Shown: in pieces, positions 1-49,420 of the stretch
Layout of the letters: the number at the start of each line of letters is the position of its first letter
How positions within the stretch are numbered: the first letter of the stretch is position 1
Assembly (NCBI GenBank): GCA_017516075.1
Contig: JAFWDS010000011.1
Span: 1-49,420, forward strand
Length of the DNA: 49,420 bases
Source of the DNA: Candidatus Saccharimonadota bacterium
GTDB lineage: Bacteria > Patescibacteriota > Saccharimonadia > Saccharimonadales > Saccharimonadaceae
Direction: 5' to 3'
Program-made: the position numbers and the translations under genes
Notes under the pieces: generated by a model
Databases searched by the model: none
What the model saw: only the letters and a program-made list of their open reading frames with translations
Told to the model about the DNA's origin: nothing

Positions 1-132
1 GCGATGCTTGACAAAGCCGTAACCGAGATAAATAATAGACCTAGAAAATGCCTAAATTGGATGAGTCCACGGGAAAAAATGTCACAAAATCATGCCCTAG
101 TGGTTAACAAAAAGTCTTGTGATTTGAAATAG
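1..132 (+). CDS. IS30-family transposase, C-terminal fragment (cut by window edge)
   Basis: Frame 1 is open from the first base to TAG at 130-132 and gives 43 residues. The peptide contains EINNRPRKCLNWMSPREK, which matches the end of the catalytic domain of IS30-type DDE transposases, where NNRPRK is followed by a short (T/S)P motif. Only the tail is visible, so activity and the left inverted repeat cannot be judged. The gene ends 3 bp before the stop of the convergent nuclease-like gene. No terminal inverted repeat could be recognised to its right. Confidence 0.75.
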   Translation, partial: AMLDKAVTEINNRPRKCLNWMSPREKMSQNHALVVNKKSCDLK

Positions 133-135
133 AAT

Positions 136-537
136 TCAGCTTCCGTCTTTAGTGATGTATTTTAATCTTTTAATTTCTGGGACTTGTTTAATACTGGTGA
201 TTAATTCTCTAAGAATTGTTATACTTGGAACACCTTTCATGCGGCGGGAATCTAGCACCACATAATCCGCTTGCCACTTCGATTCTTTTAAATTTTTCAG
301 AATTGTTTTGGTATGTTTGGCAGTAGGTGATTTGAACTCCCATTTTACGTTGTTGACATATGCATCTGCCGAATGTTCGCGTTCGCGATTGCTTTTTCTA
401 ATAAATTCTACATTATACCCATAAAGTGATAAGGTTTTTGCGGTAGCTTCTTCGTGTGGCCATGGGTTAACGTCACCAGTTTTAATAATTTTACCAATTT
501 TGTTTTTTGACACTAATTGTTCCTCTATTTTTTTCAT
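136..537 (-). CDS. Small nuclease-like protein resembling CdiA C-terminal tRNase domains
   Basis: This is a 133-residue protein of probable toxin or nuclease type. Visible family features are PHEEATAKTLSLYGYNVEFI, a central D in SADAYVNNVKWEFKSP (D and E-x-K pattern), then TKTILKNL and a VVLDSRR strand. This order (P-E-TA, G-V-FI, D, W-E-x-K-S-P, Q, hydrophobic strand plus RR) recalls the CdiA_C tRNase-like family (BECR or PD-(D/E)xK-like folds), often found alone on mobile elements of Firmicutes and CPR bacteria. No signal peptide or membrane segment is seen. A perfect 14-bp palindrome lies 10 bp upstream of the ATG and may be an operator. No immunity gene is obvious. The neighbouring transposase tail suggests mobility. 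A broken relative lies at 42050. The family call is from memory and moderate. Confidence 0.6.
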   Translation of the reverse strand: MKKIEEQLVSKNKIGKIIKTGDVNPWPHEEATAKTLSLYGYNVEFIRKSNREREHSADAYVNNVKWEFKSPTAKHTKTILKNLKESKWQADYVVLDSRRMKGVPSITILRELITSIKQVPEIKRLKYITKDGS

Positions 538-547
538 AACAAAACCC

Positions 548-561
548 TATCACATGTGATA
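548..561. promoter_or_regulatory. Perfect 14-bp palindrome upstream of the nuclease-like gene
   Basis: TATCACATGTGATA is its own reverse complement. It lies 10 bp upstream of the ATG at 537 (minus strand), where an operator for autoregulation could sit. No regulator gene is adjacent, so the role is inferred. Confidence 0.4.
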
Positions 562-625
562 TGAAATTTCAACCCCGTACCTTTTTGACAACCATAATAG
601 TACATATAATATATAGTGGGCTATA

Positions 626-679
626 TACGCTAGATATAGCGTAGTTAATGTGACAAAAACACTAGATATAGCGTTTTTT
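626..679. repeat. Two copies of an inverted-repeat motif upstream of serS
   Basis: The 13-mer CTAGATATAGCGT occurs twice (630-642 and 662-674). The first copy sits in an 18-bp palindrome (626-643, stem TACGCTA / TAGCGTA). The second sits in a near palindrome (655-679) whose right arm ends in a T run and could act as a weak terminator. The pair lies between the nuclease-like gene and the serS promoter. Operator pair, terminator or small RNA are all possible. Confidence 0.4.
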
Positions 680-704
680 AAGCATTTTTGCGGCACTGGG
701 AAAA

Positions 705-715
705 TGTGATATAAT
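705..715 (+). promoter_or_regulatory. serS extended -10 promoter
   Basis: TGTGATATAAT ends 9 bp before the serS ATG at 725. Transcription would start about 2 nt before the start codon, so the message is probably leaderless. No Shine-Dalgarno sequence precedes the ATG. Confidence 0.6.
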
Positions 716-724
716 GGATTTATT

Positions 725-1969
725 ATGTTAGACGTGAAGTTTATTCGAGAGAATCTGAAGTTGGTGGAGAAATCAGCTAAGGAAAAAGGATATAAAATTA
801 ACATCCAGGAGGTACTGGAACTTGACGATAGGCGCAAGAAAGAGCTTGCGCGCGTAGAAGAACTAAGGCGAAAACGTAATGAAATTGCCGCCAAAATGAA
901 TGGTGGCAAGCCAGAAAAGAAGCTAATCGATGAGGGTAAGAAGGTCAAAGATGAGCTAGCGAAACTCGAAGAAGATTTGACTAAAGTCGAACAAGAGTTT
1001 AAAGCCAAGCTGAAGTCGGTGCCGAATATCATCTTTGATGATGTGCCGCTAGGCGACGAAGATTATTCGGTTGAGATCAAAAAGTGGGGTGGCCAGAAAA
1101 AAGAAGGCGTAGATCATTTGGACTATGCCGTGAGTCGTGATTGGGTGGATTTTGAGCGTGGCGCAAAGGTGGCTGGCGCGAAGTTTTATTATCTAAAGAA
1201 TGAGCTGGCACTCTTAGAGAATGCTTTGATTCAGTTTGGGCTGAAAAAAGTGCTAGAAAAAGGTTTTACTTTTATTACGGTGCCAGATTTGGTATCTTCG
1301 CAGGTTTTGGAGGGTACCGGTTTTAACCCGAGGAGTTCGGATCAGTCGGATGAATATTATATTGAGGGGGAAGATTTGGCGCTAATTGCAACGGCGGAAA
1401 TTGCCCTCACGGGTTACCATATGAATGAAATTATTGACGAAAAAGATTTGCCACTAAAATATGCTGGGCTTTCGGCGTGTTTTCGCAAGGAAGCTGGGTC
1501 GGCTGGTAAGCACACTAGGGGGCTATTTCGCGTACACCAATTCAACAAGCTAGAGATGTATGTGTTTTGCTTGCCGGAGCAATCGAAAGAAATGCACGAG
1601 ATGATTCTGGGTATCGAAGAAGAGATTTGGCAAGAGCTTGGTATTCCATATCACGTTATTAATATTGCAGCGGGGGATTTGGGGGCGCCGGCGGCGAAGA
1701 AATATGACGTAGAATATTGGTCGCCAGTGGACCAGTGCTATAGAGAGCTGACTAGTTGTAGTAATTGTACGGATTTCCAGGCGCGAAACTTGAACATTAG
1801 AGTGCGCCGCACGGATGGGACAGTAGAGGTTTTGCATACTTTGAATGGTACGGCGGTGTCGCTTGCGCGTACGATGGTGGCGGTGATTGAAAACTATGCG
1901 ACTAAAGATGGAAAATTGAAGGTGCCAGAGGTTTTGAAACCATATTTAAATAATAGAGAGGAGCTTTAA
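725..1969 (+). CDS. serS: Seryl-tRNA synthetase
   Basis: This cytoplasmic class II aminoacyl-tRNA synthetase charges tRNA-Ser with serine. The N-terminus (about 1-100) is a charged helical arm of the type that grips the tRNA-Ser variable arm (KKELARVEELRRKRNEIAAKM). The catalytic core shows motif 2 (CFRKEAGSAGKHTRGLFRVHQF, cited here in part: FRKEAGSAG followed by RGLFRVHQF) and motif 3 near the end (NGTAVSLARTM). A length of 414 aa is normal to slightly short. The ATG is chosen because the extended -10 box lies just upstream. The stop overlaps the ATG of the next gene by one base (TAATG), so the two are co-transcribed. Confidence 0.97.
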   Translation: MLDVKFIRENLKLVEKSAKEKGYKINIQEVLELDDRRKKELARVEELRRKRNEIAAKMNGGKPEKKLIDEGKKVKDELAKLEEDLTKVEQEFKAKLKSVPNIIFDDVPLGDEDYSVEIKKWGGQKKEGVDHLDYAVSRDWVDFERGAKVAGAKFYYLKNELALLENALIQFGLKKVLEKGFTFITVPDLVSSQVLEGTGFNPRSSDQSDEYYIEGEDLALIATAEIALTGYHMNEIIDEKDLPLKYAGLSACFRKEAGSAGKHTRGLFRVHQFNKLEMYVFCLPEQSKEMHEMILGIEEEIWQELGIPYHVINIAAGDLGAPAAKKYDVEYWSPVDQCYRELTSCSNCTDFQARNLNIRVRRTDGTVEVLHTLNGTAVSLARTMVAVIENYATKDGKLKVPEVLKPYLNNREEL

Positions 1970-2331
1970 TGATTAGCAAAATCGATATCAATAGTAATGG
2001 TTACAAGGTAGACGAACCTTTTCGGAAATATGTCGAAAAGAGGTTGGGGAAACTAGATAAGTATTTACCGCGCAAGATGAAAAAAGGTACATCTATCAAG
2101 GTGACGATCAATGAGATTGGTAAAAATAAGAGCGAAAAATACGATATTGCGGCAACTGTGGATATTAATGGTGGCAAAGTGATTGTAGCAAAAGACGAAT
2201 GTACAAATGTATTTGCCGGGGTGGACCTGGTGGAAGCAAAATTGACTGGGCAGATTAGGCGATACAAACTTGAAGTTCAGCCGCATCGCCAGAAACGTGG
2301 TCTGAAAAAGCTCTTCCGCCGCAAGGGATAG
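1969..2331 (+). CDS. hpf: Ribosome hibernation promoting factor (short form)
   Basis: This 120-residue protein has the beta-alpha-beta-beta-beta-alpha pattern of the HPF/RaiA (YfiA) family. It binds the 30S decoding region during starvation, and short forms give 100S dimers together with other factors. Visible family features are EPFRKYVEKRLGKLDKYLP in helix 1, an I-K-V-T-I strand, and the second helix DLVEAKLTGQIRRYK followed by a basic tail. The long-form C-terminal dimerisation domain is absent. It is translationally coupled to serS through TAATG and lies upstream of secA, the same neighbourhood (hpf next to secA) as in many Firmicutes. Confidence 0.9.
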   Translation: MISKIDINSNGYKVDEPFRKYVEKRLGKLDKYLPRKMKKGTSIKVTINEIGKNKSEKYDIAATVDINGGKVIVAKDECTNVFAGVDLVEAKLTGQIRRYKLEVQPHRQKRGLKKLFRRKG

Positions 2332-2364
2332 TATGGTACAATAGGGGGTAGATTGGAGTTATTT

Positions 2365-5145
2365 ATGGTGAAAAAAACTGATAAGGCTGAAAAGTCTGAT
2401 ATTAAGCTGAAAAAGGCAAAAACTAAGAAAGAGAAGAAACCTACCGACAAGTTGGCTGACAAGACCGCGATGACTAAGTTCTTGCAGGGTGTTTTTGGTG
2501 ATGCGCAGAAGAAGGTTTTGAAGAGGTTGTGGAAGCGTGCGCAAGAGATTACAAAGTTAGAGCCAAAGTACGAGGAGATGAGCGACGAAGAGCTGGCGGA
2601 GCAGACCGAGATTTTTCGTGCAAGGATTGACAAGGCTTTAAAACAAGCGCGTGCGGCGGAAGGAATTAATAATACAGGTAAGAAACGTCCGCCGGTAGAT
2701 GATAAGAAGATTTTGAATGAGCTATTGCCAGAAGTTTTTGCGGTGGCGAGAGAAGCGTCAAAGCGTATTTTGGGACTCAGACCATATGATGTACAGCTGA
2801 TTGGTGGTATGGTTTTACACGAGGGTGCAGTGGCGGAGATGAAGACTGGTGAAGGTAAGACTCTCGTTGCGATGCTGCCGGCATATTTGAATGGTCTAAC
2901 AGGCCGTGGTGTACACGTGGTGACAGTAAATGACTACCTAGCACAACGTGATGCGGGGTGGAATGGTCCGATTTATGATTTTTTGGGATTATCTGTAGGT
3001 GTGATTATTAACGAAGCTTCGTTTATCTATGATGCAGAATATGAAAACGACGAGCATGCAGATGAGAGATTTTTGCATCTTAAGCCATGCACGAGGAAGG
3101 AAGCTTATAATGCGGATATTACTTATGGGACTAATAACGAGTTTGGGTTTGACTATCTGCGTGACAATATGACAAGCGAGGTGCAGTATTTGCGCCAGAG
3201 AGAGTTGAATTTTGCGATCGTGGATGAGGTAGATTCGATTCTCATTGATGAGGCGAGGACACCTTTGATTATTTCTGCGCCAGCTGGAGATAATCCAGAG
3301 TCTTATTATCAGTTTGCGAAAGTGGCTAGTCGTTTGGTACCGGAGGATTACATTTTTGACGAGAAGAGGCGCTCGGTGACTTTGACTGACAAAGGTATCG
3401 AAAAAGTGCAAGAGATTCTGGGTGTAGACAATTTGTATTCAACCAAAAATACGCGGCTGGTATATCATCTGGAACAGGCGATTCGTGCGGAAATTATCTT
3501 TAAACGCGATAAAGATTACGTGGTGACAAACTCCGGTGAAGTGATTATCGTAGATGAGCATACTGGGCGTTTGATGCAAGGGCGTCGTTATAATGAGGGC
3601 TTGCATCAGGCGATTGAAGCTAAAGAAGGCGTGGCAGTGAAGCAAGAATCCATGACGCTTGCGACGATTTCGTTCCAGAATTTCTTCCGTCTGTACAAGA
3701 AGTTGTCCGGTATGACCGGTACGGCGTTTACGGAGGCAGAGGAATTCCAGCAGATTTATGCACTCGATGTGATTCAGATTCCACCGAATAAGCCGATTGC
3801 GCGTGTAGATAAAGATGATTTGATTTACAAGACGAAGGCTGGGAAGCTGAAGGCGATTGCAGAGGAAATCAAGAAGTATCATGAAAAAGGTCAGCCGGTC
3901 TTGGTGGGCTCTGGTTCGATTGCAAACAACGAGGAAATTGCGAGGTATCTAGAACATTATGGGTTGCCGTATGAGATTTTGAACGCGAAAAATAACGAGC
4001 GTGAAGCGGCGATTATTGCCAAGGCTGGTGAAAAAGGCGCGATTACGCTGGCTACCAATATGGCAGGCCGTGGTACCGATATTAAGTTGGGGCCCGGCGT
4101 GAAAGAGTTGGGTGGTCTTGTGGTGATTGGATCTGAGAGACATGATTCTAGGCGAGTTGATAACCAGCTTAGAGGTCGTGGCGGTCGTCAGGGTGACCCT
4201 GGTACAACGCAATTCTTTGTGTCTTGTGAGGATGATTTGATGCGAATTTTCCAGGGTGACAGAGTGAAAATGTTGATGACAAGACTAGGTGTGGATGAAG
4301 ACACGCCGATTCAGACCAAGGCGATTTCGAAAACACTCGAGGCGGCACAGAAGCGTATCGAGGGATTTAACTTTGATTCACGTAAAAACGTGGTGCAGTA
4401 CGATAACGTGATTAATAGACATCGTAAGGTTGTCTATATGATGCGTCGCAAGATCTTGATGGGTGACGATATTTATCCGGAAATCAAGAGATTGATGGTG
4501 GATGAAACCAAGGCTTTGACGGAATTTTCGTCGAGAGTGAACAAGAATTTTGATGAAGAATTTAAGGCGGTGTTTGATTTTGACGAAGATTTGATTCACG
4601 GGATTGGTATCAAGAGGAAGGAAAAAGAGCGTGAGAAATTGGCTCTAGAGGCAGTAGAAGAAGCATATAAGAAACAGGAAGAGAAATTTGGTGCGGAGAC
4701 GATGCGAAAAGTCGAGCGCGAAGTGTATCTAAAAGTTCTAGATACTCTATGGATGCAGCATCTCGAGAATATGCAACATCTGCGCGAAGGGATTCATTGG
4801 CGTTCGGTTGGACAGAGAGATCCGTTGGTAGAATATCGTTCGGAATCGCAGAAACTATTTGATGGTTTACAGAGGAATTTGCGCGAAGAAGTGTTGAAGA
4901 TTCTACTCACAATTACGCCGTCTGAGGCAGCAGCAGACAATGCGATGGATGGCGAGGAATATGAGTCCGAGTTGACCAAGATGGCAGAGACGCAAACTGA
5001 ACGTGGTGTGAACGAGATTTCTAAAGGTGAGAAGAATTTGGATGATGAATTTAAGAAGTCCAAGCCAAAACAATATGGTGGGACCAAGAAAAAGGTGAGT
5101 TCCAAGAAGCGCAAGAAAGCGGCGCGCAAAAAAGGTCGGAAATAA
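2365..5145 (+). CDS. secA: Preprotein translocase ATPase SecA
   Basis: SecA drives protein export through SecYEG using ATP. The Walker A motif MKTGEGKT lies near residue 160. A DEVDSILIDEARTPLIIS segment (Walker B plus SecA signature) lies near 285, and NMAGRGTDIKLGPG belongs to nucleotide-binding domain 2. The helical scaffold and wing domains follow. The N-terminus carries about 35 Lys-rich residues before the usual SecA start. The C-terminus ends in a very basic KKKVSSKKRKKAARKK tail without the Cys-rich zinc-binding SEC-C motif, a variant seen in other bacteria that lack SecB. ATG 2365 is preferred, with GGAG at 2355. A TTG at 2353 is an in-frame alternative. Confidence 0.97.
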   Translation: MVKKTDKAEKSDIKLKKAKTKKEKKPTDKLADKTAMTKFLQGVFGDAQKKVLKRLWKRAQEITKLEPKYEEMSDEELAEQTEIFRARIDKALKQARAAEGINNTGKKRPPVDDKKILNELLPEVFAVAREASKRILGLRPYDVQLIGGMVLHEGAVAEMKTGEGKTLVAMLPAYLNGLTGRGVHVVTVNDYLAQRDAGWNGPIYDFLGLSVGVIINEASFIYDAEYENDEHADERFLHLKPCTRKEAYNADITYGTNNEFGFDYLRDNMTSEVQYLRQRELNFAIVDEVDSILIDEARTPLIISAPAGDNPESYYQFAKVASRLVPEDYIFDEKRRSVTLTDKGIEKVQEILGVDNLYSTKNTRLVYHLEQAIRAEIIFKRDKDYVVTNSGEVIIVDEHTGRLMQGRRYNEGLHQAIEAKEGVAVKQESMTLATISFQNFFRLYKKLSGMTGTAFTEAEEFQQIYALDVIQIPPNKPIARVDKDDLIYKTKAGKLKAIAEEIKKYHEKGQPVLVGSGSIANNEEIARYLEHYGLPYEILNAKNNEREAAIIAKAGEKGAITLATNMAGRGTDIKLGPGVKELGGLVVIGSERHDSRRVDNQLRGRGGRQGDPGTTQFFVSCEDDLMRIFQGDRVKMLMTRLGVDEDTPIQTKAISKTLEAAQKRIEGFNFDSRKNVVQYDNVINRHRKVVYMMRRKILMGDDIYPEIKRLMVDETKALTEFSSRVNKNFDEEFKAVFDFDEDLIHGIGIKRKEKEREKLALEAVEEAYKKQEEKFGAETMRKVEREVYLKVLDTLWMQHLENMQHLREGIHWRSVGQRDPLVEYRSESQKLFDGLQRNLREEVLKILLTITPSEAAADNAMDGEEYESELTKMAETQTERGVNEISKGEKNLDDEFKKSKPKQYGGTKKKVSSKKRKKAARKKGRK

Positions 5146-5162
5146 ACTAAACAGGTGCGGTT

Positions 5163-6434
5163 ATGAAACATTCAGTGGAGGAAATTACTCTTAAAAATGG
5201 AGCAAAGGGGCTTCTGGTTGATATACCCGGTGCTAGTGTGATGTCGACGAGGATTCAATTCCGAGCGGGGATGATGTACGCGAAAAACAAGGACGTTTAT
5301 GAAATTCCGCACGTGGTAGAGCATTTGGCGTTTGGAGCAAATGCGAAATATAAGGATGAACAGGCATTTGAGGCGGAGTTTACGAAGAATGGTGCATATC
5401 ACAATGCGTGGACTTCTGATATTTCAGTGTGTTATGAGACGGAATGTGCGGATTTTGAGTGGGAAAGAATTATGGATTTGCAGCGCGTGTCGATTTGCGA
5501 GCCGAGGTTTAACGAGGAAGAATTGAAGTCTGAAAAAGCGAATGTGAGGAGTGAGCTGACCGGGTACATGAATGATTATTATCGGCTTTTGTGGCCGCGG
5601 GTACAACAGGCGGTGGGCGAAGATATTTTGGCTTTGCCGGAGAGACTAGAGACGATACGAAATATTGAGCTTAAAGATATTCGTGAACATTATCGCCGGA
5701 CGCATACGGCAAATAATATGATGTTTATTATTGCCGGGAAAATGCGCGGACGTAAACACCGAATTATGAAAATGTTAGAGGAATGGGAACTAAAGGAAGG
5801 GGAGAAGTTTGAAATTCCTTTGTCGGAGCTACATTCTTCGGAAGCAGTGTCGATTAGAAGAAAAGATGCGTCAAATATTACGTTTGGGTTTTCGCTGGTG
5901 ACGCCGAGACATTTAGATTTTACGGAAGTATTCGCAATGAATTGTTTGAATCACATTCTGAATGGTACGACAAATTCGAAGATTTTTGGTGCGGCAAGGA
6001 AACGGGGGCTAGTGTATGGTATGGGCTCATCGGTAGCGTCAAATGCGCATAATTCGTATTGGGATTTTGACGGGGAGGTAAACATTGAGAATGCGGATGC
6101 TTTATTTGAATTAATTCAGACAGAGTTGATGAAAACTCTAAATGGCGAGATACTGGATATGGATTTTTTGGCGGCGAAATCGTATGCGCTAGGTAGGTTT
6201 CAGATGGGTGCGCAAACTGTGGGACAGATTGCGGATTATTATGCGGAGAGCTATTTTACGAACGAAAAATATGAGCGGTATGATAACATGCCAAATATGA
6301 TAAAGTCGATTGATAAATTCAGGATGATTGAATTGGCACGAGAGTTCGCTGGGTCTGGTATCAAGGGTTTTGCCGCAGTGTCGTCAGTTGAAAAAGCGGT
6401 AATTAACGAGTTGGAGGCTAGGTTAAACTTCTAA
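5163..6434 (+). CDS. M16 family zinc peptidase (insulinase/processing-peptidase type)
   Basis: This 423-residue protein carries the inverted zinc motif HxxEH as HVVEHLAFG (H50, E53, H54). A third-ligand Glu is likely about 77 residues later in NVRSEL (E131). The full single-chain layout of two M16 repeats is present, with an active N-terminal and an inactive C-terminal half. No signal peptide is seen, so it is probably cytoplasmic. The substrate is unknown; relatives include PqqL- and YmxG-like processing peptidases. It lies 17 bp downstream of secA and is probably co-transcribed with it. The stop codon lies inside the left arm of a long palindrome shared with the convergent murD. Confidence 0.88.
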   Translation: MKHSVEEITLKNGAKGLLVDIPGASVMSTRIQFRAGMMYAKNKDVYEIPHVVEHLAFGANAKYKDEQAFEAEFTKNGAYHNAWTSDISVCYETECADFEWERIMDLQRVSICEPRFNEEELKSEKANVRSELTGYMNDYYRLLWPRVQQAVGEDILALPERLETIRNIELKDIREHYRRTHTANNMMFIIAGKMRGRKHRIMKMLEEWELKEGEKFEIPLSELHSSEAVSIRRKDASNITFGFSLVTPRHLDFTEVFAMNCLNHILNGTTNSKIFGAARKRGLVYGMGSSVASNAHNSYWDFDGEVNIENADALFELIQTELMKTLNGEILDMDFLAAKSYALGRFQMGAQTVGQIADYYAESYFTNEKYERYDNMPNMIKSIDKFRMIELAREFAGSGIKGFAAVSSVEKAVINELEARLNF

Positions 6435-6627
6435 TAGGCAAATTGTGAGCGGTCGACTTCACGCCGCGTTAATTTTTACAACATTTCACTCAGTCCTCAC
6501 CTCGATCAAGTCGCCAGCTCGCTCGCGCATGGCGCTCGCTCGGCGACTTTACTCGTCTCGGACGAGGAAAGGTTGTAAAAATTAACCGGGTTCGTCAAAT
6601 GCTCACAATTTGCCTATTAGAAGTTTA
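6424..6627. repeat. 204-bp palindromic element between convergent M16 gene and murD
   Basis: Outer arms at 6424-6450 and 6601-6627 are perfectly complementary over 27 bp. Inner arms at 6468-6482 and 6572-6586 are perfect over 15 bp. A GC-rich core between them holds AAGTCGCC / GGCGACTT and CTCGT / ACGAG hairpins. The left arm contains the M16 stop codon and the right arm is the murD C-terminal coding sequence (KLLIGKL and stop). It may serve as a bidirectional terminator; as structured DNA it looks like an insertion of the type also seen in dus and after rpsH. Confidence 0.85.
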
Positions 6628-7829
6628 TACTGGTCTCCGCGGTCGTAGACGTTTTTGAACATGTCGAACGAGGCGGCGGAGGGGGACATGAGGACGATGG
6701 CGGTATCGTATTTTTCAGCTTTTTTACGAGCGGTGCTTACAGCTTCTTCTAGTGATTCTACTACGGTGAAGCGGGTGTCTTGATGGCGTTTGGCGAGTTC
6801 GTGGCCGGATTCGCCCATTAAAATGACATCTTTAATCTGAGGGGCTTTTAAGATTTCGTAGATTTCTGGGAGGTCTTGATAATCGGTTTTGTCGCGACCG
6901 CCGATGATGACTATTAGATTGTCGTCTGGGAAAGAATTGACAGCAACGCGAGTAGAAGATGGGTTGGTGCTGAAATTATCATCGTAATACTTGACATGGT
7001 CTAATTCGCGGAGAAATTCAAGGCGATGAGGGAGACCACGGAAGCTTCTCAGACCTTCAATAATAGTAGATTGGTGCTCACTTAAATATTCGTCTGGTGA
7101 TATATTGTAATAGCAGGCGACGGCGGCTATGGCGGCGATGGCGTTTTCTAGATTGTGGGTACCGGGTAGATGGATGGATTTTTTGACGTCTTCTGGAACA
7201 TCAAATGGATAAGGAATTTTGTGGGCTTTGGATGATTTGGCGATTTTGGTGGTGTCGGAGTTTTTGGAATAGTAGACTAAGTAGTCATCTGGGGTTTGAT
7301 ATTTGGTGATGTGAGATTTGGCGTCTAGATAGTCTGCCATGTCTTTATGGACATTGAGGTGGTCGGGCTCTAGATGGCCGATGACGGCGATATGAGGAGA
7401 TTTCTCTAAGTCCCAGAGTTGAAAACTGGACATTTCGTAGACGACAACGTCGGAATCTTGGAGATCATCGAGGATGTCGATGGCTGGGGCGCCGATGTTG
7501 CCGATGAGGTGGACATTTTCGCCTTCGGTAGCGAGAATAGATTCTATGAATGAACAAGTGGTACCTTTGCCTTTAGTGGCGGTGACGCCAATGATGGTGC
7601 AAGGGCAATGATCAAAGAAGTATTTGGTGACGGAAGTTTCGTTTTTGAGATGAAGAGGGGGGACGGAGGGGCTGCGAAAGACGTAGTCGTAGCTCGAGAA
7701 ATCCTTTTGTTTGATTTCTGCGGGGGTGAAGTTTTCGAAAACGTCACATTCGAGAGCCTGATGATGTTTTTTGAAATAGGTTTCTACGGATTTACCTTCT
7801 TGACCGTAGCCGAGTAATGCCATTTTCAT
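6603..7829 (-). CDS. murD: UDP-N-acetylmuramoylalanine--D-glutamate ligase
   Basis: MurD adds D-glutamate to UDP-MurNAc-L-Ala in cytoplasmic peptidoglycan precursor synthesis. The N-terminal Rossmann-like domain starts MALLGYGQEGKS. The ATP-binding loop is GVTATKGKGTT. The central Mur ligase region includes EMSSFQLWDL and LEPDHLNVH, and the C-terminal domain includes DDNFSTNPSS and IIGGRDKTDY. A length of 408 aa is slightly short for the family. Its own -10 box is 7 bp upstream of the ATG. The neighbouring murI supplies D-glutamate, so the pair is functionally linked. The last codons form one arm of the long palindrome. Confidence 0.93.
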   Translation of the reverse strand: MKMALLGYGQEGKSVETYFKKHHQALECDVFENFTPAEIKQKDFSSYDYVFRSPSVPPLHLKNETSVTKYFFDHCPCTIIGVTATKGKGTTCSFIESILATEGENVHLIGNIGAPAIDILDDLQDSDVVVYEMSSFQLWDLEKSPHIAVIGHLEPDHLNVHKDMADYLDAKSHITKYQTPDDYLVYYSKNSDTTKIAKSSKAHKIPYPFDVPEDVKKSIHLPGTHNLENAIAAIAAVACYYNISPDEYLSEHQSTIIEGLRSFRGLPHRLEFLRELDHVKYYDDNFSTNPSSTRVAVNSFPDDNLIVIIGGRDKTDYQDLPEIYEILKAPQIKDVILMGESGHELAKRHQDTRFTVVESLEEAVSTARKKAEKYDTAIVLMSPSAASFDMFKNVYDRGDQYKLLIGKL

Positions 7830-7836
7830 GTATATT

Positions 7837-7842
7837 ATTATA
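7837..7842 (-). promoter_or_regulatory. murD -10 box
   Basis: TATAAT on the minus strand is 7 nt from the murD ATG, within the 24-bp gap behind murI. This implies a leaderless or near-leaderless murD message, independent of murI. Confidence 0.5.
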
Positions 7843-7853
7843 ATCGATTTTAT

Positions 7854-8510
7854 CTATTTTTGGACTAATTCTTTGACTCTTGCGGCGACTCCGGAATTGC
7901 CATCAATTAGCTGGATGGTTCTGAAGAAAGATTGAATTTGGTTTTTGATGAGAGAATAATGAGTGCAGCCTAGTACGATGACGTCTGGTTTGGTGTCGAG
8001 GTTTTTGAATAGTTGCTTGAGATAGTTTGCGATTGGTGCGAGATTGTTCGATTGGTAGTTTTGTTCGATGAGGTCGGCGAGACCGGGGCAAGCAAGGAGG
8101 GTGATGGTTTGATTGGATTTTTGGTTTTCTTCTAGCAGAGTTTGGAGGCGTTCTGATTCGATAGTACCGGGAGTCGCCATGACTAGAATGTTTTGAGCGT
8201 TTGTATTGGTGGCTAGTTTGATGGCGGGTTCGGTACCGACGAAATGAATGTCTGGATATTGGCTTCTGAGATATGAGATACATCTAGTGGTGGCGGTATT
8301 GCAGGCAATAACGATGATTTTGGCGCCCCAGTTTTTGAGCGCCTCTACGTTTCTAGTGACGATGTTTTGGAGCTCCTGGTCGGATTTTTCGCCGTATGGA
8401 CAATTCTTGGAGTCGGCAATGTATTGGTATTCTTCGTTTGGGAGAATTGTTTTGATGGTGTTCAAAATAGTGGTCCCACCGATGCCGGAGTCAAATAAAC
8501 CGATTTTCAT
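7854..8510 (-). CDS. murI: Glutamate racemase
   Basis: MurI interconverts L- and D-glutamate and supplies D-Glu to MurD. The start MKIGLFDSGIGG holds the family DSGxGG motif. Both catalytic cysteines are visible, in IACNTAT and VLGCTHY. At 218 residues it is shorter than the usual 250-270, but the motifs are intact. A frame open 50 codons further upstream has low-complexity, non-family sequence and spans the TATAAT box, so ATG 8510 is the start. That box (8514-8519) is only 3 nt from the ATG. Confidence 0.9.
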   Translation of the reverse strand: MKIGLFDSGIGGTTILNTIKTILPNEEYQYIADSKNCPYGEKSDQELQNIVTRNVEALKNWGAKIIVIACNTATTRCISYLRSQYPDIHFVGTEPAIKLATNTNAQNILVMATPGTIESERLQTLLEENQKSNQTITLLACPGLADLIEQNYQSNNLAPIANYLKQLFKNLDTKPDVIVLGCTHYSLIKNQIQSFFRTIQLIDGNSGVAARVKELVQK

Positions 8511-8651
8511 ACGATTATAATACAATTTTTTGTAAAAAATGCAAGTTGAGTGATTATGGGATGATTGGGCGTTGGTGGGAGATTTTGTGTTTTTTTGTAG
8601 CTTTTTGGAAATGCTTGTGGTATGATGGAAATATAAATGAGGATACCCTAA

Positions 8652-10337
8652 ATGAAACAATATACGACACTAACCATCGGCATACCAATAACAGCTATGA
8701 TTCTTTCAGGTGTAGTTTTGGCATCTAGTTATGTCTCCGCTGAGACTGACGTAGTAGATGAGATTAATATCACTGTCCCAGAGTCCTGTTCTCTTTCTGG
8801 CACTGGTATGAATAGCCATAATGCTAATATCGCCAATGGTACTTATCGAGCGGATATTGGCACTACTACTCTCCACGCATTCTGTAATGATTCTGAAGGC
8901 TTCGCTATCTATGCCGCAGGATATACTGGAGATACTATTGGTGAGACTAATAGCAATAAACTCGTCGGAGCTTCTACTAATACTACTATAGAAACCGGAC
9001 TAGCTACATCGGCTGGTAATCCTGATGTATCTAATTGGGCGATGAAGCTAGCTATCACGCAAGATTCTGGTGATACAACTGGTACTAATGCTTATACGAT
9101 AGATTCTGCACCAAATACTTCTGGTGGTTCTGATGCGAGCTTTGGTGAGTATCATGTAGTCCCCCATGAATACACCAAAGTCGCTCATAAGAACTCAGCT
9201 ACCGATATGACCGCAAACACTGGCGGAGTTAAACTCACTACTACTTATGCAGCTTACATTTCTAAAACTCAACCAGCTGATACTTATACCGGCCAAGTCA
9301 TCTACGCTCTCGTTCATCCATCCGATGCTCCTGCTCCACAAGTCAGTTCCTGTCAGACCAAAGTCCCTGGTGTCACCTACATGCAAGAATTCGCCACCAT
9401 GACTGCTGCCGAAAAAGCTACGATTCTAGGAAACATGACCGAAGACGCCCAGTATAGCCTCAAGGATAGTCGTGATAACAAATCCTATTGTGTAGCCAAG
9501 CTACGAGATGGCAACATCTGGATGACCCAAAACCTAGATCATGATATTGTTAATACACAAAATTATTACACCAATCAAAACACCGACATCGGCTACAATA
9601 CCTCTACTAGTGAATACGACACTGCCACCTGGACAGCTCCTAGTGCCACTCTTACAGATGCTAACAAAAATAACTGGGTAGGCTCCACTACTATTCCTAT
9701 GTCCTATGACCCAGGAGACCTTTATTGGAACGGCACTAAATCGGACAATAGCGATTGGAGAACATATAATAGAAGCTGTACTTGGAATAGCACTACACAA
9801 AAATACGAAAACTGCGACGAATCACTAAATCCAATCGCTACATACACAGATACCACTGGTGAATCCCAGTATCATCTAGGTAACTATTACAACTGGACCG
9901 CCGCTGTAGCCATGAGTGACAGTAGCTCTCATACTACGTCTGGCGAGTTAATAGAACAATCCATCTGCCCAGCTGGCTGGACTCTACCACGCGTAGGTAC
10001 TGGTAACGATACATTCTACGGCCTCTGGAATGAATATGGTTTCACTAGTAGCAGCTACATAGACACTAATAGTAACAACCAACATGACGAAGGTGAAGAT
10101 GCCCTCTGGACTACCCCGCTTTACTCCGCTGCTGGTGGGTACTTCAACGGCGTACTGCGTGGCGTTGGCCGCAACGGCGACTTCTGGTTGCCAGTTGTAG
10201 CACTTTTCGACGAAGTCAGGGGCGCGTACTTCGAGACAGGTGGCTACGTCCTCCCTTCTAGTAATGTCGATAGACGAGGCGGTAGCACCATCCGTTGCGT
10301 CGCCCGCCCAGTCGCCTCCTCCGTCTCCGGCCTCTAA
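8652..10337 (+). CDS. FISUMP-domain surface protein A with hypervariable C-terminus
   Basis: This 561-residue protein is predicted to be secreted. It has an N-terminal signal or anchor segment (about 1-30), a Thr/Ser-rich beta domain shared by all paralogs here (VDEINITVPESCS, about 32-225), then a Fibrobacter-succinogenes major-paralog (FISUMP) domain from about 265 (DSRDNKSYCVAKLRDGNIWM, later SICPAGWTLPRVG near 435). The last 70 residues are variable between paralogs, except for fixed W, G and RCVARP positions. The -10 TATGAT (8621-8626) and GAGGA before the ATG support the start. The fold is C-type-lectin or FGE-like by family knowledge. Adhesion or host recognition is inferred. Confidence 0.85.
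   Translation: MKQYTTLTIGIPITAMILSGVVLASSYVSAETDVVDEINITVPESCSLSGTGMNSHNANIANGTYRADIGTTTLHAFCNDSEGFAIYAAGYTGDTIGETNSNKLVGASTNTTIETGLATSAGNPDVSNWAMKLAITQDSGDTTGTNAYTIDSAPNTSGGSDASFGEYHVVPHEYTKVAHKNSATDMTANTGGVKLTTTYAAYISKTQPADTYTGQVIYALVHPSDAPAPQVSSCQTKVPGVTYMQEFATMTAAEKATILGNMTEDAQYSLKDSRDNKSYCVAKLRDGNIWMTQNLDHDIVNTQNYYTNQNTDIGYNTSTSEYDTATWTAPSATLTDANKNNWVGSTTIPMSYDPGDLYWNGTKSDNSDWRTYNRSCTWNSTTQKYENCDESLNPIATYTDTTGESQYHLGNYYNWTAAVAMSDSSSHTTSGELIEQSICPAGWTLPRVGTGNDTFYGLWNEYGFTSSSYIDTNSNNQHDEGEDALWTTPLYSAAGGYFNGVLRGVGRNGDFWLPVVALFDEVRGAYFETGGYVLPSSNVDRRGGSTIRCVARPVASSVSGL
10146..10298 (+). other. Hypervariable 3' segment of FISUMP gene A (DGR-type variable region candidate)
   Basis: Codons aligned with genes C and D differ mainly where a template AAC or AAT could have been randomised (for example AAC/GTC/GGC, CGC/GGC/TTC, AAC/TAC/GGC). 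Codons between them (GTA, GTT, TTCTGG, CCAGTTGTA) are fixed. The flank before it is nearly identical between A and C. Confidence 0.6.
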
Positions 10338-10490
10338 TCCTCCACCCCCAACTTTATAATCCTTGCCAAACTTTATAAACTCCCTACTCGGCGACAAACA
10401 TCCGACACTTGTATTTCCGTACTATATTTTTCCATCTACCATGTCACAAGCTAACTTCAGCGAACATTTGGCGAATACGCGAGATTAGAG

Positions 10491-10496
10491 TATAAT
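10491..10496 (+). promoter_or_regulatory. Fic gene -10 box
   Basis: TATAAT lies 6 nt before the ATG at 10503. A message from this promoter would be leaderless. No Shine-Dalgarno is present. Confidence 0.5.
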
Positions 10497-10502
10497 AAAA
10501 TC

Positions 10503-11165
10503 ATGATACTAAAGGATAAATATAATTTGACTCGTGAAGAAAACGTTTTTGTTGCGAAAAAATACCTGAAAGATTCGGTGTATAGGAGTGCATTTCTAGA
10601 AGGTATGGCAGTAACCTTTCCACAGACAGAAGCAATCCTGGAGAATGCCACAGTGAATAACGTTTCAGCGAAGGATGTAGCGAAGGTAATTGAACTACGG
10701 GACGCATGGGAATACTTATTAGCGAATTTGGATGTGTCTCTAGACTTGAAATATCTCGAAGACCTACATGAAATCATCGCCAGAGAAGATGTGCCATGGG
10801 ACAGGCTTGGCAAACTACGCACCGACAACGTTCGGATTTCCGGGACAAACTACATACCAAAAGTTCCAAATCCAGAAACCGCAAGTTTGAAGATAAATGA
10901 GATTCTTGAAAGCGACAACAGCGATACGGAAAAAGCGATTACCATGCTGCTATATCTAATGCGCGCTCAACTCTTCTTGGACGGCAATAAAAGGATTGCG
11001 ACTTTTGCTTGCAACAAAATTTTGGTCAGTACTGGCCACGGAATTTTTTCGCTGCCACCGGAGCTAAAAGAAGAATTCGCAGAAAAACTGATTCATTTCT
11101 ATGAGACTGACGACATGGATGAGTTAAAAACATTCGTGTACGACAATTGCTTGAGCGGACTATAA
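10503..11165 (+). CDS. Fic-domain protein with inhibitory helix; catalytic His replaced by Gln
   Basis: This is a 220-residue Fic/Doc family protein. Fic enzymes transfer AMP or other phosphate-containing groups to proteins using HxFx(D/E)GN(G/K)R. Here the motif reads Q156-L-F158-L-D160-G-N162-K-R164, so the catalytic His is Gln while the Asp, Asn and Arg stay. An N-terminal S29-AFL-E33-G34 matches the inhibitory motif (S/T)xxxE(G/N). Both together suggest a regulated scaffold, an enzyme with altered chemistry, or a recently inactivated copy. No toxin or antitoxin partner is adjacent. It sits between FISUMP genes A and B with its own promoter. Confidence 0.85.
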   Translation: MILKDKYNLTREENVFVAKKYLKDSVYRSAFLEGMAVTFPQTEAILENATVNNVSAKDVAKVIELRDAWEYLLANLDVSLDLKYLEDLHEIIAREDVPWDRLGKLRTDNVRISGTNYIPKVPNPETASLKINEILESDNSDTEKAITMLLYLMRAQLFLDGNKRIATFACNKILVSTGHGIFSLPPELKEEFAEKLIHFYETDDMDELKTFVYDNCLSGL

Positions 11166-11258
11166 TTGTCGAAAAACAGGCTCGTAGCTTTTTGGGTGTA
11201 GATTATTTCATAATGGTTATGCTATAATAGTATTTGTAAATAAGGAAAGGTCTAGACA

Positions 11259-13529
11259 ATGAAGACAAATAGCACACTCATAATCATCGGCATACCAATA
11301 GCAGCTATGATTCTTTCAGGTGCAGTTTTGGCATCTAGTTATGTCTCCGCTGAGACTGACGTAGTAGATGAGATTAATATCACTGTCCCAGTGTCCTGTT
11401 CTATTTCTGGTACTGGTATGGATTCTCATAATGCTAATATAGCTAATGGTATATATACTGCAGATATTGGTACTACTACACTACATGCTTTTTGTAATGA
11501 CAATGAAGGCTTCGCTATCTATGCTGCAGGATATACAGGAAATGAAGTGGGAGGAACGAATAGTAATAAGTTAGTCGGAACAACGGCTTCTGGTAATGCA
11601 ACTATAGAATCAGGCCTAGCTACGTCTGCTGGTAATCCTGATATATCTAATTGGGCGATGAAACTAGCTATCACTCAAGATTCTGGTGATACTACTGGCA
11701 CTAATGCTTATACGATAGATTCTGCACCAAATACTTCTGGTGGTTCTGATGCGAGCTTTGGTGAGTACCATGTAGTCCCCAATGAATACACCAAAGTCGC
11801 TCACAAAAACTCTGGTACCGACATGACTGAAACTACTGGTGGAGTTAAGCTTACTACTACTTATGCCGCTTACATTTCTAAGACTCAAGCTGCCGATACG
11901 TATTCTGGGCAAGTCATCTATACTCTCGTCCATCCATCTTCTGCTGTAGCTGGCAAGCTAAATGTAAACTTTGATGGTAATGGCTTAACCTTCCCGAATG
12001 GTAAATCCACTAACCTGGTAGCATACGAAGCGACCGAAACCGAAACTACTGGTACTGTAACCAAGAAGTCTTATACTGGTTCATATAACGAAGAAGGTGG
12101 CTTTGCTGATTATGGAGTGCCAGCTGGCAATAAAGTTGTAACTATTGATGGAGCTGAAAGTATCCATATCGCAGTAACCTATGGTGCTCCACAAAACAAC
12201 GGTGGTCCACCGAGCGATTTATATATCTTTGCCGGAAATCATCCTGACTATACGAATTCTAACAGTGTGGATGGGTTAGCGAGTTGCGGTTCAACTAATT
12301 CAGTCAATGGTGTATTCTCTTCTATGGGTAGTAGTGGCTCACAGGTAACAATGGAATGTGATATCGCTAGTGATTCGGTAACGTTCTATGATTATAGTGC
12401 AAATACTAATAATACTGCCTCCATGGGTTACTATGCCGTAATCACCGGCCAAGGCACCATCACATCCTACAATAAAACCGCTACTTCCGGCACCTACCAA
12501 ACCCCATCCACTAGAGCAGGCCAAGACGTCTTCCTCGGTTGGAGTACTAATCCAAATGCTAATGCTGAAGCCGAAGATCCACTATACGCTAACGAAGCAG
12601 ACTTTATCGCTAATGCACCATACCTTAACATTGACGGTAATGTCACTATGTATGCAGTATGGGGTAAGACATTCAATGCGGCCTATGCTGATGCAAATAA
12701 ATCACAACTATCTGGTCATTATAAAATGCAAGACGGTACAGAAGAACTATGTAAAGAAATCTACGTCGGTGCTACTGAAACTCTCATAGACTCACGTGAC
12801 AATACTACTTACATGGCAGGAAGACTAAAAGACGGTAAGTGCTGGATGCTAGATAATCTCGCACTTGATCCAACAAATTCCACTACTGCAGCCAACATGA
12901 ACGCATCCAACACTAACGCTACCCAAGAAGCCATCACCAACCTTCTAAACGGTGGTAGTAGTACTGCTGGATGGAGTAGTGTAGCCGTAGAGAACAAAAT
13001 TACTGGATGGAATACTACAAGCCCAAACAATGCCTATGAATATCCATATGTTAATAATCAAAGCAAAAATACTCTCGTCACGTCCTACGGCCCAGCCTCT
13101 ACTAACGGACAAGCTAAAGTAGGTATCTACTACAACTTCTGCGCTGCATCTGCTAGTACATATTGTTATGCAGAAGGTAGTGGCGTAGATGTACCAGATA
13201 CCATCATTGACGCTCCTCAAGACATCTGTCCAGCCAACTGGCGAATGCCTACTGGTGGCAATACTGGTGAATACTACTCACTAGCTCAGAAGTACGGTAG
13301 CGATGCATCTAACACTAACAGCCTCCAATATAACTTGTCTACGCCTCTTTCGGGCAACTACTACGGTAGCTCGGCGTACTATCAGGGTAGCCTCGGCTAC
13401 TGGTGGTCGTCTACTTACGGCAGTAGCAACAACATGTACGACCTGTACGTCTATCCGACTAACGTGAGCCCGTGCCACAGCTACTATCGCAACTATGGAC
13501 GATCTATGCGATGCTTGATGGCTGATTAG
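11259..13529 (+). CDS. FISUMP-domain surface protein B with InlB-type repeat
   Basis: This is a 756-residue secreted protein. The signal segment (1-30) and first beta domain (to about 225) are almost identical to gene A. An insert follows that A and C lack: about 230-395 (KLNVNFDGNGLTFPNGKS, IHIAVTYGAP) and a Listeria-Bacteroides/InlB-type repeat at about 395-470 (VFLGWSTNPN, NVTMYAVWG). The FISUMP domain starts near 505 (LIDSRDNTTYMAGRLKDGKCW) and ends with an aromatic-rich, NAC-codon-rich tail (GYWWSSTYGSS, RSMRCLMAD). Promoter TATAAT and AAGGAAAGG precede the ATG. Probably a multi-domain adhesin; function inferred. Confidence 0.83.
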   Translation: MKTNSTLIIIGIPIAAMILSGAVLASSYVSAETDVVDEINITVPVSCSISGTGMDSHNANIANGIYTADIGTTTLHAFCNDNEGFAIYAAGYTGNEVGGTNSNKLVGTTASGNATIESGLATSAGNPDISNWAMKLAITQDSGDTTGTNAYTIDSAPNTSGGSDASFGEYHVVPNEYTKVAHKNSGTDMTETTGGVKLTTTYAAYISKTQAADTYSGQVIYTLVHPSSAVAGKLNVNFDGNGLTFPNGKSTNLVAYEATETETTGTVTKKSYTGSYNEEGGFADYGVPAGNKVVTIDGAESIHIAVTYGAPQNNGGPPSDLYIFAGNHPDYTNSNSVDGLASCGSTNSVNGVFSSMGSSGSQVTMECDIASDSVTFYDYSANTNNTASMGYYAVITGQGTITSYNKTATSGTYQTPSTRAGQDVFLGWSTNPNANAEAEDPLYANEADFIANAPYLNIDGNVTMYAVWGKTFNAAYADANKSQLSGHYKMQDGTEELCKEIYVGATETLIDSRDNTTYMAGRLKDGKCWMLDNLALDPTNSTTAANMNASNTNATQEAITNLLNGGSSTAGWSSVAVENKITGWNTTSPNNAYEYPYVNNQSKNTLVTSYGPASTNGQAKVGIYYNFCAASASTYCYAEGSGVDVPDTIIDAPQDICPANWRMPTGGNTGEYYSLAQKYGSDASNTNSLQYNLSTPLSGNYYGSSAYYQGSLGYWWSSTYGSSNNMYDLYVYPTNVSPCHSYYRNYGRSMRCLMAD
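13356..13514 (+). other. Variable-region-like 3' segment of FISUMP gene B
   Basis: It is dense in AAC, TAC, AGC and GGC codons with fixed W, G and R-x-x-R-C positions. This is the composition expected of an adenine-targeted variable region. It aligns only loosely with A, C and D, so it would belong to a different template or be an older divergence. Confidence 0.4.
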
Positions 13530-13684
13530 AGTAGTTTGGTTGCTATGTGAGTCTGCGTTTGCTGTTCCCGACGCCACCTCCTTGGATTTGTGTTGGTGTT
13601 TCCAGTGGTGCTTGGTTGGTGTTGTGTGATGTAATGGGGTGTGGTAATATATAAGCATAAGTTAGTTAAAAGGATTATTTAATT

Positions 13685-15400
13685 ATGGTCATACGGGATC
13701 ATTATTATAGAACAGTAATGATAAGTATAGGTGCGATGTTTGGAGTCATCACTATAGTTGGTGGGATATTAGCTAGTAATCGGGTATTAGCTGATGATAA
13801 TACTTCCGTCGTAGATGAAATAAATATCACTGTCCCAGAATCCTGTTCTATTTCTGGTACTGGTATGGATTCTCATAATGCTAATATAGCTAATGGTATA
13901 TATACTGCAGATATTGGTACTACTACTCTCCACGCATTCTGTAATGATTCTGAAGGCTTTGCTATCTATGCGGCTGGATATACTGGAGATGAGATAGGAG
14001 GGACGAATAGTAATAAGCTAGTAGGAACAACAGCTAGTGGTAATGCCGTAATAGAATCAGGTCTAGCTACATCTGCTGGTAATCCTGACGTATCTAACTG
14101 GGCAATGAAACTAGCTATCACGCAAGATAGTGGTGACATAACTGGCACTAATGCTTATACGATAGATTCTGCACCAAATACTTCTGGTGGTTCTGATGCA
14201 ACCTTTGGTGAGTATCATGTAGTCCCCAATGAATATACCAAAGTCGCTCACAAAACTGCCGCTACTGATATGACCGAATCTACTGGTGGAGTTAAGCTTA
14301 CTACTACCTACGCTGCCTATATTTCCAAAACCCAACCAGCTGATACGTATTCTGGACAGGTCATCTACACCCTAGTTCATCCATCCGATGCTCCGGCTCC
14401 ACAAGTCAGTTCCTGTCAGACCAAAGTCCCAGGTGTCACCTACATGCAAGAATTCGCCACCATGACCACACAAGAAAAAGCTGCAGTTTTAGGGAATATG
14501 ACTGAAGACGCCCAATATGGCATTAAGGACAGCCGCGATAATAAATCCTATTGTGTAGCCAAACTAAAAGACGGCAACATCTGGATGACCCAAAACCTAG
14601 ATCACGATATCGTCACTACAACAAATTACTATACTAATCAAAACACTGACATTGGCTATAATACTTTCACCAGTCAATACGACACTGCTACCTGGACAGC
14701 TCCCAGTGCCACCCTTACAGACACCAACAAAAGCAACTGGGTAGGCTCATATACAATTCCTATGTCTTATGACCCAGGCGACCTTTACTGGAGCGCTACC
14801 GAATCAGACTATAGTGATTGGAACACCTACATGAGTAGCTGCACTTGGAATAGCACTACGCAAAAATACGAAAACTGCGACGAATCACTAAATCCAATTG
14901 CTACATATACAGATACCACTGGTGAATCCCAATATCATCTAGGTAACTATTACAACTGGACTGCTGCTGTAGCTATGAGCGATAGTAGCTCCTATACTAC
15001 GTCAAACGAACTCATAGAACAATCCATCTGCCCAGCTGGCTGGACTCTGCCACGCGTAGGTACTGGTAATGATTCCTTCTATAGCCTCTGGAATGAATAT
15101 GGTTTCACTAGTAGCAGCTACACAGACACTAATAGTAACAACCAATATGACGAAGATGAAGATGCCCTCTGGACTACCCCGCTTTACTCCGCTGCTGGTG
15201 GGTACTTCGTCGGCGTACTAGGCTACGTTAGCGGCTACGGCATCTTCTGGTCGCCAGTTGTAGATAGTAGTGACTTCGCCAGGGGCGCGTACTTCAACGT
15301 GGTTGGCGACGTCTTTCCTTCCTTTTGGGTCAATCGCGACTACGGCAATTCCGTCCGCTGCGTTGCGCGTCCCGTAGCGTCATCGGTTAGTGGTCTGTAG
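13685..15400 (+). CDS. FISUMP-domain surface protein C with hypervariable C-terminus
   Basis: This 571-residue protein has a signal sequence unrelated to that of A and B (ISIGAMFGVITIVGGILAS), followed by the same VDEINITVPESCS domain and the same FISUMP domain. Much of the middle is nearly identical to A at nucleotide level. The last 70 residues diverge sharply, then the conserved ARPVASSVSGL tail returns. Mosaicism (new signal, shared core, variable tail) suggests recombination among paralogs. AAAAGGA precedes the ATG at about 10 nt spacing. The 3' end overlaps the convergent dus by 14 bp. Confidence 0.84.
   Translation: MVIRDHYYRTVMISIGAMFGVITIVGGILASNRVLADDNTSVVDEINITVPESCSISGTGMDSHNANIANGIYTADIGTTTLHAFCNDSEGFAIYAAGYTGDEIGGTNSNKLVGTTASGNAVIESGLATSAGNPDVSNWAMKLAITQDSGDITGTNAYTIDSAPNTSGGSDATFGEYHVVPNEYTKVAHKTAATDMTESTGGVKLTTTYAAYISKTQPADTYSGQVIYTLVHPSDAPAPQVSSCQTKVPGVTYMQEFATMTTQEKAAVLGNMTEDAQYGIKDSRDNKSYCVAKLKDGNIWMTQNLDHDIVTTTNYYTNQNTDIGYNTFTSQYDTATWTAPSATLTDTNKSNWVGSYTIPMSYDPGDLYWSATESDYSDWNTYMSSCTWNSTTQKYENCDESLNPIATYTDTTGESQYHLGNYYNWTAAVAMSDSSSYTTSNELIEQSICPAGWTLPRVGTGNDSFYSLWNEYGFTSSSYTDTNSNNQYDEDEDALWTTPLYSAAGGYFVGVLGYVSGYGIFWSPVVDSSDFARGAYFNVVGDVFPSFWVNRDYGNSVRCVARPVASSVSGL
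15209..15364 (+). other. Hypervariable 3' segment of FISUMP gene C (DGR-type variable region candidate)
   Basis: Relative to A and D, substitutions cluster in the first two bases of NNC/NNT codons. The preceding stretch around 15170-15208 is essentially identical between A and C. The downstream CGCTGCGTT is shared with D and could be the site where cDNA integration starts. Confidence 0.6.
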
Positions 15401-16454
15401 TATTATATTGTTCAGATAATAGAGTAGAATTTAGGATTTTTCTGGCTTCTTCGACGGAGTGAGTCTCCATCAGTTTGGTGCGGAGGTCCTTCGCGCCAGG
15501 GAAATTGTTGACGTAGATTTTGAAGAAATGCTTTAAGGATTCGTAAGGAATATGAGAATGGGGTTTCTCGGAACGCTCCTTCGCGCCCTCGCTCAAGGGA
15601 CTCAGTCGCTCCGCGTTTGCCACGTTGGCAAACATGCTCCTCGAAACCTCATTCTCATATTCTTCATAAAGCTCCAGATGCATTTTTAAAAGCTCCATGA
15701 GCTCGGCTTGCGAGGGGGTGTGGTCGGTGAAGCAGTAGGGGTTGGCAAAAACGCCGCGGCCGATCATAAAACCATCGACTTCGGGATATTTTTCGTGCAG
15801 CTCGAGGGCGTGGGTGCGGTCCTTGATATCGCCGTTGATAATTAATTTGGTTTCTGGGGAGATTTCATCACGAAGCTTATTAATTTCAGGGATTAGCTCG
15901 TAGTGGGCTGGAACTTTGCTCATTTCTTTTTTGGTGCGAAGATGTATAGTGAGAGCGGCGGGATGTTCGGCGAGTAAAACAGGGAGCCAGGTTCGGAACT
16001 CTTCCGGGTCAGACCAGCCGAGACGAGTTTTGACAGACACTGGTAGCTTAGTGCTCTTGCGCGCATTATGAAAACACTCTACGGCGAGGTCTGGGGTTTT
16101 GATCATGGCGGCACCGCCACCGGTGCGATTGACATGCTTGTCGGGGCAGCCGAAATTGAGGTCTACCCCTGAAAAGCCGAGAGATTCAAGCGCGGAGGCA
16201 AGTTCCGAAAAATGTTCGGGGTTTTTGCCCCAAATTTGTGCGATAATCGGAGAATCTGTGGGCGCTACCTCTAAACGCTCCAAAGCATTCCAACGGCCTT
16301 TTTCGGAGGCATAAGAGGAGACATTGGTAAATTCCGTGAAAAATAGATCTGGGCGTCCGGCTTTTGCGATAACCTGACGAAACATGATGTCGGTAACGCC
16401 TTCCATGGGGGCCAAAATTAGAAATGGTTTCGGTAAATTTTGCCAAATATTCAT
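15387..16454 (-). CDS. dus: tRNA-dihydrouridine synthase with an in-frame palindromic insert
   Basis: This flavoenzyme reduces uridine to dihydrouridine in tRNA. The TIM-barrel FMN motifs are visible: LAPMEGVTD (about 14-22), the catalytic Cys in LNFGCPDKHV (C103), VKTRLGW, and NGDIKDR plus GFMIGRGVFANP. It is 355 aa from ATG 16454. An earlier ATG at 16478 overlaps the TATAAT box and is rejected. In the helical domain about 30 residues (VSRSMFANVANAERLSPL to AKERSEKP) look foreign. They are encoded by a palindrome (15548-15662) that keeps the frame open. Confidence 0.92.
   Translation of the reverse strand: MNIWQNLPKPFLILAPMEGVTDIMFRQVIAKAGRPDLFFTEFTNVSSYASEKGRWNALERLEVAPTDSPIIAQIWGKNPEHFSELASALESLGFSGVDLNFGCPDKHVNRTGGGAAMIKTPDLAVECFHNARKSTKLPVSVKTRLGWSDPEEFRTWLPVLLAEHPAALTIHLRTKKEMSKVPAHYELIPEINKLRDEISPETKLIINGDIKDRTHALELHEKYPEVDGFMIGRGVFANPYCFTDHTPSQAELMELLKMHLELYEEYENEVSRSMFANVANAERLSPLSEGAKERSEKPHSHIPYESLKHFFKIYVNNFPGAKDLRTKLMETHSVEEARKILNSTLLSEQYNTTDH
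15548..15662. repeat. 115-bp palindromic element inserted in frame within dus
   Basis: Arms 15548-15567 and 15643-15662 are complementary at 19 of 20 bases. Inside lies a perfect 8-bp hairpin (GTTTGCCA / TGGCAAAC, 15615-15633) and a GC-rich, ERLS-encoding core. There is no stop or frameshift in the dus frame. This behaves like the Rickettsia palindromic elements known to sit inside coding regions; the relationship is by analogy only. Confidence 0.75.
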
Positions 16455-16460
16455 ACTGCC

Positions 16461-16466
16461 ATTATA
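16461..16466 (-). promoter_or_regulatory. dus -10 box
   Basis: TGGTATAAT on the minus strand is 6 nt from the ATG at 16454, which implies a leaderless message. It is divergent from the promoter of the metalloprotein gene at 16489-16517. Confidence 0.55.
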
Positions 16467-16488
16467 CCATAAAAACATGGTTTAAGCA

Positions 16489-16517
16489 TTGACTTTTTTA
16501 AGATAAAGTGATATAAT
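16489..16517 (+). promoter_or_regulatory. Sigma-70-type promoter of the metalloprotein gene
   Basis: TTGACT, a 17-bp spacer and TATAAT are present. Unlike many promoters here it gives a leader of about 45 nt, which carries a strong Shine-Dalgarno (AGAAGGAGGGG) before the ATG at 16570. Confidence 0.65.
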
Positions 16518-16569
16518 TATAAGTGGTAGGGAGCTGTTTTACATATATTCGGTAGAAGGAGGGGTAAAA

Positions 16570-17208
16570 ATGTTACCGATTTATTTAACCTATGATAGTG
16601 GTGTAGATGAATTCGAAATCAGAGCTATAATGATAGCGCTGATTGAGTTCAAAAAGTTGCGCCCGAGACAGAAAGTAACGGTGCATGGTTCAAAACCGTG
16701 GTCGACCGGAGATTATTCCAGCGCGGATTGGTATATTAAGTCTGCCAAAAGAATATTCAGGGAGGATCTCGGGAGAGTGCAGCTAGATGCTGATAGCATC
16801 TTGACTTTACTCGAGAATGAGCCGTGGCAGGCGCAACAGTCGCACATTGATCTTTTCTTCACTTCGTATGACCTGAGTTTGCGGGGCATAAACTTCTGTT
16901 TTGGTATAGCGAGAGGCAGAAATACTGTTCAGAGCTTGTACCGATTCAGGAGGCTGTGCGAGGATGACAGAGAGATTGCTATCAAGACTTTGGTGTGGCA
17001 TGAACTTGGTCATATCTTTGGCCTGGCCAGCGATCTTAGTCGGAGTAATACGCGGGATTGCTGTGGTTCACACTGCACCAATGAGGGCTGCGCAATGTGC
17101 CAGGGCGTCTCCGTGAAGGAGTGGGTAATGCATGCGAGGGAGGTGAAAAAGTACGGCATGATTTATTGCTCACAATGCATGGATGATTTGCGCCGTGCAA
17201 GACCATGA
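16570..17208 (+). CDS. Archaemetzincin-like zinc metalloprotein
   Basis: This is a 212-residue cytoplasmic protein without a signal peptide. HELGHIFGLASD (H144, E145, H148, G151, D155) is a metzincin-type HExxHxxG helix. It is followed by a Cys cluster with C169-x4-C174-x-M176 and a late C200-x2-C203. That resembles the archaemetzincin (M54) layout, where a second structural zinc is bound by C-x4-C-x-M...C-x2-C. The expected third ligand (H, or D in some metzincins) three residues after the Gly is Ser here, with Asp one position later, so activity is uncertain. Substrate unknown. A strong terminator follows. Confidence 0.7.
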   Translation: MLPIYLTYDSGVDEFEIRAIMIALIEFKKLRPRQKVTVHGSKPWSTGDYSSADWYIKSAKRIFREDLGRVQLDADSILTLLENEPWQAQQSHIDLFFTSYDLSLRGINFCFGIARGRNTVQSLYRFRRLCEDDREIAIKTLVWHELGHIFGLASDLSRSNTRDCCGSHCTNEGCAMCQGVSVKEWVMHAREVKKYGMIYCSQCMDDLRRARP

Positions 17209-17221
17209 ACCTATCGATTGG

Positions 17222-17265
17222 GCCGATTAGACTGCGAAATTTGCAGTCGAAGTCGGCTCTTTTTT
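17222..17265 (+). terminator. Rho-independent terminator after the metalloprotein gene
   Basis: The stem is GCCGA...GACTGC / GCAGTC...TCGGC with loop GAAATTT, followed by CTCTTTTTTAT. Confidence 0.8.
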
Positions 17266-17338
17266 ATGTGTTATAATTAAATTACTCACGCTATACTTCG
17301 GTCACTGGTGTTGAGAAAAGTTTAAGGTTGCAGGTATT

Positions 17339-17390
17339 GTCATTTATGCTTGTAACTATGAGCCAATAAAATGAGGCTCACATAAATGAC
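17339..17390 (+). ncRNA. Stem-loop leader upstream of the 84-aa gene
   Basis: A perfect 10-bp outer stem GTCATTTATG / CATAAATGAC (17339-17348, 17381-17390) encloses a perfect 6-bp stem TGAGCC / GGCTCA. It ends 29 nt before the ATG at 17420 and does not have the T run of a terminator. A cis-regulatory leader is possible. Confidence 0.4.
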
Positions 17391-17419
17391 TCTAATAAAT
17401 TTAATTTAAAGGAGTCTTT

Positions 17420-17674
17420 ATGAAAAACTTTAACAAAAATAACAACGAGCAAGTCGAAGTGATGGCTCTGTTCGGTTACGAGATGACGCCGTGTCAGCCT
17501 CTGAGTTTTAGGCGACGTGGCGAATCGGAAACTGAAGTATCAGAGTTACTTCGTACGCAAATTCGGTTTGCGGGCGGGGTTGCACTTCATATCTTCGATG
17601 TGCTGGTTGGCCGGGAGCAAATGACGCTCGAATTTAATTCGCGCGATTTGTCCTGGCACATACTAGCGGCTTAA
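17420..17674 (+). CDS. Small hypothetical protein (84 aa)
   Basis: I do not recognise this protein. It has a good ribosome binding site (AAAGGAG, 7 nt before ATG). The sequence is soluble in character, with an Asn/Lys-rich start, an RRRGESETEVSELLRTQ helix and a hydrophobic FAGGVALHIFDVLVG segment. Its own structured leader and a terminator hairpin embedded in its stop codon mark it as a single-gene unit. Regulatory or structural roles cannot be told apart. Confidence 0.55.
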   Translation: MKNFNKNNNEQVEVMALFGYEMTPCQPLSFRRRGESETEVSELLRTQIRFAGGVALHIFDVLVGREQMTLEFNSRDLSWHILAA

Positions 17675-17699
17675 ACTTTCTTTCAAAGAAAGAAAGTTT
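17673..17699. terminator. Palindrome overlapping the stop codon of the 84-aa gene
   Basis: A perfect 12-bp stem AAACTTTCTTTC / GAAAGAAAGTTT has a 3-nt loop and begins inside the TAA stop. A classical terminator follows 22 bp later. Confidence 0.6.
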
Positions 17700-17721
17700 A
17701 GCAAAGAAAGCTAGTTAGAAA

Positions 17722-17758
17722 ATTGAATTGGAAGTGAATTCCAATTCAATTTTTATTT
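17722..17758 (+). terminator. Rho-independent terminator before prfB
   Basis: A 12-bp stem ATTGAATTGGAA / TTCCAATTCAAT has a 5-nt loop and is followed by TTTTATTT. Confidence 0.75.
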
Positions 17759-17762
17759 AAGA

Positions 17763-17800
17763 CTATTTAGTCACGCTGTGACTAAATAGAGTGGTATAAT
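17763..17800 (+). promoter_or_regulatory. prfB promoter with a palindrome over the -35 region
   Basis: TGGTATAAT (-10 at 17795-17800) is 7 nt before the prfB ATG. A perfect 12-bp inverted repeat CTATTTAGTCAC / GTGACTAAATAG with a GCT loop (17763-17789) covers the position where a -35 box would lie. It could be an operator or a second terminator hairpin. Confidence 0.55.
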
Positions 17801-17807
17801 AGGAATT

Positions 17808-18878
17808 ATGCAGGAATTAGAGAAAAGATTAGACAGTTTGAAAGAAGAATTTTTGAAGGTGTATGAGAAGTTGGAAATTGCGAAAAAACTGCAGAAAATT
17901 GCAAAATTAGAGCGAGAGGTGGCGGAACCGGATATTTGGAAAAATGTTGCAGAGGCAACAGAGAAAAACCAAGAATTGAAACGATTAAGCGATGAAACGC
18001 AGCCATGGGAGCTTTTAAAAACGCAAATCAACGATCTCGGTGAGCTAATTTCTATATCAGATGCAGATTTGAAAGATGAAATTGAAGGCCAAATTGATGC
18101 GATGGAAGTTGGTTTTACGGAGTTGAAGAAGTCGTTAAGGTTTCAAGGAGCATATGATGGTAAAGATGCAATTATTCGGATTACTTCTGGGGCTGGCGGT
18201 ACTGAAGCGATGGATTGGGCTGGAATGCTGGAGAGGATGTATTTGCGATTTTTTGAAAAGAAGGGCTGGAAAGCGATATGTCTGGAGAGAGTTGCCGGGG
18301 AGGAGGCTGGAATCAAGACGGCAGTGTATGAAGTGACTGGCTCAAACGCATATGGGTGGTTAAAATCTGAGCATGGCGTGCATAGATTAGTGAGATTGTC
18401 GCCATTTAATGCACAAAATTTGCGACAAACTTCGTTTGCATTGGTGGAGGTTTTGCCAGTGATAAAGGCGGATACAGAGGTAGAGATAGATGATAAGGAT
18501 TTACGTATAGATGTGTATCATTCTGGTGGGCATGGTGGGCAGTCAGTCAATACGACCAATTCGGCGGTAAGGATAACGCATTTACCAACGAACATTGTAG
18601 TGGCAATTCAGAATGAGCGCTCGCAGTTGCAGAACAAAGAGAAGGCAATGGAGATTTTAAGAGGTAAACTGGTCCAAATGCAATTGGAACAGCATGCCGA
18701 GACGATTGGAGAGTTGCGCGCTGGCGAATCGGCGGGTTGGGGACAACAGATACGGAATTACGTTTTGCAACCATACAAACTAGTAAAAGACACACGTACA
18801 GAGTATGAAGAGACTGATCCTGAGTCGGTTTTGGATGGAAAACTGGACGGCTTTATTGACGCTTTTCTAGAACTATAA
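17808..18878 (+). CDS. prfB: Peptide chain release factor 2
   Basis: RF2 ends translation at UGA and UAA. The RF2-type recognition motif SPF (residues 198-200, in VRLSPFNAQNLRQTSF) and the catalytic GGQ (243-245, in GGHGGQSVNTTNSAVR) are both intact. The 356-residue frame is continuous, so the programmed +1 frameshift used by many bacteria for autoregulation is absent. The ATG follows the -10 box by 7 nt with no Shine-Dalgarno. The gene shows that UGA is read as stop in this organism, unlike Gracilibacteria and SR1. Confidence 0.95.
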   Translation: MQELEKRLDSLKEEFLKVYEKLEIAKKLQKIAKLEREVAEPDIWKNVAEATEKNQELKRLSDETQPWELLKTQINDLGELISISDADLKDEIEGQIDAMEVGFTELKKSLRFQGAYDGKDAIIRITSGAGGTEAMDWAGMLERMYLRFFEKKGWKAICLERVAGEEAGIKTAVYEVTGSNAYGWLKSEHGVHRLVRLSPFNAQNLRQTSFALVEVLPVIKADTEVEIDDKDLRIDVYHSGGHGGQSVNTTNSAVRITHLPTNIVVAIQNERSQLQNKEKAMEILRGKLVQMQLEQHAETIGELRAGESAGWGQQIRNYVLQPYKLVKDTRTEYEETDPESVLDGKLDGFIDAFLEL

Positions 18879-18917
18879 GGTTAAGCTTTTCTGGTGTCGT
18901 AGAGCACTAACGAGGAC

Positions 18918-18946
18918 TTGATTTTTTTGCATAAGTATGATATAAT
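18918..18946 (+). promoter_or_regulatory. Sigma-70-type promoter of the 151-aa gene
   Basis: TTGATT, 17-bp spacer, TATAAT. It gives a leader of about 40 nt with GGGGAGAG before the ATG at 18995. Confidence 0.65.
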
Positions 18947-18994
18947 TAGGTTGTAGTGTTAATCTATGTTCTTTAAGATTGGGGAGAGTAAAAA

Positions 18995-19450
18995 ATGAAG
19001 GGGAGAGCAACTAATAATGAATTGGGACCTAGACTTGTAGCTTGGGAAGTTTGTTTTTTAAGAATCGATGGTTTACAGAATCGCAGACGCGCAGTGCAGG
19101 AGATTTGTGATTTCCTAAATGATACTCTTAGAAAAGAGATGTTTCTGCCGGGCTATGCTTTCTTGAAGGGCATAGTTTATGGTAATTTTAATTTTATGGA
19201 TGGTAGGGAGATTTTTACGTCCTACATCAATAAGATTGAAAAAATCCGCCTCGATGGTCCTTATTCTCAGGATATCGATTGGGATTGTTTGTGCGTAGAA
19301 ACAGAAAGGGGGGTGAAATATTATATTTCGTTAGAAGAACAGCACGTCTATAATTACTTATTATTCTCTGATTGGCTGCTTAGAAACACGCTTTGTTCTA
19401 GGCCGGGAGCATATTTGCCTTCTGCCTTCAGGGAAACGATTTTGTTGTGA
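18995..19450 (+). CDS. Hypothetical protein (151 aa)
   Basis: I do not recognise this protein. It is soluble and mixed in character, with an Arg-rich first third (LQNRRRAVQEICDFLNDTL), aromatic-rich middle (GNFNFMDGREIFTSYI) and a C-terminal stretch QHVYNYLLFSDWLL that could be a helix. There is no signal peptide or known motif. A promoter with good spacing, a Shine-Dalgarno and a strong terminator directly after the stop support a real single-gene unit between prfB and the ribosomal operon. Confidence 0.55.
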   Translation: MKGRATNNELGPRLVAWEVCFLRIDGLQNRRRAVQEICDFLNDTLRKEMFLPGYAFLKGIVYGNFNFMDGREIFTSYINKIEKIRLDGPYSQDIDWDCLCVETERGVKYYISLEEQHVYNYLLFSDWLLRNTLCSRPGAYLPSAFRETILL

Positions 19451-19472
19451 ATTAACGGATTTACTCTCTTTT

Positions 19473-19500
19473 AACCCTGGTCTTTATGGCCAGGGTTTTT
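19473..19500 (+). terminator. Rho-independent terminator before the ribosomal operon
   Basis: An AACCCTGG / CCAGGGTT stem is followed by a T run. Confidence 0.8.
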
Positions 19501-19516
19501 AAATGAAAAATAGGGG

Positions 19517-19545
19517 TTGGCAAGAGAAAAAAATTGTGATATAAT
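19517..19545 (+). promoter_or_regulatory. Ribosomal protein operon promoter
   Basis: TTGGCA, a 17-bp spacer and an extended TGTGATATAAT make one of the best promoters in the window. The predicted start near 19552 gives a 200-nt leader before rplC. Confidence 0.75.
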
Positions 19546-19551
19546 TGCTGT

Positions 19552-19751
19552 GTTACCTAGACATAAGGAGAGGTCCGCCATAGCTCACGAGTGGAAACCG
19601 CCCTAAAAGTCTAGTTTTAATAGTGCGTTTTGTTTGGTGTACAGAGACAAAACTCACTAACAAAAAGTACCTGTTATAGGCAGGAATTGGTAGTTTTGCC
19701 CGATGTACAGGGGTAAAACTCTAAGAAATAATATTAAACGAAAGGAATAGG
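19552..19751 (+). ncRNA. Structured leader of the ribosomal protein operon
   Basis: The 200-nt untranslated leader opens with a CTAGAC (19557-19562) / GTCTAG (19609-19614) stem around a GC-rich loop. It then carries two related hairpins at 19623-19657 and 19692-19720. Both have a GTTTTG-type stem and expose TGTACAG in the loop. This is the place of the S10-operon leader, which binds L4 in gamma-proteobacteria. No similarity to that leader was seen. AAAGGA precedes the rplC ATG. Confidence 0.6.
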
Positions 19752-20969
19752 ATGCAAGTCATTCTCGGCACCAAAATTGGTATGACCCAGATTATCGGCG
19801 AAACAGGCGAAGTTACTCCTGTAACTATTCTGCAAGCCGGTCCGTGCATAGTGACTCAGATAAAGACTATCGAAACTGATGGTTATAATGCTGTGCAAGT
19901 GGGCTATGGTCAGGGTAAGAATCTGAGCAAGTCGGTTTCCGGCCACGTCAAAAAGGCTGGAGAAGAAGTCGCTCCTAAAATCTTGAAGGAATTTCGCGTT
20001 GAGGAAATCCCTGAAGGAATGAAGGTCGGTGACAAAATCACCATTGAAAATTTCAAACTTGGTGATAAGGTGAGTGTCACTGGCACGAGCAAAGGTAAAG
20101 GTTATGCAGGTACAGTAAAACGTTGGAATTTCAACGAATCTCGCAACACGCATGGTTTTAAGGGTAATATTCGTCGAGTTGGTTCGATTGGTTCAATGTA
20201 TCCACAAAAAGTTTGGAAAGGCAAGAAGATGCCCGGTCGAATGGGTCACGACAAAGTTACTGTCAAGAACCTTGTGGTTGCATATCTCGATGCAGAAAAG
20301 AATTTGCTTGGTCTAAAAGGCGCAGTGCCTGGTCCAAACAAAGGTATAATCAGCGTGGAGGGAAGGAGTAATATGGCGTTAAATAAAGATATTTTTGGTT
20401 TAACCGTAGAAAACCATGAGCTCGTGAAACTCGCTTATGATACTTACCTAGCAAATTCTCGTAGTTCGCATGCTAAAACTTTGAAGCGCGGCGAAGTACG
20501 TGGTGGTGGTAAAAAGCCTTGGAGACAAAAAGGTACTGGTAGAGCTCGTTTTGGCTCAACTCGTAACCCGATTTGGCGTCATGGTGGTGTGGCTTTTGGT
20601 CGCACTGGTAATGAGAACTTTACCAAGAAATTGGCAAAAAGTTCAAAATTACTCGCTGTACGTCAAGCTCTCAGTATGAGAAATGCTGACAAAGCTGTGA
20701 TTGTACTCGACAAAGACGTCAAACTTACTGGCAAGACCAAGGATGCGGTCAAGGTTCTCAAGGATTTGAAGCTTGAGGATAAAAACGTTTTGGCTGTAGT
20801 GAAGGAAAAGACGCCAGAAATTTTGCGATCGACTAATAATTTACCAAATGTAAAATTGGTTCGCGCAAGTTATCTTAATGTCTTTGATATTATGAATGCG
20901 GATGCAATTGTCTTTAGTGAAGCGGCTTTGAAAGAAACAGAAAAGTGGCTACTAGGAGAGGAGAAGTAA
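19752..20969 (+). CDS. rplC-rplD: Ribosomal protein L3 and L4 in one continuous reading frame
   Basis: Residues 1-207 are L3 (MQVILGTKIGMTQ, GMKVGDKI, NTHGFKGNIRRVGS, MPGRMGHDKVTVKNL, ending AVPGPNKG). Residues 208-405 are L4 (RGEVRGGGKKPWRQKGTGRAR, RHGGVAFG). No stop separates them. GGAAGGAG stands just before an in-frame ATG at 20373 (Met208), so L4 is probably also made on its own. Started there, L4 lacks about 15 residues of its usual N-terminal strand, which the L3 tail might supply. Fusion protein, recent stop loss, or a sequencing error are the options. First gene of the operon; rpsJ, its usual neighbour, is absent. Confidence 0.9.
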   Translation: MQVILGTKIGMTQIIGETGEVTPVTILQAGPCIVTQIKTIETDGYNAVQVGYGQGKNLSKSVSGHVKKAGEEVAPKILKEFRVEEIPEGMKVGDKITIENFKLGDKVSVTGTSKGKGYAGTVKRWNFNESRNTHGFKGNIRRVGSIGSMYPQKVWKGKKMPGRMGHDKVTVKNLVVAYLDAEKNLLGLKGAVPGPNKGIISVEGRSNMALNKDIFGLTVENHELVKLAYDTYLANSRSSHAKTLKRGEVRGGGKKPWRQKGTGRARFGSTRNPIWRHGGVAFGRTGNENFTKKLAKSSKLLAVRQALSMRNADKAVIVLDKDVKLTGKTKDAVKVLKDLKLEDKNVLAVVKEKTPEILRSTNNLPNVKLVRASYLNVFDIMNADAIVFSEAALKETEKWLLGEEK

Positions 20970-20970
20970 G

Positions 20971-21360
20971 ATGGCAAAGAATGATAATACCAATATTCAG
21001 CTTCATCTCATCGAGCCTAGAGCTACTGAGAAAAGCTATCTCGAACAAACCAATCGGATTTATGTTTTTCCAGTTAAAAGGACTATGGGTAAGCAAGAAA
21101 TTGCTAGAATGGTCGAAAAGGAATTTAACGTAACAGTAACGAACGTTCGAACTTTGATTCGTAATGGTAAGAAAACGAAGTTTAGTAAGGGCAAGCACGC
21201 TTATCCTGGCATTACTCATCGTCAAGATAAGAAATTTGCATACGTTAGATTAAAGAAAGGTGATTCGATTAAAGTATTTGATGAGCCAGAAGATGACAAG
21301 AAAACCAGCGCAAAGGAAGCCAAAAAGGCCGACAAGAATGCAGGGAAGGAGAATAAATAA
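20971..21360 (+). CDS. rplW: Ribosomal protein L23
   Basis: L23 lies at the peptide exit tunnel and docks trigger factor and SRP. The 129-residue product shows the L23 core (IEPRATEKSYLEQTNRIYVF, MVEKEFNVTVTNVRTL, GKKTKFSKGKHAY) and a Lys/Asp/Glu-rich tail of about 25 residues beyond the usual end. It starts one base after the L4 stop, and its stop shares a base with the rplB ATG. Confidence 0.95.
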   Translation: MAKNDNTNIQLHLIEPRATEKSYLEQTNRIYVFPVKRTMGKQEIARMVEKEFNVTVTNVRTLIRNGKKTKFSKGKHAYPGITHRQDKKFAYVRLKKGDSIKVFDEPEDDKKTSAKEAKKADKNAGKENK

Positions 21361-22196
21361 TGGCAATTAAAGCTTACCGCCCAATGACTCCGGCGCAGAG
21401 ACAAAAGACGACACAGGATTTTGATCAAATTACGACCAAAAAGCCTTTGAAGTCTCTGACTCGTGCCAAGAAGCAACAGGCGGGAAAAAATAACCAAGGT
21501 CGTATTACGGTACGACATCGTGGTGGCGGAGTAAAACGTCACTATCGTATTATTACGTATAAACTACCAGCAGAACTTACTTACACTGTCGAAGAAATCG
21601 AATATGATCCGAATCGTTCAGCTCGTATTGCTCGCGTGAAAGATGAGAATGGTGTATATTATTATGTGATTGCTGATACCAAGATGACTAAGGGCACGAC
21701 TTTTAAGTCTGGTAAGACAGTTGAAGTAGAAGATTCTAGCCGGATGCCACTAGAGAATATTCCAGTTGGTACTTTTGTGTATGCAGTGGAATTAACGCCT
21801 GGCAAGGGTGCGCAAATGGTGCGCGCAGCTGGTGCTCAAGCACAGCTGATGGCAAAGGAAGATGGCTATGCCACTCTCAAGATGCCATCTGGTGAAGTGC
21901 GCAAAGTCCTGAGTGCCTGCGAAGCTTCGATTGGTACTGTTTCGAATGTTCAGCATCAGAATGTGAAAATCGGCGCGGCGGGTCGACGTCGCCGTAAGGG
22001 TATTCGCCCAACTGTACGTGGCGTCGTCATGAACGCTACGGATCACCCACATGGTGGTGGTGATGGTGGTCGTCATGGTTCGGGTAAAGCACCACGCACT
22101 CCGTGGGGTCAGCTCACTTTGGGCTATCGTACCCGTCACAATAAGAAAACTAATAAGATGATCGTGCGCAGTCGCCACGAAGGAAAGAGGAAATAA
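21360..22196 (+). CDS. rplB: Ribosomal protein L2
   Basis: L2 is needed for subunit joining and peptidyl-transferase assembly. It is 278 residues, full length. The family segments [30 protein letters not shown] and the C-terminal [17 protein letters not shown] loop (with the conserved His near the catalytic centre) are present. It is translationally coupled to L23 and S19 by 1-base overlaps. Confidence 0.97.
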
Positions 22197-22489
22197 TGTC
22201 GAGGAGTCTGAAGAAAGGTCTATTTGTAGACTACAAACTCGCAAAAAAGATTGCCGCACTTTCCAGCGAGGACCGTACCGTGATCAAAACCTGGGCTAGA
22301 CAATCTACGATTTCGCCAGAAATGGTTGGTCGTACGATTGCTGTACACAATGGCAAAGTTCATGTTCCAGTTTTTATTTCGGAAAATATGGTGGGTCACA
22401 AGCTTGGTGAATTTGCGCCAACTCGTAAATTTAAACGCCATGGTGGTAAGAAAGCAGCTGAAGCTGCGGCGGCGAAAGGAAAGGCATAA
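22196..22489 (+). CDS. rpsS: Ribosomal protein S19
   Basis: This 97-residue protein of the 30S head begins [19 protein letters not shown] and contains [20 protein letters not shown] and [20 protein letters not shown], typical of S19. It has a short Ala/Lys tail. The ATG overlaps the rplB stop by one base. Confidence 0.97.
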
Positions 22490-22491
22490 CG

Positions 22492-22938
22492 ATGGCAGAA
22501 ACATATTTTGCGCATGCATACGAAAAAGGTATCGATTCTCAGCCAAGGAAGACGAATATCGTTGCATCTTTGGTGCGAGACCGTTATGTCGCTGATGCAG
22601 TGGTGATTTTGGAACATACACCGAGGCGGGCCGCTCGCGCAGTTCTCAAAGCTGTAGAGTCGGCAAATGCGAATTTGTTAAATAATTCCAAGGTTTCCAT
22701 TGATCCAAAAACTATCCGAATTGCGAGAATTTTTGTGACTAGTGGGACCAGGATGCGCCGTTACAAACCAGCTTCACGCGGTCGTGCGCTTCCTTATGAG
22801 AAGATTTCGTCCAACATATTTGTTGAGGTCGCAGGCGAAGAAAAAGTAAAGAAAGCTGCCGAAAAGAGCGCGGATAAGAAGTCCGAAAAGACCGAAAAGT
22901 CCGACGCTAAGGCAGATGCGAAGAAGGAGAAAAAGTAA
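22492..22938 (+). CDS. rplV: Ribosomal protein L22 with charged tail
   Basis: L22 lines the exit tunnel. The core (KTNIVASLVRDRYVADAVVIL, KAVESANANLLNN, the beta-hairpin region RMRRYKPASRGRALPYEKISS) covers about 110 residues. Roughly 35 more residues form a Lys/Asp/Glu-rich repeat-like tail (ADKKSEKTEKSDAKADAKK), which is unusual in most bacteria and is shared in style with L23, L24 and S17 here. Confidence 0.95.
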   Translation: MAETYFAHAYEKGIDSQPRKTNIVASLVRDRYVADAVVILEHTPRRAARAVLKAVESANANLLNNSKVSIDPKTIRIARIFVTSGTRMRRYKPASRGRALPYEKISSNIFVEVAGEEKVKKAAEKSADKKSEKTEKSDAKADAKKEKK

Positions 22939-22939
22939 T

Positions 22940-23566
22940 ATGGGTCAGAAGGTTAATCCCATCTCTTACCGTCTCCAAGTCAGCAAAGACTGGTCTTCTA
23001 AGTGGTTTACCCGCAAGGCAGATTTCCGTCATTGGCTGGTGGAAGACGTCAAGATTCGCAAGCTGATTGAGGACAGATTTAGCAATCGTCCAACAATCGC
23101 TAGAATCAATATCGAGCGCTCCGCAAATCTTACTACGATTACGATTTTGACAGCCAAGGCTGGTGCCGTAATTGGTAAGCAGGGCGCCGGAATTAATGAG
23201 CTAAAAGCTCAACTCGAGAAAATCGTCGAAGGTCCGATTAGGATCAACGTAGAAGAAGTTAAAAAACCAGAACTGAGCGCCAAGCTGGTGGCCGAAAATA
23301 TCGGTTTTCAGCTGGGTAAGCGGATGAATTTCCGTCGTGCAGTCAAAATGGCTTTACAATCGACCATGAATGCTGGAGCCAAGGGTGTACGTATCGAGGT
23401 GGCAGGTCGTCTAAACGGCGCCGAAATGTCTCGTCGTGAAAAATTCATTGAAGGTTCGGTGCCTCTACATACTTTGCGTGCTGATATCGACTTTTATTGT
23501 CATCATGCACCGACCGTAGCTGGTATCGTAGGCGTAAAAGTTTGGATTTATAAGGGGGAAAAGTAA
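22940..23566 (+). CDS. rpsC: Ribosomal protein S3
   Basis: S3 lies at the mRNA entry site. It is 208 residues from ATG 22940 (MGQKVNPISYRLQVSKDW), with the KH-domain GAVIGKQGAGINEL motif and GRLNGAEMSRREKFIEGSVPLHTLRADID. An upstream ATG at 22916 lies inside rplV and is rejected, since AAGGAG at 22924-22929 serves 22940. Confidence 0.97.
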   Translation: MGQKVNPISYRLQVSKDWSSKWFTRKADFRHWLVEDVKIRKLIEDRFSNRPTIARINIERSANLTTITILTAKAGAVIGKQGAGINELKAQLEKIVEGPIRINVEEVKKPELSAKLVAENIGFQLGKRMNFRRAVKMALQSTMNAGAKGVRIEVAGRLNGAEMSRREKFIEGSVPLHTLRADIDFYCHHAPTVAGIVGVKVWIYKGEK

Positions 23567-23567
23567 G

Positions 23568-23987
23568 ATGGCTATAATGATTCCAAAGAAGCTTGCACAC
23601 CGCAAGGTTCGTAAAGGCAAAAACGAAGGTGTCGCAACGCGTTGTAATACGGTGGCATTTGGTGATTTTGGTTTAATGTCTCTCGACAATGAACGTATCA
23701 CCTCTCGTCAAATCGAGGCAGCACGTCAGGCGATTACGCGTTATATTAAGCGTGGTGGTAAAATTTGGATTCGAATTTTCCCACATACTCCAGTTACCAA
23801 GAAGCCTCTTGATGTCAAGATGGGTTCCGGTAAAGGTGAGCCGCAGTTTTATGTAGCAAAAGTGAAAGCTGGTACAGTGATGTTTGAAATCGCTGAAGTG
23901 ACCGAAGAGCAGGCCAAAGAGGCTTTGCGCTTAGCATCTCACAAACTTCCAGTGAAATGTAAAATAATTAAGAAAGAGGAGTTTTAA
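23568..23987 (+). CDS. rplP: Ribosomal protein L16
   Basis: L16 helps position tRNA in the A site. The 139-residue protein has the L16 signatures [34 protein letters not shown] and [18 protein letters not shown]. It is followed at once by rpsQ. The rpmC (L29) gene that normally lies between them is not present. Confidence 0.97.
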
Positions 23988-24479
23988 ATGGCACACACAC
24001 TCATAGGAACTGTTACCTCTGATAAGCGTGATAAGACCATTACCGTTTCGATAGTGAGTCGAGAAACTCATCCGCTTTATCGTAAGCAGTACACCAAAAC
24101 TCGTAAATATACAGCTCATGATGAAAAAAATGAAGCTCATATAGGTGATCGCGTACAGATTGCGATGACGGCTCCGATTTCCAAGACCAAAGCTTATACT
24201 TTGGTCAAGGTACTCGAAAAAGCACGAGGAACAGTTGAATTAAAAGAAGACGTTAATAACGTTGAGCTTCCTGAGAAGGTTGGCGCAGATGAAATCGCCA
24301 AGGCGAAGAAATCTGAAGAAATCGAGAAAATCGACGATGAGGCGAAAGAAGCCGCAGAGGTCGAAGAGGCTGATGAAGTTGACGAGAACGAAGAGGCTGA
24401 TGAGGCTGACGAAAACGAAGAGGCTGATGAGGCTGACGAAAACGAAGAGGCTGATGAGGCTGAAGGGGAGGAAGCATAA
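23988..24479 (+). CDS. rpsQ: Ribosomal protein S17 with long acidic repeat tail
   Basis: Residues 1-80 are a normal S17 OB-fold ([50 protein letters not shown]). The protein continues to 163 aa with an acidic extension that ends in three 9-residue repeats (EEADEVDEN, then EEADEADEN twice) and a partial fourth. Typical S17 is about 80-110 aa. The tail would be strongly negative on an RNA-binding protein. The stop overlaps the rplN ATG. Confidence 0.93.
24363..24473 (+). repeat. 27-bp tandem repeats encoding the acidic S17 tail
   Basis: Units start at 24363, 24390 and 24417, with a degenerate fourth from 24444. The second and third units are identical, so the copy number may vary by slippage without breaking the frame. 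Confidence 0.85.
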
Positions 24480-24847
24480 TGATACAGCAAGAAACTAGAC
24501 TCAAGGTGGCCGATAATAGTGGCGCTAAGGAACTCGGAGTGATTCGTGTACTTGGTGGTACTCGCGCACGCTATGCTAGAGTTGGCGATATTGTAACTTG
24601 CTCCGTCAAGGACGCTTCGCCGACCGGCAATATCAAGAAAAAGGCTGTAGTTCGGGCAGTAATCGTGCGCACTGTAGCGCCAATTCGTCGCCCAGATGGT
24701 TCGACTATCCGTTTTGACGAAAATGCAGCAGTGCTTGTAAACGATGACAAGACGCCAAAGGGAACTCGTGTCTTTGGACCAATCCCTCGGGAACTACGTG
24801 ACCTTGGTTTTACTAAAATTATAAGCTTGGCACCGGAGGTACTCTAA
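24479..24847 (+). CDS. rplN: Ribosomal protein L14
   Basis: This 122-residue, full-length L14 ([54 protein letters not shown]) forms an intersubunit bridge on the 50S. It is coupled to rpsQ and rplX by TAATG overlaps. Confidence 0.97.
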
Positions 24848-25164
24848 TGAAAAGTTTGAAAGTTGGAGACAAAGTTACCGTAATTTCTGGTAGCCACAAA
24901 GGTAAGACCGCGAAAATTGTAGGAATTGATCGTGTTAAAGGTTTGGCTTGTCTCGAGAATATCGGCGTAGTCGAACGACATATGCGCAAGTCCTACATCA
25001 ACCCAACCGGTGGTAAGAAGACTGTCCATCTAGGAATTGATTTATCGAATTTGAAGCTAGTCGAGGCTTCAAAGTACGTGAAGTCGGCTGTGAAAAAAGT
25101 TGACAATTCGAAAAGTCGTGCCGAGAAGAAGGCCGATAAAAAAGCCAAGAAAGGAGCTAAATAA
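24847..25164 (+). CDS. rplX: Ribosomal protein L24
   Basis: L24 starts 50S assembly. The 105-residue protein holds the KOW motif (VGDKVTVISGSHKGKTAKIVG) and the KSYINPTGGKKTVH loop, then a Lys-rich tail. It is coupled by one-base overlap to both neighbours. Confidence 0.95.
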   Translation: MKSLKVGDKVTVISGSHKGKTAKIVGIDRVKGLACLENIGVVERHMRKSYINPTGGKKTVHLGIDLSNLKLVEASKYVKSAVKKVDNSKSRAEKKADKKAKKGAK

Positions 25165-25754
25165 TGGCGGAAAAGAAAACGGCTGCTGAGAAATCAGCAC
25201 AACCACGCCTGAAAGCTCTCTACAATAACGAGCTAAAGGCGAAACTCCAGAAGGAGTTAAAGCTCACGAACATCAATCAAGTTCCAGAGCTGAAAAAAGT
25301 CGTCGTTTCTTGTGGTGTAGGTAAAAAGCGTGAAGATAAGCGTTTTACCGAGACCGTAGAATTGACGCTTGCAAAGATTACTGGTCAGAAGGCGACTTCT
25401 CGCCTCGCCAAGAAATCGATTGCGACATTCAAAATTCGTAAAGGCATGGGTGCGCCAGTTGGCTATCTCACGACTCTACGTAATGACAAGATGTATGAAT
25501 TTGTGGATAGGCTAATCAACATCGCTTTGCCACACGTTCGCGATTTTCATGGTGTTTCGCGTAATGCGTTTGATGCCCAGGGCAATTATAACCTTGGTCT
25601 CAAAGAGCAAACTGTATTCCCAGAAATCACTTTTGAGGACGCATCAGCTCTCCATGGTCTAGAAATTACATTTATTATTAAAAATGGTTCAAAGGAAGGA
25701 AGTCTAAAATTGTTAGAACTCTTCGGAATGCCGTTTTCTAGGGAGGCAAAGTAG
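25164..25754 (+). CDS. rplE: Ribosomal protein L5
   Basis: L5 contacts 5S rRNA and P-site tRNA. The 196-residue protein has a charged N-terminal extension of about 15 residues, then the L5 core ([67 protein letters not shown]). Confidence 0.97.
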
Positions 25755-25755
25755 T

Positions 25756-26025
25756 ATGGCTAAGAAATCTGCAGTGCTTCGTGATGAAAAACGACGTAAA
25801 ATGTACGAAAAATATAAAGACAAGCGTGAGGCGCTTAAGGCTGCCGGCGATTTAGAAGGTTTGCAAAAACTGCCACGAAATTCCAGTCCTACGAGGCTCG
25901 AGAATCGTGACATGTTGGATGGTCGTCCACGTGGTTATATGCGCCGATTCGGTCTCAGTCGTATTAATTTCCGGGAAAAAGCATCAAAGGGCGAAATTCC
26001 TGGTGTAACTAAGAGTAGCTGGTAG
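25756..26025 (+). CDS. rpsN: Ribosomal protein S14 (zinc-free form)
   Basis: This 89-residue S14 of the long C-minus type has no CxxC zinc motifs, and ends [19 protein letters not shown] then a Lys/Trp tail. It begins one base after the L5 stop. The zinc-free paralog is generally the form used when zinc is scarce, and it appears to be the operon copy here. Confidence 0.96.
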
Positions 26026-26040
26026 GAGAAAGGAGAGAAT

Positions 26041-26442
26041 ATGTCATTACAATCTACTGATCAAATCGCCGACCTGATTACCCGTATTCGTAATGCGGTA
26101 ATGGTAGGCAAGAATGAAATCCTCGTCCCGACTTCTAAGTTGAAGGCTGGGGTGGTTGATGTGCTGGCCAAAAATGGTTATGTGGCTAAAGCTGAAATAG
26201 TTGAAGGTGAGCCACGTGCTATGCTTAAGGTCACTATTAATGAACCCGGTATGGTTGCCAAAATCAACGAGATTTCAAAGGTATCTAAACCTGGTCGTCG
26301 AGTTTATTCTTCGGCTGAAGATTTGCCGACCATTAAATCTGGACGTGGTATGATTATTGTGTCTACCTCGAAAGGTTTGATGACTGGCAGAGAAGCCAAG
26401 AAAAATAGACTTGGTGGCGAAATTTTAGTTAAGGTTTGGTAA
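26041..26442 (+). CDS. rpsH: Ribosomal protein S8
   Basis: S8 organises the central domain of 16S rRNA. The 133-residue protein shows the S8 start (DQIADLITRIRNAVMVGKNEI), SKPGRRVYSSAEDLP and the C-terminal GRGMIIVSTSKGLMTGREAKK. It is the last gene of the cluster. rplF, rplR, rpsE, rplO and secY, which normally follow, are absent. The stop codon lies in the left arm of a palindrome. Confidence 0.97.
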   Translation: MSLQSTDQIADLITRIRNAVMVGKNEILVPTSKLKAGVVDVLAKNGYVAKAEIVEGEPRAMLKVTINEPGMVAKINEISKVSKPGRRVYSSAEDLPTIKSGRGMIIVSTSKGLMTGREAKKNRLGGEILVKVW

Positions 26443-26604
26443 AACAATAGCTTGCATTTCTCAACGATGAAATGCGCGCCAAGATAAAAAATACAACACT
26501 CGTCGGATTGTTTCGGAAATTTCAGTTTCCTCAACAATCCGGTGAGTTGTATTTTTTATATGGGCGATTTCATATGTTTCGAAATCGCAAGCTATTGTTT
26601 TACC
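26438..26604. repeat. Cloverleaf-like palindromic element at the end of the ribosomal operon
   Basis: Perfect 18-bp outer arms (26438-26455 and 26587-26604) include the rpsH stop codon. Inside are three hairpins: GCATTTC / GAAATGC (26454-26475), a long central stem (26486-26512 with 26533-26557, continued by GGAAA / TTTCC), and GCGATTTC / GAAATCGC (26564-26588). The central stem is flanked by an A run and a T run and would work as a bidirectional terminator. Confidence 0.85.
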
Positions 26605-26895
26605 TAATTAAACAAACTTATCATTATCAAATGCTGTTCGAAAAATAGTTTTCTGCCACTCGCTTTTTTTATTTGCTAAGATCCCATATGTTTCAAAATC
26701 GAGGTTAATACAAAAAATAGTCGGAAAAAGTGTGATTTTTTACATTTTTTCCGCGAAATTAATGTGCTTATGTTGCACTAATTCTCATGTGAATTTGGTA
26801 TGGATGATTAATTCTAATTAAATAATTAGGTTTTACTGATTGGTAGAACTTGTGCTATGGAGTTATTTAATAACTATAATGTGACATTAGGTGGA
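26605..26895. other. AT-rich intergenic region with small hairpins
   Basis: No gene is seen. CATATGTTTC followed by AAAATCG at 26688-26703 echoes a piece of the preceding palindrome. A hairpin CGGAAAAA / TTTTTTCCG lies at 26722-26753, and a 16-bp palindrome CTAATTAAATAATTAG lies near 26815. This looks like decayed palindromic material plus the 3' side of FISUMP gene D. Confidence 0.5.
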
Positions 26896-28605
26896 TTATA
26901 GGCCGGAGACCGATGACGCCGTGGGGCGTGCAACGCAGCGGACAGAATTGCCGCCGTAGCGATTGCCATAATTGGAAGGGCTGACGCTGCCATCCACGTG
27001 GAAGCTCGCGAGCGCGGCGCCTTTACCATTGATAAGTACAACCGGCGACCAGAAGTCGCCGCCGAAGCCAACGCCGCCTAGTACACTGCCGAAGTACCCA
27101 CCAGCAGCGGAGTAAAGCGGAGTAGTCCAGAGGGCATCTTCACCTTCGTCATGTTGGTTGTTACTATTAGTGTCTGTGTAGCTTCTACTAGTGAAACCAT
27201 ATTCATTCCAGAGGCTATAGAAGGAATCATCACCGGTACCTACGCGTGGCAGAGTCCAGCCAGCTGGGCAGATGGATTGTTCTATCAGTTCGTTTGATGT
27301 AGTATAGGAGCTACTATCGCTCATAGCTACAGCAGCAGTCCAGTTGTAATAGTTACCTAGATGATACTGGGATTCACCAGTGGTATCTATGTAAGTGTTG
27401 ATGGGATTTAGCAATTCGTCACAGTTTTCGTATTTGTTTGTAGTGTTATTCAAAGTGCAGCTATCGTAGTAGGCGTCCCAATCGCTATAGTCTGATTTGG
27501 TAGCGTTCCAGTAAAGGTCACCTGGGTCATAAGACATAGGAATTGTATATGAGCCTACCCAGTTGCTTTTGTTAGCATCTGTAAGAGTGGCACTGGGTGC
27601 CGTCCAGGTAGCAGTGTCGTATTCTCCAGTAGAAGTATTATAGCCGATGTCGGTGTTTTGGTTAGTATAGTAATTTGTCGTAGTGACGATATCATGATCT
27701 AGGTTTTGGGTCATCCAGATGTTACCGTCTTTTAGTTTGGCTACACAATAGGATTTATTATCACGACTATCCTTGAGGCTATACTGGGCGTCTTCGGTCA
27801 TGTTTCCTAAAACTGCAGCTTTTTCCTCGGTAGTCATAGTGGCAAATTCTTGCATGTAGGTGACACCAGGAACTTTGGTCTGACAGGAACTGACTTGTGG
27901 AGCAGGAGCGTCGGATGGATGAACTAGAGTGTAGATGACCTGGCCAGAATAGGTATCGGCTGGTTGGGTTTTGGAAATGTATGCTGCATAAGTAGTAGTG
28001 AGTTTAACTCCGCCAGTGTTTGCGGTCATATCAGTAGCGGAGTTTTTGTGAGCGACTTTAGTGTATTCGTTTGGTACTACATGATACTGCGAAAATGAAG
28101 CGCTTGTAGCGGATTGTTCTGCTTCACTTGGAAGAGCTACATTAGGAGCAGAATCAATAGTAAAAGCATTGGTACCAGTTGTATCGCCAGAATCTTGAGT
28201 GATGGCTAGTTTCATAGCCCAGTTAGAAACATCTGGATTGCCAGCCGATGTAGCTAGTCCGGTTTCTATAGTAGTATTAGTAGAAGCTCCGACGAGTTTA
28301 TTGCTATTAGTCTCACCAATAGTATCGCCAGTATATCCTGCCGCGTAAATAGCAAAGCCTTCAGAATCATTACAAAATGCATGTAACGTAGTAGTGCCGA
28401 TATCAGCTTGGTAGGTGCCATTAGTGATATTGGCATTATGGCTATTCATGCCAGTACCAGATAGAGTACAAGAAATGGGGACAGTGATATTGATTTCATC
28501 TACTACGTCATTCTCGGCAGAGACATAGGTAGAAGCAAGAATAGCTCCTGTGATGATAGTGGTTGTTGTTAGGATGTTAATAGTGAGTGTCGTGTTTCTT
28601 CTCAT
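26896..28605 (-). CDS. FISUMP-domain surface protein D with hypervariable C-terminus
   Basis: This 569-residue protein is the only FISUMP copy here on the minus strand. It has a signal segment (LTINILTTTTIITGAILAST), the VDEINITVPISCT domain, a paralog-specific insert near residue 170 (LPSEAEQSATSASFSQ) and the FISUMP domain. The variable tail is VLGGVGFGGDFWSPVVLING and onwards. It ends ARPTASSVSGL. TATAAT (28612-28617) lies 6 nt before the ATG, so the message is probably leaderless, unlike A-C. With gene E, in the opposite direction, it flanks the polysaccharide locus. Confidence 0.85.
   Translation of the reverse strand: MRRNTTLTINILTTTTIITGAILASTYVSAENDVVDEINITVPISCTLSGTGMNSHNANITNGTYQADIGTTTLHAFCNDSEGFAIYAAGYTGDTIGETNSNKLVGASTNTTIETGLATSAGNPDVSNWAMKLAITQDSGDTTGTNAFTIDSAPNVALPSEAEQSATSASFSQYHVVPNEYTKVAHKNSATDMTANTGGVKLTTTYAAYISKTQPADTYSGQVIYTLVHPSDAPAPQVSSCQTKVPGVTYMQEFATMTTEEKAAVLGNMTEDAQYSLKDSRDNKSYCVAKLKDGNIWMTQNLDHDIVTTTNYYTNQNTDIGYNTSTGEYDTATWTAPSATLTDANKSNWVGSYTIPMSYDPGDLYWNATKSDYSDWDAYYDSCTLNNTTNKYENCDELLNPINTYIDTTGESQYHLGNYYNWTAAVAMSDSSSYTTSNELIEQSICPAGWTLPRVGTGDDSFYSLWNEYGFTSRSYTDTNSNNQHDEGEDALWTTPLYSAAGGYFGSVLGGVGFGGDFWSPVVLINGKGAALASFHVDGSVSPSNYGNRYGGNSVRCVARPTASSVSGL
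26935..27090 (-). other. Hypervariable 3' segment of FISUMP gene D (DGR-type variable region candidate)
   Basis: Relative to A and C, changes concentrate at NNC/NNT codons. GGCGACTTCTGG and CCTTCC blocks are retained, and there is one extra codon in the middle. The upstream flank is shared with A and C. Confidence 0.6.
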
Positions 28606-28679
28606 GCTTTGATTATATCATGTTTTTGGTAAAATAATTCTTTTTGTGCTTTATAGAAAGATTTGAGGGGAAAGATTTT

Positions 28680-28805
28680 ATGTTTCAACTTACGAGAGAA
28701 GAACTTGATTATTTCGTGATGTCACATTTTGTGACTTCACGAAATTATAGTTTTTTTAAAGGGCAAGGCGGTGGCGTAAGAAAGCTCCCCCGCGCTTTCA
28801 CTTAA
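28680..28805 (+). pseudogene. ORF6N-domain protein remnant
   Basis: An ATG opens 41 codons reading FQLTREELDYFVMSHFVTS, then RKLPRAFT and TAA. Phage-type ORF6N/KilA-N-associated proteins read F-x-L-T-x-E-E, V-T-S, then R-x-L-P-x-A-F-T-E-Q-G. The Glu codon of FTEQG is a TAA stop here, with CAAGGTATTTAC (QGIY) after it. The downstream part is lost and RhuM-type sequence follows at once in another frame. Codons 11-22 form a 35-bp near-perfect palindrome (28711-28745). Confidence 0.6.
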
Positions 28806-28807
28806 CA

Positions 28808-29080
28808 AGGTATTTACTTGAATTAAGATACAAAGACGAGAATATCTGGTTATCACAAAAGATGATGGCGGCGTTGTATGGGGTGGATGTAAGAACTGTG
28901 AGTGAGCACATTGGCAAAATTTTGAGTGACCACGAATTAGAGGAAATTGTAACTATCCGGAAATTCCGGATAGTTCAAAAAGAAGGAAATCGTGACGTGA
29001 CGAGAGGAGTTACACATTACAACCTGCAGATGATTATCGCGGTTGGGTTTAAAGTGAACAACGCGCGTGAGGAAGATTAG
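28808..29080 (+). pseudogene. RhuM-family protein remnant
   Basis: The frame reads LELRYKDENIWLSQKMMAAL then YGVDVRTVSEHIGKI, later VTHYNLQMIIAVGFKVN and a stop. This matches the N-terminal half of RhuM (virulence or phage-type DNA-binding) proteins, in which VGYRVNS continues for about 200 residues. No start codon precedes LELRYK; the first ATG (28862) would drop the first motif. The fragment is truncated at both ends and adjoins the ORF6N remnant. Confidence 0.6.
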
Positions 29081-29112
29081 TACTAGTGCTTTAAAAAAGA
29101 GAGTTTTTGTGG

Positions 29113-29118
29113 TATAAT
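29113..29118 (+). promoter_or_regulatory. Promoter of the polysaccharide operon
   Basis: The extended -10 TGTGGTATAAT precedes the first gene of the cluster. Transcription would start near 29125, which excludes the upstream in-frame TTG (29107) and ATG (29119) as starts. Confidence 0.6.
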
Positions 29119-29139
29119 ATGTACGGAAGTTTATTTTTT

Positions 29140-31011
29140 ATGAGAAATAAAGTACGTATTGTTTTGAATAAAAAGATATCGCGGATTATAGCTTTGGTTA
29201 TTTTTGATGTCATCTCTGTTGTTGTTGCTTCGCTTTTAGCGCTTTGGATGCGTTTTGATTTTCAGCAAATACCAGTTGAATACATTCAGAGTGTGACGCA
29301 TTTTCTGCTGATTGATTGTGCTATCGTGGTGGCAATTTTCGCAATTGCTAGATTGTACACTTCTATTTGGCGATATGCTTCAGTACCAGAGTTGATATCG
29401 ATTATGATTTCTTGTACATTGGCGAGTTTGGTGATATTTCTATACAAACACGCTATGTTTCTTCCGATGCCGCGTAGCTTTTGGTTTATTTTTGCAGCGT
29501 TACTCTTTTTGTTTACTTGCGGGATACGCTATTCGTATCGTATTTGCCGGGTATTTTTGCGTGCCTTGTCAGGAAAAAAACGTTTAAAAAACACTATGAT
29601 TGTTGGCGGTGGCGAATCTGCCCGAATGCTAATTGATGAGCTAAACCGTAGTCCTCAGAAATATGGTGGAATTTGGGTTAGGTGCATTGTTGATGATGAT
29701 AGGCAAAAACGAGGAAATCGTATTCGTGGTATTCCGATTGTCGGAAATAGTCATAATGTTCCGTCGGTGGTAGAAAAATATAAAATCGAACAAATAATCA
29801 TTTGTATTCCGTCAGCTAGTAAGGAAACAATTGCTAGAATTGTGGCGGAGTGCCAAAAAACTAAATGCGAAATTAAAATATTGCCATCTATTTATGTGAC
29901 GATGGCCGAAGACGCAGAGGACATTGTTGAAAAAATTCGTCCAATTAAATATGAAGATTTTTTGGGTAGAGATCAGATTGTCGTGAATGATGATGAAATA
30001 CTTAGGCATGTCGCTGGGAAAACGATTTTAGTGACTGGCGGTGGTGGCTCGATTGGTTCTGAGCTTTGTCGTCAAATTGCGAAAGCGAGTCCAAAACTTT
30101 TAATTATATTTGATATTTATGAAAACAATGCTTATGAGATTCAGCAGGAGCTTTATCGTGATTACCCAGGTTTGAATTTGCAGACGATTATTGGTTCGGT
30201 GCGCGACTGTGCTCGTCTTGAAAAAGTATTTGAAGAGTTTCATCCTGACCAAGTTTACCATGCGGCGGCGCATAAACATGTTCCTTTGATGGAGTGTAGC
30301 CCGAATGAAGCCATTAAGAATAATTGCCTTGGAACTTTAAACACTGTGAAGCTGGCTGATAAATATGGTGTTTCAAAATTCATTTTGGTGAGTACGGACA
30401 AAGCGGTTCGTCCGACTAATATCATGGGCGCATCGAAGCGTATTTGCGAAATGATTATTCAATACTATGATAAAAAATCAAAAACTAGTTACGTGGCAGT
30501 ACGTTTTGGTAATGTACTCGGATCTAATGGTTCGGTGATTCCATTATTCTTAAAGCAAATTGAAAATGGTGGACCTGTCACTGTAACTCATAAAGACGTG
30601 ACACGTTATTTTATGACAATCCCAGAAGCCGTTAGTTTGATTTTGCAAGCCTCAGTTTATGCGGAAGGTGGTGAAATTTTTGTGCTTGATATGGGAAAGC
30701 CGATAAAGATATATAATCTCGCGAAGCAGATTATTAGATATAAGGGCTTGGAACCGGGCAAGGACATAAAAATTGTGATTACGGGTCTTCGCCCTGGCGA
30801 GAAGCTTTATGAAGAGATGCTGATGGAGGAAGAAGGACTGAAAGAGACGCCAAATAAGTTGATTCATATTGGGAAGCCGATTAGAATTGAAGAAACTTTT
30901 ATGGAAGATCTAGATAGTTTAATAAAGGCCGCCGAGAAAAATGACGAAACAATTAAAAAACAGACTGCTAGATTGGTGTCAACATACAAGCCGGCGAAGG
31001 AGAATAGATAA
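29140..31011 (+). CDS. Membrane-bound UDP-GlcNAc-type 4,6-dehydratase (FlaA1/WbpM/PglF class)
   Basis: It catalyses the first step from UDP-GlcNAc to a 4-keto-6-deoxy sugar. Four membrane helices (about 10-130) are followed by a nucleotide-binding domain (NTMIVGGGESARMLI) and an extended SDR domain (LVTGGGGSIGSELC near 300). The active site reads STDKAVRPTNIMGASKR, with Met in place of the usual SDR Tyr and Lys four residues later, the known arrangement of the WbpM-type long dehydratases. The start at 29140 is preferred for promoter reasons. The stop shares bases with the next ATG. First gene of the sugar cluster, paired with an aminotransferase. Confidence 0.92.
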   Translation: MRNKVRIVLNKKISRIIALVIFDVISVVVASLLALWMRFDFQQIPVEYIQSVTHFLLIDCAIVVAIFAIARLYTSIWRYASVPELISIMISCTLASLVIFLYKHAMFLPMPRSFWFIFAALLFLFTCGIRYSYRICRVFLRALSGKKRLKNTMIVGGGESARMLIDELNRSPQKYGGIWVRCIVDDDRQKRGNRIRGIPIVGNSHNVPSVVEKYKIEQIIICIPSASKETIARIVAECQKTKCEIKILPSIYVTMAEDAEDIVEKIRPIKYEDFLGRDQIVVNDDEILRHVAGKTILVTGGGGSIGSELCRQIAKASPKLLIIFDIYENNAYEIQQELYRDYPGLNLQTIIGSVRDCARLEKVFEEFHPDQVYHAAAHKHVPLMECSPNEAIKNNCLGTLNTVKLADKYGVSKFILVSTDKAVRPTNIMGASKRICEMIIQYYDKKSKTSYVAVRFGNVLGSNGSVIPLFLKQIENGGPVTVTHKDVTRYFMTIPEAVSLILQASVYAEGGEIFVLDMGKPIKIYNLAKQIIRYKGLEPGKDIKIVITGLRPGEKLYEEMLMEEEGLKETPNKLIHIGKPIRIEETFMEDLDSLIKAAEKNDETIKKQTARLVSTYKPAKENR

Positions 31012-32216
31012 TGAAAAAAAGAATTATTCCTTTCTCGCCGCCGGACATTAGTGAAAAGGAAATCGAGAACGTTGTTGACGTATTAAAGTCTAGTTGGATT
31101 ACGACTGGACCGAAAACTAAGGAATTCGAAGCAAAGATTGCTGAGTATTGCGGTACGGAGAAGGCTGTATGTTTAAATTCTAACACTGCTTGCCAAGAGT
31201 TGATTTTGAAGGTTTTGGGTGTGGGCCCTGGCGATGAGGTTATCACGAGCGCATACACATATACTGCATCTGCTAGCGTAATCGATCATGTGGGTGCAAA
31301 AATCGTGCTTGTGGATACAAAGGAGGGTTCTTATGAAATGGATTATGAAGCGCTCGAAAAGGCTATTACAGAAAAGACGAAGGTGATTATCCCGGTAGAT
31401 ATTGCTGGTGTGATGTGTGATTATAATAAGATATTTGAAATTGTCGAAAGAAAAAAATCGCTATTTAGACCAAATAATGATTTGCAAAAATTATATGGGA
31501 GAATAATCGTAGCTGCAGATGCGGCACACTCTTTTGGTGCAACTTTTGAAGGGAAAAGAAGTGGCAGTGTTGCTGATTTTACTAGTTTCTCTTTTCATGC
31601 CGTCAAGAATCTGACTACCGCCGAGGGTGGCGCATTGACTTGGAAGCATGTTGATGGCTTGGATAATGAGGCTTTGTATCAAGAATTTATGCTCTGGAGC
31701 TTGCATGGTCAATCAAAGGATGCATTGGCAAAGAACAAACTCGGTGCGTGGGAGTACGACATTGTTTATACTGGTCAAAAGTGCAATATGACTGACATTA
31801 TGGCTGCGATAGGCCTAGCGCAACTCGAAAGGTATCCTGAGCTTTTGAAGAGAAGAAAAGAAATCATTAGATTGTATAATGAACTGCTCGACAAAGACAA
31901 AATCGATATTATCGAACATGAGAATGGCGATAGTATGTCTAGCATGCATTTAATGCTTACTAGGGTAAAGAGAATTGATGTTAATAAAAGGAATGATATT
32001 ATCACCAAACTAGCTGAAGCCGGTATAGCTTCTAATGTTCATTATAAACCATTGCCAATGCATACTGCGTATAAGAAGCTTGGGTTTGATATCGATGATT
32101 ATCCGAATGCGTATGATATGTATATGAACGAAATTTCGTTGCCACTTCATACAAAGCTGTCTGATGAAGATGTCAGATATATCTGTGAAAAATATAATGA
32201 GATAGTGGGGTCATGA
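31011..32216 (+). CDS. DegT/DnrJ/EryC1 aminotransferase (PglE-like)
   Basis: This PLP enzyme aminates the keto sugar nucleotide made by the preceding dehydratase. Its 401 residues include FSPPDISEKEIENVVDVLKS, the GDEVITSAYTYTAS cofactor region, ADAAHSFGA and the PLP lysine in FHAVKNLTTAEGG (Lys199). This matches sugar aminotransferases that make UDP-4-amino-4,6-dideoxy sugars. Overlaps on both sides mark it as part of the operon. The exact product is inferred from the pairing. Confidence 0.93.
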   Translation: MKKRIIPFSPPDISEKEIENVVDVLKSSWITTGPKTKEFEAKIAEYCGTEKAVCLNSNTACQELILKVLGVGPGDEVITSAYTYTASASVIDHVGAKIVLVDTKEGSYEMDYEALEKAITEKTKVIIPVDIAGVMCDYNKIFEIVERKKSLFRPNNDLQKLYGRIIVAADAAHSFGATFEGKRSGSVADFTSFSFHAVKNLTTAEGGALTWKHVDGLDNEALYQEFMLWSLHGQSKDALAKNKLGAWEYDIVYTGQKCNMTDIMAAIGLAQLERYPELLKRRKEIIRLYNELLDKDKIDIIEHENGDSMSSMHLMLTRVKRIDVNKRNDIITKLAEAGIASNVHYKPLPMHTAYKKLGFDIDDYPNAYDMYMNEISLPLHTKLSDEDVRYICEKYNEIVGS

Positions 32217-32956
32217 TAAAAATGAAGAAGTGGGATGATTTGCCAAAGTCGATGAAAAACGATGAGGTCAAAAAGTATTATGACGTCCTTCAACATAAGA
32301 AGGTGAGTCTTTTCTTGAAAAGATTTTTTGATATCGTATTTAGTTTAGTTGGTTTTATCGTGTTTTTGCCTTTCTTATTAATAATTGCGATTGTAATCAA
32401 GATTGATTCTAAAGGACCGGTGTTTTATAGGCAGGAACGGGTGACGAGGTATAATCGGACTTTTAAGATTTTTAAATTTAGAACTATGATTCAGGATGCT
32501 GATAAAGTTGGTTCGCTTGTGACTACGAAAGACGATGGGCGTATTACCCATGTCGGAAAGTTTATTCGCAAAATTCGCTTGGATGAAGTGCCGCAGTTGA
32601 TTAACATATTGAAGGGTGATATGTCTTTTGTGGGTACGCGCCCAGAAGTTAGAAAGTATGTGGATAAATACACCGATGAGATGAAATCAACGCTACTAAT
32701 GAGAGCGGGAGTAACGTCGGAGGCGAGTATAATGTTTAAGGACGAAGATGAAATTATGAATAAGTTTGTTAACAAGAATAATAGCGTGGATGAGATATAT
32801 GTTAGTAAAGTATTGCCACAGAAAATGCACTATAATTTAAATTATTTGAAAGAATTTAGCACAGTTAAGGATTTCAAAATTAGCATGCTTACAGTTATTT
32901 CTGTTTTAAAACCAAGAACGGTTAAGCGTTTGAATGGGAGTAAAAATGAAATATAG
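32213..32956 (+). CDS. Bacterial sugar transferase (membrane phosphoglycosyltransferase)
   Basis: It transfers a phospho-sugar from a UDP-sugar to undecaprenyl phosphate, which starts the repeat unit. The 247-residue protein has one membrane helix (FSLVGFIVFLPFLLIIAIVI) and the family motifs FYRQERVTRYNRTFKIFKFRTM, LRLDEVPQLIN type (here IRLDEVPQLINILKGDMSFVG) and TRPEVRKYV. It resembles PglC-type enzymes with a C-terminal extension. It starts by overlap with the aminotransferase stop. ATG 32222 is an alternative. Confidence 0.92.
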   Translation: MIKMKKWDDLPKSMKNDEVKKYYDVLQHKKVSLFLKRFFDIVFSLVGFIVFLPFLLIIAIVIKIDSKGPVFYRQERVTRYNRTFKIFKFRTMIQDADKVGSLVTTKDDGRITHVGKFIRKIRLDEVPQLINILKGDMSFVGTRPEVRKYVDKYTDEMKSTLLMRAGVTSEASIMFKDEDEIMNKFVNKNNSVDEIYVSKVLPQKMHYNLNYLKEFSTVKDFKISMLTVISVLKPRTVKRLNGSKNEI

Positions 32957-33764
32957 TGTATTAATGACGGTTTATAAAAAAGATAATCCAGAATATCTAG
33001 GTTTAGCGTTAGATAGCATGATTAACCAAAGCGCAAAACCGGATGAAATAGTTTTGGTGGAAGATGGACCAATTCCCAAAACATTGCAAAAAGTAGTAAA
33101 TGACAGGAAAAAGAATTGTAAGGTAATCAAAAGTGTTCAGTTGAAGCAAAATGTTGGCTTAGGGCGAGCACTAAACGAGGGTATAAAAGAATGCAAGAAT
33201 GAACTGATTGCGAGAATGGATGCTGATGATATTTCGGAACATACAAGATGTGAAAAACAATTGCAGAGATTTGCAAAAGACGATAGTCTCGATATTGTGG
33301 GCTGCTTAGTCGAAGAGTTTTCTGGGACAATTGATAGTGTAGTTGGTTATCGTAATGTGCCACTTAATAATGATGAGATTCATAAATATGCGAAAAGGAG
33401 AGATCCTTTTAATCATCCCGCGGTAATGTATAAAAAATCTAGCGTTTTAAAAGTTGGAGGGTATGGTGATTATAGAAAGAATCAGGACACGGATTTGTGG
33501 ATTAGAATGCTTCATGATGGATGCAGGGCGGAGAATATAAACGAATGCTTACTTCATTTTAGGTTCGATGAAGATACCTATCGAAAGCGAAAAAGTTGGG
33601 TTAATACAAAACTATTAATTAAGATTCGGAGAAATGGTTATAAAATTGGTTTTTCGTCTCTTGGCGATTATTTAACCGTGGCAACTGCACAGTTGGCGTT
33701 ATTTTGTATGCCAATTTGGTTGCAAAAACTCGTATACAAAAAAGTTTTAAGGAAGAGGGCATAG
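32946..33764 (+). CDS. Family 2 glycosyltransferase
   Basis: This 272-residue GT-A enzyme begins MKYSVLMTVYKKDNPEYL. It has ARMDADD (the DxD nucleotide-sugar site) and NQDTDLWIRML, typical of GT2 enzymes, with a weakly hydrophobic C-terminus. GGGAG precedes ATG 32946, which is why that start is used instead of an ATG four codons upstream. It overlaps the preceding gene. Confidence 0.9.
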   Translation: MKYSVLMTVYKKDNPEYLGLALDSMINQSAKPDEIVLVEDGPIPKTLQKVVNDRKKNCKVIKSVQLKQNVGLGRALNEGIKECKNELIARMDADDISEHTRCEKQLQRFAKDDSLDIVGCLVEEFSGTIDSVVGYRNVPLNNDEIHKYAKRRDPFNHPAVMYKKSSVLKVGGYGDYRKNQDTDLWIRMLHDGCRAENINECLLHFRFDEDTYRKRKSWVNTKLLIKIRRNGYKIGFSSLGDYLTVATAQLALFCMPIWLQKLVYKKVLRKRA

Positions 33765-33765
33765 C

Positions 33766-35928
33766 ATGGGTATAGAGCAAAAAGCTAATAATCTATTAAG
33801 AAGATTCCCAGCGATAAAAAAGGTGGCAAAAAGAACATATCAAGGCGCTTGTTGTGCTATTTCCAGAAAACCAAAGTCTGAAGGCGTTATTGAAAGAGTT
33901 GCGCCGAATGATGAATATGAGTACTTTTTTGGTTATTATGATAAATCGCCTTGGGATGCAACTGGTAGATTTATGCTTTGCCTTCGTGCAAAAGAAACTT
34001 CAAAGGATGTTGCGCCAAAAGAGCCGGCGGACGTCGTTTTGATTGATACGCAGAATAATAATTCTGTCGAGAAGATTGCAACTACGCATTCATGGAATGT
34101 CCAGCAAGGTTGTATGGTGGGATGGTTGGGGCCCGACTTTCGTTCGAAGATTTTTTATAATGATTTTAGAAATGGTAGATTTTGTGGAATTGTTTTAGAT
34201 ATTAAATCGCATAAAGAAGTTGTTTATGATATGCCTTTTTATACTGTTTCCGATGACGGCAAAGTTGCACTATCATTAGATTTTGCTCGTTTGCATAGGT
34301 TGCGTCCTGGATATGGTTACTCTAATCTAGAAGATAAAACCAAAGGGGAAGATGTTCCGAATGGTCCATGCGTGTGGAGAATCGATTTGAAGACTCAAGA
34401 GATTGACCCGGTTTTGACGTATGCGCAGCTTTATGATTTTGAGCATCGTCCAGAAATGGAAGGGATGGAACATAAGGTTAATCACTTGATGCTTAGTCCG
34501 AATGGTAAACGTTTTATGGTGATTCATCGTTGGCTCAAGGGCGGTAAAAAGTATAGCAGATTGCTGACTTGCGATATCGATGGCAAGAATCTTTACAATC
34601 TTTCCGATGACGATATGGTCTCTCATTGTTATTGGAAAAACGATAATGAAGTAATTGCATATTGCAGAAAAGGCAAAACCGATGGTTATTATTTAATGAA
34701 AGATAGAAGTGAGGATTTTGATAGAAAATGGGACTTTTTGACTATGGATGGGCATCCTAGCTATTCTCCGGATAGGAAATATATTGTAACTGATACATAT
34801 CCGGATAGGAATCGGATATCTACCATCAGAGTGCTTGGTGAAAATACATGTATTGAAATTACAAAAGTAAAATCACCATTTAAATATGATAATGATACGC
34901 GTTGCGATCTTCACCCAAGATGGAGTAGAGATGGTGATAGTATTTGTTTTGATGGTTGTTTTGAAGGGAAGAGGGGTCTATATGTGATTAAAAATATAGG
35001 ATTACAACTTCCACATACGTTAATTAGTTCAGAAGATAAGCCAAAAGAAATTGTAAAAGGTTTGGTTTCTTGCGTGATACCATCTTATAAAAGGAACGAT
35101 ACGCTAAAGCGTGCGATTGATAGCGTACTAAATCAATCATATAAAAAGATTGAAGTCTTGGTTGTAGACGATAATGAAAAAGGCGATGAGTGGGATAAAA
35201 AACTAAAACAGCTAATGAAGACTTATAAAGACCAAAGAGTAAAACTTGTTGTCCAGCCGATACATATTAATGGTGCAGTAGCGAGAAATTATGGGATTAA
35301 GGAAGCTAGGGGTGAGTTCGTAGCGTTTTTGGATGATGACGATGAATGGGAGAAGGATAAAATTGAAAAGCAACTGGAGCTTCTGAAAAAAGAAAAAGCA
35401 GACGTAGTTTCATGTCTATGGATAGCCTATAAGGATGATAAGGAAATCAGGCGATGTCAGAAGTATTCTACGGACGACATTCAATTTAAAATACTGTCGA
35501 GAGCGGTATCGATTTATACGTCTACGGTTTTGATAAGAAAGAATAAGATTTATGAATTTGGTGGGTTTGATGAGACGCTTAAGAGACATCAAGACCTTCA
35601 GTTTTTGGCGGATGCCGCAGAGGATTCTAAATTTGTTCTATTGGATGAATATAAAGTTAAGCTGCATACTGACTCGGAGATAAATAGGCCGGATACAAAA
35701 AAGCTGATTGAGATTAAAAAAGCGTTCTTGAACTGCGAGTGGCAAAAAATAAAGAAGTATAGCAAAAAGGAGCAAAAAAGGATCAAGGGGGCGCATGAGT
35801 TTGAGTTGCTGTATTCGTCAATGAGAGACAAAGATGTTTTACATATGTTTGACTATGGTCGGAGAGTATGCATGAATTTTCCTGCAATAACTGATGTTAT
35901 AGGCAGAATAAAAGAAAGAAGAAAGTAG
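33766..35928 (+). CDS. Beta-propeller-like domain fused to a family 2 glycosyltransferase
   Basis: The protein has 720 residues in two parts. Residues 1-420 show repeating beta-rich, TolB/WD-like blocks (HLMLSPNGKRFMVIHRW, HPSYSPDRKYIVTDTYPDR, HPRWSRDGDSICFDG). Residues 430-700 are a GT2 domain (GLVSCVIPSYKRNDTLKRAI, LVVDDNE, FLDDDDEWEKDKIEKQ, FDETLKRHQDLQF). The N-terminal part also occurs alone in polysaccharide loci, in my recollection, where it may bind or modify glycan. Fusion of both is plausible for this gene since no stop or frameshift is visible. Confidence 0.85.
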   Translation: MGIEQKANNLLRRFPAIKKVAKRTYQGACCAISRKPKSEGVIERVAPNDEYEYFFGYYDKSPWDATGRFMLCLRAKETSKDVAPKEPADVVLIDTQNNNSVEKIATTHSWNVQQGCMVGWLGPDFRSKIFYNDFRNGRFCGIVLDIKSHKEVVYDMPFYTVSDDGKVALSLDFARLHRLRPGYGYSNLEDKTKGEDVPNGPCVWRIDLKTQEIDPVLTYAQLYDFEHRPEMEGMEHKVNHLMLSPNGKRFMVIHRWLKGGKKYSRLLTCDIDGKNLYNLSDDDMVSHCYWKNDNEVIAYCRKGKTDGYYLMKDRSEDFDRKWDFLTMDGHPSYSPDRKYIVTDTYPDRNRISTIRVLGENTCIEITKVKSPFKYDNDTRCDLHPRWSRDGDSICFDGCFEGKRGLYVIKNIGLQLPHTLISSEDKPKEIVKGLVSCVIPSYKRNDTLKRAIDSVLNQSYKKIEVLVVDDNEKGDEWDKKLKQLMKTYKDQRVKLVVQPIHINGAVARNYGIKEARGEFVAFLDDDDEWEKDKIEKQLELLKKEKADVVSCLWIAYKDDKEIRRCQKYSTDDIQFKILSRAVSIYTSTVLIRKNKIYEFGGFDETLKRHQDLQFLADAAEDSKFVLLDEYKVKLHTDSEINRPDTKKLIEIKKAFLNCEWQKIKKYSKKEQKRIKGAHEFELLYSSMRDKDVLHMFDYGRRVCMNFPAITDVIGRIKERRK

Positions 35929-35937
35929 GTTGTCGTA

Positions 35938-37017
35938 ATGAAAATAGTATTTATAGCTTATATTCATGGTGTGGGGGGAGCACAGAAACAATCGGTCTTA
36001 ATTGCTAATGCGATGGCGAATCTGGGTTGTGATGTAACACTAATAATACTGGGAACGATTAAAAAAGAATTTGAAATTGATAAAAGAATAAAGGTTATTA
36101 ATATTGAAAAAAAGAATAGCAGAGTGGTTAGTATAATAGCCGAATATTTCAGTATTAAAAAAGCTTTAAAAAAAATTAGACCGGATGTCACTATTAGTTT
36201 TTGGTTGCAACCTATTTATTTGGTGGCGGCAATGAGTAAAAAAATAAGAGGAAAAATTGTTTATTCTGAAAGATGTGATCCGTCGAATAGTCATTATTCT
36301 GGGCTGCGGGGACTATTAAGGCATTTTTCATTCAAAAAAGTTGACGGATTTGTATTTCAGACGAGTGCGGCTAGAAGTTTTTTTGGTAAAAAAACTCAGT
36401 CTAAAAGCGTGATAATACCAAATCCAGTTTTTATTGATAGAACAATTAAGAAGCATTTAGAGAATGGTAAAGATATTGTCGCAGTGGGAAGATTGCACCC
36501 GCAGAAGAATTATGAACTATTGATAAAGTCGTTTGGATTAATCAAAGATAAGTATCCTAGCGTAAAATTAAAAATTTATGGTGGTGGTGAACAAAAGAAG
36601 GACCTTGAAAATATGATTAAGAGGCTTAGCTTAGGTAATCAGGTATTGTTGATGGGAGAATCGGACAATGTAATAAATGAGATAAAAGATGCACGTTTAT
36701 TTGTTATTAGTTCTGACTATGAAGGGATGCCTAATGCTTTGTTAGAAGCTATGTCTATCGGTTTGCCGTGCATATCAACTGATTGGGCTCCGGGTGGAGT
36801 GTCCGATATAATAAAAAATGGTAAGAATGGGATAATAGTTCCTGCTAAGAACGAGAATGGGCTAGCTAGGGCTATGGATGATTTGTTGTCGGATGATAAA
36901 AAGTCAAAGATGATTGGAATAGAAGCGAGAGGATCTATGGAAAAACATAATCCAAATAAAGTATTTGAGAAATGGTATAATTGGATAAAGGAAGTTGCTA
37001 AAAAAAATGAAAAATAG
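35938..37017 (+). CDS. GT4-type glycosyltransferase
   Basis: This 359-residue GT-B enzyme has an N-terminal Gly loop (YIHGVGGAQKQSVLIANAMA), the C-terminal nucleotide-sugar region VGRLHPQKNYELLIKSF and the E-x7-E motif in DYEGMPNALLEAMSIGLP. This matches family 4 enzymes that extend lipid-linked glycans. The region from about 36000 to 41600 is AT-richer than the housekeeping genes, common for transferred polysaccharide loci. The 3' end overlaps the next gene. Confidence 0.92.
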   Translation: MKIVFIAYIHGVGGAQKQSVLIANAMANLGCDVTLIILGTIKKEFEIDKRIKVINIEKKNSRVVSIIAEYFSIKKALKKIRPDVTISFWLQPIYLVAAMSKKIRGKIVYSERCDPSNSHYSGLRGLLRHFSFKKVDGFVFQTSAARSFFGKKTQSKSVIIPNPVFIDRTIKKHLENGKDIVAVGRLHPQKNYELLIKSFGLIKDKYPSVKLKIYGGGEQKKDLENMIKRLSLGNQVLLMGESDNVINEIKDARLFVISSDYEGMPNALLEAMSIGLPCISTDWAPGGVSDIIKNGKNGIIVPAKNENGLARAMDDLLSDDKKSKMIGIEARGSMEKHNPNKVFEKWYNWIKEVAKKNEK

Positions 37018-38269
37018 GCATGATTTAGTATTGACGAAACGCTTCTGCGCATCATTGAGTATTATTTCAATTATGCTGGCGGAAATTTGTTTTTATAAGT
37101 CTGGGGCTATGCCATTATATACTATTCTTATTACTATTGGTCTTATTCTTACGGTTTTATGCGCGATAATGAAAGATAATTTGAAACAAAAGTATAATTA
37201 TAAGTTCTTTTTTGTATGGGTGATTTTGGTCTATGCGATGTATTTTATTTATGGATTCTTTATAAGGAAAAGCGACACTTTTTCATGGGATTCATTATTA
37301 CTTAGACTGATAGAAAACATTTCTTTGTATATTTGTTTAGATTATTTGATTATGAGCGATAATACGAAAATGCTCAAGAATGTTCTTCTATCTATAAGTA
37401 TATTCTCAATAGCATATTTAGTTATAAATGAGGGGGCAGCAATAATAGCAAATTCTGGCAGGATAGGAGGAGAGCTAAGTGATAATGTTAATATAGTTGG
37501 TTATAATATGGGTCTTCTTGCTACATTTCATTTGTGGTTTTACTTGAAGACAAAAGACAAGAAAAACCTATTGTTATTTATAATACTTATGATTCTTGGT
37601 CTTCTGACTGGTTCGAAAAAAGTGTTATTAATACTAGCGACAAACGCCGTGATGTACCTTTGTTTTAATAAGGATAAAATTATAAAATGGTTGCTGGTTG
37701 GAGCCGCATCGGTATTGGCCGTTGTTGGTTTGTTTTCTATACCAGCTTTTTACAATATTATGGGTAGAAGGGTTGAAAAAATGGTCTCAACAATGTTCGT
37801 AGAAGACTATGCTAAGAGTGAGTATTCTTATTCGACTGATATGAGAGAAATAATGATAAAAGAGGGGCTAGAATTGATACCGGAGCATCCGATTTTTGGT
37901 GGCGGATGGGGATTCTTTGCATCAAGAACGTCTACTGGGTATAGGTATTCGCATAATAACTTTATAGAAATAATGTGTTCATTTGGGCTATTTGGTCTAT
38001 TGATGTATTATTCGATAACGATAAGGAATACTATCATTTTAGTTAAATGCAAGAAAAGTATCGTTGGCAAAGATTTGCAAGCTATGGTAATTCTTGCGTT
38101 CATGTTAATTTTAATTATTTGTTTGATGGATTGGACTGCTGTTATGTTTTCTGCACAATGTGTGTGGTATGTTCCGATTATAATCTCTACAATAATTGTG
38201 CAGAAAGTCTTGATTAGTCAAAAAGAGGAAAGGATAAGGTTAGATGAAAATAAAAAAGCTATTGTTTGA
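37007..38269 (+). CDS. O-antigen ligase/polymerase-like membrane protein (Wzy-type)
   Basis: This is a 420-residue polytopic protein with about 10-12 hydrophobic helices. A large extracytoplasmic loop carries EHPIFGGGWGFFASRTSTGYR and YSHNNFIEI, the pattern of the O-antigen ligase/Wzy family (PF04932-like). It would polymerise repeat units outside the membrane. The ATG at 37007 is used; a TTG at 36995 is possible. It overlaps both neighbours. Confidence 0.85.
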   Translation: MKNRHDLVLTKRFCASLSIISIMLAEICFYKSGAMPLYTILITIGLILTVLCAIMKDNLKQKYNYKFFFVWVILVYAMYFIYGFFIRKSDTFSWDSLLLRLIENISLYICLDYLIMSDNTKMLKNVLLSISIFSIAYLVINEGAAIIANSGRIGGELSDNVNIVGYNMGLLATFHLWFYLKTKDKKNLLLFIILMILGLLTGSKKVLLILATNAVMYLCFNKDKIIKWLLVGAASVLAVVGLFSIPAFYNIMGRRVEKMVSTMFVEDYAKSEYSYSTDMREIMIKEGLELIPEHPIFGGGWGFFASRTSTGYRYSHNNFIEIMCSFGLFGLLMYYSITIRNTIILVKCKKSIVGKDLQAMVILAFMLILIICLMDWTAVMFSAQCVWYVPIIISTIIVQKVLISQKEERIRLDENKKAIV

Positions 38270-39152
38270 TCCGTTATCACGTTTTCGTTATCTCTCTCGG
38301 TTGGGTTTGTTTAATTTTATGGATGACAAACAATTTTTGAAAAAAAAATACCATTTGGTTTTTCACAAAGAGCTAAATCTAGATGATCCAAAATCTTTCA
38401 ATGAAAAACTACAGTGGCTAAAGCTGCATGACAGAAGAGATATTTATACTACAATGGTGGATAAATACGAAGCAAAAAGATATGTATCTGATTTAATCGG
38501 TGAGAAATATATTATACCTACGATTGGAGTTTACAATAGGTTTGAGGATATCGATTTTAATGTTTTACCTAATCAGTTTGTAATAAAATGTACTCATGAT
38601 TCTGGTGGTGTAATTATATGTAAGGATAAATCAAAACTAAATCTAATTAATGCTAAGAGAATAATAAACAAGTGTTTAAAACGAAACTATTATTATGTTC
38701 ATCGTGAATGGCCATATAAAAATGTAAAGCCACGTATTATTATAGAAAAATATATGGAAGACGATAATAGTAAAACTATGCGAGATTATAAATTCTTTTG
38801 TTTTAATGGTAGGCCAGAAATAATGTATTTATCAGAAGGTCTTGAGAATCATGAAACTGCTAAAATGAGTTTTTATGATATGGATATGCTTATTACTGAT
38901 TGCGCTAGAAGTGATTATTTGCCACTTGAATATACTCCAGAAAAACCGAGAAATTTTGAAAAGATGAAAATGTTTAGCTCATTGTTTTCAAAGGGTATTC
39001 CACATGTAAGAGTGGATTGGTATGAAATAAATGGTAAATTATATTTTGGAGAGTTTACTTTTACAACATGTGGTGGAATGGTCCCATTTGTCGATGAAAA
39101 ATGGAATAAGAAATTAGGTGATATGATAGATTTAGGACTAGTAAAAAAATGA
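38244..39152 (+). CDS. ATP-grasp TupA-like glycan-modifying protein
   Basis: This 302-residue protein of the ATP-grasp TupA family is often annotated as a glycosyltransferase in capsule loci. Visible features are LNLDDPKSFNEKLQWLKLHD and DKYEAKRYVSDLIG, KCTHDSGGVIICKDKSK (nucleotide-binding strand), PRIIIEKYMED, DYKFFCFNGRPEIMY, and the metal-binding end VRVDWYEINGKLYFGEFTFT. TupA-like enzymes form amide or peptide-type bonds on cell-surface polymers. The target here is inferred to be the repeat unit. Confidence 0.85.
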   Translation: MKIKKLLFDPLSRFRYLSRLGLFNFMDDKQFLKKKYHLVFHKELNLDDPKSFNEKLQWLKLHDRRDIYTTMVDKYEAKRYVSDLIGEKYIIPTIGVYNRFEDIDFNVLPNQFVIKCTHDSGGVIICKDKSKLNLINAKRIINKCLKRNYYYVHREWPYKNVKPRIIIEKYMEDDNSKTMRDYKFFCFNGRPEIMYLSEGLENHETAKMSFYDMDMLITDCARSDYLPLEYTPEKPRNFEKMKMFSSLFSKGIPHVRVDWYEINGKLYFGEFTFTTCGGMVPFVDEKWNKKLGDMIDLGLVKK

Positions 39153-40666
39153 GATCAAAAAGAGCATTGCGCAATATTGTAACTAATTTGTTATTACAGG
39201 TCGTAATGGTTTTTTTTGGTTTTGTTTTTCCTAGAGTAATCATTTCTAAGTATGGTTCCGATGTTAATGGTTTGGTGTCTTCTATTACTAATTTTTTATC
39301 GTATATATCATTAATTGAGGCTGGTTTTGGTGGCGTTATCCAGTTTATGCTTTATAAGCCAATTGCGGAAAAGGATGAAAGAAGTATTAATGATATACTG
39401 GCTGCTTCTCAGAAATTTTTTGGTAGAGTTGCCTATGTTTTGATCTTTTATGTTTTACTATTATGTTTCCTTTTTCCGTTATTTGTAAATACTGGCTTTG
39501 ATTGGTTTTTTACGGCATCATTAATTCTAATAATATCCATTAGTACATTTATGGAGTATTATATTGGATGGGTTTATAAAGTATTCTTGTGTGCTAATCA
39601 AAAAAAGTACATTGTATCCTTATTCTCAATTCTTATTTATATTTTAAATATTATTGCTATTGTTGTTTTGTGCAGACTTGATATTTCAATACAAATATTA
39701 GAATTGGTTTGCGCACTATTGTTTATGATTCGTCCCATACTACAGAATATCTATGTCAGAAGAAGATATAGCATTGATTTGAAAGCGGGAAATAGGAACT
39801 ATGCGATTAAGCAGAAATGGGATGCTCTAGCGCAGCATATTGCTGCCGTAATTCATGGAAATACTGATATTGTTGTACTTTCGATTTTTAGTACTTTGTC
39901 AGAGGTGTCGGTCTATTCTGTTTACGCGCTCGTGATTAGTGGTGTCAAAAAAATTGTTGCAATGTTTTATGACAGTATTAGTTCTGGATTTGGTGATATG
40001 ATTGCTAAACGAGAGGACAAGAAACTTAGCGAAACCTTCGGCATAGCAGAATCACTTTTCTTTACCTTTATCCCTATCTTGTTTGCGTGTTCTTTACTAC
40101 TAATTACGCCCTTTATAGAAGTTTATACTAGTGGAGTGTCCGATGCTGATTATATTCGGCCGCTATTTGGTTATCTAATTGTCATTGCGACACTATTGCA
40201 TTCTATTCGTCTTCCTTATAGTTCGGTAACTCTAGCCGCAGGTCACTATAAGGAAACCAGAAATGGAGCTATCCTTGAATGTATCGTAAATCTAACTATT
40301 TCAATTATACTAGTTTTCAATTACGGAATTATAGGTGTAGCTATCGGAACTATTGTCGCCATGCTGATAAGGACATGTGAGTTTATCTATCACTCAAGTA
40401 GATATGTTTTAAAACGTGGAGTAATGGTTTCAGTTAGAAAAATAGTCGTTGCGGTTATTGAAGTGACATTAGTAATAATATGTTCGAATGCGTTACCTCT
40501 TTTGCCCAATACAAATTATATGAATTGGATTTTGAATGCTATAATTATTTTGGGATTGTCGAGCGCTATATGTTTATCGATAAATATAATACTATACAGA
40601 AATGATTTTAAGAATGTTCGGCTAATTTTCCGAAGAGCACTAAGTAAAACTAAGGAGGAGCGGTAA
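39149..40666 (+). CDS. Oligosaccharide flippase (Wzx, MOP superfamily)
   Basis: This 505-residue protein has 12-14 hydrophobic helices and a typical start (RALRNIVTNLLLQVVMVFFG, FPRVIISKYGSDVNGLVSSI). It moves lipid-linked units across the membrane before polymerisation. The ATG overlaps the stop of the ATP-grasp gene (ATGA). An internal soluble stretch (NYAIKQKWDALAQHIAAVIHG) between helices is usual for the family. Confidence 0.9.
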   Translation: MRSKRALRNIVTNLLLQVVMVFFGFVFPRVIISKYGSDVNGLVSSITNFLSYISLIEAGFGGVIQFMLYKPIAEKDERSINDILAASQKFFGRVAYVLIFYVLLLCFLFPLFVNTGFDWFFTASLILIISISTFMEYYIGWVYKVFLCANQKKYIVSLFSILIYILNIIAIVVLCRLDISIQILELVCALLFMIRPILQNIYVRRRYSIDLKAGNRNYAIKQKWDALAQHIAAVIHGNTDIVVLSIFSTLSEVSVYSVYALVISGVKKIVAMFYDSISSGFGDMIAKREDKKLSETFGIAESLFFTFIPILFACSLLLITPFIEVYTSGVSDADYIRPLFGYLIVIATLLHSIRLPYSSVTLAAGHYKETRNGAILECIVNLTISIILVFNYGIIGVAIGTIVAMLIRTCEFIYHSSRYVLKRGVMVSVRKIVVAVIEVTLVIICSNALPLLPNTNYMNWILNAIIILGLSSAICLSINIILYRNDFKNVRLIFRRALSKTKEER

Positions 40667-41629
40667 ATGAAAAAAATAGTAATAATATCTGTATATTTTG
40701 GGAAGATGCCGAGCAATTATGATTTATTATTAAAATCGATTAAAAAAAATCCCAGTATTAGCTTTCTTTTCTTCACGGATCAAAAACTGGAATCCCGTTT
40801 ATCTAATCTAAAGTACGAGTTTCTCACGATAAGCAAATTTAATCAGATTGTGAAGAAAAAAATAGGCGCAAAGTATAGGATTGAAAGGCCTTATAAATGC
40901 TGCGATTATAGACCGACTTTCGGAGTACTGTTCGAAGATTACATAAAAGAATATGACTATTGGGGGCATTGCGATATAGACTTGATATTTGGAGATTTGA
41001 GGAAGTTCATTACCGATGATTTACTGAAAAAATATGATAAAGTTTTCCCACTCGGTCATTTAACGCTTTATCGAAACACGAGAAAAGTAAACAATAGGTA
41101 CCGCGAAAATGGTTCGCTCGTTGGCAACTATGACGAAGTATTCTTAAGCCAAAAACCTTTTTATTTCGATGAACAGAATGGGATTGGTAAAATATATAGT
41201 ACTAATAATTATCCAGCTTATAACGAGAGAGTTTTTGCTGATATTTCAAATTTGAGACACAGGTTTGTACTGGCTCTCGATGATAAAAATTACAAGCATC
41301 AAATTTTCTATTGGGAGAATGGCCATGTATATAGAGCTTTTGAAAATAATGGGATTATAGAACAAGATGAATTTGTCTATATCCATTTTAAAAGGAGAAA
41401 GAATCTCATTAATTATGTAGATAATCAAAACGCCGAGAGTTTTTATATTTGTAACAAAGGATTCATATCAAAAAAGATAGGACTTCCGAGTTTAAATGAT
41501 ATAAAACAATATAATAAATACTATGGAGCAATATACGAGTTGCTAGAAAAGAATTATAATTTAGCTAAACTCAGATTTAAGAATAGAGTGATGAAAGTGA
41601 AGATGATATTAGATAAATCAGACGATTAA
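40667..41629 (+). CDS. Predicted glycosyltransferase (DUF6625-like)
   Basis: The 320-residue protein opens with KKIVIISVYFGKMPSNYDLLL. It has Y-K-x-C-D-Y-R-P and GHCDIDLIFGDLRKF, where the D-x-D is a likely metal and sugar-nucleotide site, followed by HLTLYRN and DEVFLSQKP. This resembles capsule-locus glycosyltransferases of the DUF6625 type, in my recollection. It directly abuts the wzx stop and is the last intact gene before the decayed stretch. Confidence 0.7.
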   Translation: MKKIVIISVYFGKMPSNYDLLLKSIKKNPSISFLFFTDQKLESRLSNLKYEFLTISKFNQIVKKKIGAKYRIERPYKCCDYRPTFGVLFEDYIKEYDYWGHCDIDLIFGDLRKFITDDLLKKYDKVFPLGHLTLYRNTRKVNNRYRENGSLVGNYDEVFLSQKPFYFDEQNGIGKIYSTNNYPAYNERVFADISNLRHRFVLALDDKNYKHQIFYWENGHVYRAFENNGIIEQDEFVYIHFKRRKNLINYVDNQNAESFYICNKGFISKKIGLPSLNDIKQYNKYYGAIYELLEKNYNLAKLRFKNRVMKVKMILDKSDD

Positions 41630-41635
41630 GATAAA

Positions 41636-41895
41636 AAGTCATCTGGTGTTTCATGGACAGATAGAAAAATACTGAAATATGTTTTTGCTATCTCGCTATT
41701 AGTGGGTTTTACGAGTTGGATGTGGGAATTCTTAGAGTATTTTTTATGCATTAAGAGTTTATACTAATAGAACCCTGGGATTAGAAAAAGTATATGCTTA
41801 TGGTCGTAGTATTGTCTTACTTGTGATTGTATTTTGGAAGCTTCCGAATTCTGATTTTGAAGTAGTGAGAGATAGTTTTTGGAAACTATATCGAT
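41636..41895 (+). pseudogene. Frameshifted remnant of a membrane protein
   Basis: After the stop of the previous gene, the same frame continues as VSWTDRKILKYVFAISLLVG, GFTSWMWEFLEYFL and a stop. The next frame continues the theme as FYALRVYTNRTLGLEKVYAY and GRSIVLLVIVFWKLPNSDF, ending near 41896. Reading the two halves across one shift near 41745 gives a plausible two-helix fragment. No start or family could be assigned. Confidence 0.35.
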
Positions 41896-41896
41896 A

Positions 41897-42049
41897 AAAA
41901 TATTCCCTAGACCTTTCGACTAGGAATGGACGGGTATTCCCGAATATGCTTACATTATGATTCGTGAGCTTGTAAAAATCAACTCTCACGTTAGCATAAG
42001 TGTGGGATAGGGGGTTGAAGTATCTGAAACGATATAGTAGGGTTGGCGT
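41897..42049. other. Non-coding, degenerate stretch
   Basis: Short open segments such as DLSTRNGRVFPNMLTL have stops in all frames around them. I see no RNA gene or repeat. Together with the remnants on both sides this looks like the scar of lost genes. Confidence 0.4.
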
Positions 42050-42290
42050 ATGAAAAATGCGTATCGAGTTATAGTGAGAACCTCCCCAAAAGATGCCCCA
42101 TACGATTTTGAAATCGCGGTTGCTTTAATCATGGCCAATTATTTTAAAACCGATGTTGTTTTTCTTCGCCCCATTTCTTCGAATTCTCCGGATCTTAAAG
42201 TTAAAAACGAGATTTGAGAATTAAAAAGTCCTAGGGGAAATAGTAAGAACACAATTCATAATGTAGACGGAGAAAATGCAAGTTAAAAAT
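42050..42290 (+). pseudogene. Broken nuclease-like gene (same family as 136-537)
   Basis: From ATG 42050 the frame reads PKDAPYDFEIAVALIMANYF and then FLRPISSNSPDLKVKNEI, then TGA at 42215. It resumes as ELKSPRGNSKNTIHN, with further stops. The family normally has a Trp codon where the TGA stands (I-W-E-L-K-S-P), so a TGG to TGA change is likely. The C-terminal half is degenerate. The gene aligns with the P-E-x-A, V-FI, D, WE-K-SP plan of the intact copy at the left edge. Confidence 0.55.
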
Positions 42291-42370
42291 AATCACAAAG
42301 AGAGGAGAAGTTGTTGACATTTCTGAGCTTCTCTGATACTCTTTAGATATAAAGGTGCTAAAGATACTTC

Positions 42371-42382
42371 ATTGTATACAAT
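42371..42382. promoter_or_regulatory. 12-bp perfect palindrome in the intergenic stretch
   Basis: ATTGTATACAAT lies 57 bp upstream of the promoter of the epimerase gene. It could be an operator. No other support. Confidence 0.2.
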
Positions 42383-42438
42383 AGGTCTTTGAGGACGACT
42401 TAGTGCTTTGCTGTGCTGGGTTAAGCCCTTTTTTGTGG

Positions 42439-42444
42439 TATAAT
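42439..42444 (+). promoter_or_regulatory. Epimerase gene extended -10 box
   Basis: TGTGGTATAAT ends 7 nt before the ATG at 42452, giving a leaderless message. A GGGTTAAGCCC plus TTTTTT motif directly upstream (42419-42435) may end upstream transcripts. Confidence 0.55.
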
Positions 42445-42451
42445 ATGTTCT

Positions 42452-43501
42452 ATGGAAAAGAATATTGATTTTGGTGAAAAAACTATTTTGATTACCGGGG
42501 CGGCGGGGTTTATTGGATGGTATCTCGCGAAGCGAGTTTGTGAGGAAAACCCGAAGGCAAAAGTAATTGGGTTTGATTCGGTGAATGATTATTATGATGT
42601 GAGACTAAAAGAATATCGGTTGAAGGATTTGGGGCAATATGAAAACTTTAAATTTATTAAAGGTAATTTAGCGGATAAGGAAGCCGTAAATGATTTGTTT
42701 GAAAAGTATCAGCCAGCAATTGTAGTGAATCTTGCGGCGCAGGCGGGAGTGCGATATTCTATCGATCATCCGGATGCTTATATTGAGTCGAACTTGATTG
42801 GTTTTTATAACATTCTTGAAGCGTGTCGGCATTATCAACCGGAGCACTTAGTGTATGCGTCTTCGTCTTCAGTATATGGTGGAAATAAAAAAGTGCCATT
42901 TGCGGTAGAAGACAAAGTTGATAATCCGGTGAGTTTGTATGCTGCGACCAAGAAGTCTAATGAGCTTCTGGCGCATGCGTATTCAAAACTATATAATATA
43001 CCGTCGACTGGACTTAGATTCTTTACGGTATATGGTCCGGCGGGGCGGCCGGATATGGCGTACTTTGGATTTACTAATAAACTGATTAAAGGCGAAAAGA
43101 TTCAGATTTTTAATTTTGGTAACTGCAAGCGTGATTTTACTTATATCGACGATATCGTGGAAGGCATCATGCGAGTGATGGCGAAAGCGCCAGAAAAGAA
43201 AAATGGTGAAGATGGCTTGCCGATTGCCCCATACAAAGTATACAACATAGGTAATTCGAATCCGGAAAACTTGTTGGATTTTGTACAAATACTGCAGGAA
43301 GAATTGATTCGAGCGAAAGTTTTGCCTGAAGACTACGATTTTGAGGCACATAAGGAATTGGTGGCGATGCAGCCTGGCGATGTACCGGTAACATACGCTG
43401 ATACTTCGGCATTAGAAAAAGATTTTGGTCTTAAACCACACACTTCTCTACGCGAAGGTTTGCGTAAATTTGCTGAGTGGTACAAAGAGTTTTATGCTTA
43501 G
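42452..43501 (+). CDS. UDP-glucuronate 4-epimerase-like NAD-dependent epimerase
   Basis: This 349-residue extended SDR protein carries ITGAAGFIGWYLAKR (NAD loop), YASSSSVYGGNKKVPF, YAATKKSNELLAHAYS (catalytic Tyr and Lys) and RFFTVYGPAGRPDMA, most like UDP-glucuronate 4-epimerases that make UDP-galacturonate. The neighbouring UDP-glucose dehydrogenase would supply UDP-glucuronate. Separate promoter and leaderless start. Confidence 0.88.
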   Translation: MEKNIDFGEKTILITGAAGFIGWYLAKRVCEENPKAKVIGFDSVNDYYDVRLKEYRLKDLGQYENFKFIKGNLADKEAVNDLFEKYQPAIVVNLAAQAGVRYSIDHPDAYIESNLIGFYNILEACRHYQPEHLVYASSSSVYGGNKKVPFAVEDKVDNPVSLYAATKKSNELLAHAYSKLYNIPSTGLRFFTVYGPAGRPDMAYFGFTNKLIKGEKIQIFNFGNCKRDFTYIDDIVEGIMRVMAKAPEKKNGEDGLPIAPYKVYNIGNSNPENLLDFVQILQEELIRAKVLPEDYDFEAHKELVAMQPGDVPVTYADTSALEKDFGLKPHTSLREGLRKFAEWYKEFYA

Positions 43502-43530
43502 TTGACGGAAAACCTAGTTTAATATATAAT
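43502..43530 (+). promoter_or_regulatory. Promoter of the UDP-sugar dehydrogenase gene
   Basis: TTGACG, 17-bp spacer, TATAAT. The leader of about 25 nt contains ACGGAG before the ATG at 43562. Confidence 0.65.
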
Positions 43531-43561
43531 ATATAGAGTTAATTTTGATACGGAGTTATAA

Positions 43562-44746
43562 ATGAAAATAGCAGTTGCCGGAACCGGCTATGTGGGTTTA
43601 TCTCTTGCGACACTTTTGGCGCAAAACAACGAAGTTGTGGCGCTAGATATTATTCCTGAAAAAGTAAAAATGGTGAATAAGTTTATCTCGCCGATTCAGG
43701 ACGAATATATTGAAAAGTATTTTGATGAAGCTTCGAAGGGCGAAAGAAAACTGAATTTGAAAGCGACGCTAGACTATAAAGAAGCATTCGAGGATGCGGA
43801 TTATGTAATCATCGCTACGCCGACCGACTACGATGCGGAAAAGAATTTCTTTAACACAAGTTCTGTAGAAGACGTGATTGAAAAAGTTATTTCTCTGGAT
43901 AATCCAAAGACTACCATGGTGATTAAGTCTACGATTCCAGTGGGGTACGTAGATAGTATTCGACAGAAATATGGAATTGACAATATTTTCTTTTCGCCGG
44001 AATTTTTGCGCGAGGGGAAAGCGCTGTATGATAATCTATATCCGTCACGGATTATTGTGGGTTCGTATTCGGAGGAAGCTTCGAGATTTGCGGAACTTTT
44101 ACGCGAAGCGGCTCTAGCAAAGGACGTGCAAGTTTTGGCAATGGGTAGCAAAGAGGCTGAAGCAGTGAAATTATTTGCGAATACTTATTTGGCTCTACGT
44201 GTGGCATATTTTAATGAACTTGATACTTATGCAAAAGTAAAAGGAATTGATGCGAAAAGCATCATTGATGGAATTTCTTTGGATCCGAGGATCGGTTCAC
44301 ATTATAACAATCCGTCTTTTGGTTATGGTGGGTATTGTTTGCCAAAGGATACGAAGCAGCTACTGGCGAATTACCAGGATGTGCCGCAGGATTTGATTAG
44401 GGCGATAGTGCAAGCGAATATTACGCGCAAGCAATTCGTGGTAGACGAAGTGATGGCGAAAAGTCCGAAGCTGATTGGAGTGTATCGCTTGACTATGAAG
44501 TCGGGTTCGGATAATTTTCGGGATGCAGCCATTCATGATATTATTAAATCTTTGAAAGAAAAAGGACAAAAAGTGGTTATTTATGAGCCTACTTTGAAGG
44601 ATGATAGTTTTAATGGAGTGGAGTTAGTGAATGATTTGGGGAAGTTTAAAGAAGATTGTTCGGTGATTTTGGCGAATCGGTTGACGCCGGAACTAGAAGA
44701 TGTGCGTGAAAAAGTTTATACGCGTGATTTATTTGAACGGGATTAA
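43562..44746 (+). CDS. ugd: UDP-glucose 6-dehydrogenase
   Basis: It oxidises UDP-glucose to UDP-glucuronate in the cytoplasm with NAD. The 394-residue protein shows the N-terminal [15 protein letters not shown] loop, [19 protein letters not shown], the catalytic Cys in [12 protein letters not shown] (Cys259) and a C-terminal domain ([18 protein letters not shown]). It is near the family's usual length. It works directly before the 4-epimerase. Confidence 0.93.
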
Positions 44747-44766
44747 TTGATGTAGATTGGAGAATT

Positions 44767-46293
44767 ATGAAAAATAATTCTATGAAGGATAATAAAGAAA
44801 AGAAAAACTTGGTTTGGCGAATAATTGGTGTAGTTTTGATGATTTTGCAATTATTGGCATCGTTTATACTGGTAAGGTCTTTGTTGAATATTGGTATTGT
44901 GGCTAATTGGATAATTGTTTTAGTGATTGTTGTTCTATTGATACTATTTATAGTGAATTTGATAGTGTTAGTAATAAAGAATAATTCGTCTGTGATTAGT
45001 AAAGTTGTATGCATAATACTTTCAGTAGGGTGTATTGTTGGGATATGTTTTACTTTGCGTTTTACAGACGCATTTAATGGTTTTTTAAATAAAATAACTG
45101 AGCAAAAACCAGAGATGAAGGCATATAGCGCTATCGTAATGAACGATAGCGAAATAAATGAATTGGCGCAATTGGAACAAAAATACGTCGGTTTTCTCAA
45201 AATCGATAACATGGTGGTTGAGGCAGAAAAACGTTTGCAAAACATTGTAGGAGTAAATATAGAGTTGTATGACGACGTGAGCACCATGGCAGATGTTTTG
45301 AGTAAAAACATTGTAAATGCAATAATACTTGAAACAGATAGATTGGAAATGGTAAAAGAAGAATCGGATATGTTAGATAATACGCGAGTGATTGGTACTT
45401 TTGAAATTGAATTGGTAGGAGAAGGTGTAGGGATATCAGAAAAAAAATTAACTGAAGAGCCTTTTATTATTTACATTTCTGGTAGCGATTCTAGGGATGG
45501 TATTAAAGCTACGGCGCGCACGGATGTAAATATTGTGACGGTTGTAAATCCTAAACAAAACAAGATTTTGCTATTGTCGATTCCGCGTGATACGTATGTG
45601 CAATTACGTGGGACTACGGGTTTGAGGGATAAACTATCACATTCTGGTTTGTATGGTATTAATATGAGCAAAGCAACGATTGAGGATTTTCTTGGAATTG
45701 AAATTGACCATACCCTTAAAGTGAGTTTTGAAACGGTGGTAGAGGTGGTGGATGAATTAGACGGAATAGATATTTATTCGGACAAAGTGATGCATTTAAG
45801 GGCTACAAAGGATAACAAAAAGCACTGTGATTATATAATAGGGACACAGCATGTAGATGGAGATTGTGCTCTCAGATTTGCGCGTGAGCGAAAATCTTAT
45901 AATAGAGGCGATAGACGTCGAGGCGAGAATCAGCAACAGGTGCTTACTAGTATCATCAATAAACTATCTGGTTCTAGAGATTATCTTTTGAAATTACCAT
46001 CTATTTTGGAGATTGCAGCGGATTCGTTTGAAACTAGTTTGAGTCGCGACGATATTACGGATTTTATTCAAATGCAGTTAGATAATTCGATTAAATGGGA
46101 AATTGAGTCGATTGGTTTGGATGGGGATGGGCTGATGGAACCAACTTATAGTATAGGCGCAAATGAGCCACTTTATGTGATGGTACCATTTGAAGAATCT
46201 ATGCAAAATGCGAAAAATAAAATTAATGAGTATTTGAATGGTGAGACTAAGAGCGAAAATGGCTCTGAGGATAATAATGCTGGCGAGAATTGA
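44767..46293 (+). CDS. LytR-CpsA-Psr (LCP) family wall-glycopolymer transferase
   Basis: LCP enzymes attach lipid-linked glycopolymers to peptidoglycan outside the cell. The 508-residue protein has three N-terminal membrane helices (about 17-100), a linker, and the LCP core: SRDGIKATARTDVNIVTVV, LLSIPRDTYVQL, FETVVEVVDELDGIDIY, and ALRFARERKSYNRGDRRRGENQ with the conserved Arg cluster. It is the probable end point of the capsule route here. GGAG lies before the ATG. Confidence 0.92.
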   Translation: MKNNSMKDNKEKKNLVWRIIGVVLMILQLLASFILVRSLLNIGIVANWIIVLVIVVLLILFIVNLIVLVIKNNSSVISKVVCIILSVGCIVGICFTLRFTDAFNGFLNKITEQKPEMKAYSAIVMNDSEINELAQLEQKYVGFLKIDNMVVEAEKRLQNIVGVNIELYDDVSTMADVLSKNIVNAIILETDRLEMVKEESDMLDNTRVIGTFEIELVGEGVGISEKKLTEEPFIIYISGSDSRDGIKATARTDVNIVTVVNPKQNKILLLSIPRDTYVQLRGTTGLRDKLSHSGLYGINMSKATIEDFLGIEIDHTLKVSFETVVEVVDELDGIDIYSDKVMHLRATKDNKKHCDYIIGTQHVDGDCALRFARERKSYNRGDRRRGENQQQVLTSIINKLSGSRDYLLKLPSILEIAADSFETSLSRDDITDFIQMQLDNSIKWEIESIGLDGDGLMEPTYSIGANEPLYVMVPFEESMQNAKNKINEYLNGETKSENGSEDNNAGEN

Positions 46294-46359
46294 TAAAATG
46301 AAAGAATGTTGCTATTTACAATTAATAAGTTTATGCTATAATGAGGGTAGGAGTTATTT

Positions 46360-47724
46360 ATGGATGAAATAAACATCAAAGAATTTTTAAGTTATTTAAA
46401 AGGGTATTTGATTGCTTTTTTTGTGGTTGTAATTTTAGCGGTAGTGGGCGTAGTGGCTTATGACACCAATATCAAAAAGCCAGTTTATCAGGCCCAGACT
46501 ACTGTAGTGATTGCGAAGTCTGATAGTTTAGACGGCGCGGCGATTTCTCTGAATGATATTAATGCTAGTCAAAAACTTGCTACTACTTATAGCGAAATAG
46601 CCAAAAGTGAATTGGTGCTAAATCAAGTGATTGAGAATTTGGGACTGAATGTTAGTGTTAAAGAATTAAGCAAAAATTTGACTATTAAGCCAGTAGATGA
46701 TACTTCGATTCTTAGTATTACAGCCAAGAATTTGAATCCTAAGCTTGCTGCGACGATTGCGAATGAAATTGCGGCAGTGTTTTCTAAACAAGTAACAGAG
46801 ATTTATAAAATTGAAAACGTGAAGCAGTTGTCGGTAGCGACGGCGCCGGAGCGTCCTTCGAATGATACGTTGACTCGTGATATAGCGTTAGCTGTAGTGA
46901 TTGGGATAGTACTCGTGGGTGGATTTGCGTTCCTTAGATTCTATATGGATGACACCGTGAAGCATAACGATGATATCGAAAAAGCTCTTGGGCTGTCTGT
47001 GGCAGGTACAGTGTTTAATAGCAATACGAAACTAAGAAAAATGGAAACCGAGTTGATTGTAGAGAGGTCTCCGAAGGCGATCGTAAGCGAAAATGTGAAG
47101 AGTTTGAGGACGAATTTGCAGTTTACCGCCGTAGATAAGGCTATTAAGACTATTCTAGTTACCAGCGTGAATGCTGGTGAAGGGAAAAGTTTTGTGTCGT
47201 CTAATCTTGCAGTGTCTTTTGCGCAGGCGGATAAAAGCGTGTTGTTAGTGGATTGCGATTTACGTAAAGGTAGATTGCATAAGATTTTTGGTGTACCGAA
47301 CTCTACAGGTTTGTCGAATCTTTTGACAAGCGATTTGAGAAGTTTGGAAAAATACATAAGAGCAACAAAAGTGGCGAATTTGGATTTGATGACTTGTGGA
47401 ACGTATCCTCCGAATCCAAGTGAGCTTTTGTCTTCGCAGAAGAACAAGCGTTTGATTAAAGCTTTGAGTAATTATTATGACATAGTGATATTTGATGGTG
47501 CGCCGGTAGGGGGATTGGCTGATTCGGTGATTCTGGCGAGCTTGGTGGATGAGACTTTGATTGTGTTAAAAGATGGCAACACGGCTATGGGCGATTTGGT
47601 TACTGTAAAAGATTCTCTCGACAAGGTTGGAGCAAGGGTCGCTGGCGTGGTATTTAATATGGTAAACCAAAAGTCGGTTAAGAATTACAATTATTACTAT
47701 TACGGCGAGTCGAGTCATAAATGA
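46360..47724 (+). CDS. Wzc-type polysaccharide co-polymerase and tyrosine autokinase
   Basis: The 454-residue fusion has an N-terminal Wzz domain with two membrane helices (FFVVVILAVVGVVAYDTN; about 177-195) and a BY-kinase domain. The Walker A is VNAGEGKS near 269, A' is LLVDCDLRKG near 295 and Walker B is VIFDGAP near 375. The C-terminus ends in a Tyr cluster (NYNYYYYGE), the usual autophosphorylation site. In many Gram-positives the two parts are separate proteins (CpsC and CpsD); here they are fused as in Proteobacteria. It is followed by its phosphatase. Confidence 0.92.
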   Translation: MDEINIKEFLSYLKGYLIAFFVVVILAVVGVVAYDTNIKKPVYQAQTTVVIAKSDSLDGAAISLNDINASQKLATTYSEIAKSELVLNQVIENLGLNVSVKELSKNLTIKPVDDTSILSITAKNLNPKLAATIANEIAAVFSKQVTEIYKIENVKQLSVATAPERPSNDTLTRDIALAVVIGIVLVGGFAFLRFYMDDTVKHNDDIEKALGLSVAGTVFNSNTKLRKMETELIVERSPKAIVSENVKSLRTNLQFTAVDKAIKTILVTSVNAGEGKSFVSSNLAVSFAQADKSVLLVDCDLRKGRLHKIFGVPNSTGLSNLLTSDLRSLEKYIRATKVANLDLMTCGTYPPNPSELLSSQKNKRLIKALSNYYDIVIFDGAPVGGLADSVILASLVDETLIVLKDGNTAMGDLVTVKDSLDKVGARVAGVVFNMVNQKSVKNYNYYYYGESSHK

Positions 47725-48428
47725 TAGATATTCACGCACACGTATTACCTGGCATAGATGATGGGGCTAGGACGTTGACGGATAGTGCGGATTTGGTGCG
47801 TGAATTGGTAGCTAGTGGCGTGACGGCGATTGTTGCGACGCCGCATTTTGTGCCGGAAACTAATTATGTATCACCTAAAAAAGAGAATACGAAACTATTA
47901 AAAGAACTAAAGCGGGCGATTAGCAATGAAGGTTTGGATGTGGAGCTTTATTTGGGAAACGAAATATATATAGATAGAAATATAGAAGGATTAATGAAGC
48001 ATGGCAAGATTTCGATGATGGCTGGTGGCGATTATTTGTTAGTAGAGTTACCGCTTAGCGGAGAGTTTCCGAATTATCGTGATATAATGCTAGATTTGAT
48101 GGAGGCTGGACGTCGCGTGATTTTGGCGCACCCGGAGAGGTACGAAATAGCGCAAAAAGATTTTGGGGTTTTAGAAGAATTGCACAAGATGGGAGTGTTG
48201 TTTCAGTGTAATTTATGTAGCGTGACGGGGAAATATGGCAGAGGCGCCAAAAAAGTTTTGAAGAAATTGCTTGAACAAAAGATGGTGTTTGGATTTGGTA
48301 GTGACATTCATCATTGTCATGGGGCGGATTATTGGCTGGCGGCACAAAGGAAATTGGCTAAATACTGCGACGAGAATGAGCTTAAGAGGCTACTATTGAC
48401 GAATCCTAGGAAAATTATTGAGGGATAA
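47721..48428 (+). CDS. Tyrosine phosphatase of the PHP family (CpsB/YwqE type)
   Basis: It removes phosphate from the Wzc Tyr cluster. The 235-residue PHP-fold protein has IDIHAHVLPGIDDGA (metal-binding His-x-His), ATPHFVPETNYV, LGNEIYIDRN, ILAHPERYE and GSDIHHCHG, the full metal-ligand set of CpsB. The ATG overlaps the kinase stop (ATGA), so the two are co-translated. Confidence 0.93.
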   Translation: MIDIHAHVLPGIDDGARTLTDSADLVRELVASGVTAIVATPHFVPETNYVSPKKENTKLLKELKRAISNEGLDVELYLGNEIYIDRNIEGLMKHGKISMMAGGDYLLVELPLSGEFPNYRDIMLDLMEAGRRVILAHPERYEIAQKDFGVLEELHKMGVLFQCNLCSVTGKYGRGAKKVLKKLLEQKMVFGFGSDIHHCHGADYWLAAQRKLAKYCDENELKRLLLTNPRKIIEG

Positions 48429-48479
48429 TTGTTTTCGCGATTTCCTAGATTCATGCTTTACGAAACCACAAGCGTAATA

Positions 48480-48485
48480 TATAAT
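48480..48485 (+). promoter_or_regulatory. -10 box of FISUMP gene E
   Basis: TATAAT lies 6 nt before an ATG at 48492 and 21 nt before the preferred ATG at 48507, which has AGAAGG as Shine-Dalgarno. Confidence 0.5.
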
Positions 48486-48506
48486 GAGAGCATGAAGAAG
48501 GTTGAC

Positions 48507-49420
48507 ATGAAAAAAGAAAACTTAGTAATAACAGCATTAATGATGACTACCGCTATGGTTGGAGCCGCACTTAGCTCTAGTATGGTCTCTGCTGATGACG
48601 TAGTGGATGAAATTAATATCACTGTTCCAGAGTCCTGTTCTCTTTCTGGTACTGGTATGGATTCTCATAATGCTAATATAGCCAATGGTACTTACCAAGC
48701 GGATATTGGCACTACTACTCTCCACGCATTCTGTAATGATTCTGAAGGGTTTGCCATCTATGCCGCAGGATATACTGGCGATACTATTGGCGAAACTAAT
48801 AGCAATAAACTCGTCGGAGCTTCTACTAATACTACTATAGAAACCGGACTAGCTACATCGGCTGGTAATCCCGATGTATCCAACTGGGCGATGAAGCTAG
48901 CTATCACGCAAGATAGTGGTGATATAACTGGTACTAATGCTTATACGATAGATTCTGCACCAAATACTTCTGGTGGTTCTGATGCGAGCTTTAGTGGGTA
49001 CCATGTAGTCCCAAATGAATATACCAAAGTCGCCCACAAGAATTCTGGCACCGACATGACGGCTAGTACTGGCGGCGTCAAACTCACCACCACCTATGCC
49101 GCCTACATCTCCAAAACCCAACCAGCTGATACTTATTCCGGTCAGGTCATCTACACTCTAGTTCATCCATCCGATGCTCCGGCTCCACAAGTCAGTTCCT
49201 GTCAAACCAAAGTCCCAGGTGTCACCTACATGCAAGAATTCGCCACTATGACTGCTACCGAAAAAGCTACGGTTCTTAGCAACATGACCGAAGATGCCCA
49301 ATATGGCATTAAGGACAGCCGTGATGACAAATCCTATTGTGTAGCCAAACTAAAAGATGGCAACATCTGGATGACCCAAAACCTAGATCATGATATCGTC
49401 ACTACGACAAATTACTATAC
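48507..49420 (+). CDS. FISUMP-domain surface protein E (cut by window edge)
   Basis: The frame is open from ATG 48507 (or 48492) to the end of the window, giving more than 300 residues. It has a signal segment unlike the other copies (NLVITALMMTTAMVGAALSS), then the VDEINITVPESCS domain and the start of the FISUMP domain (DSRDDKSYCVAKLKDGNIWM). Long stretches are nearly identical to A and C at nucleotide level. The variable tail lies outside the window. Same direction as A-C and opposite to D. Confidence 0.85.
   Translation, partial: MKKENLVITALMMTTAMVGAALSSSMVSADDVVDEINITVPESCSLSGTGMDSHNANIANGTYQADIGTTTLHAFCNDSEGFAIYAAGYTGDTIGETNSNKLVGASTNTTIETGLATSAGNPDVSNWAMKLAITQDSGDITGTNAYTIDSAPNTSGGSDASFSGYHVVPNEYTKVAHKNSGTDMTASTGGVKLTTTYAAYISKTQPADTYSGQVIYTLVHPSDAPAPQVSSCQTKVPGVTYMQEFATMTATEKATVLSNMTEDAQYGIKDSRDDKSYCVAKLKDGNIWMTQNLDHDIVTTTNYY

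What the first reader, a model, noticed from the sequence alone, without database searches (positions are those of the whole stretch)
10138..15400. Diversity-generating-retroelement-like hypervariable tails in FISUMP surface proteins
Genes A, C and D are near-identical for long stretches before the 3' end, then diverge over about 155 nt, then converge again. Aligned codons differ mostly as NNC or NNT while codons between are fixed: AAC/GTC/GGC, GGC/TAC/GGC, CGC/GGC/TTC, AAC/TAC/GGC, GAC/ATC/GAC, GTT/GAT/GGT, GAC/AGC/TAC. This fits adenine mutagenesis of a template rich in AAC/AAT, as in DGRs, whose targets usually have C-type-lectin folds; CPR genomes are known to carry many DGRs. A few third-base and C-to-T differences do not fit and may be ordinary drift. 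No reverse transcriptase, Avd or A-rich template copy is in the window, so the machinery would act in trans.
Basis: partly seen in the sequence, partly recalled or inferred. Interest (0 to 1): 0.88.

Follow-up and report, generated by a model that had tools for sequence, protein, structure and literature searches.

The report
Hypervariable lectin tails lacking their mutator
A small gut Saccharibacteria genome carries many lectin-like surface genes whose tails were scrambled at template adenines by a known reverse-transcriptase system found in related species, but that system's own genes are missing from this assembly.

Summary
In D (13685-15400), F (26896-28605, minus) and a third copy, E, elsewhere in the genome, the last ~55 codons differ mainly at codon positions 1 and 2 (NNC/NNT). 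The rest of these genes differs mainly at position 3. Using an independent template repeat (TR) from a sibling species, D/E/F vary at 38 of 49 template-A positions against 8 of 69 others (p=2e-13). The gene body shows no such bias (p=0.94). A second set of at least 10 genes elsewhere in the genome shows the same signature. Sibling species carry complete diversity-generating retroelements (DGRs): IGxxSQ reverse transcriptase (RT), accessory gene, TR, and a variable repeat (VR) inside homologous genes. The domain folds like TvpA and Mtd, two known DGR targets. C matches only over its first ~240 residues. The A/D 3' ends converge in protein, not DNA. No RT, accessory gene or TR is in this genome by profile or DNA search, while positive-control genomes score. 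VR drift at non-adenine sites suggests a relic, but the 37-contig assembly breaks repeatedly inside these genes, so a hidden core is not excluded.

The parts
8652..10337 (+). Gene A: secreted FISUMP-like protein, 561 aa
   Evidence: 84% identical to D over the full length; no Pfam or NCBIfam hit
10140..10301 (+). Variable tail of A; drifted or from another template lineage
   Evidence: Codon alignment; 14-18 third-position differences to D/E/F
11259..13529 (+). Gene C: shares only the N-terminal ~240 residues; different C-terminal FISUMP-like domain
13345..13512 (+). Tail of C, rich in C-ending codons, a possible VR with no close copy for a test
   Evidence: 48% C at third positions against 23% in the body
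13685..15400 (+). Gene D: secreted FISUMP-like protein, 571 aa; C-terminal domain predicted with C-type-lectin-like fold
   Evidence: TIGR02145 35.3 bits; model pLDDT 93.5; TvpA Z 7.0, Mtd Z 5.3
15203..15364 (+). Variable repeat of D
   Evidence: Adenine-column test with sibling TR, body control
26896..28605 (-). Gene F: third copy in the window, on the minus strand
   Evidence: 83% identical to D
26911..27117 (-). Variable repeat region of F
   Evidence: Match to inferred template; test
48528..49420 (+). Truncated copy cut by the contig end before its tail
   Evidence: 88% identical to D residues 15-316
18879..19751 (+). Intergenic stretch between the release-factor gene and rplC/rplD; the orthologous gap in sibling G009 holds accessory gene, RT, TR and a FISUMP-like target, here only a 151-aa ORF
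   Evidence: unoccupied in many siblings too, so not in itself evidence of loss

Best explanation
The tails are variable repeats (VRs) of a diversity-generating retroelement. An error-prone DGR reverse transcriptase copied a template repeat RNA, put random bases at template adenines, and the cDNA replaced the tail of lectin-like, secreted surface proteins, so that AAC/AAT codons became NNC/NNT. At least two template families served at least 13 genes. Shown here: the adenine-specific pattern, complete DGRs with homologous targets in sibling species, and the lectin-like fold. Inferred: that the same mechanism wrote the tails in this genome, and that variation alters ligand or partner-cell binding. 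In this genome the core (RT, accessory gene, template) is missing from the assembly. The tails have drifted at non-adenine sites, so I think it most likely (about 0.5) that they are a relic repertoire no longer being rewritten; next most likely (about 0.4) that the core exists but was not assembled or binned.
For: Codon-position reversal between body and tail. With the TR of sibling L125, D/E/F vary at 38/49 A positions against 8/69 non-A at codon positions 1+2, p=2e-13, per base A 0.78, C 0.05, G 0.13, T 0.16. The same comparison in the gene body gives A 0.11 vs non-A 0.15, p=0.94. Among amino-acid-variable codons the third base varies in 64/95 in the body but 7/30 in the tail. A second own-genome tail family gives 41/52 vs 12/62, p=1e-10, with a sibling TR. 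Sibling DGRs: L125 TR/VR has 36 of 40 mismatches at template A; L138 31/33, L139 31/33; RT motif IGNLTSQ; RVT_1 over cut-off in 85 of 147 genomes of the genus. Fold: TvpA and Mtd, both DGR targets, among the best matches. Drift: 11-13 of 125 non-A positions differ between D, E and F against 0-4 non-A mismatches per roughly 95-230 bp in sibling TR/VR pairs.
Against: No RT, no accessory gene and no TR in the own genome, so the mechanism is inferred from siblings. A few non-A changes (GTA/GCA, GTT/ATT, TCG/CCG) do not fit. A's tail has many third-base changes. For D/E/F the tail third-base divergence (0.12-0.14) is not far below that of the adjacent body (0.17-0.19), so a recent shared template is not shown for them. 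Two RT-less kin, G003 and G018, have fresh-looking VRs with no RT or TR either, which hints that cores may be systematically missed.
Confidence: 0.88

Rival explanations
1. The DGR core is present and active but lies in an assembly gap or on an unbinned replicon, and rewrites these tails in trans.
For: Several contig ends lie inside FISUMP-like genes (for example C3 right, C28, C29 and C15 left, C31 right), and completeness is 95.7%. G003 and G018 have fresh VRs (0/19, 0/21, 1/21 and 0/24 third-base changes at variable codons) yet no RT or TR.
Against: About a third of the high-quality genomes of the genus lack an RT (61 of 95 have one), far more than incompleteness predicts. Two sites where siblings have the core next to an orthologous gene are assembled here without it (C34 beside an exonuclease-like gene, C31 beside glyA). 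Own VRs have drifted at non-A sites. IMG/VR scans for the RT, the tails and the gene found nothing.
Confidence: 0.4
2. Ordinary paralogue divergence: diversifying selection on the exposed face of a lectin-like domain, with no retroelement.
For: The variable columns fall in the C-terminal part of a lectin-like, probably binding, domain. No RT is in the genome. A's tail shows many third-base changes.
Against: Selection does not explain fixed third bases at variable codons (tail 7/30 vs body 64/95), nor the match to sibling template adenines, nor complete DGRs acting on the same genes in siblings.
Confidence: 0.06
3. Gene conversion or cassette shuffling between the many paralogous tails maintains diversity without a reverse transcriptase.
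For: Many tails with shared scaffolds. Bodies as diverged as 36% in amino acids carry tails with few third-base differences (L028-L029: 50/76 body vs 4/22 tail), so tails have been copied between genes.
Against: Copying alone spreads existing codons and does not create new NNC/NNT variety at template adenines. The A-specific signal needs a mutagenic step. It may act in addition to, or after, the DGR; mosaic structure was not tested.
Confidence: 0.08

Closest known systems
Complete DGRs in sibling Saccharibacteria (L125, L138, L139, L108, L052 and others)
   Same: Homologous FISUMP-like target with VR at the C-terminus; VR scaffold matches, e.g. NNGNFWSSVANN in the TR against xxGxFWSPVVxx in D
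   Different: Siblings keep RT, accessory gene and TR next to the target; the own genome has only targets
Treponema denticola TvpA DGR targets (2y3c)
   Same: Lectin-like fold with C-terminal variable region; best structural match, Z 7.0 over 167 residues
   Different: 11% identity in the aligned part; T. denticola has a DGR RT (from memory)
Bordetella phage BPP-1 Mtd DGR
   Same: C-type-lectin-fold target, adenine mutagenesis; Mtd matched at Z 5.3
   Different: Phage tail protein beside RT; here dispersed multi-copy cellular surface genes and no core
Fib_succ_major / DUF1566 DGR targets in human microbiomes (PMC4159848)
   Same: Fib_succ_major domains reported as DGR targets
   Different: Own proteins fall below the curated cut-offs of PF09603 and TIGR02145
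Thiohalocapsa PB-PSB1 DGR loci (PMC10907252)
   Same: Incomplete DGR loci and remote targets, some best explained by diversification in trans
   Different: There other loci in the same genome supply RT and TR; here none was found

Membership tests
Diversity-generating retroelement (complete cassette) | DGR-type reverse transcriptase in the genome | tested here: not met
   RVT_1 none at E<=10; sibling DGR RT none; 20-sequence RT profile none in G000 while G009 and G035 score 558-619 bits. Assembly is 95.7% complete
Diversity-generating retroelement (complete cassette) | Template repeat matching the VR with A at variable sites | tested here: not met
   Inferred-TR searches for both tail families return only VR-bearing genes
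Diversity-generating retroelement (complete cassette) | Accessory gene next to RT | tested here: not met
   Profile of the sibling accessory gene: none in G000; controls ring
DGR target gene with variable repeat | Substitutions concentrated at template adenines | tested here: met
   Sibling TR: 38/49 vs 8/69, p=2e-13; second family p=1e-10; body control p=0.94
DGR target gene with variable repeat | Non-adenine positions preserved against the template | tested here: inconclusive
   Third bases mostly fixed (7/30 variable), but 11-13 of 125 non-A positions differ between D/E/F, more than in sibling TR/VR pairs; no own TR to compare with
DGR target gene with variable repeat | C-type-lectin fold with VR at the C-terminus | tested here: met
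   Model pLDDT 93.5; TvpA Z 7.0, Lcl C-terminal domain Z 6.5, Mtd Z 5.3 and many CTLDs. Z below 8 and no Foldseek E below 1, so similarity of fold only
DGR target gene with variable repeat | IMH element or hairpin at the VR 3' end | not tested
   Not examined
FISUMP domain (TIGR02145 / PF09603) | Score above the curated cut-off | tested here: not met
   D 35.3 of 41.65 bits, C 20.8 of 41.65 and 23.2 of 33.9, A none: FISUMP-like, not a formal member

The most novel reading that the evidence does not exclude
A multi-gene DGR target repertoire that outlives its own mutator: several Saccharibacteria species keep dozens of lectin-like VR genes after losing RT, template and accessory gene, and go on sorting a frozen set of binding tails by duplication and recombination; or they use an RT on an unbinned replicon.
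Probability: 0.35. Interest if true: 0.7.

Novelty: new variant of a known kind. Interest (0 to 1): 0.52.

Why it matters
Ultra-small Saccharibacteria depend on other bacteria, and how they recognise partners is poorly known. A large family of secreted lectin-like proteins whose binding tails were randomised by a retroelement is a direct candidate. A genus in which some species have the complete machine and others only its products lets one ask how DGR repertoires are gained, spread, frozen and lost. It also warns that absence of an RT in a MAG does not mean absence of DGR-made variation.

Tried and rejected
(1) Weak RVT_1 hits in 370-390 aa ORFs of other genomes (e.g. G003:C2:281959): the ORF at that place reads as tRNA-guanine transglycosylase-like and carries no DGR RT motif; rejected as an RT. 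(2) C19:615-805, a tail match with no listed gene, tested as a possible template: it is another VR with few AAY codons. (3) RT or template on a phage: IMG/VR scans with the RT protein, two tail patterns and gene D gave nothing. (4) The prf-rplC gap as an 'empty DGR site' proving loss: rejected as proof, because the release-factor gene is followed by rplC with no FISUMP or RT in many siblings, and by a FISUMP-like gene in only a few. (5) Foldseek alone gave no match below E=1; the C-type-lectin assignment rests on VIA-align. (6) PDB sequence search: nothing. (7) An association between many FISUMP-like genes and lack of RT (p=0.03 in high-quality genomes) is biased because genes were counted by similarity to D; not used as evidence. 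(8) Literature search for DGR with FISUMP: none; Fib_succ_major appears as a DGR target in PMC4159848.

Full report
What was checked. The window is contig C3 of a 924-kb, 37-contig genome (95.7% complete). Database relatives of gene D are Candidatus Saccharibacteria MAGs, many from ruminant gut. A, D and the minus-strand gene F lie in the window, and copy E is on contig C20. A, E and F are 83-85% identical to D. C shares only the first ~240 residues. A fifth copy is cut by the right end of the contig.

The observation. Body and tail behave in opposite ways. For D-E the counts at codon positions 1, 2, 3 are 45, 37, 140 in the body (474 codons) and 20, 14, 7 in the tail (60 codons); D-F and E-F are alike, with p about 1e-7 or below. 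A is less clean, with 14-18 third-position differences in the tail.

Is it adenine-directed? The own genome has no template, so I used templates from other species. In L125 (57% identical homologue) the gene, an accessory gene and an RT with the DGR motif IGNLTSQ lie together. The TR and VR differ at 40 positions, 36 of them A in the TR. The TR aligns codon by codon with the D, E and F tails apart from one extra codon in F. At codon positions 1+2, D/E/F vary at 38 of 49 columns where that TR has A and at 8 of 69 others (p=2e-13). The control over the rest of the gene shows no effect of A (0.11 vs 0.15, p=0.94), and amino-acid-variable codons keep their third base in the tail (7/30 variable) but not in the body (64/95). 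This last point separates a mutagenic mechanism from diversifying selection, which has no reason to spare third bases. A second family of tails elsewhere in the genome, tested in 5-10 genes, gives the same result with the TR of L154 (41/52 vs 12/62, p=1e-10). That alignment is one codon out of register near its end, which weakens rather than creates the signal.

Siblings. RVT_1 is over its cut-off in 85 of 147 genomes of the genus. In 29 distinct DGR loci with a called template the TR lies convergent to the RT in 25, in tandem in 3 and divergent in 1 (three duplicate loci removed from the printed tally). A conserved ~290-aa gene precedes the RT. It has no significant Pfam or PHROG hit; a weak MutS_I hit and an Avd-like end by eye are leads only.

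The missing core. RVT_1 at E up to 10, the L125 RT, a 20-sequence RT profile and an accessory-gene profile find nothing in the own genome, while control genomes G009 and G035 score 224-619 bits. Inferred templates of both tail families hit only VR-bearing genes. Two places where siblings have the core beside an orthologous gene are assembled here with target and neighbour but no core: C34 (exonuclease-like gene) and C31 (glyA). The third, the gap between the release-factor gene and rplC in this window, is free of FISUMP and RT genes in many siblings and so says little. Against a firm claim of loss: several contig ends lie inside these genes, and G003 and G018 have fresh VRs with no core found.

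Relic or hidden? D, E and F differ from one another at 11-13 of 125 non-A positions, where sibling TR/VR pairs show 0-4 non-A mismatches. That suggests these tails have not been rewritten lately. I put a relic at about 0.5 and a hidden core at about 0.4. Neither is shown.

What it does. The proteins begin with a signal-peptide-like stretch (from the sequence) and end in a domain modelled with pLDDT 93.5. Its best structural matches are TvpA (Z 7.0), the Lcl C-terminal domain (6.5) and others including Mtd (5.3) and many C-type lectins. The Z values are middling, but the list is coherent, and two of the rows are proteins known as DGR targets. Binding to partner-cell or host-surface ligands is inferred.

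Known and new. Fib_succ_major proteins were reported as DGR targets (PMC4159848), CPR bacteria are rich in DGRs (PMC8144416), and incomplete or remote DGR loci are known in Thiohalocapsa (PMC10907252). An RT-inverted cassette is described as more than 20 times rarer than the canonical one (PMC6642488), so the convergent layout in this genus may be notable. New here is a multi-gene target repertoire in Saccharibacteria whose core is absent from the assembly, with complete DGRs in sister species as the yardstick.

Noticed in passing
L125:7734-9122, L138:5953-7357, L139:12039-13479, L108:2846-4253 and others: In this genus the template repeat lies convergent to the RT in 25 of 29 distinct DGR loci, an arrangement described as rare elsewhere (PMC6642488).
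   Followed up: partly
L125:6860-7744, L108:1907-2842, L107:4679-5557: A fast-evolving ~290-aa gene sits directly upstream of nearly every sibling DGR RT; no significant family match, weak MutS domain I resemblance.
   Followed up: partly
G003 (L202, L203, L209) and G018 (L216, L217, L219): Two high-quality genomes have tails with almost no third-base change (0/19, 0/21, 0/24 at variable codons) yet no RT, accessory gene or TR.
   Followed up: partly
18879-19751: The gap between the release-factor gene and rplC holds a FISUMP-like gene or whole DGR in G009, G019, G010 and G076 but not in many other siblings: cores or targets seem to move between sites.
   Followed up: partly
19752-20969: Ribosomal proteins L3 and L4 form one 405-aa ORF here; in seven siblings the two are adjacent but in different frames. 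Real fusion or assembly error is undecided.
   Followed up: partly
10503-11165: A Fic/DOC-domain gene (Pfam PF02661) sits between surface genes A and C.
   Followed up: no
48528-49420 and ends of C28, C29, C15, C31: Several contigs of this genome end inside FISUMP-like genes, so the family itself breaks the assembly.
   Followed up: partly

Follow-up and report, generated by a model that had tools for sequence, protein, structure and literature searches.

The closest known kind of repeat to the one described here is the Rickettsia palindromic element, RPE (PMC2229807, PMC10969869, PMC2635572). In the descriptions drawn on here, RPEs are palindromes of about 105-150 bp that fall into several families, are fused in frame into the reading frames of conserved protein genes and also occur between genes; a review gives their terminal inverted repeats as 12 bp and lists the target duplication as unknown (PMC2229807, PMC10969869). 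Rickettsia guanylate kinase has been compared in activity with and without its insert. Coding palindromes are known from Rickettsia and, going by a cited title alone, from Wolbachia. Palindromes inside coding genes, with both arms encoding protein, also occur in the mitochondria of Nematomorpha, and template switching has been proposed for them; in contrast to the elements treated below these are perfect repeats of up to 284 bp, and the account consulted describes no shared mobile core (PMC6649704). YPAL/RU-2, ERIC and other bacterial MITEs are similar in being short, non-autonomous, hairpin-forming repeats, some of them inside genes, and YPAL targets sites at or near dyads. According to the partial accounts used for this comparison, they mostly make target site duplications, whereas an inverted duplication is proposed here and a direct one was not noticed. 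A search of open-licence papers turned up no account of elements of this kind in Saccharibacteria or elsewhere in the CPR.

The palindromic insert in dus

The window, that is the whole stretch of 49,420 nucleotides analysed, contains a dus gene for a tRNA-dihydrouridine synthase (positions 15387-16478, minus strand, 363 amino acids, NCBIfam DusB). The gene is host to a palindromic element at 15548-15662 on the same strand, delimited by its pairing, its fold and a covariance model match, which is read through in frame (the SRSMF...RSEK frame). The original prediction of a genuine palindrome at this place was borne out. The element folds with -58.9 kcal/mol on the coding (minus) strand, compared with -32.8 +/- 3.5 kcal/mol for shuffled sequences (z = -7.4), and none of 200 shuffles was equally stable. 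The further claim that it is an in-frame insert causing no frame break also holds, as the dus frame is open across the palindrome and the alignment with DusB (E 7.7e-43, residues 21-351, score below the curated cut-off) runs in a single stretch across it. In an AlphaFold2 model of the protein (28-sequence alignment, mean pLDDT 69) the insert lies between two helices of the C-terminal part, residues 288-308 forming a low-confidence loop (pLDDT below 50).

The element consists of a core and two arms. The 5' arm (15643-15662, the GAGG side on the coding strand) is specific to this locus and pairs with the 3' arm (15548-15567, the CCGA side), its inverted partner. The arms match at 19 of 20 bases (95%), as had been claimed; when 25 nt are taken on each side (15548-15572 and 15638-15662) the complementarity is 88%. 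The common core of about 75 nt (15568-15642, GAGGAGC...GTTCCGA), defined by its copies found with blastn and by the consensus fold, is predicted to form a three-way junction. The 8-bp internal hairpin noted earlier is present as hairpin 1 of the core (15615-15633, GTTTGCCA/TGGCAAAC) in both the single fold and the consensus fold. Hairpin 2 (15583-15601) was identified from the consensus fold and the comparison of copies, most other copies reading CCCGTAACGACGGG. In the alignment of five copies the consensus fold of the core is backed by compensatory changes.

Copies, host genes and distribution

The genome to which the window belongs has 923,922 bases (0.92 Mb) in 37 contigs. With the 115-bp stretch as blastn query, four further copies were found in it, 77-89% identical to the dus core; all align to the core (query positions 17-99) and none to the arms. 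All five copies are on the coding strand in long open reading frames, those of dus, a P-type ATPase, ArgS (two copies) and an RlmD/TrmA-like methyltransferase, and they are translated in two different frames (SRSMFADVANAERPSPVTTGARERSEK and EEHVCRRGKRGATEARDDGPEGAFRR). The covariance model R1 was built from these five copies. It matches the window copy, itself one of the five in the model, at 15546-15664 with 126 bits, and it has 34 matches in this genome in all.

The reading frames were surveyed for the best 30 of the 34 matches, the four weakest being without a locus. Twenty-seven of these copies lie within one open frame of 197-853 amino acids, 13 in sense and 14 in antisense orientation, and three are without such a frame. 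The 26 frames run against NCBIfam (the 27th is the same argS frame) include 23 that match a named family and three without a match at 1e-8. The hosts are Dus, IleS, TruB, PheT, QueA, MnmA, LeuS, Tgt, AlaS and ArgS (two copies), and also UvrC, TlyA, DnaX, PolA, LigA, TopA, a RarA-like ATPase, the RlmD-like enzyme, a lipid kinase, a PseC-like aminotransferase, the P-type ATPase and a TIGR01177 methyltransferase with two copies in one gene. The host list alone gives the impression of a striking richness in tRNA-, rRNA- and DNA-processing enzymes.

On average 2.7 of the six frames are open across such a copy. The chance of finding 27 of 27 open in a random register is therefore about 10^-10, the length of the frames not yet being counted; this favours translation, and selection of insertions that can be tolerated. 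An insertion would mostly persist if it leaves the host frame open, and the element would then be translated as about 30-40 extra residues, probably in a surface loop or linker. The likeness in kind to RPE that had been suggested is thus upheld, in that a 115-bp palindrome is present in many copies in one genome, in frame in unrelated conserved protein genes. Genomes of less than a megabase carry tens of copies, in essential enzymes acting on tRNA and DNA, and an epibiont whose genome is tiny tolerates such loops in its core enzymes over and over again.

The occurrence of the family in a CPR lineage was also predicted correctly, and its matches extend across one genus of Saccharibacteria, parasitic bacteria of the gut. 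Named relatives other than Ca. Nanosyncoccus alces are Saccharibacteria MAGs, and a source, if stated, is mostly a ruminant. Among 40 relatives including the window's own genome (E 0.1), R1 matched all 24 genomes of the same genus, with 1 to 34 matches each (a single weak one in G002), and none of the 16 genomes from other families of the order. A search at E 1e-6 with stricter filters covered 294 genomes drawn evenly from the order and matched 38 of them, 37 from the same genus and one from another genus of the family; among the genomes listed without a match six belong to the same genus, and 236 further genomes had no match. This is an apparently independent case of protein-coding palindromes in a phylum other than that of Rickettsia.

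Locus-specific arms and shared insertion sites

In every aligned copy the core is flanked by two arms of about 20 nt, paired within the copy and different in sequence between copies. The arms are thus specific to the locus and not part of the element consensus, a point absent from the original prediction. Because R1 contains arm pairs, the arms were retested with core-only blastn searches of 80 dus loci and the window. All 18 matches, one of which is the window's own copy, had paired arms with scores of 12.5-17, compared with a median of 4 and a 99th percentile of 8.5 at random places. For the same reason the R1 matches lean towards paired arms, and the 103 of 105 copies that score above the 95th percentile of cross pairs are not independent evidence; independent evidence is given by the own-genome blastn and the core-only blastn. 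The 105 distinct copies were obtained from 112 R1 matches, the seven dropped being repeats in overlapping loci save for one weak match (L215:920). In the 21 pairs among these 105 copies whose cores are at least 95% alike, the similarity of the arms is mostly near chance (median score 6, background median 5). The clearest example comes from G003: the copies L054:4523 and L054:1619 lie 3 kb from each other, their cores are identical and their arms unrelated.

Set against the direct target-site duplication and transposon-like termini of a MITE with a known transposase, the element has mostly fixed ends (GAGG...CCGA) and flanks whose repetition appears inverted rather than direct in the sites compared. 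The arms have weak base preferences, being A-rich at positions -13 to -10 with TTTC adjoining GAGG; this count comprises 75 of the 105 copies, those at the dus site and those without recognisable ends being left out. Extra bases are found at preferred distances from the core, 12-15 nt in the GAGG-side arm (46 of 91 gap events) and 7-8 nt in the CCGA-side arm (29 of 76), and 16 of the 105 copies have no extra arm bases.

A second family with the same kind of arms is found at 6413-6638 of the window, between two convergent genes, as identified by palindrome search and blastn. Its inner stem (6468-6487 and 6567-6586) belongs to the element, while the outer arms (6413-6457 and 6594-6638) are specific to the locus. 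Three more copies in the same genome are 76-87% identical. The inner stem (GTTAATTTTTACAAC and close variants) is common to all four copies, and the outer arms, read by eye, are different in each copy and pair with one another within it. A similar case is found at a gene end at L182:8785-8943. The suggested common origin of this element (6424) and the dus element was not supported: R1 has no match at 6424 even at E = 10, and the two are alike in their host setting, with locus-specific inverted arms, but not in core sequence. That an unrelated core bears the same footprint suggests a process of general nature and not a quirk of a single element.

The dus site is an insertion hotspot. The 80 dus loci fetched from other species, together with that of the window's genome (G000), give 81 frames, all of which are open through the site. 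It is filled in 25 of the 81 species (114-189 nt between the flanking motifs) and short in 56 (45-78 nt). Neither of the two observations that would have spoken against the original reading was made: the segment is missing from the Dus of most relatives (the site is short or empty in 56 of the 80 species fetched), and the core does have other copies in the genome. The fillings belong to different families and are found in both orientations. R1 finds 16 of them in the 80 loci, four in antisense (L151, L165, L167 and L180), and a longer element family occupies the same site in L124, L125, L127, L130, L145 and L170. Shared insertion sites are also present in ArgS, LeuS, ValS, PolA and the RlmD-like enzyme. 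This reoccupation of the same protein sites across species contrasts with RPE. A third palindromic type (CCCCCAAAATTTTG stems, CGACGGGT...ACCCGTCG ends) was seen in L289, L297 and L299, and a sister species holds a type-1 element at those sites.

Filled and empty sites were compared with respect to which arm is native. The dus site alone was rejected for this comparison since its nearest empty relatives, about 81% identical, are too distant, and a trio of closer genomes was used instead. At the very end of dus, L160 has an element with another core (TGAGGACC...GTCCGAA). Its GAGG-side arm is the dus C-terminus, EARKIIS, for which L132 has EARDIIGV, and its CCGA-side arm is beyond the dus stop, with nothing similar in L132. 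The GAGG-side arm in gyrA of G312 encodes KPEELS, and two empty orthologs have KPEETS and NPEETS. L125 and L127 have CAATTCCCACAAATATT in dus where the empty L152 has CAATCCCAAAAATATT, and the comparison of L157 with L201 in LeuS leans towards one native arm too. In obgE the filled gene of G310 exceeds the empty one of G312 by 114 nt, which is more than a core and one arm (about 97 nt), and neither arm is clearly native. The gain at the dus site is about 90-102 nt, and the right arm of G000/L197 resembles the empty site of L160. A model with one native arm is likely but not proven from these alignments, as several of the comparisons fit it and obgE does not. At sites shared by close relatives both arms diverge more than the flanks, which indicates that arms at one site are also being turned over or formed anew.

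Origin of the arms and other repeats

The main reading, to which a probability of about 0.7 is given, is that of a mobile palindrome of about 75 nt, non-autonomous, which has proliferated in Saccharibacteria of the Ca. Nanosyncoccus group, combined with an inverted copy of the host flank. Insertion would take place without the usual direct target duplication. Instead, about 20 nt of host sequence next to the GAGG end would reappear, inverted, past the CCGA end (X-E-X'), and this arrangement would leave each copy within a hairpin of its own. The second arm would be copied from the host flank at or soon after insertion. The preferred, hypothetical means is that the hairpin primes or guides a template-switched repair synthesis which copies the flanking host strand, by analogy with the template switching proposed for the coding palindromes of nematomorph mitochondria (PMC6649704). 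The elements would thus work like RPE, with an apparent inverted target duplication. Chances are about equal for and against the broader proposal of a class of mobile DNA defined by such a duplication, in which about 20 nt of host flank are copied, slips of one base being favoured near 7 and 14 nt, and at least two unrelated cores share the process. We know of no transposition that results in an inverted target duplication. The mechanism can be put to the test, because relatives offer both filled and empty sites and the insertion leaves a clear footprint.

Two other accounts of the arms are both rather unlikely, to about the same degree. The element may insert armless, with arms forming later by correction or extension of imperfect palindromes through template switching, or by selection for a hairpin. 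Some empty sites do have partial dyads, and the arms of L133 and L156, at the same site and with cores 97% alike, differ at several positions, with the changes on both sides; upkeep of palindromes by template switching is also discussed for the nematomorph mitochondrial palindromes (PMC6649704). Copies with identical cores nevertheless already bear full and different arms, and the core-only matches were paired without exception, with no armless young copies seen. The arms may also serve as a recognition site by their structure: a hairpin-recognising enzyme, like that of integron attC sites or of IS200/IS605, would recombine the folded single strand, with the extra bases as marks. Integron attC sites and IS200/IS605 ends function as folded strands with bulged bases, and the preferred places of the extra arm bases agree with this. 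Base frequencies, however, are without conserved outer boxes of the attC kind, the recognition site alone does not explain why arms vary by locus, and no such recombinase is linked to the elements here. Y1_Tnp (PF01797) was found in none of the 24 genomes of the genus and in seven of the 16 others, and mobilisation by a Y1 transposase of the REP/RAYT or IS200/IS605 type was rejected on this ground. A reverse transcriptase was rejected as mobiliser because RVT_1 is absent from G000, the genome with most copies, and no element is beside the five examined; RVT_1 is present in 16 of the 24 genomes of the genus and in one of the 16 from other families of the order. The five RVT_1 proteins examined (L239-L243) are weakly group II-, DRT- or retron-like. 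The searches for these two protein families thus identified no mobilising protein.

It is very improbable that the insert is taken out of the RNA or passed over by the ribosome, as an intron-like or bypassing element would be. The strong hairpin and the location in essential genes would suit such a process, but it would not need frames that are open and in register, as they are in all 81 dus loci examined and in 27 of the 30 own copies; moreover, no Rfam match was obtained at E 1 (L204 1400-1720) and the literature search gave no close parallel for ribosome bypassing. Descent or transfer of a true RPE family is still less probable. The size class, the palindromic structure, the in-frame position and the presence of several families are shared, as compared by description. 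The phylum is another one, though, the elements are confined to one genus of the order save for one genome, and six insert peptides had no match at E 10 in NCBIfam, a library that includes RPE models. RPE arms are part of the family consensus, unlike the locus-specific inverted copies seen here, which differ even between identical cores. A palindrome due to chance, or an old loop found in dus alone, has a negligible probability and is refuted by the other copies, the fold, the open host frames and the spread through the genus.

Other palindromic repeats were seen in the window and in related loci. At 26435-26607 of the window, just after an open reading frame ending at 26442, there are nested palindromes with outer arms of 21 nt (95%) and inner arms of 36 nt, which have no blastn relative in the 80 dus loci. 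L140:13747-13915 is an intergenic tract of repeated short hairpin-like units around GTACAG, and it is longer than in L156.
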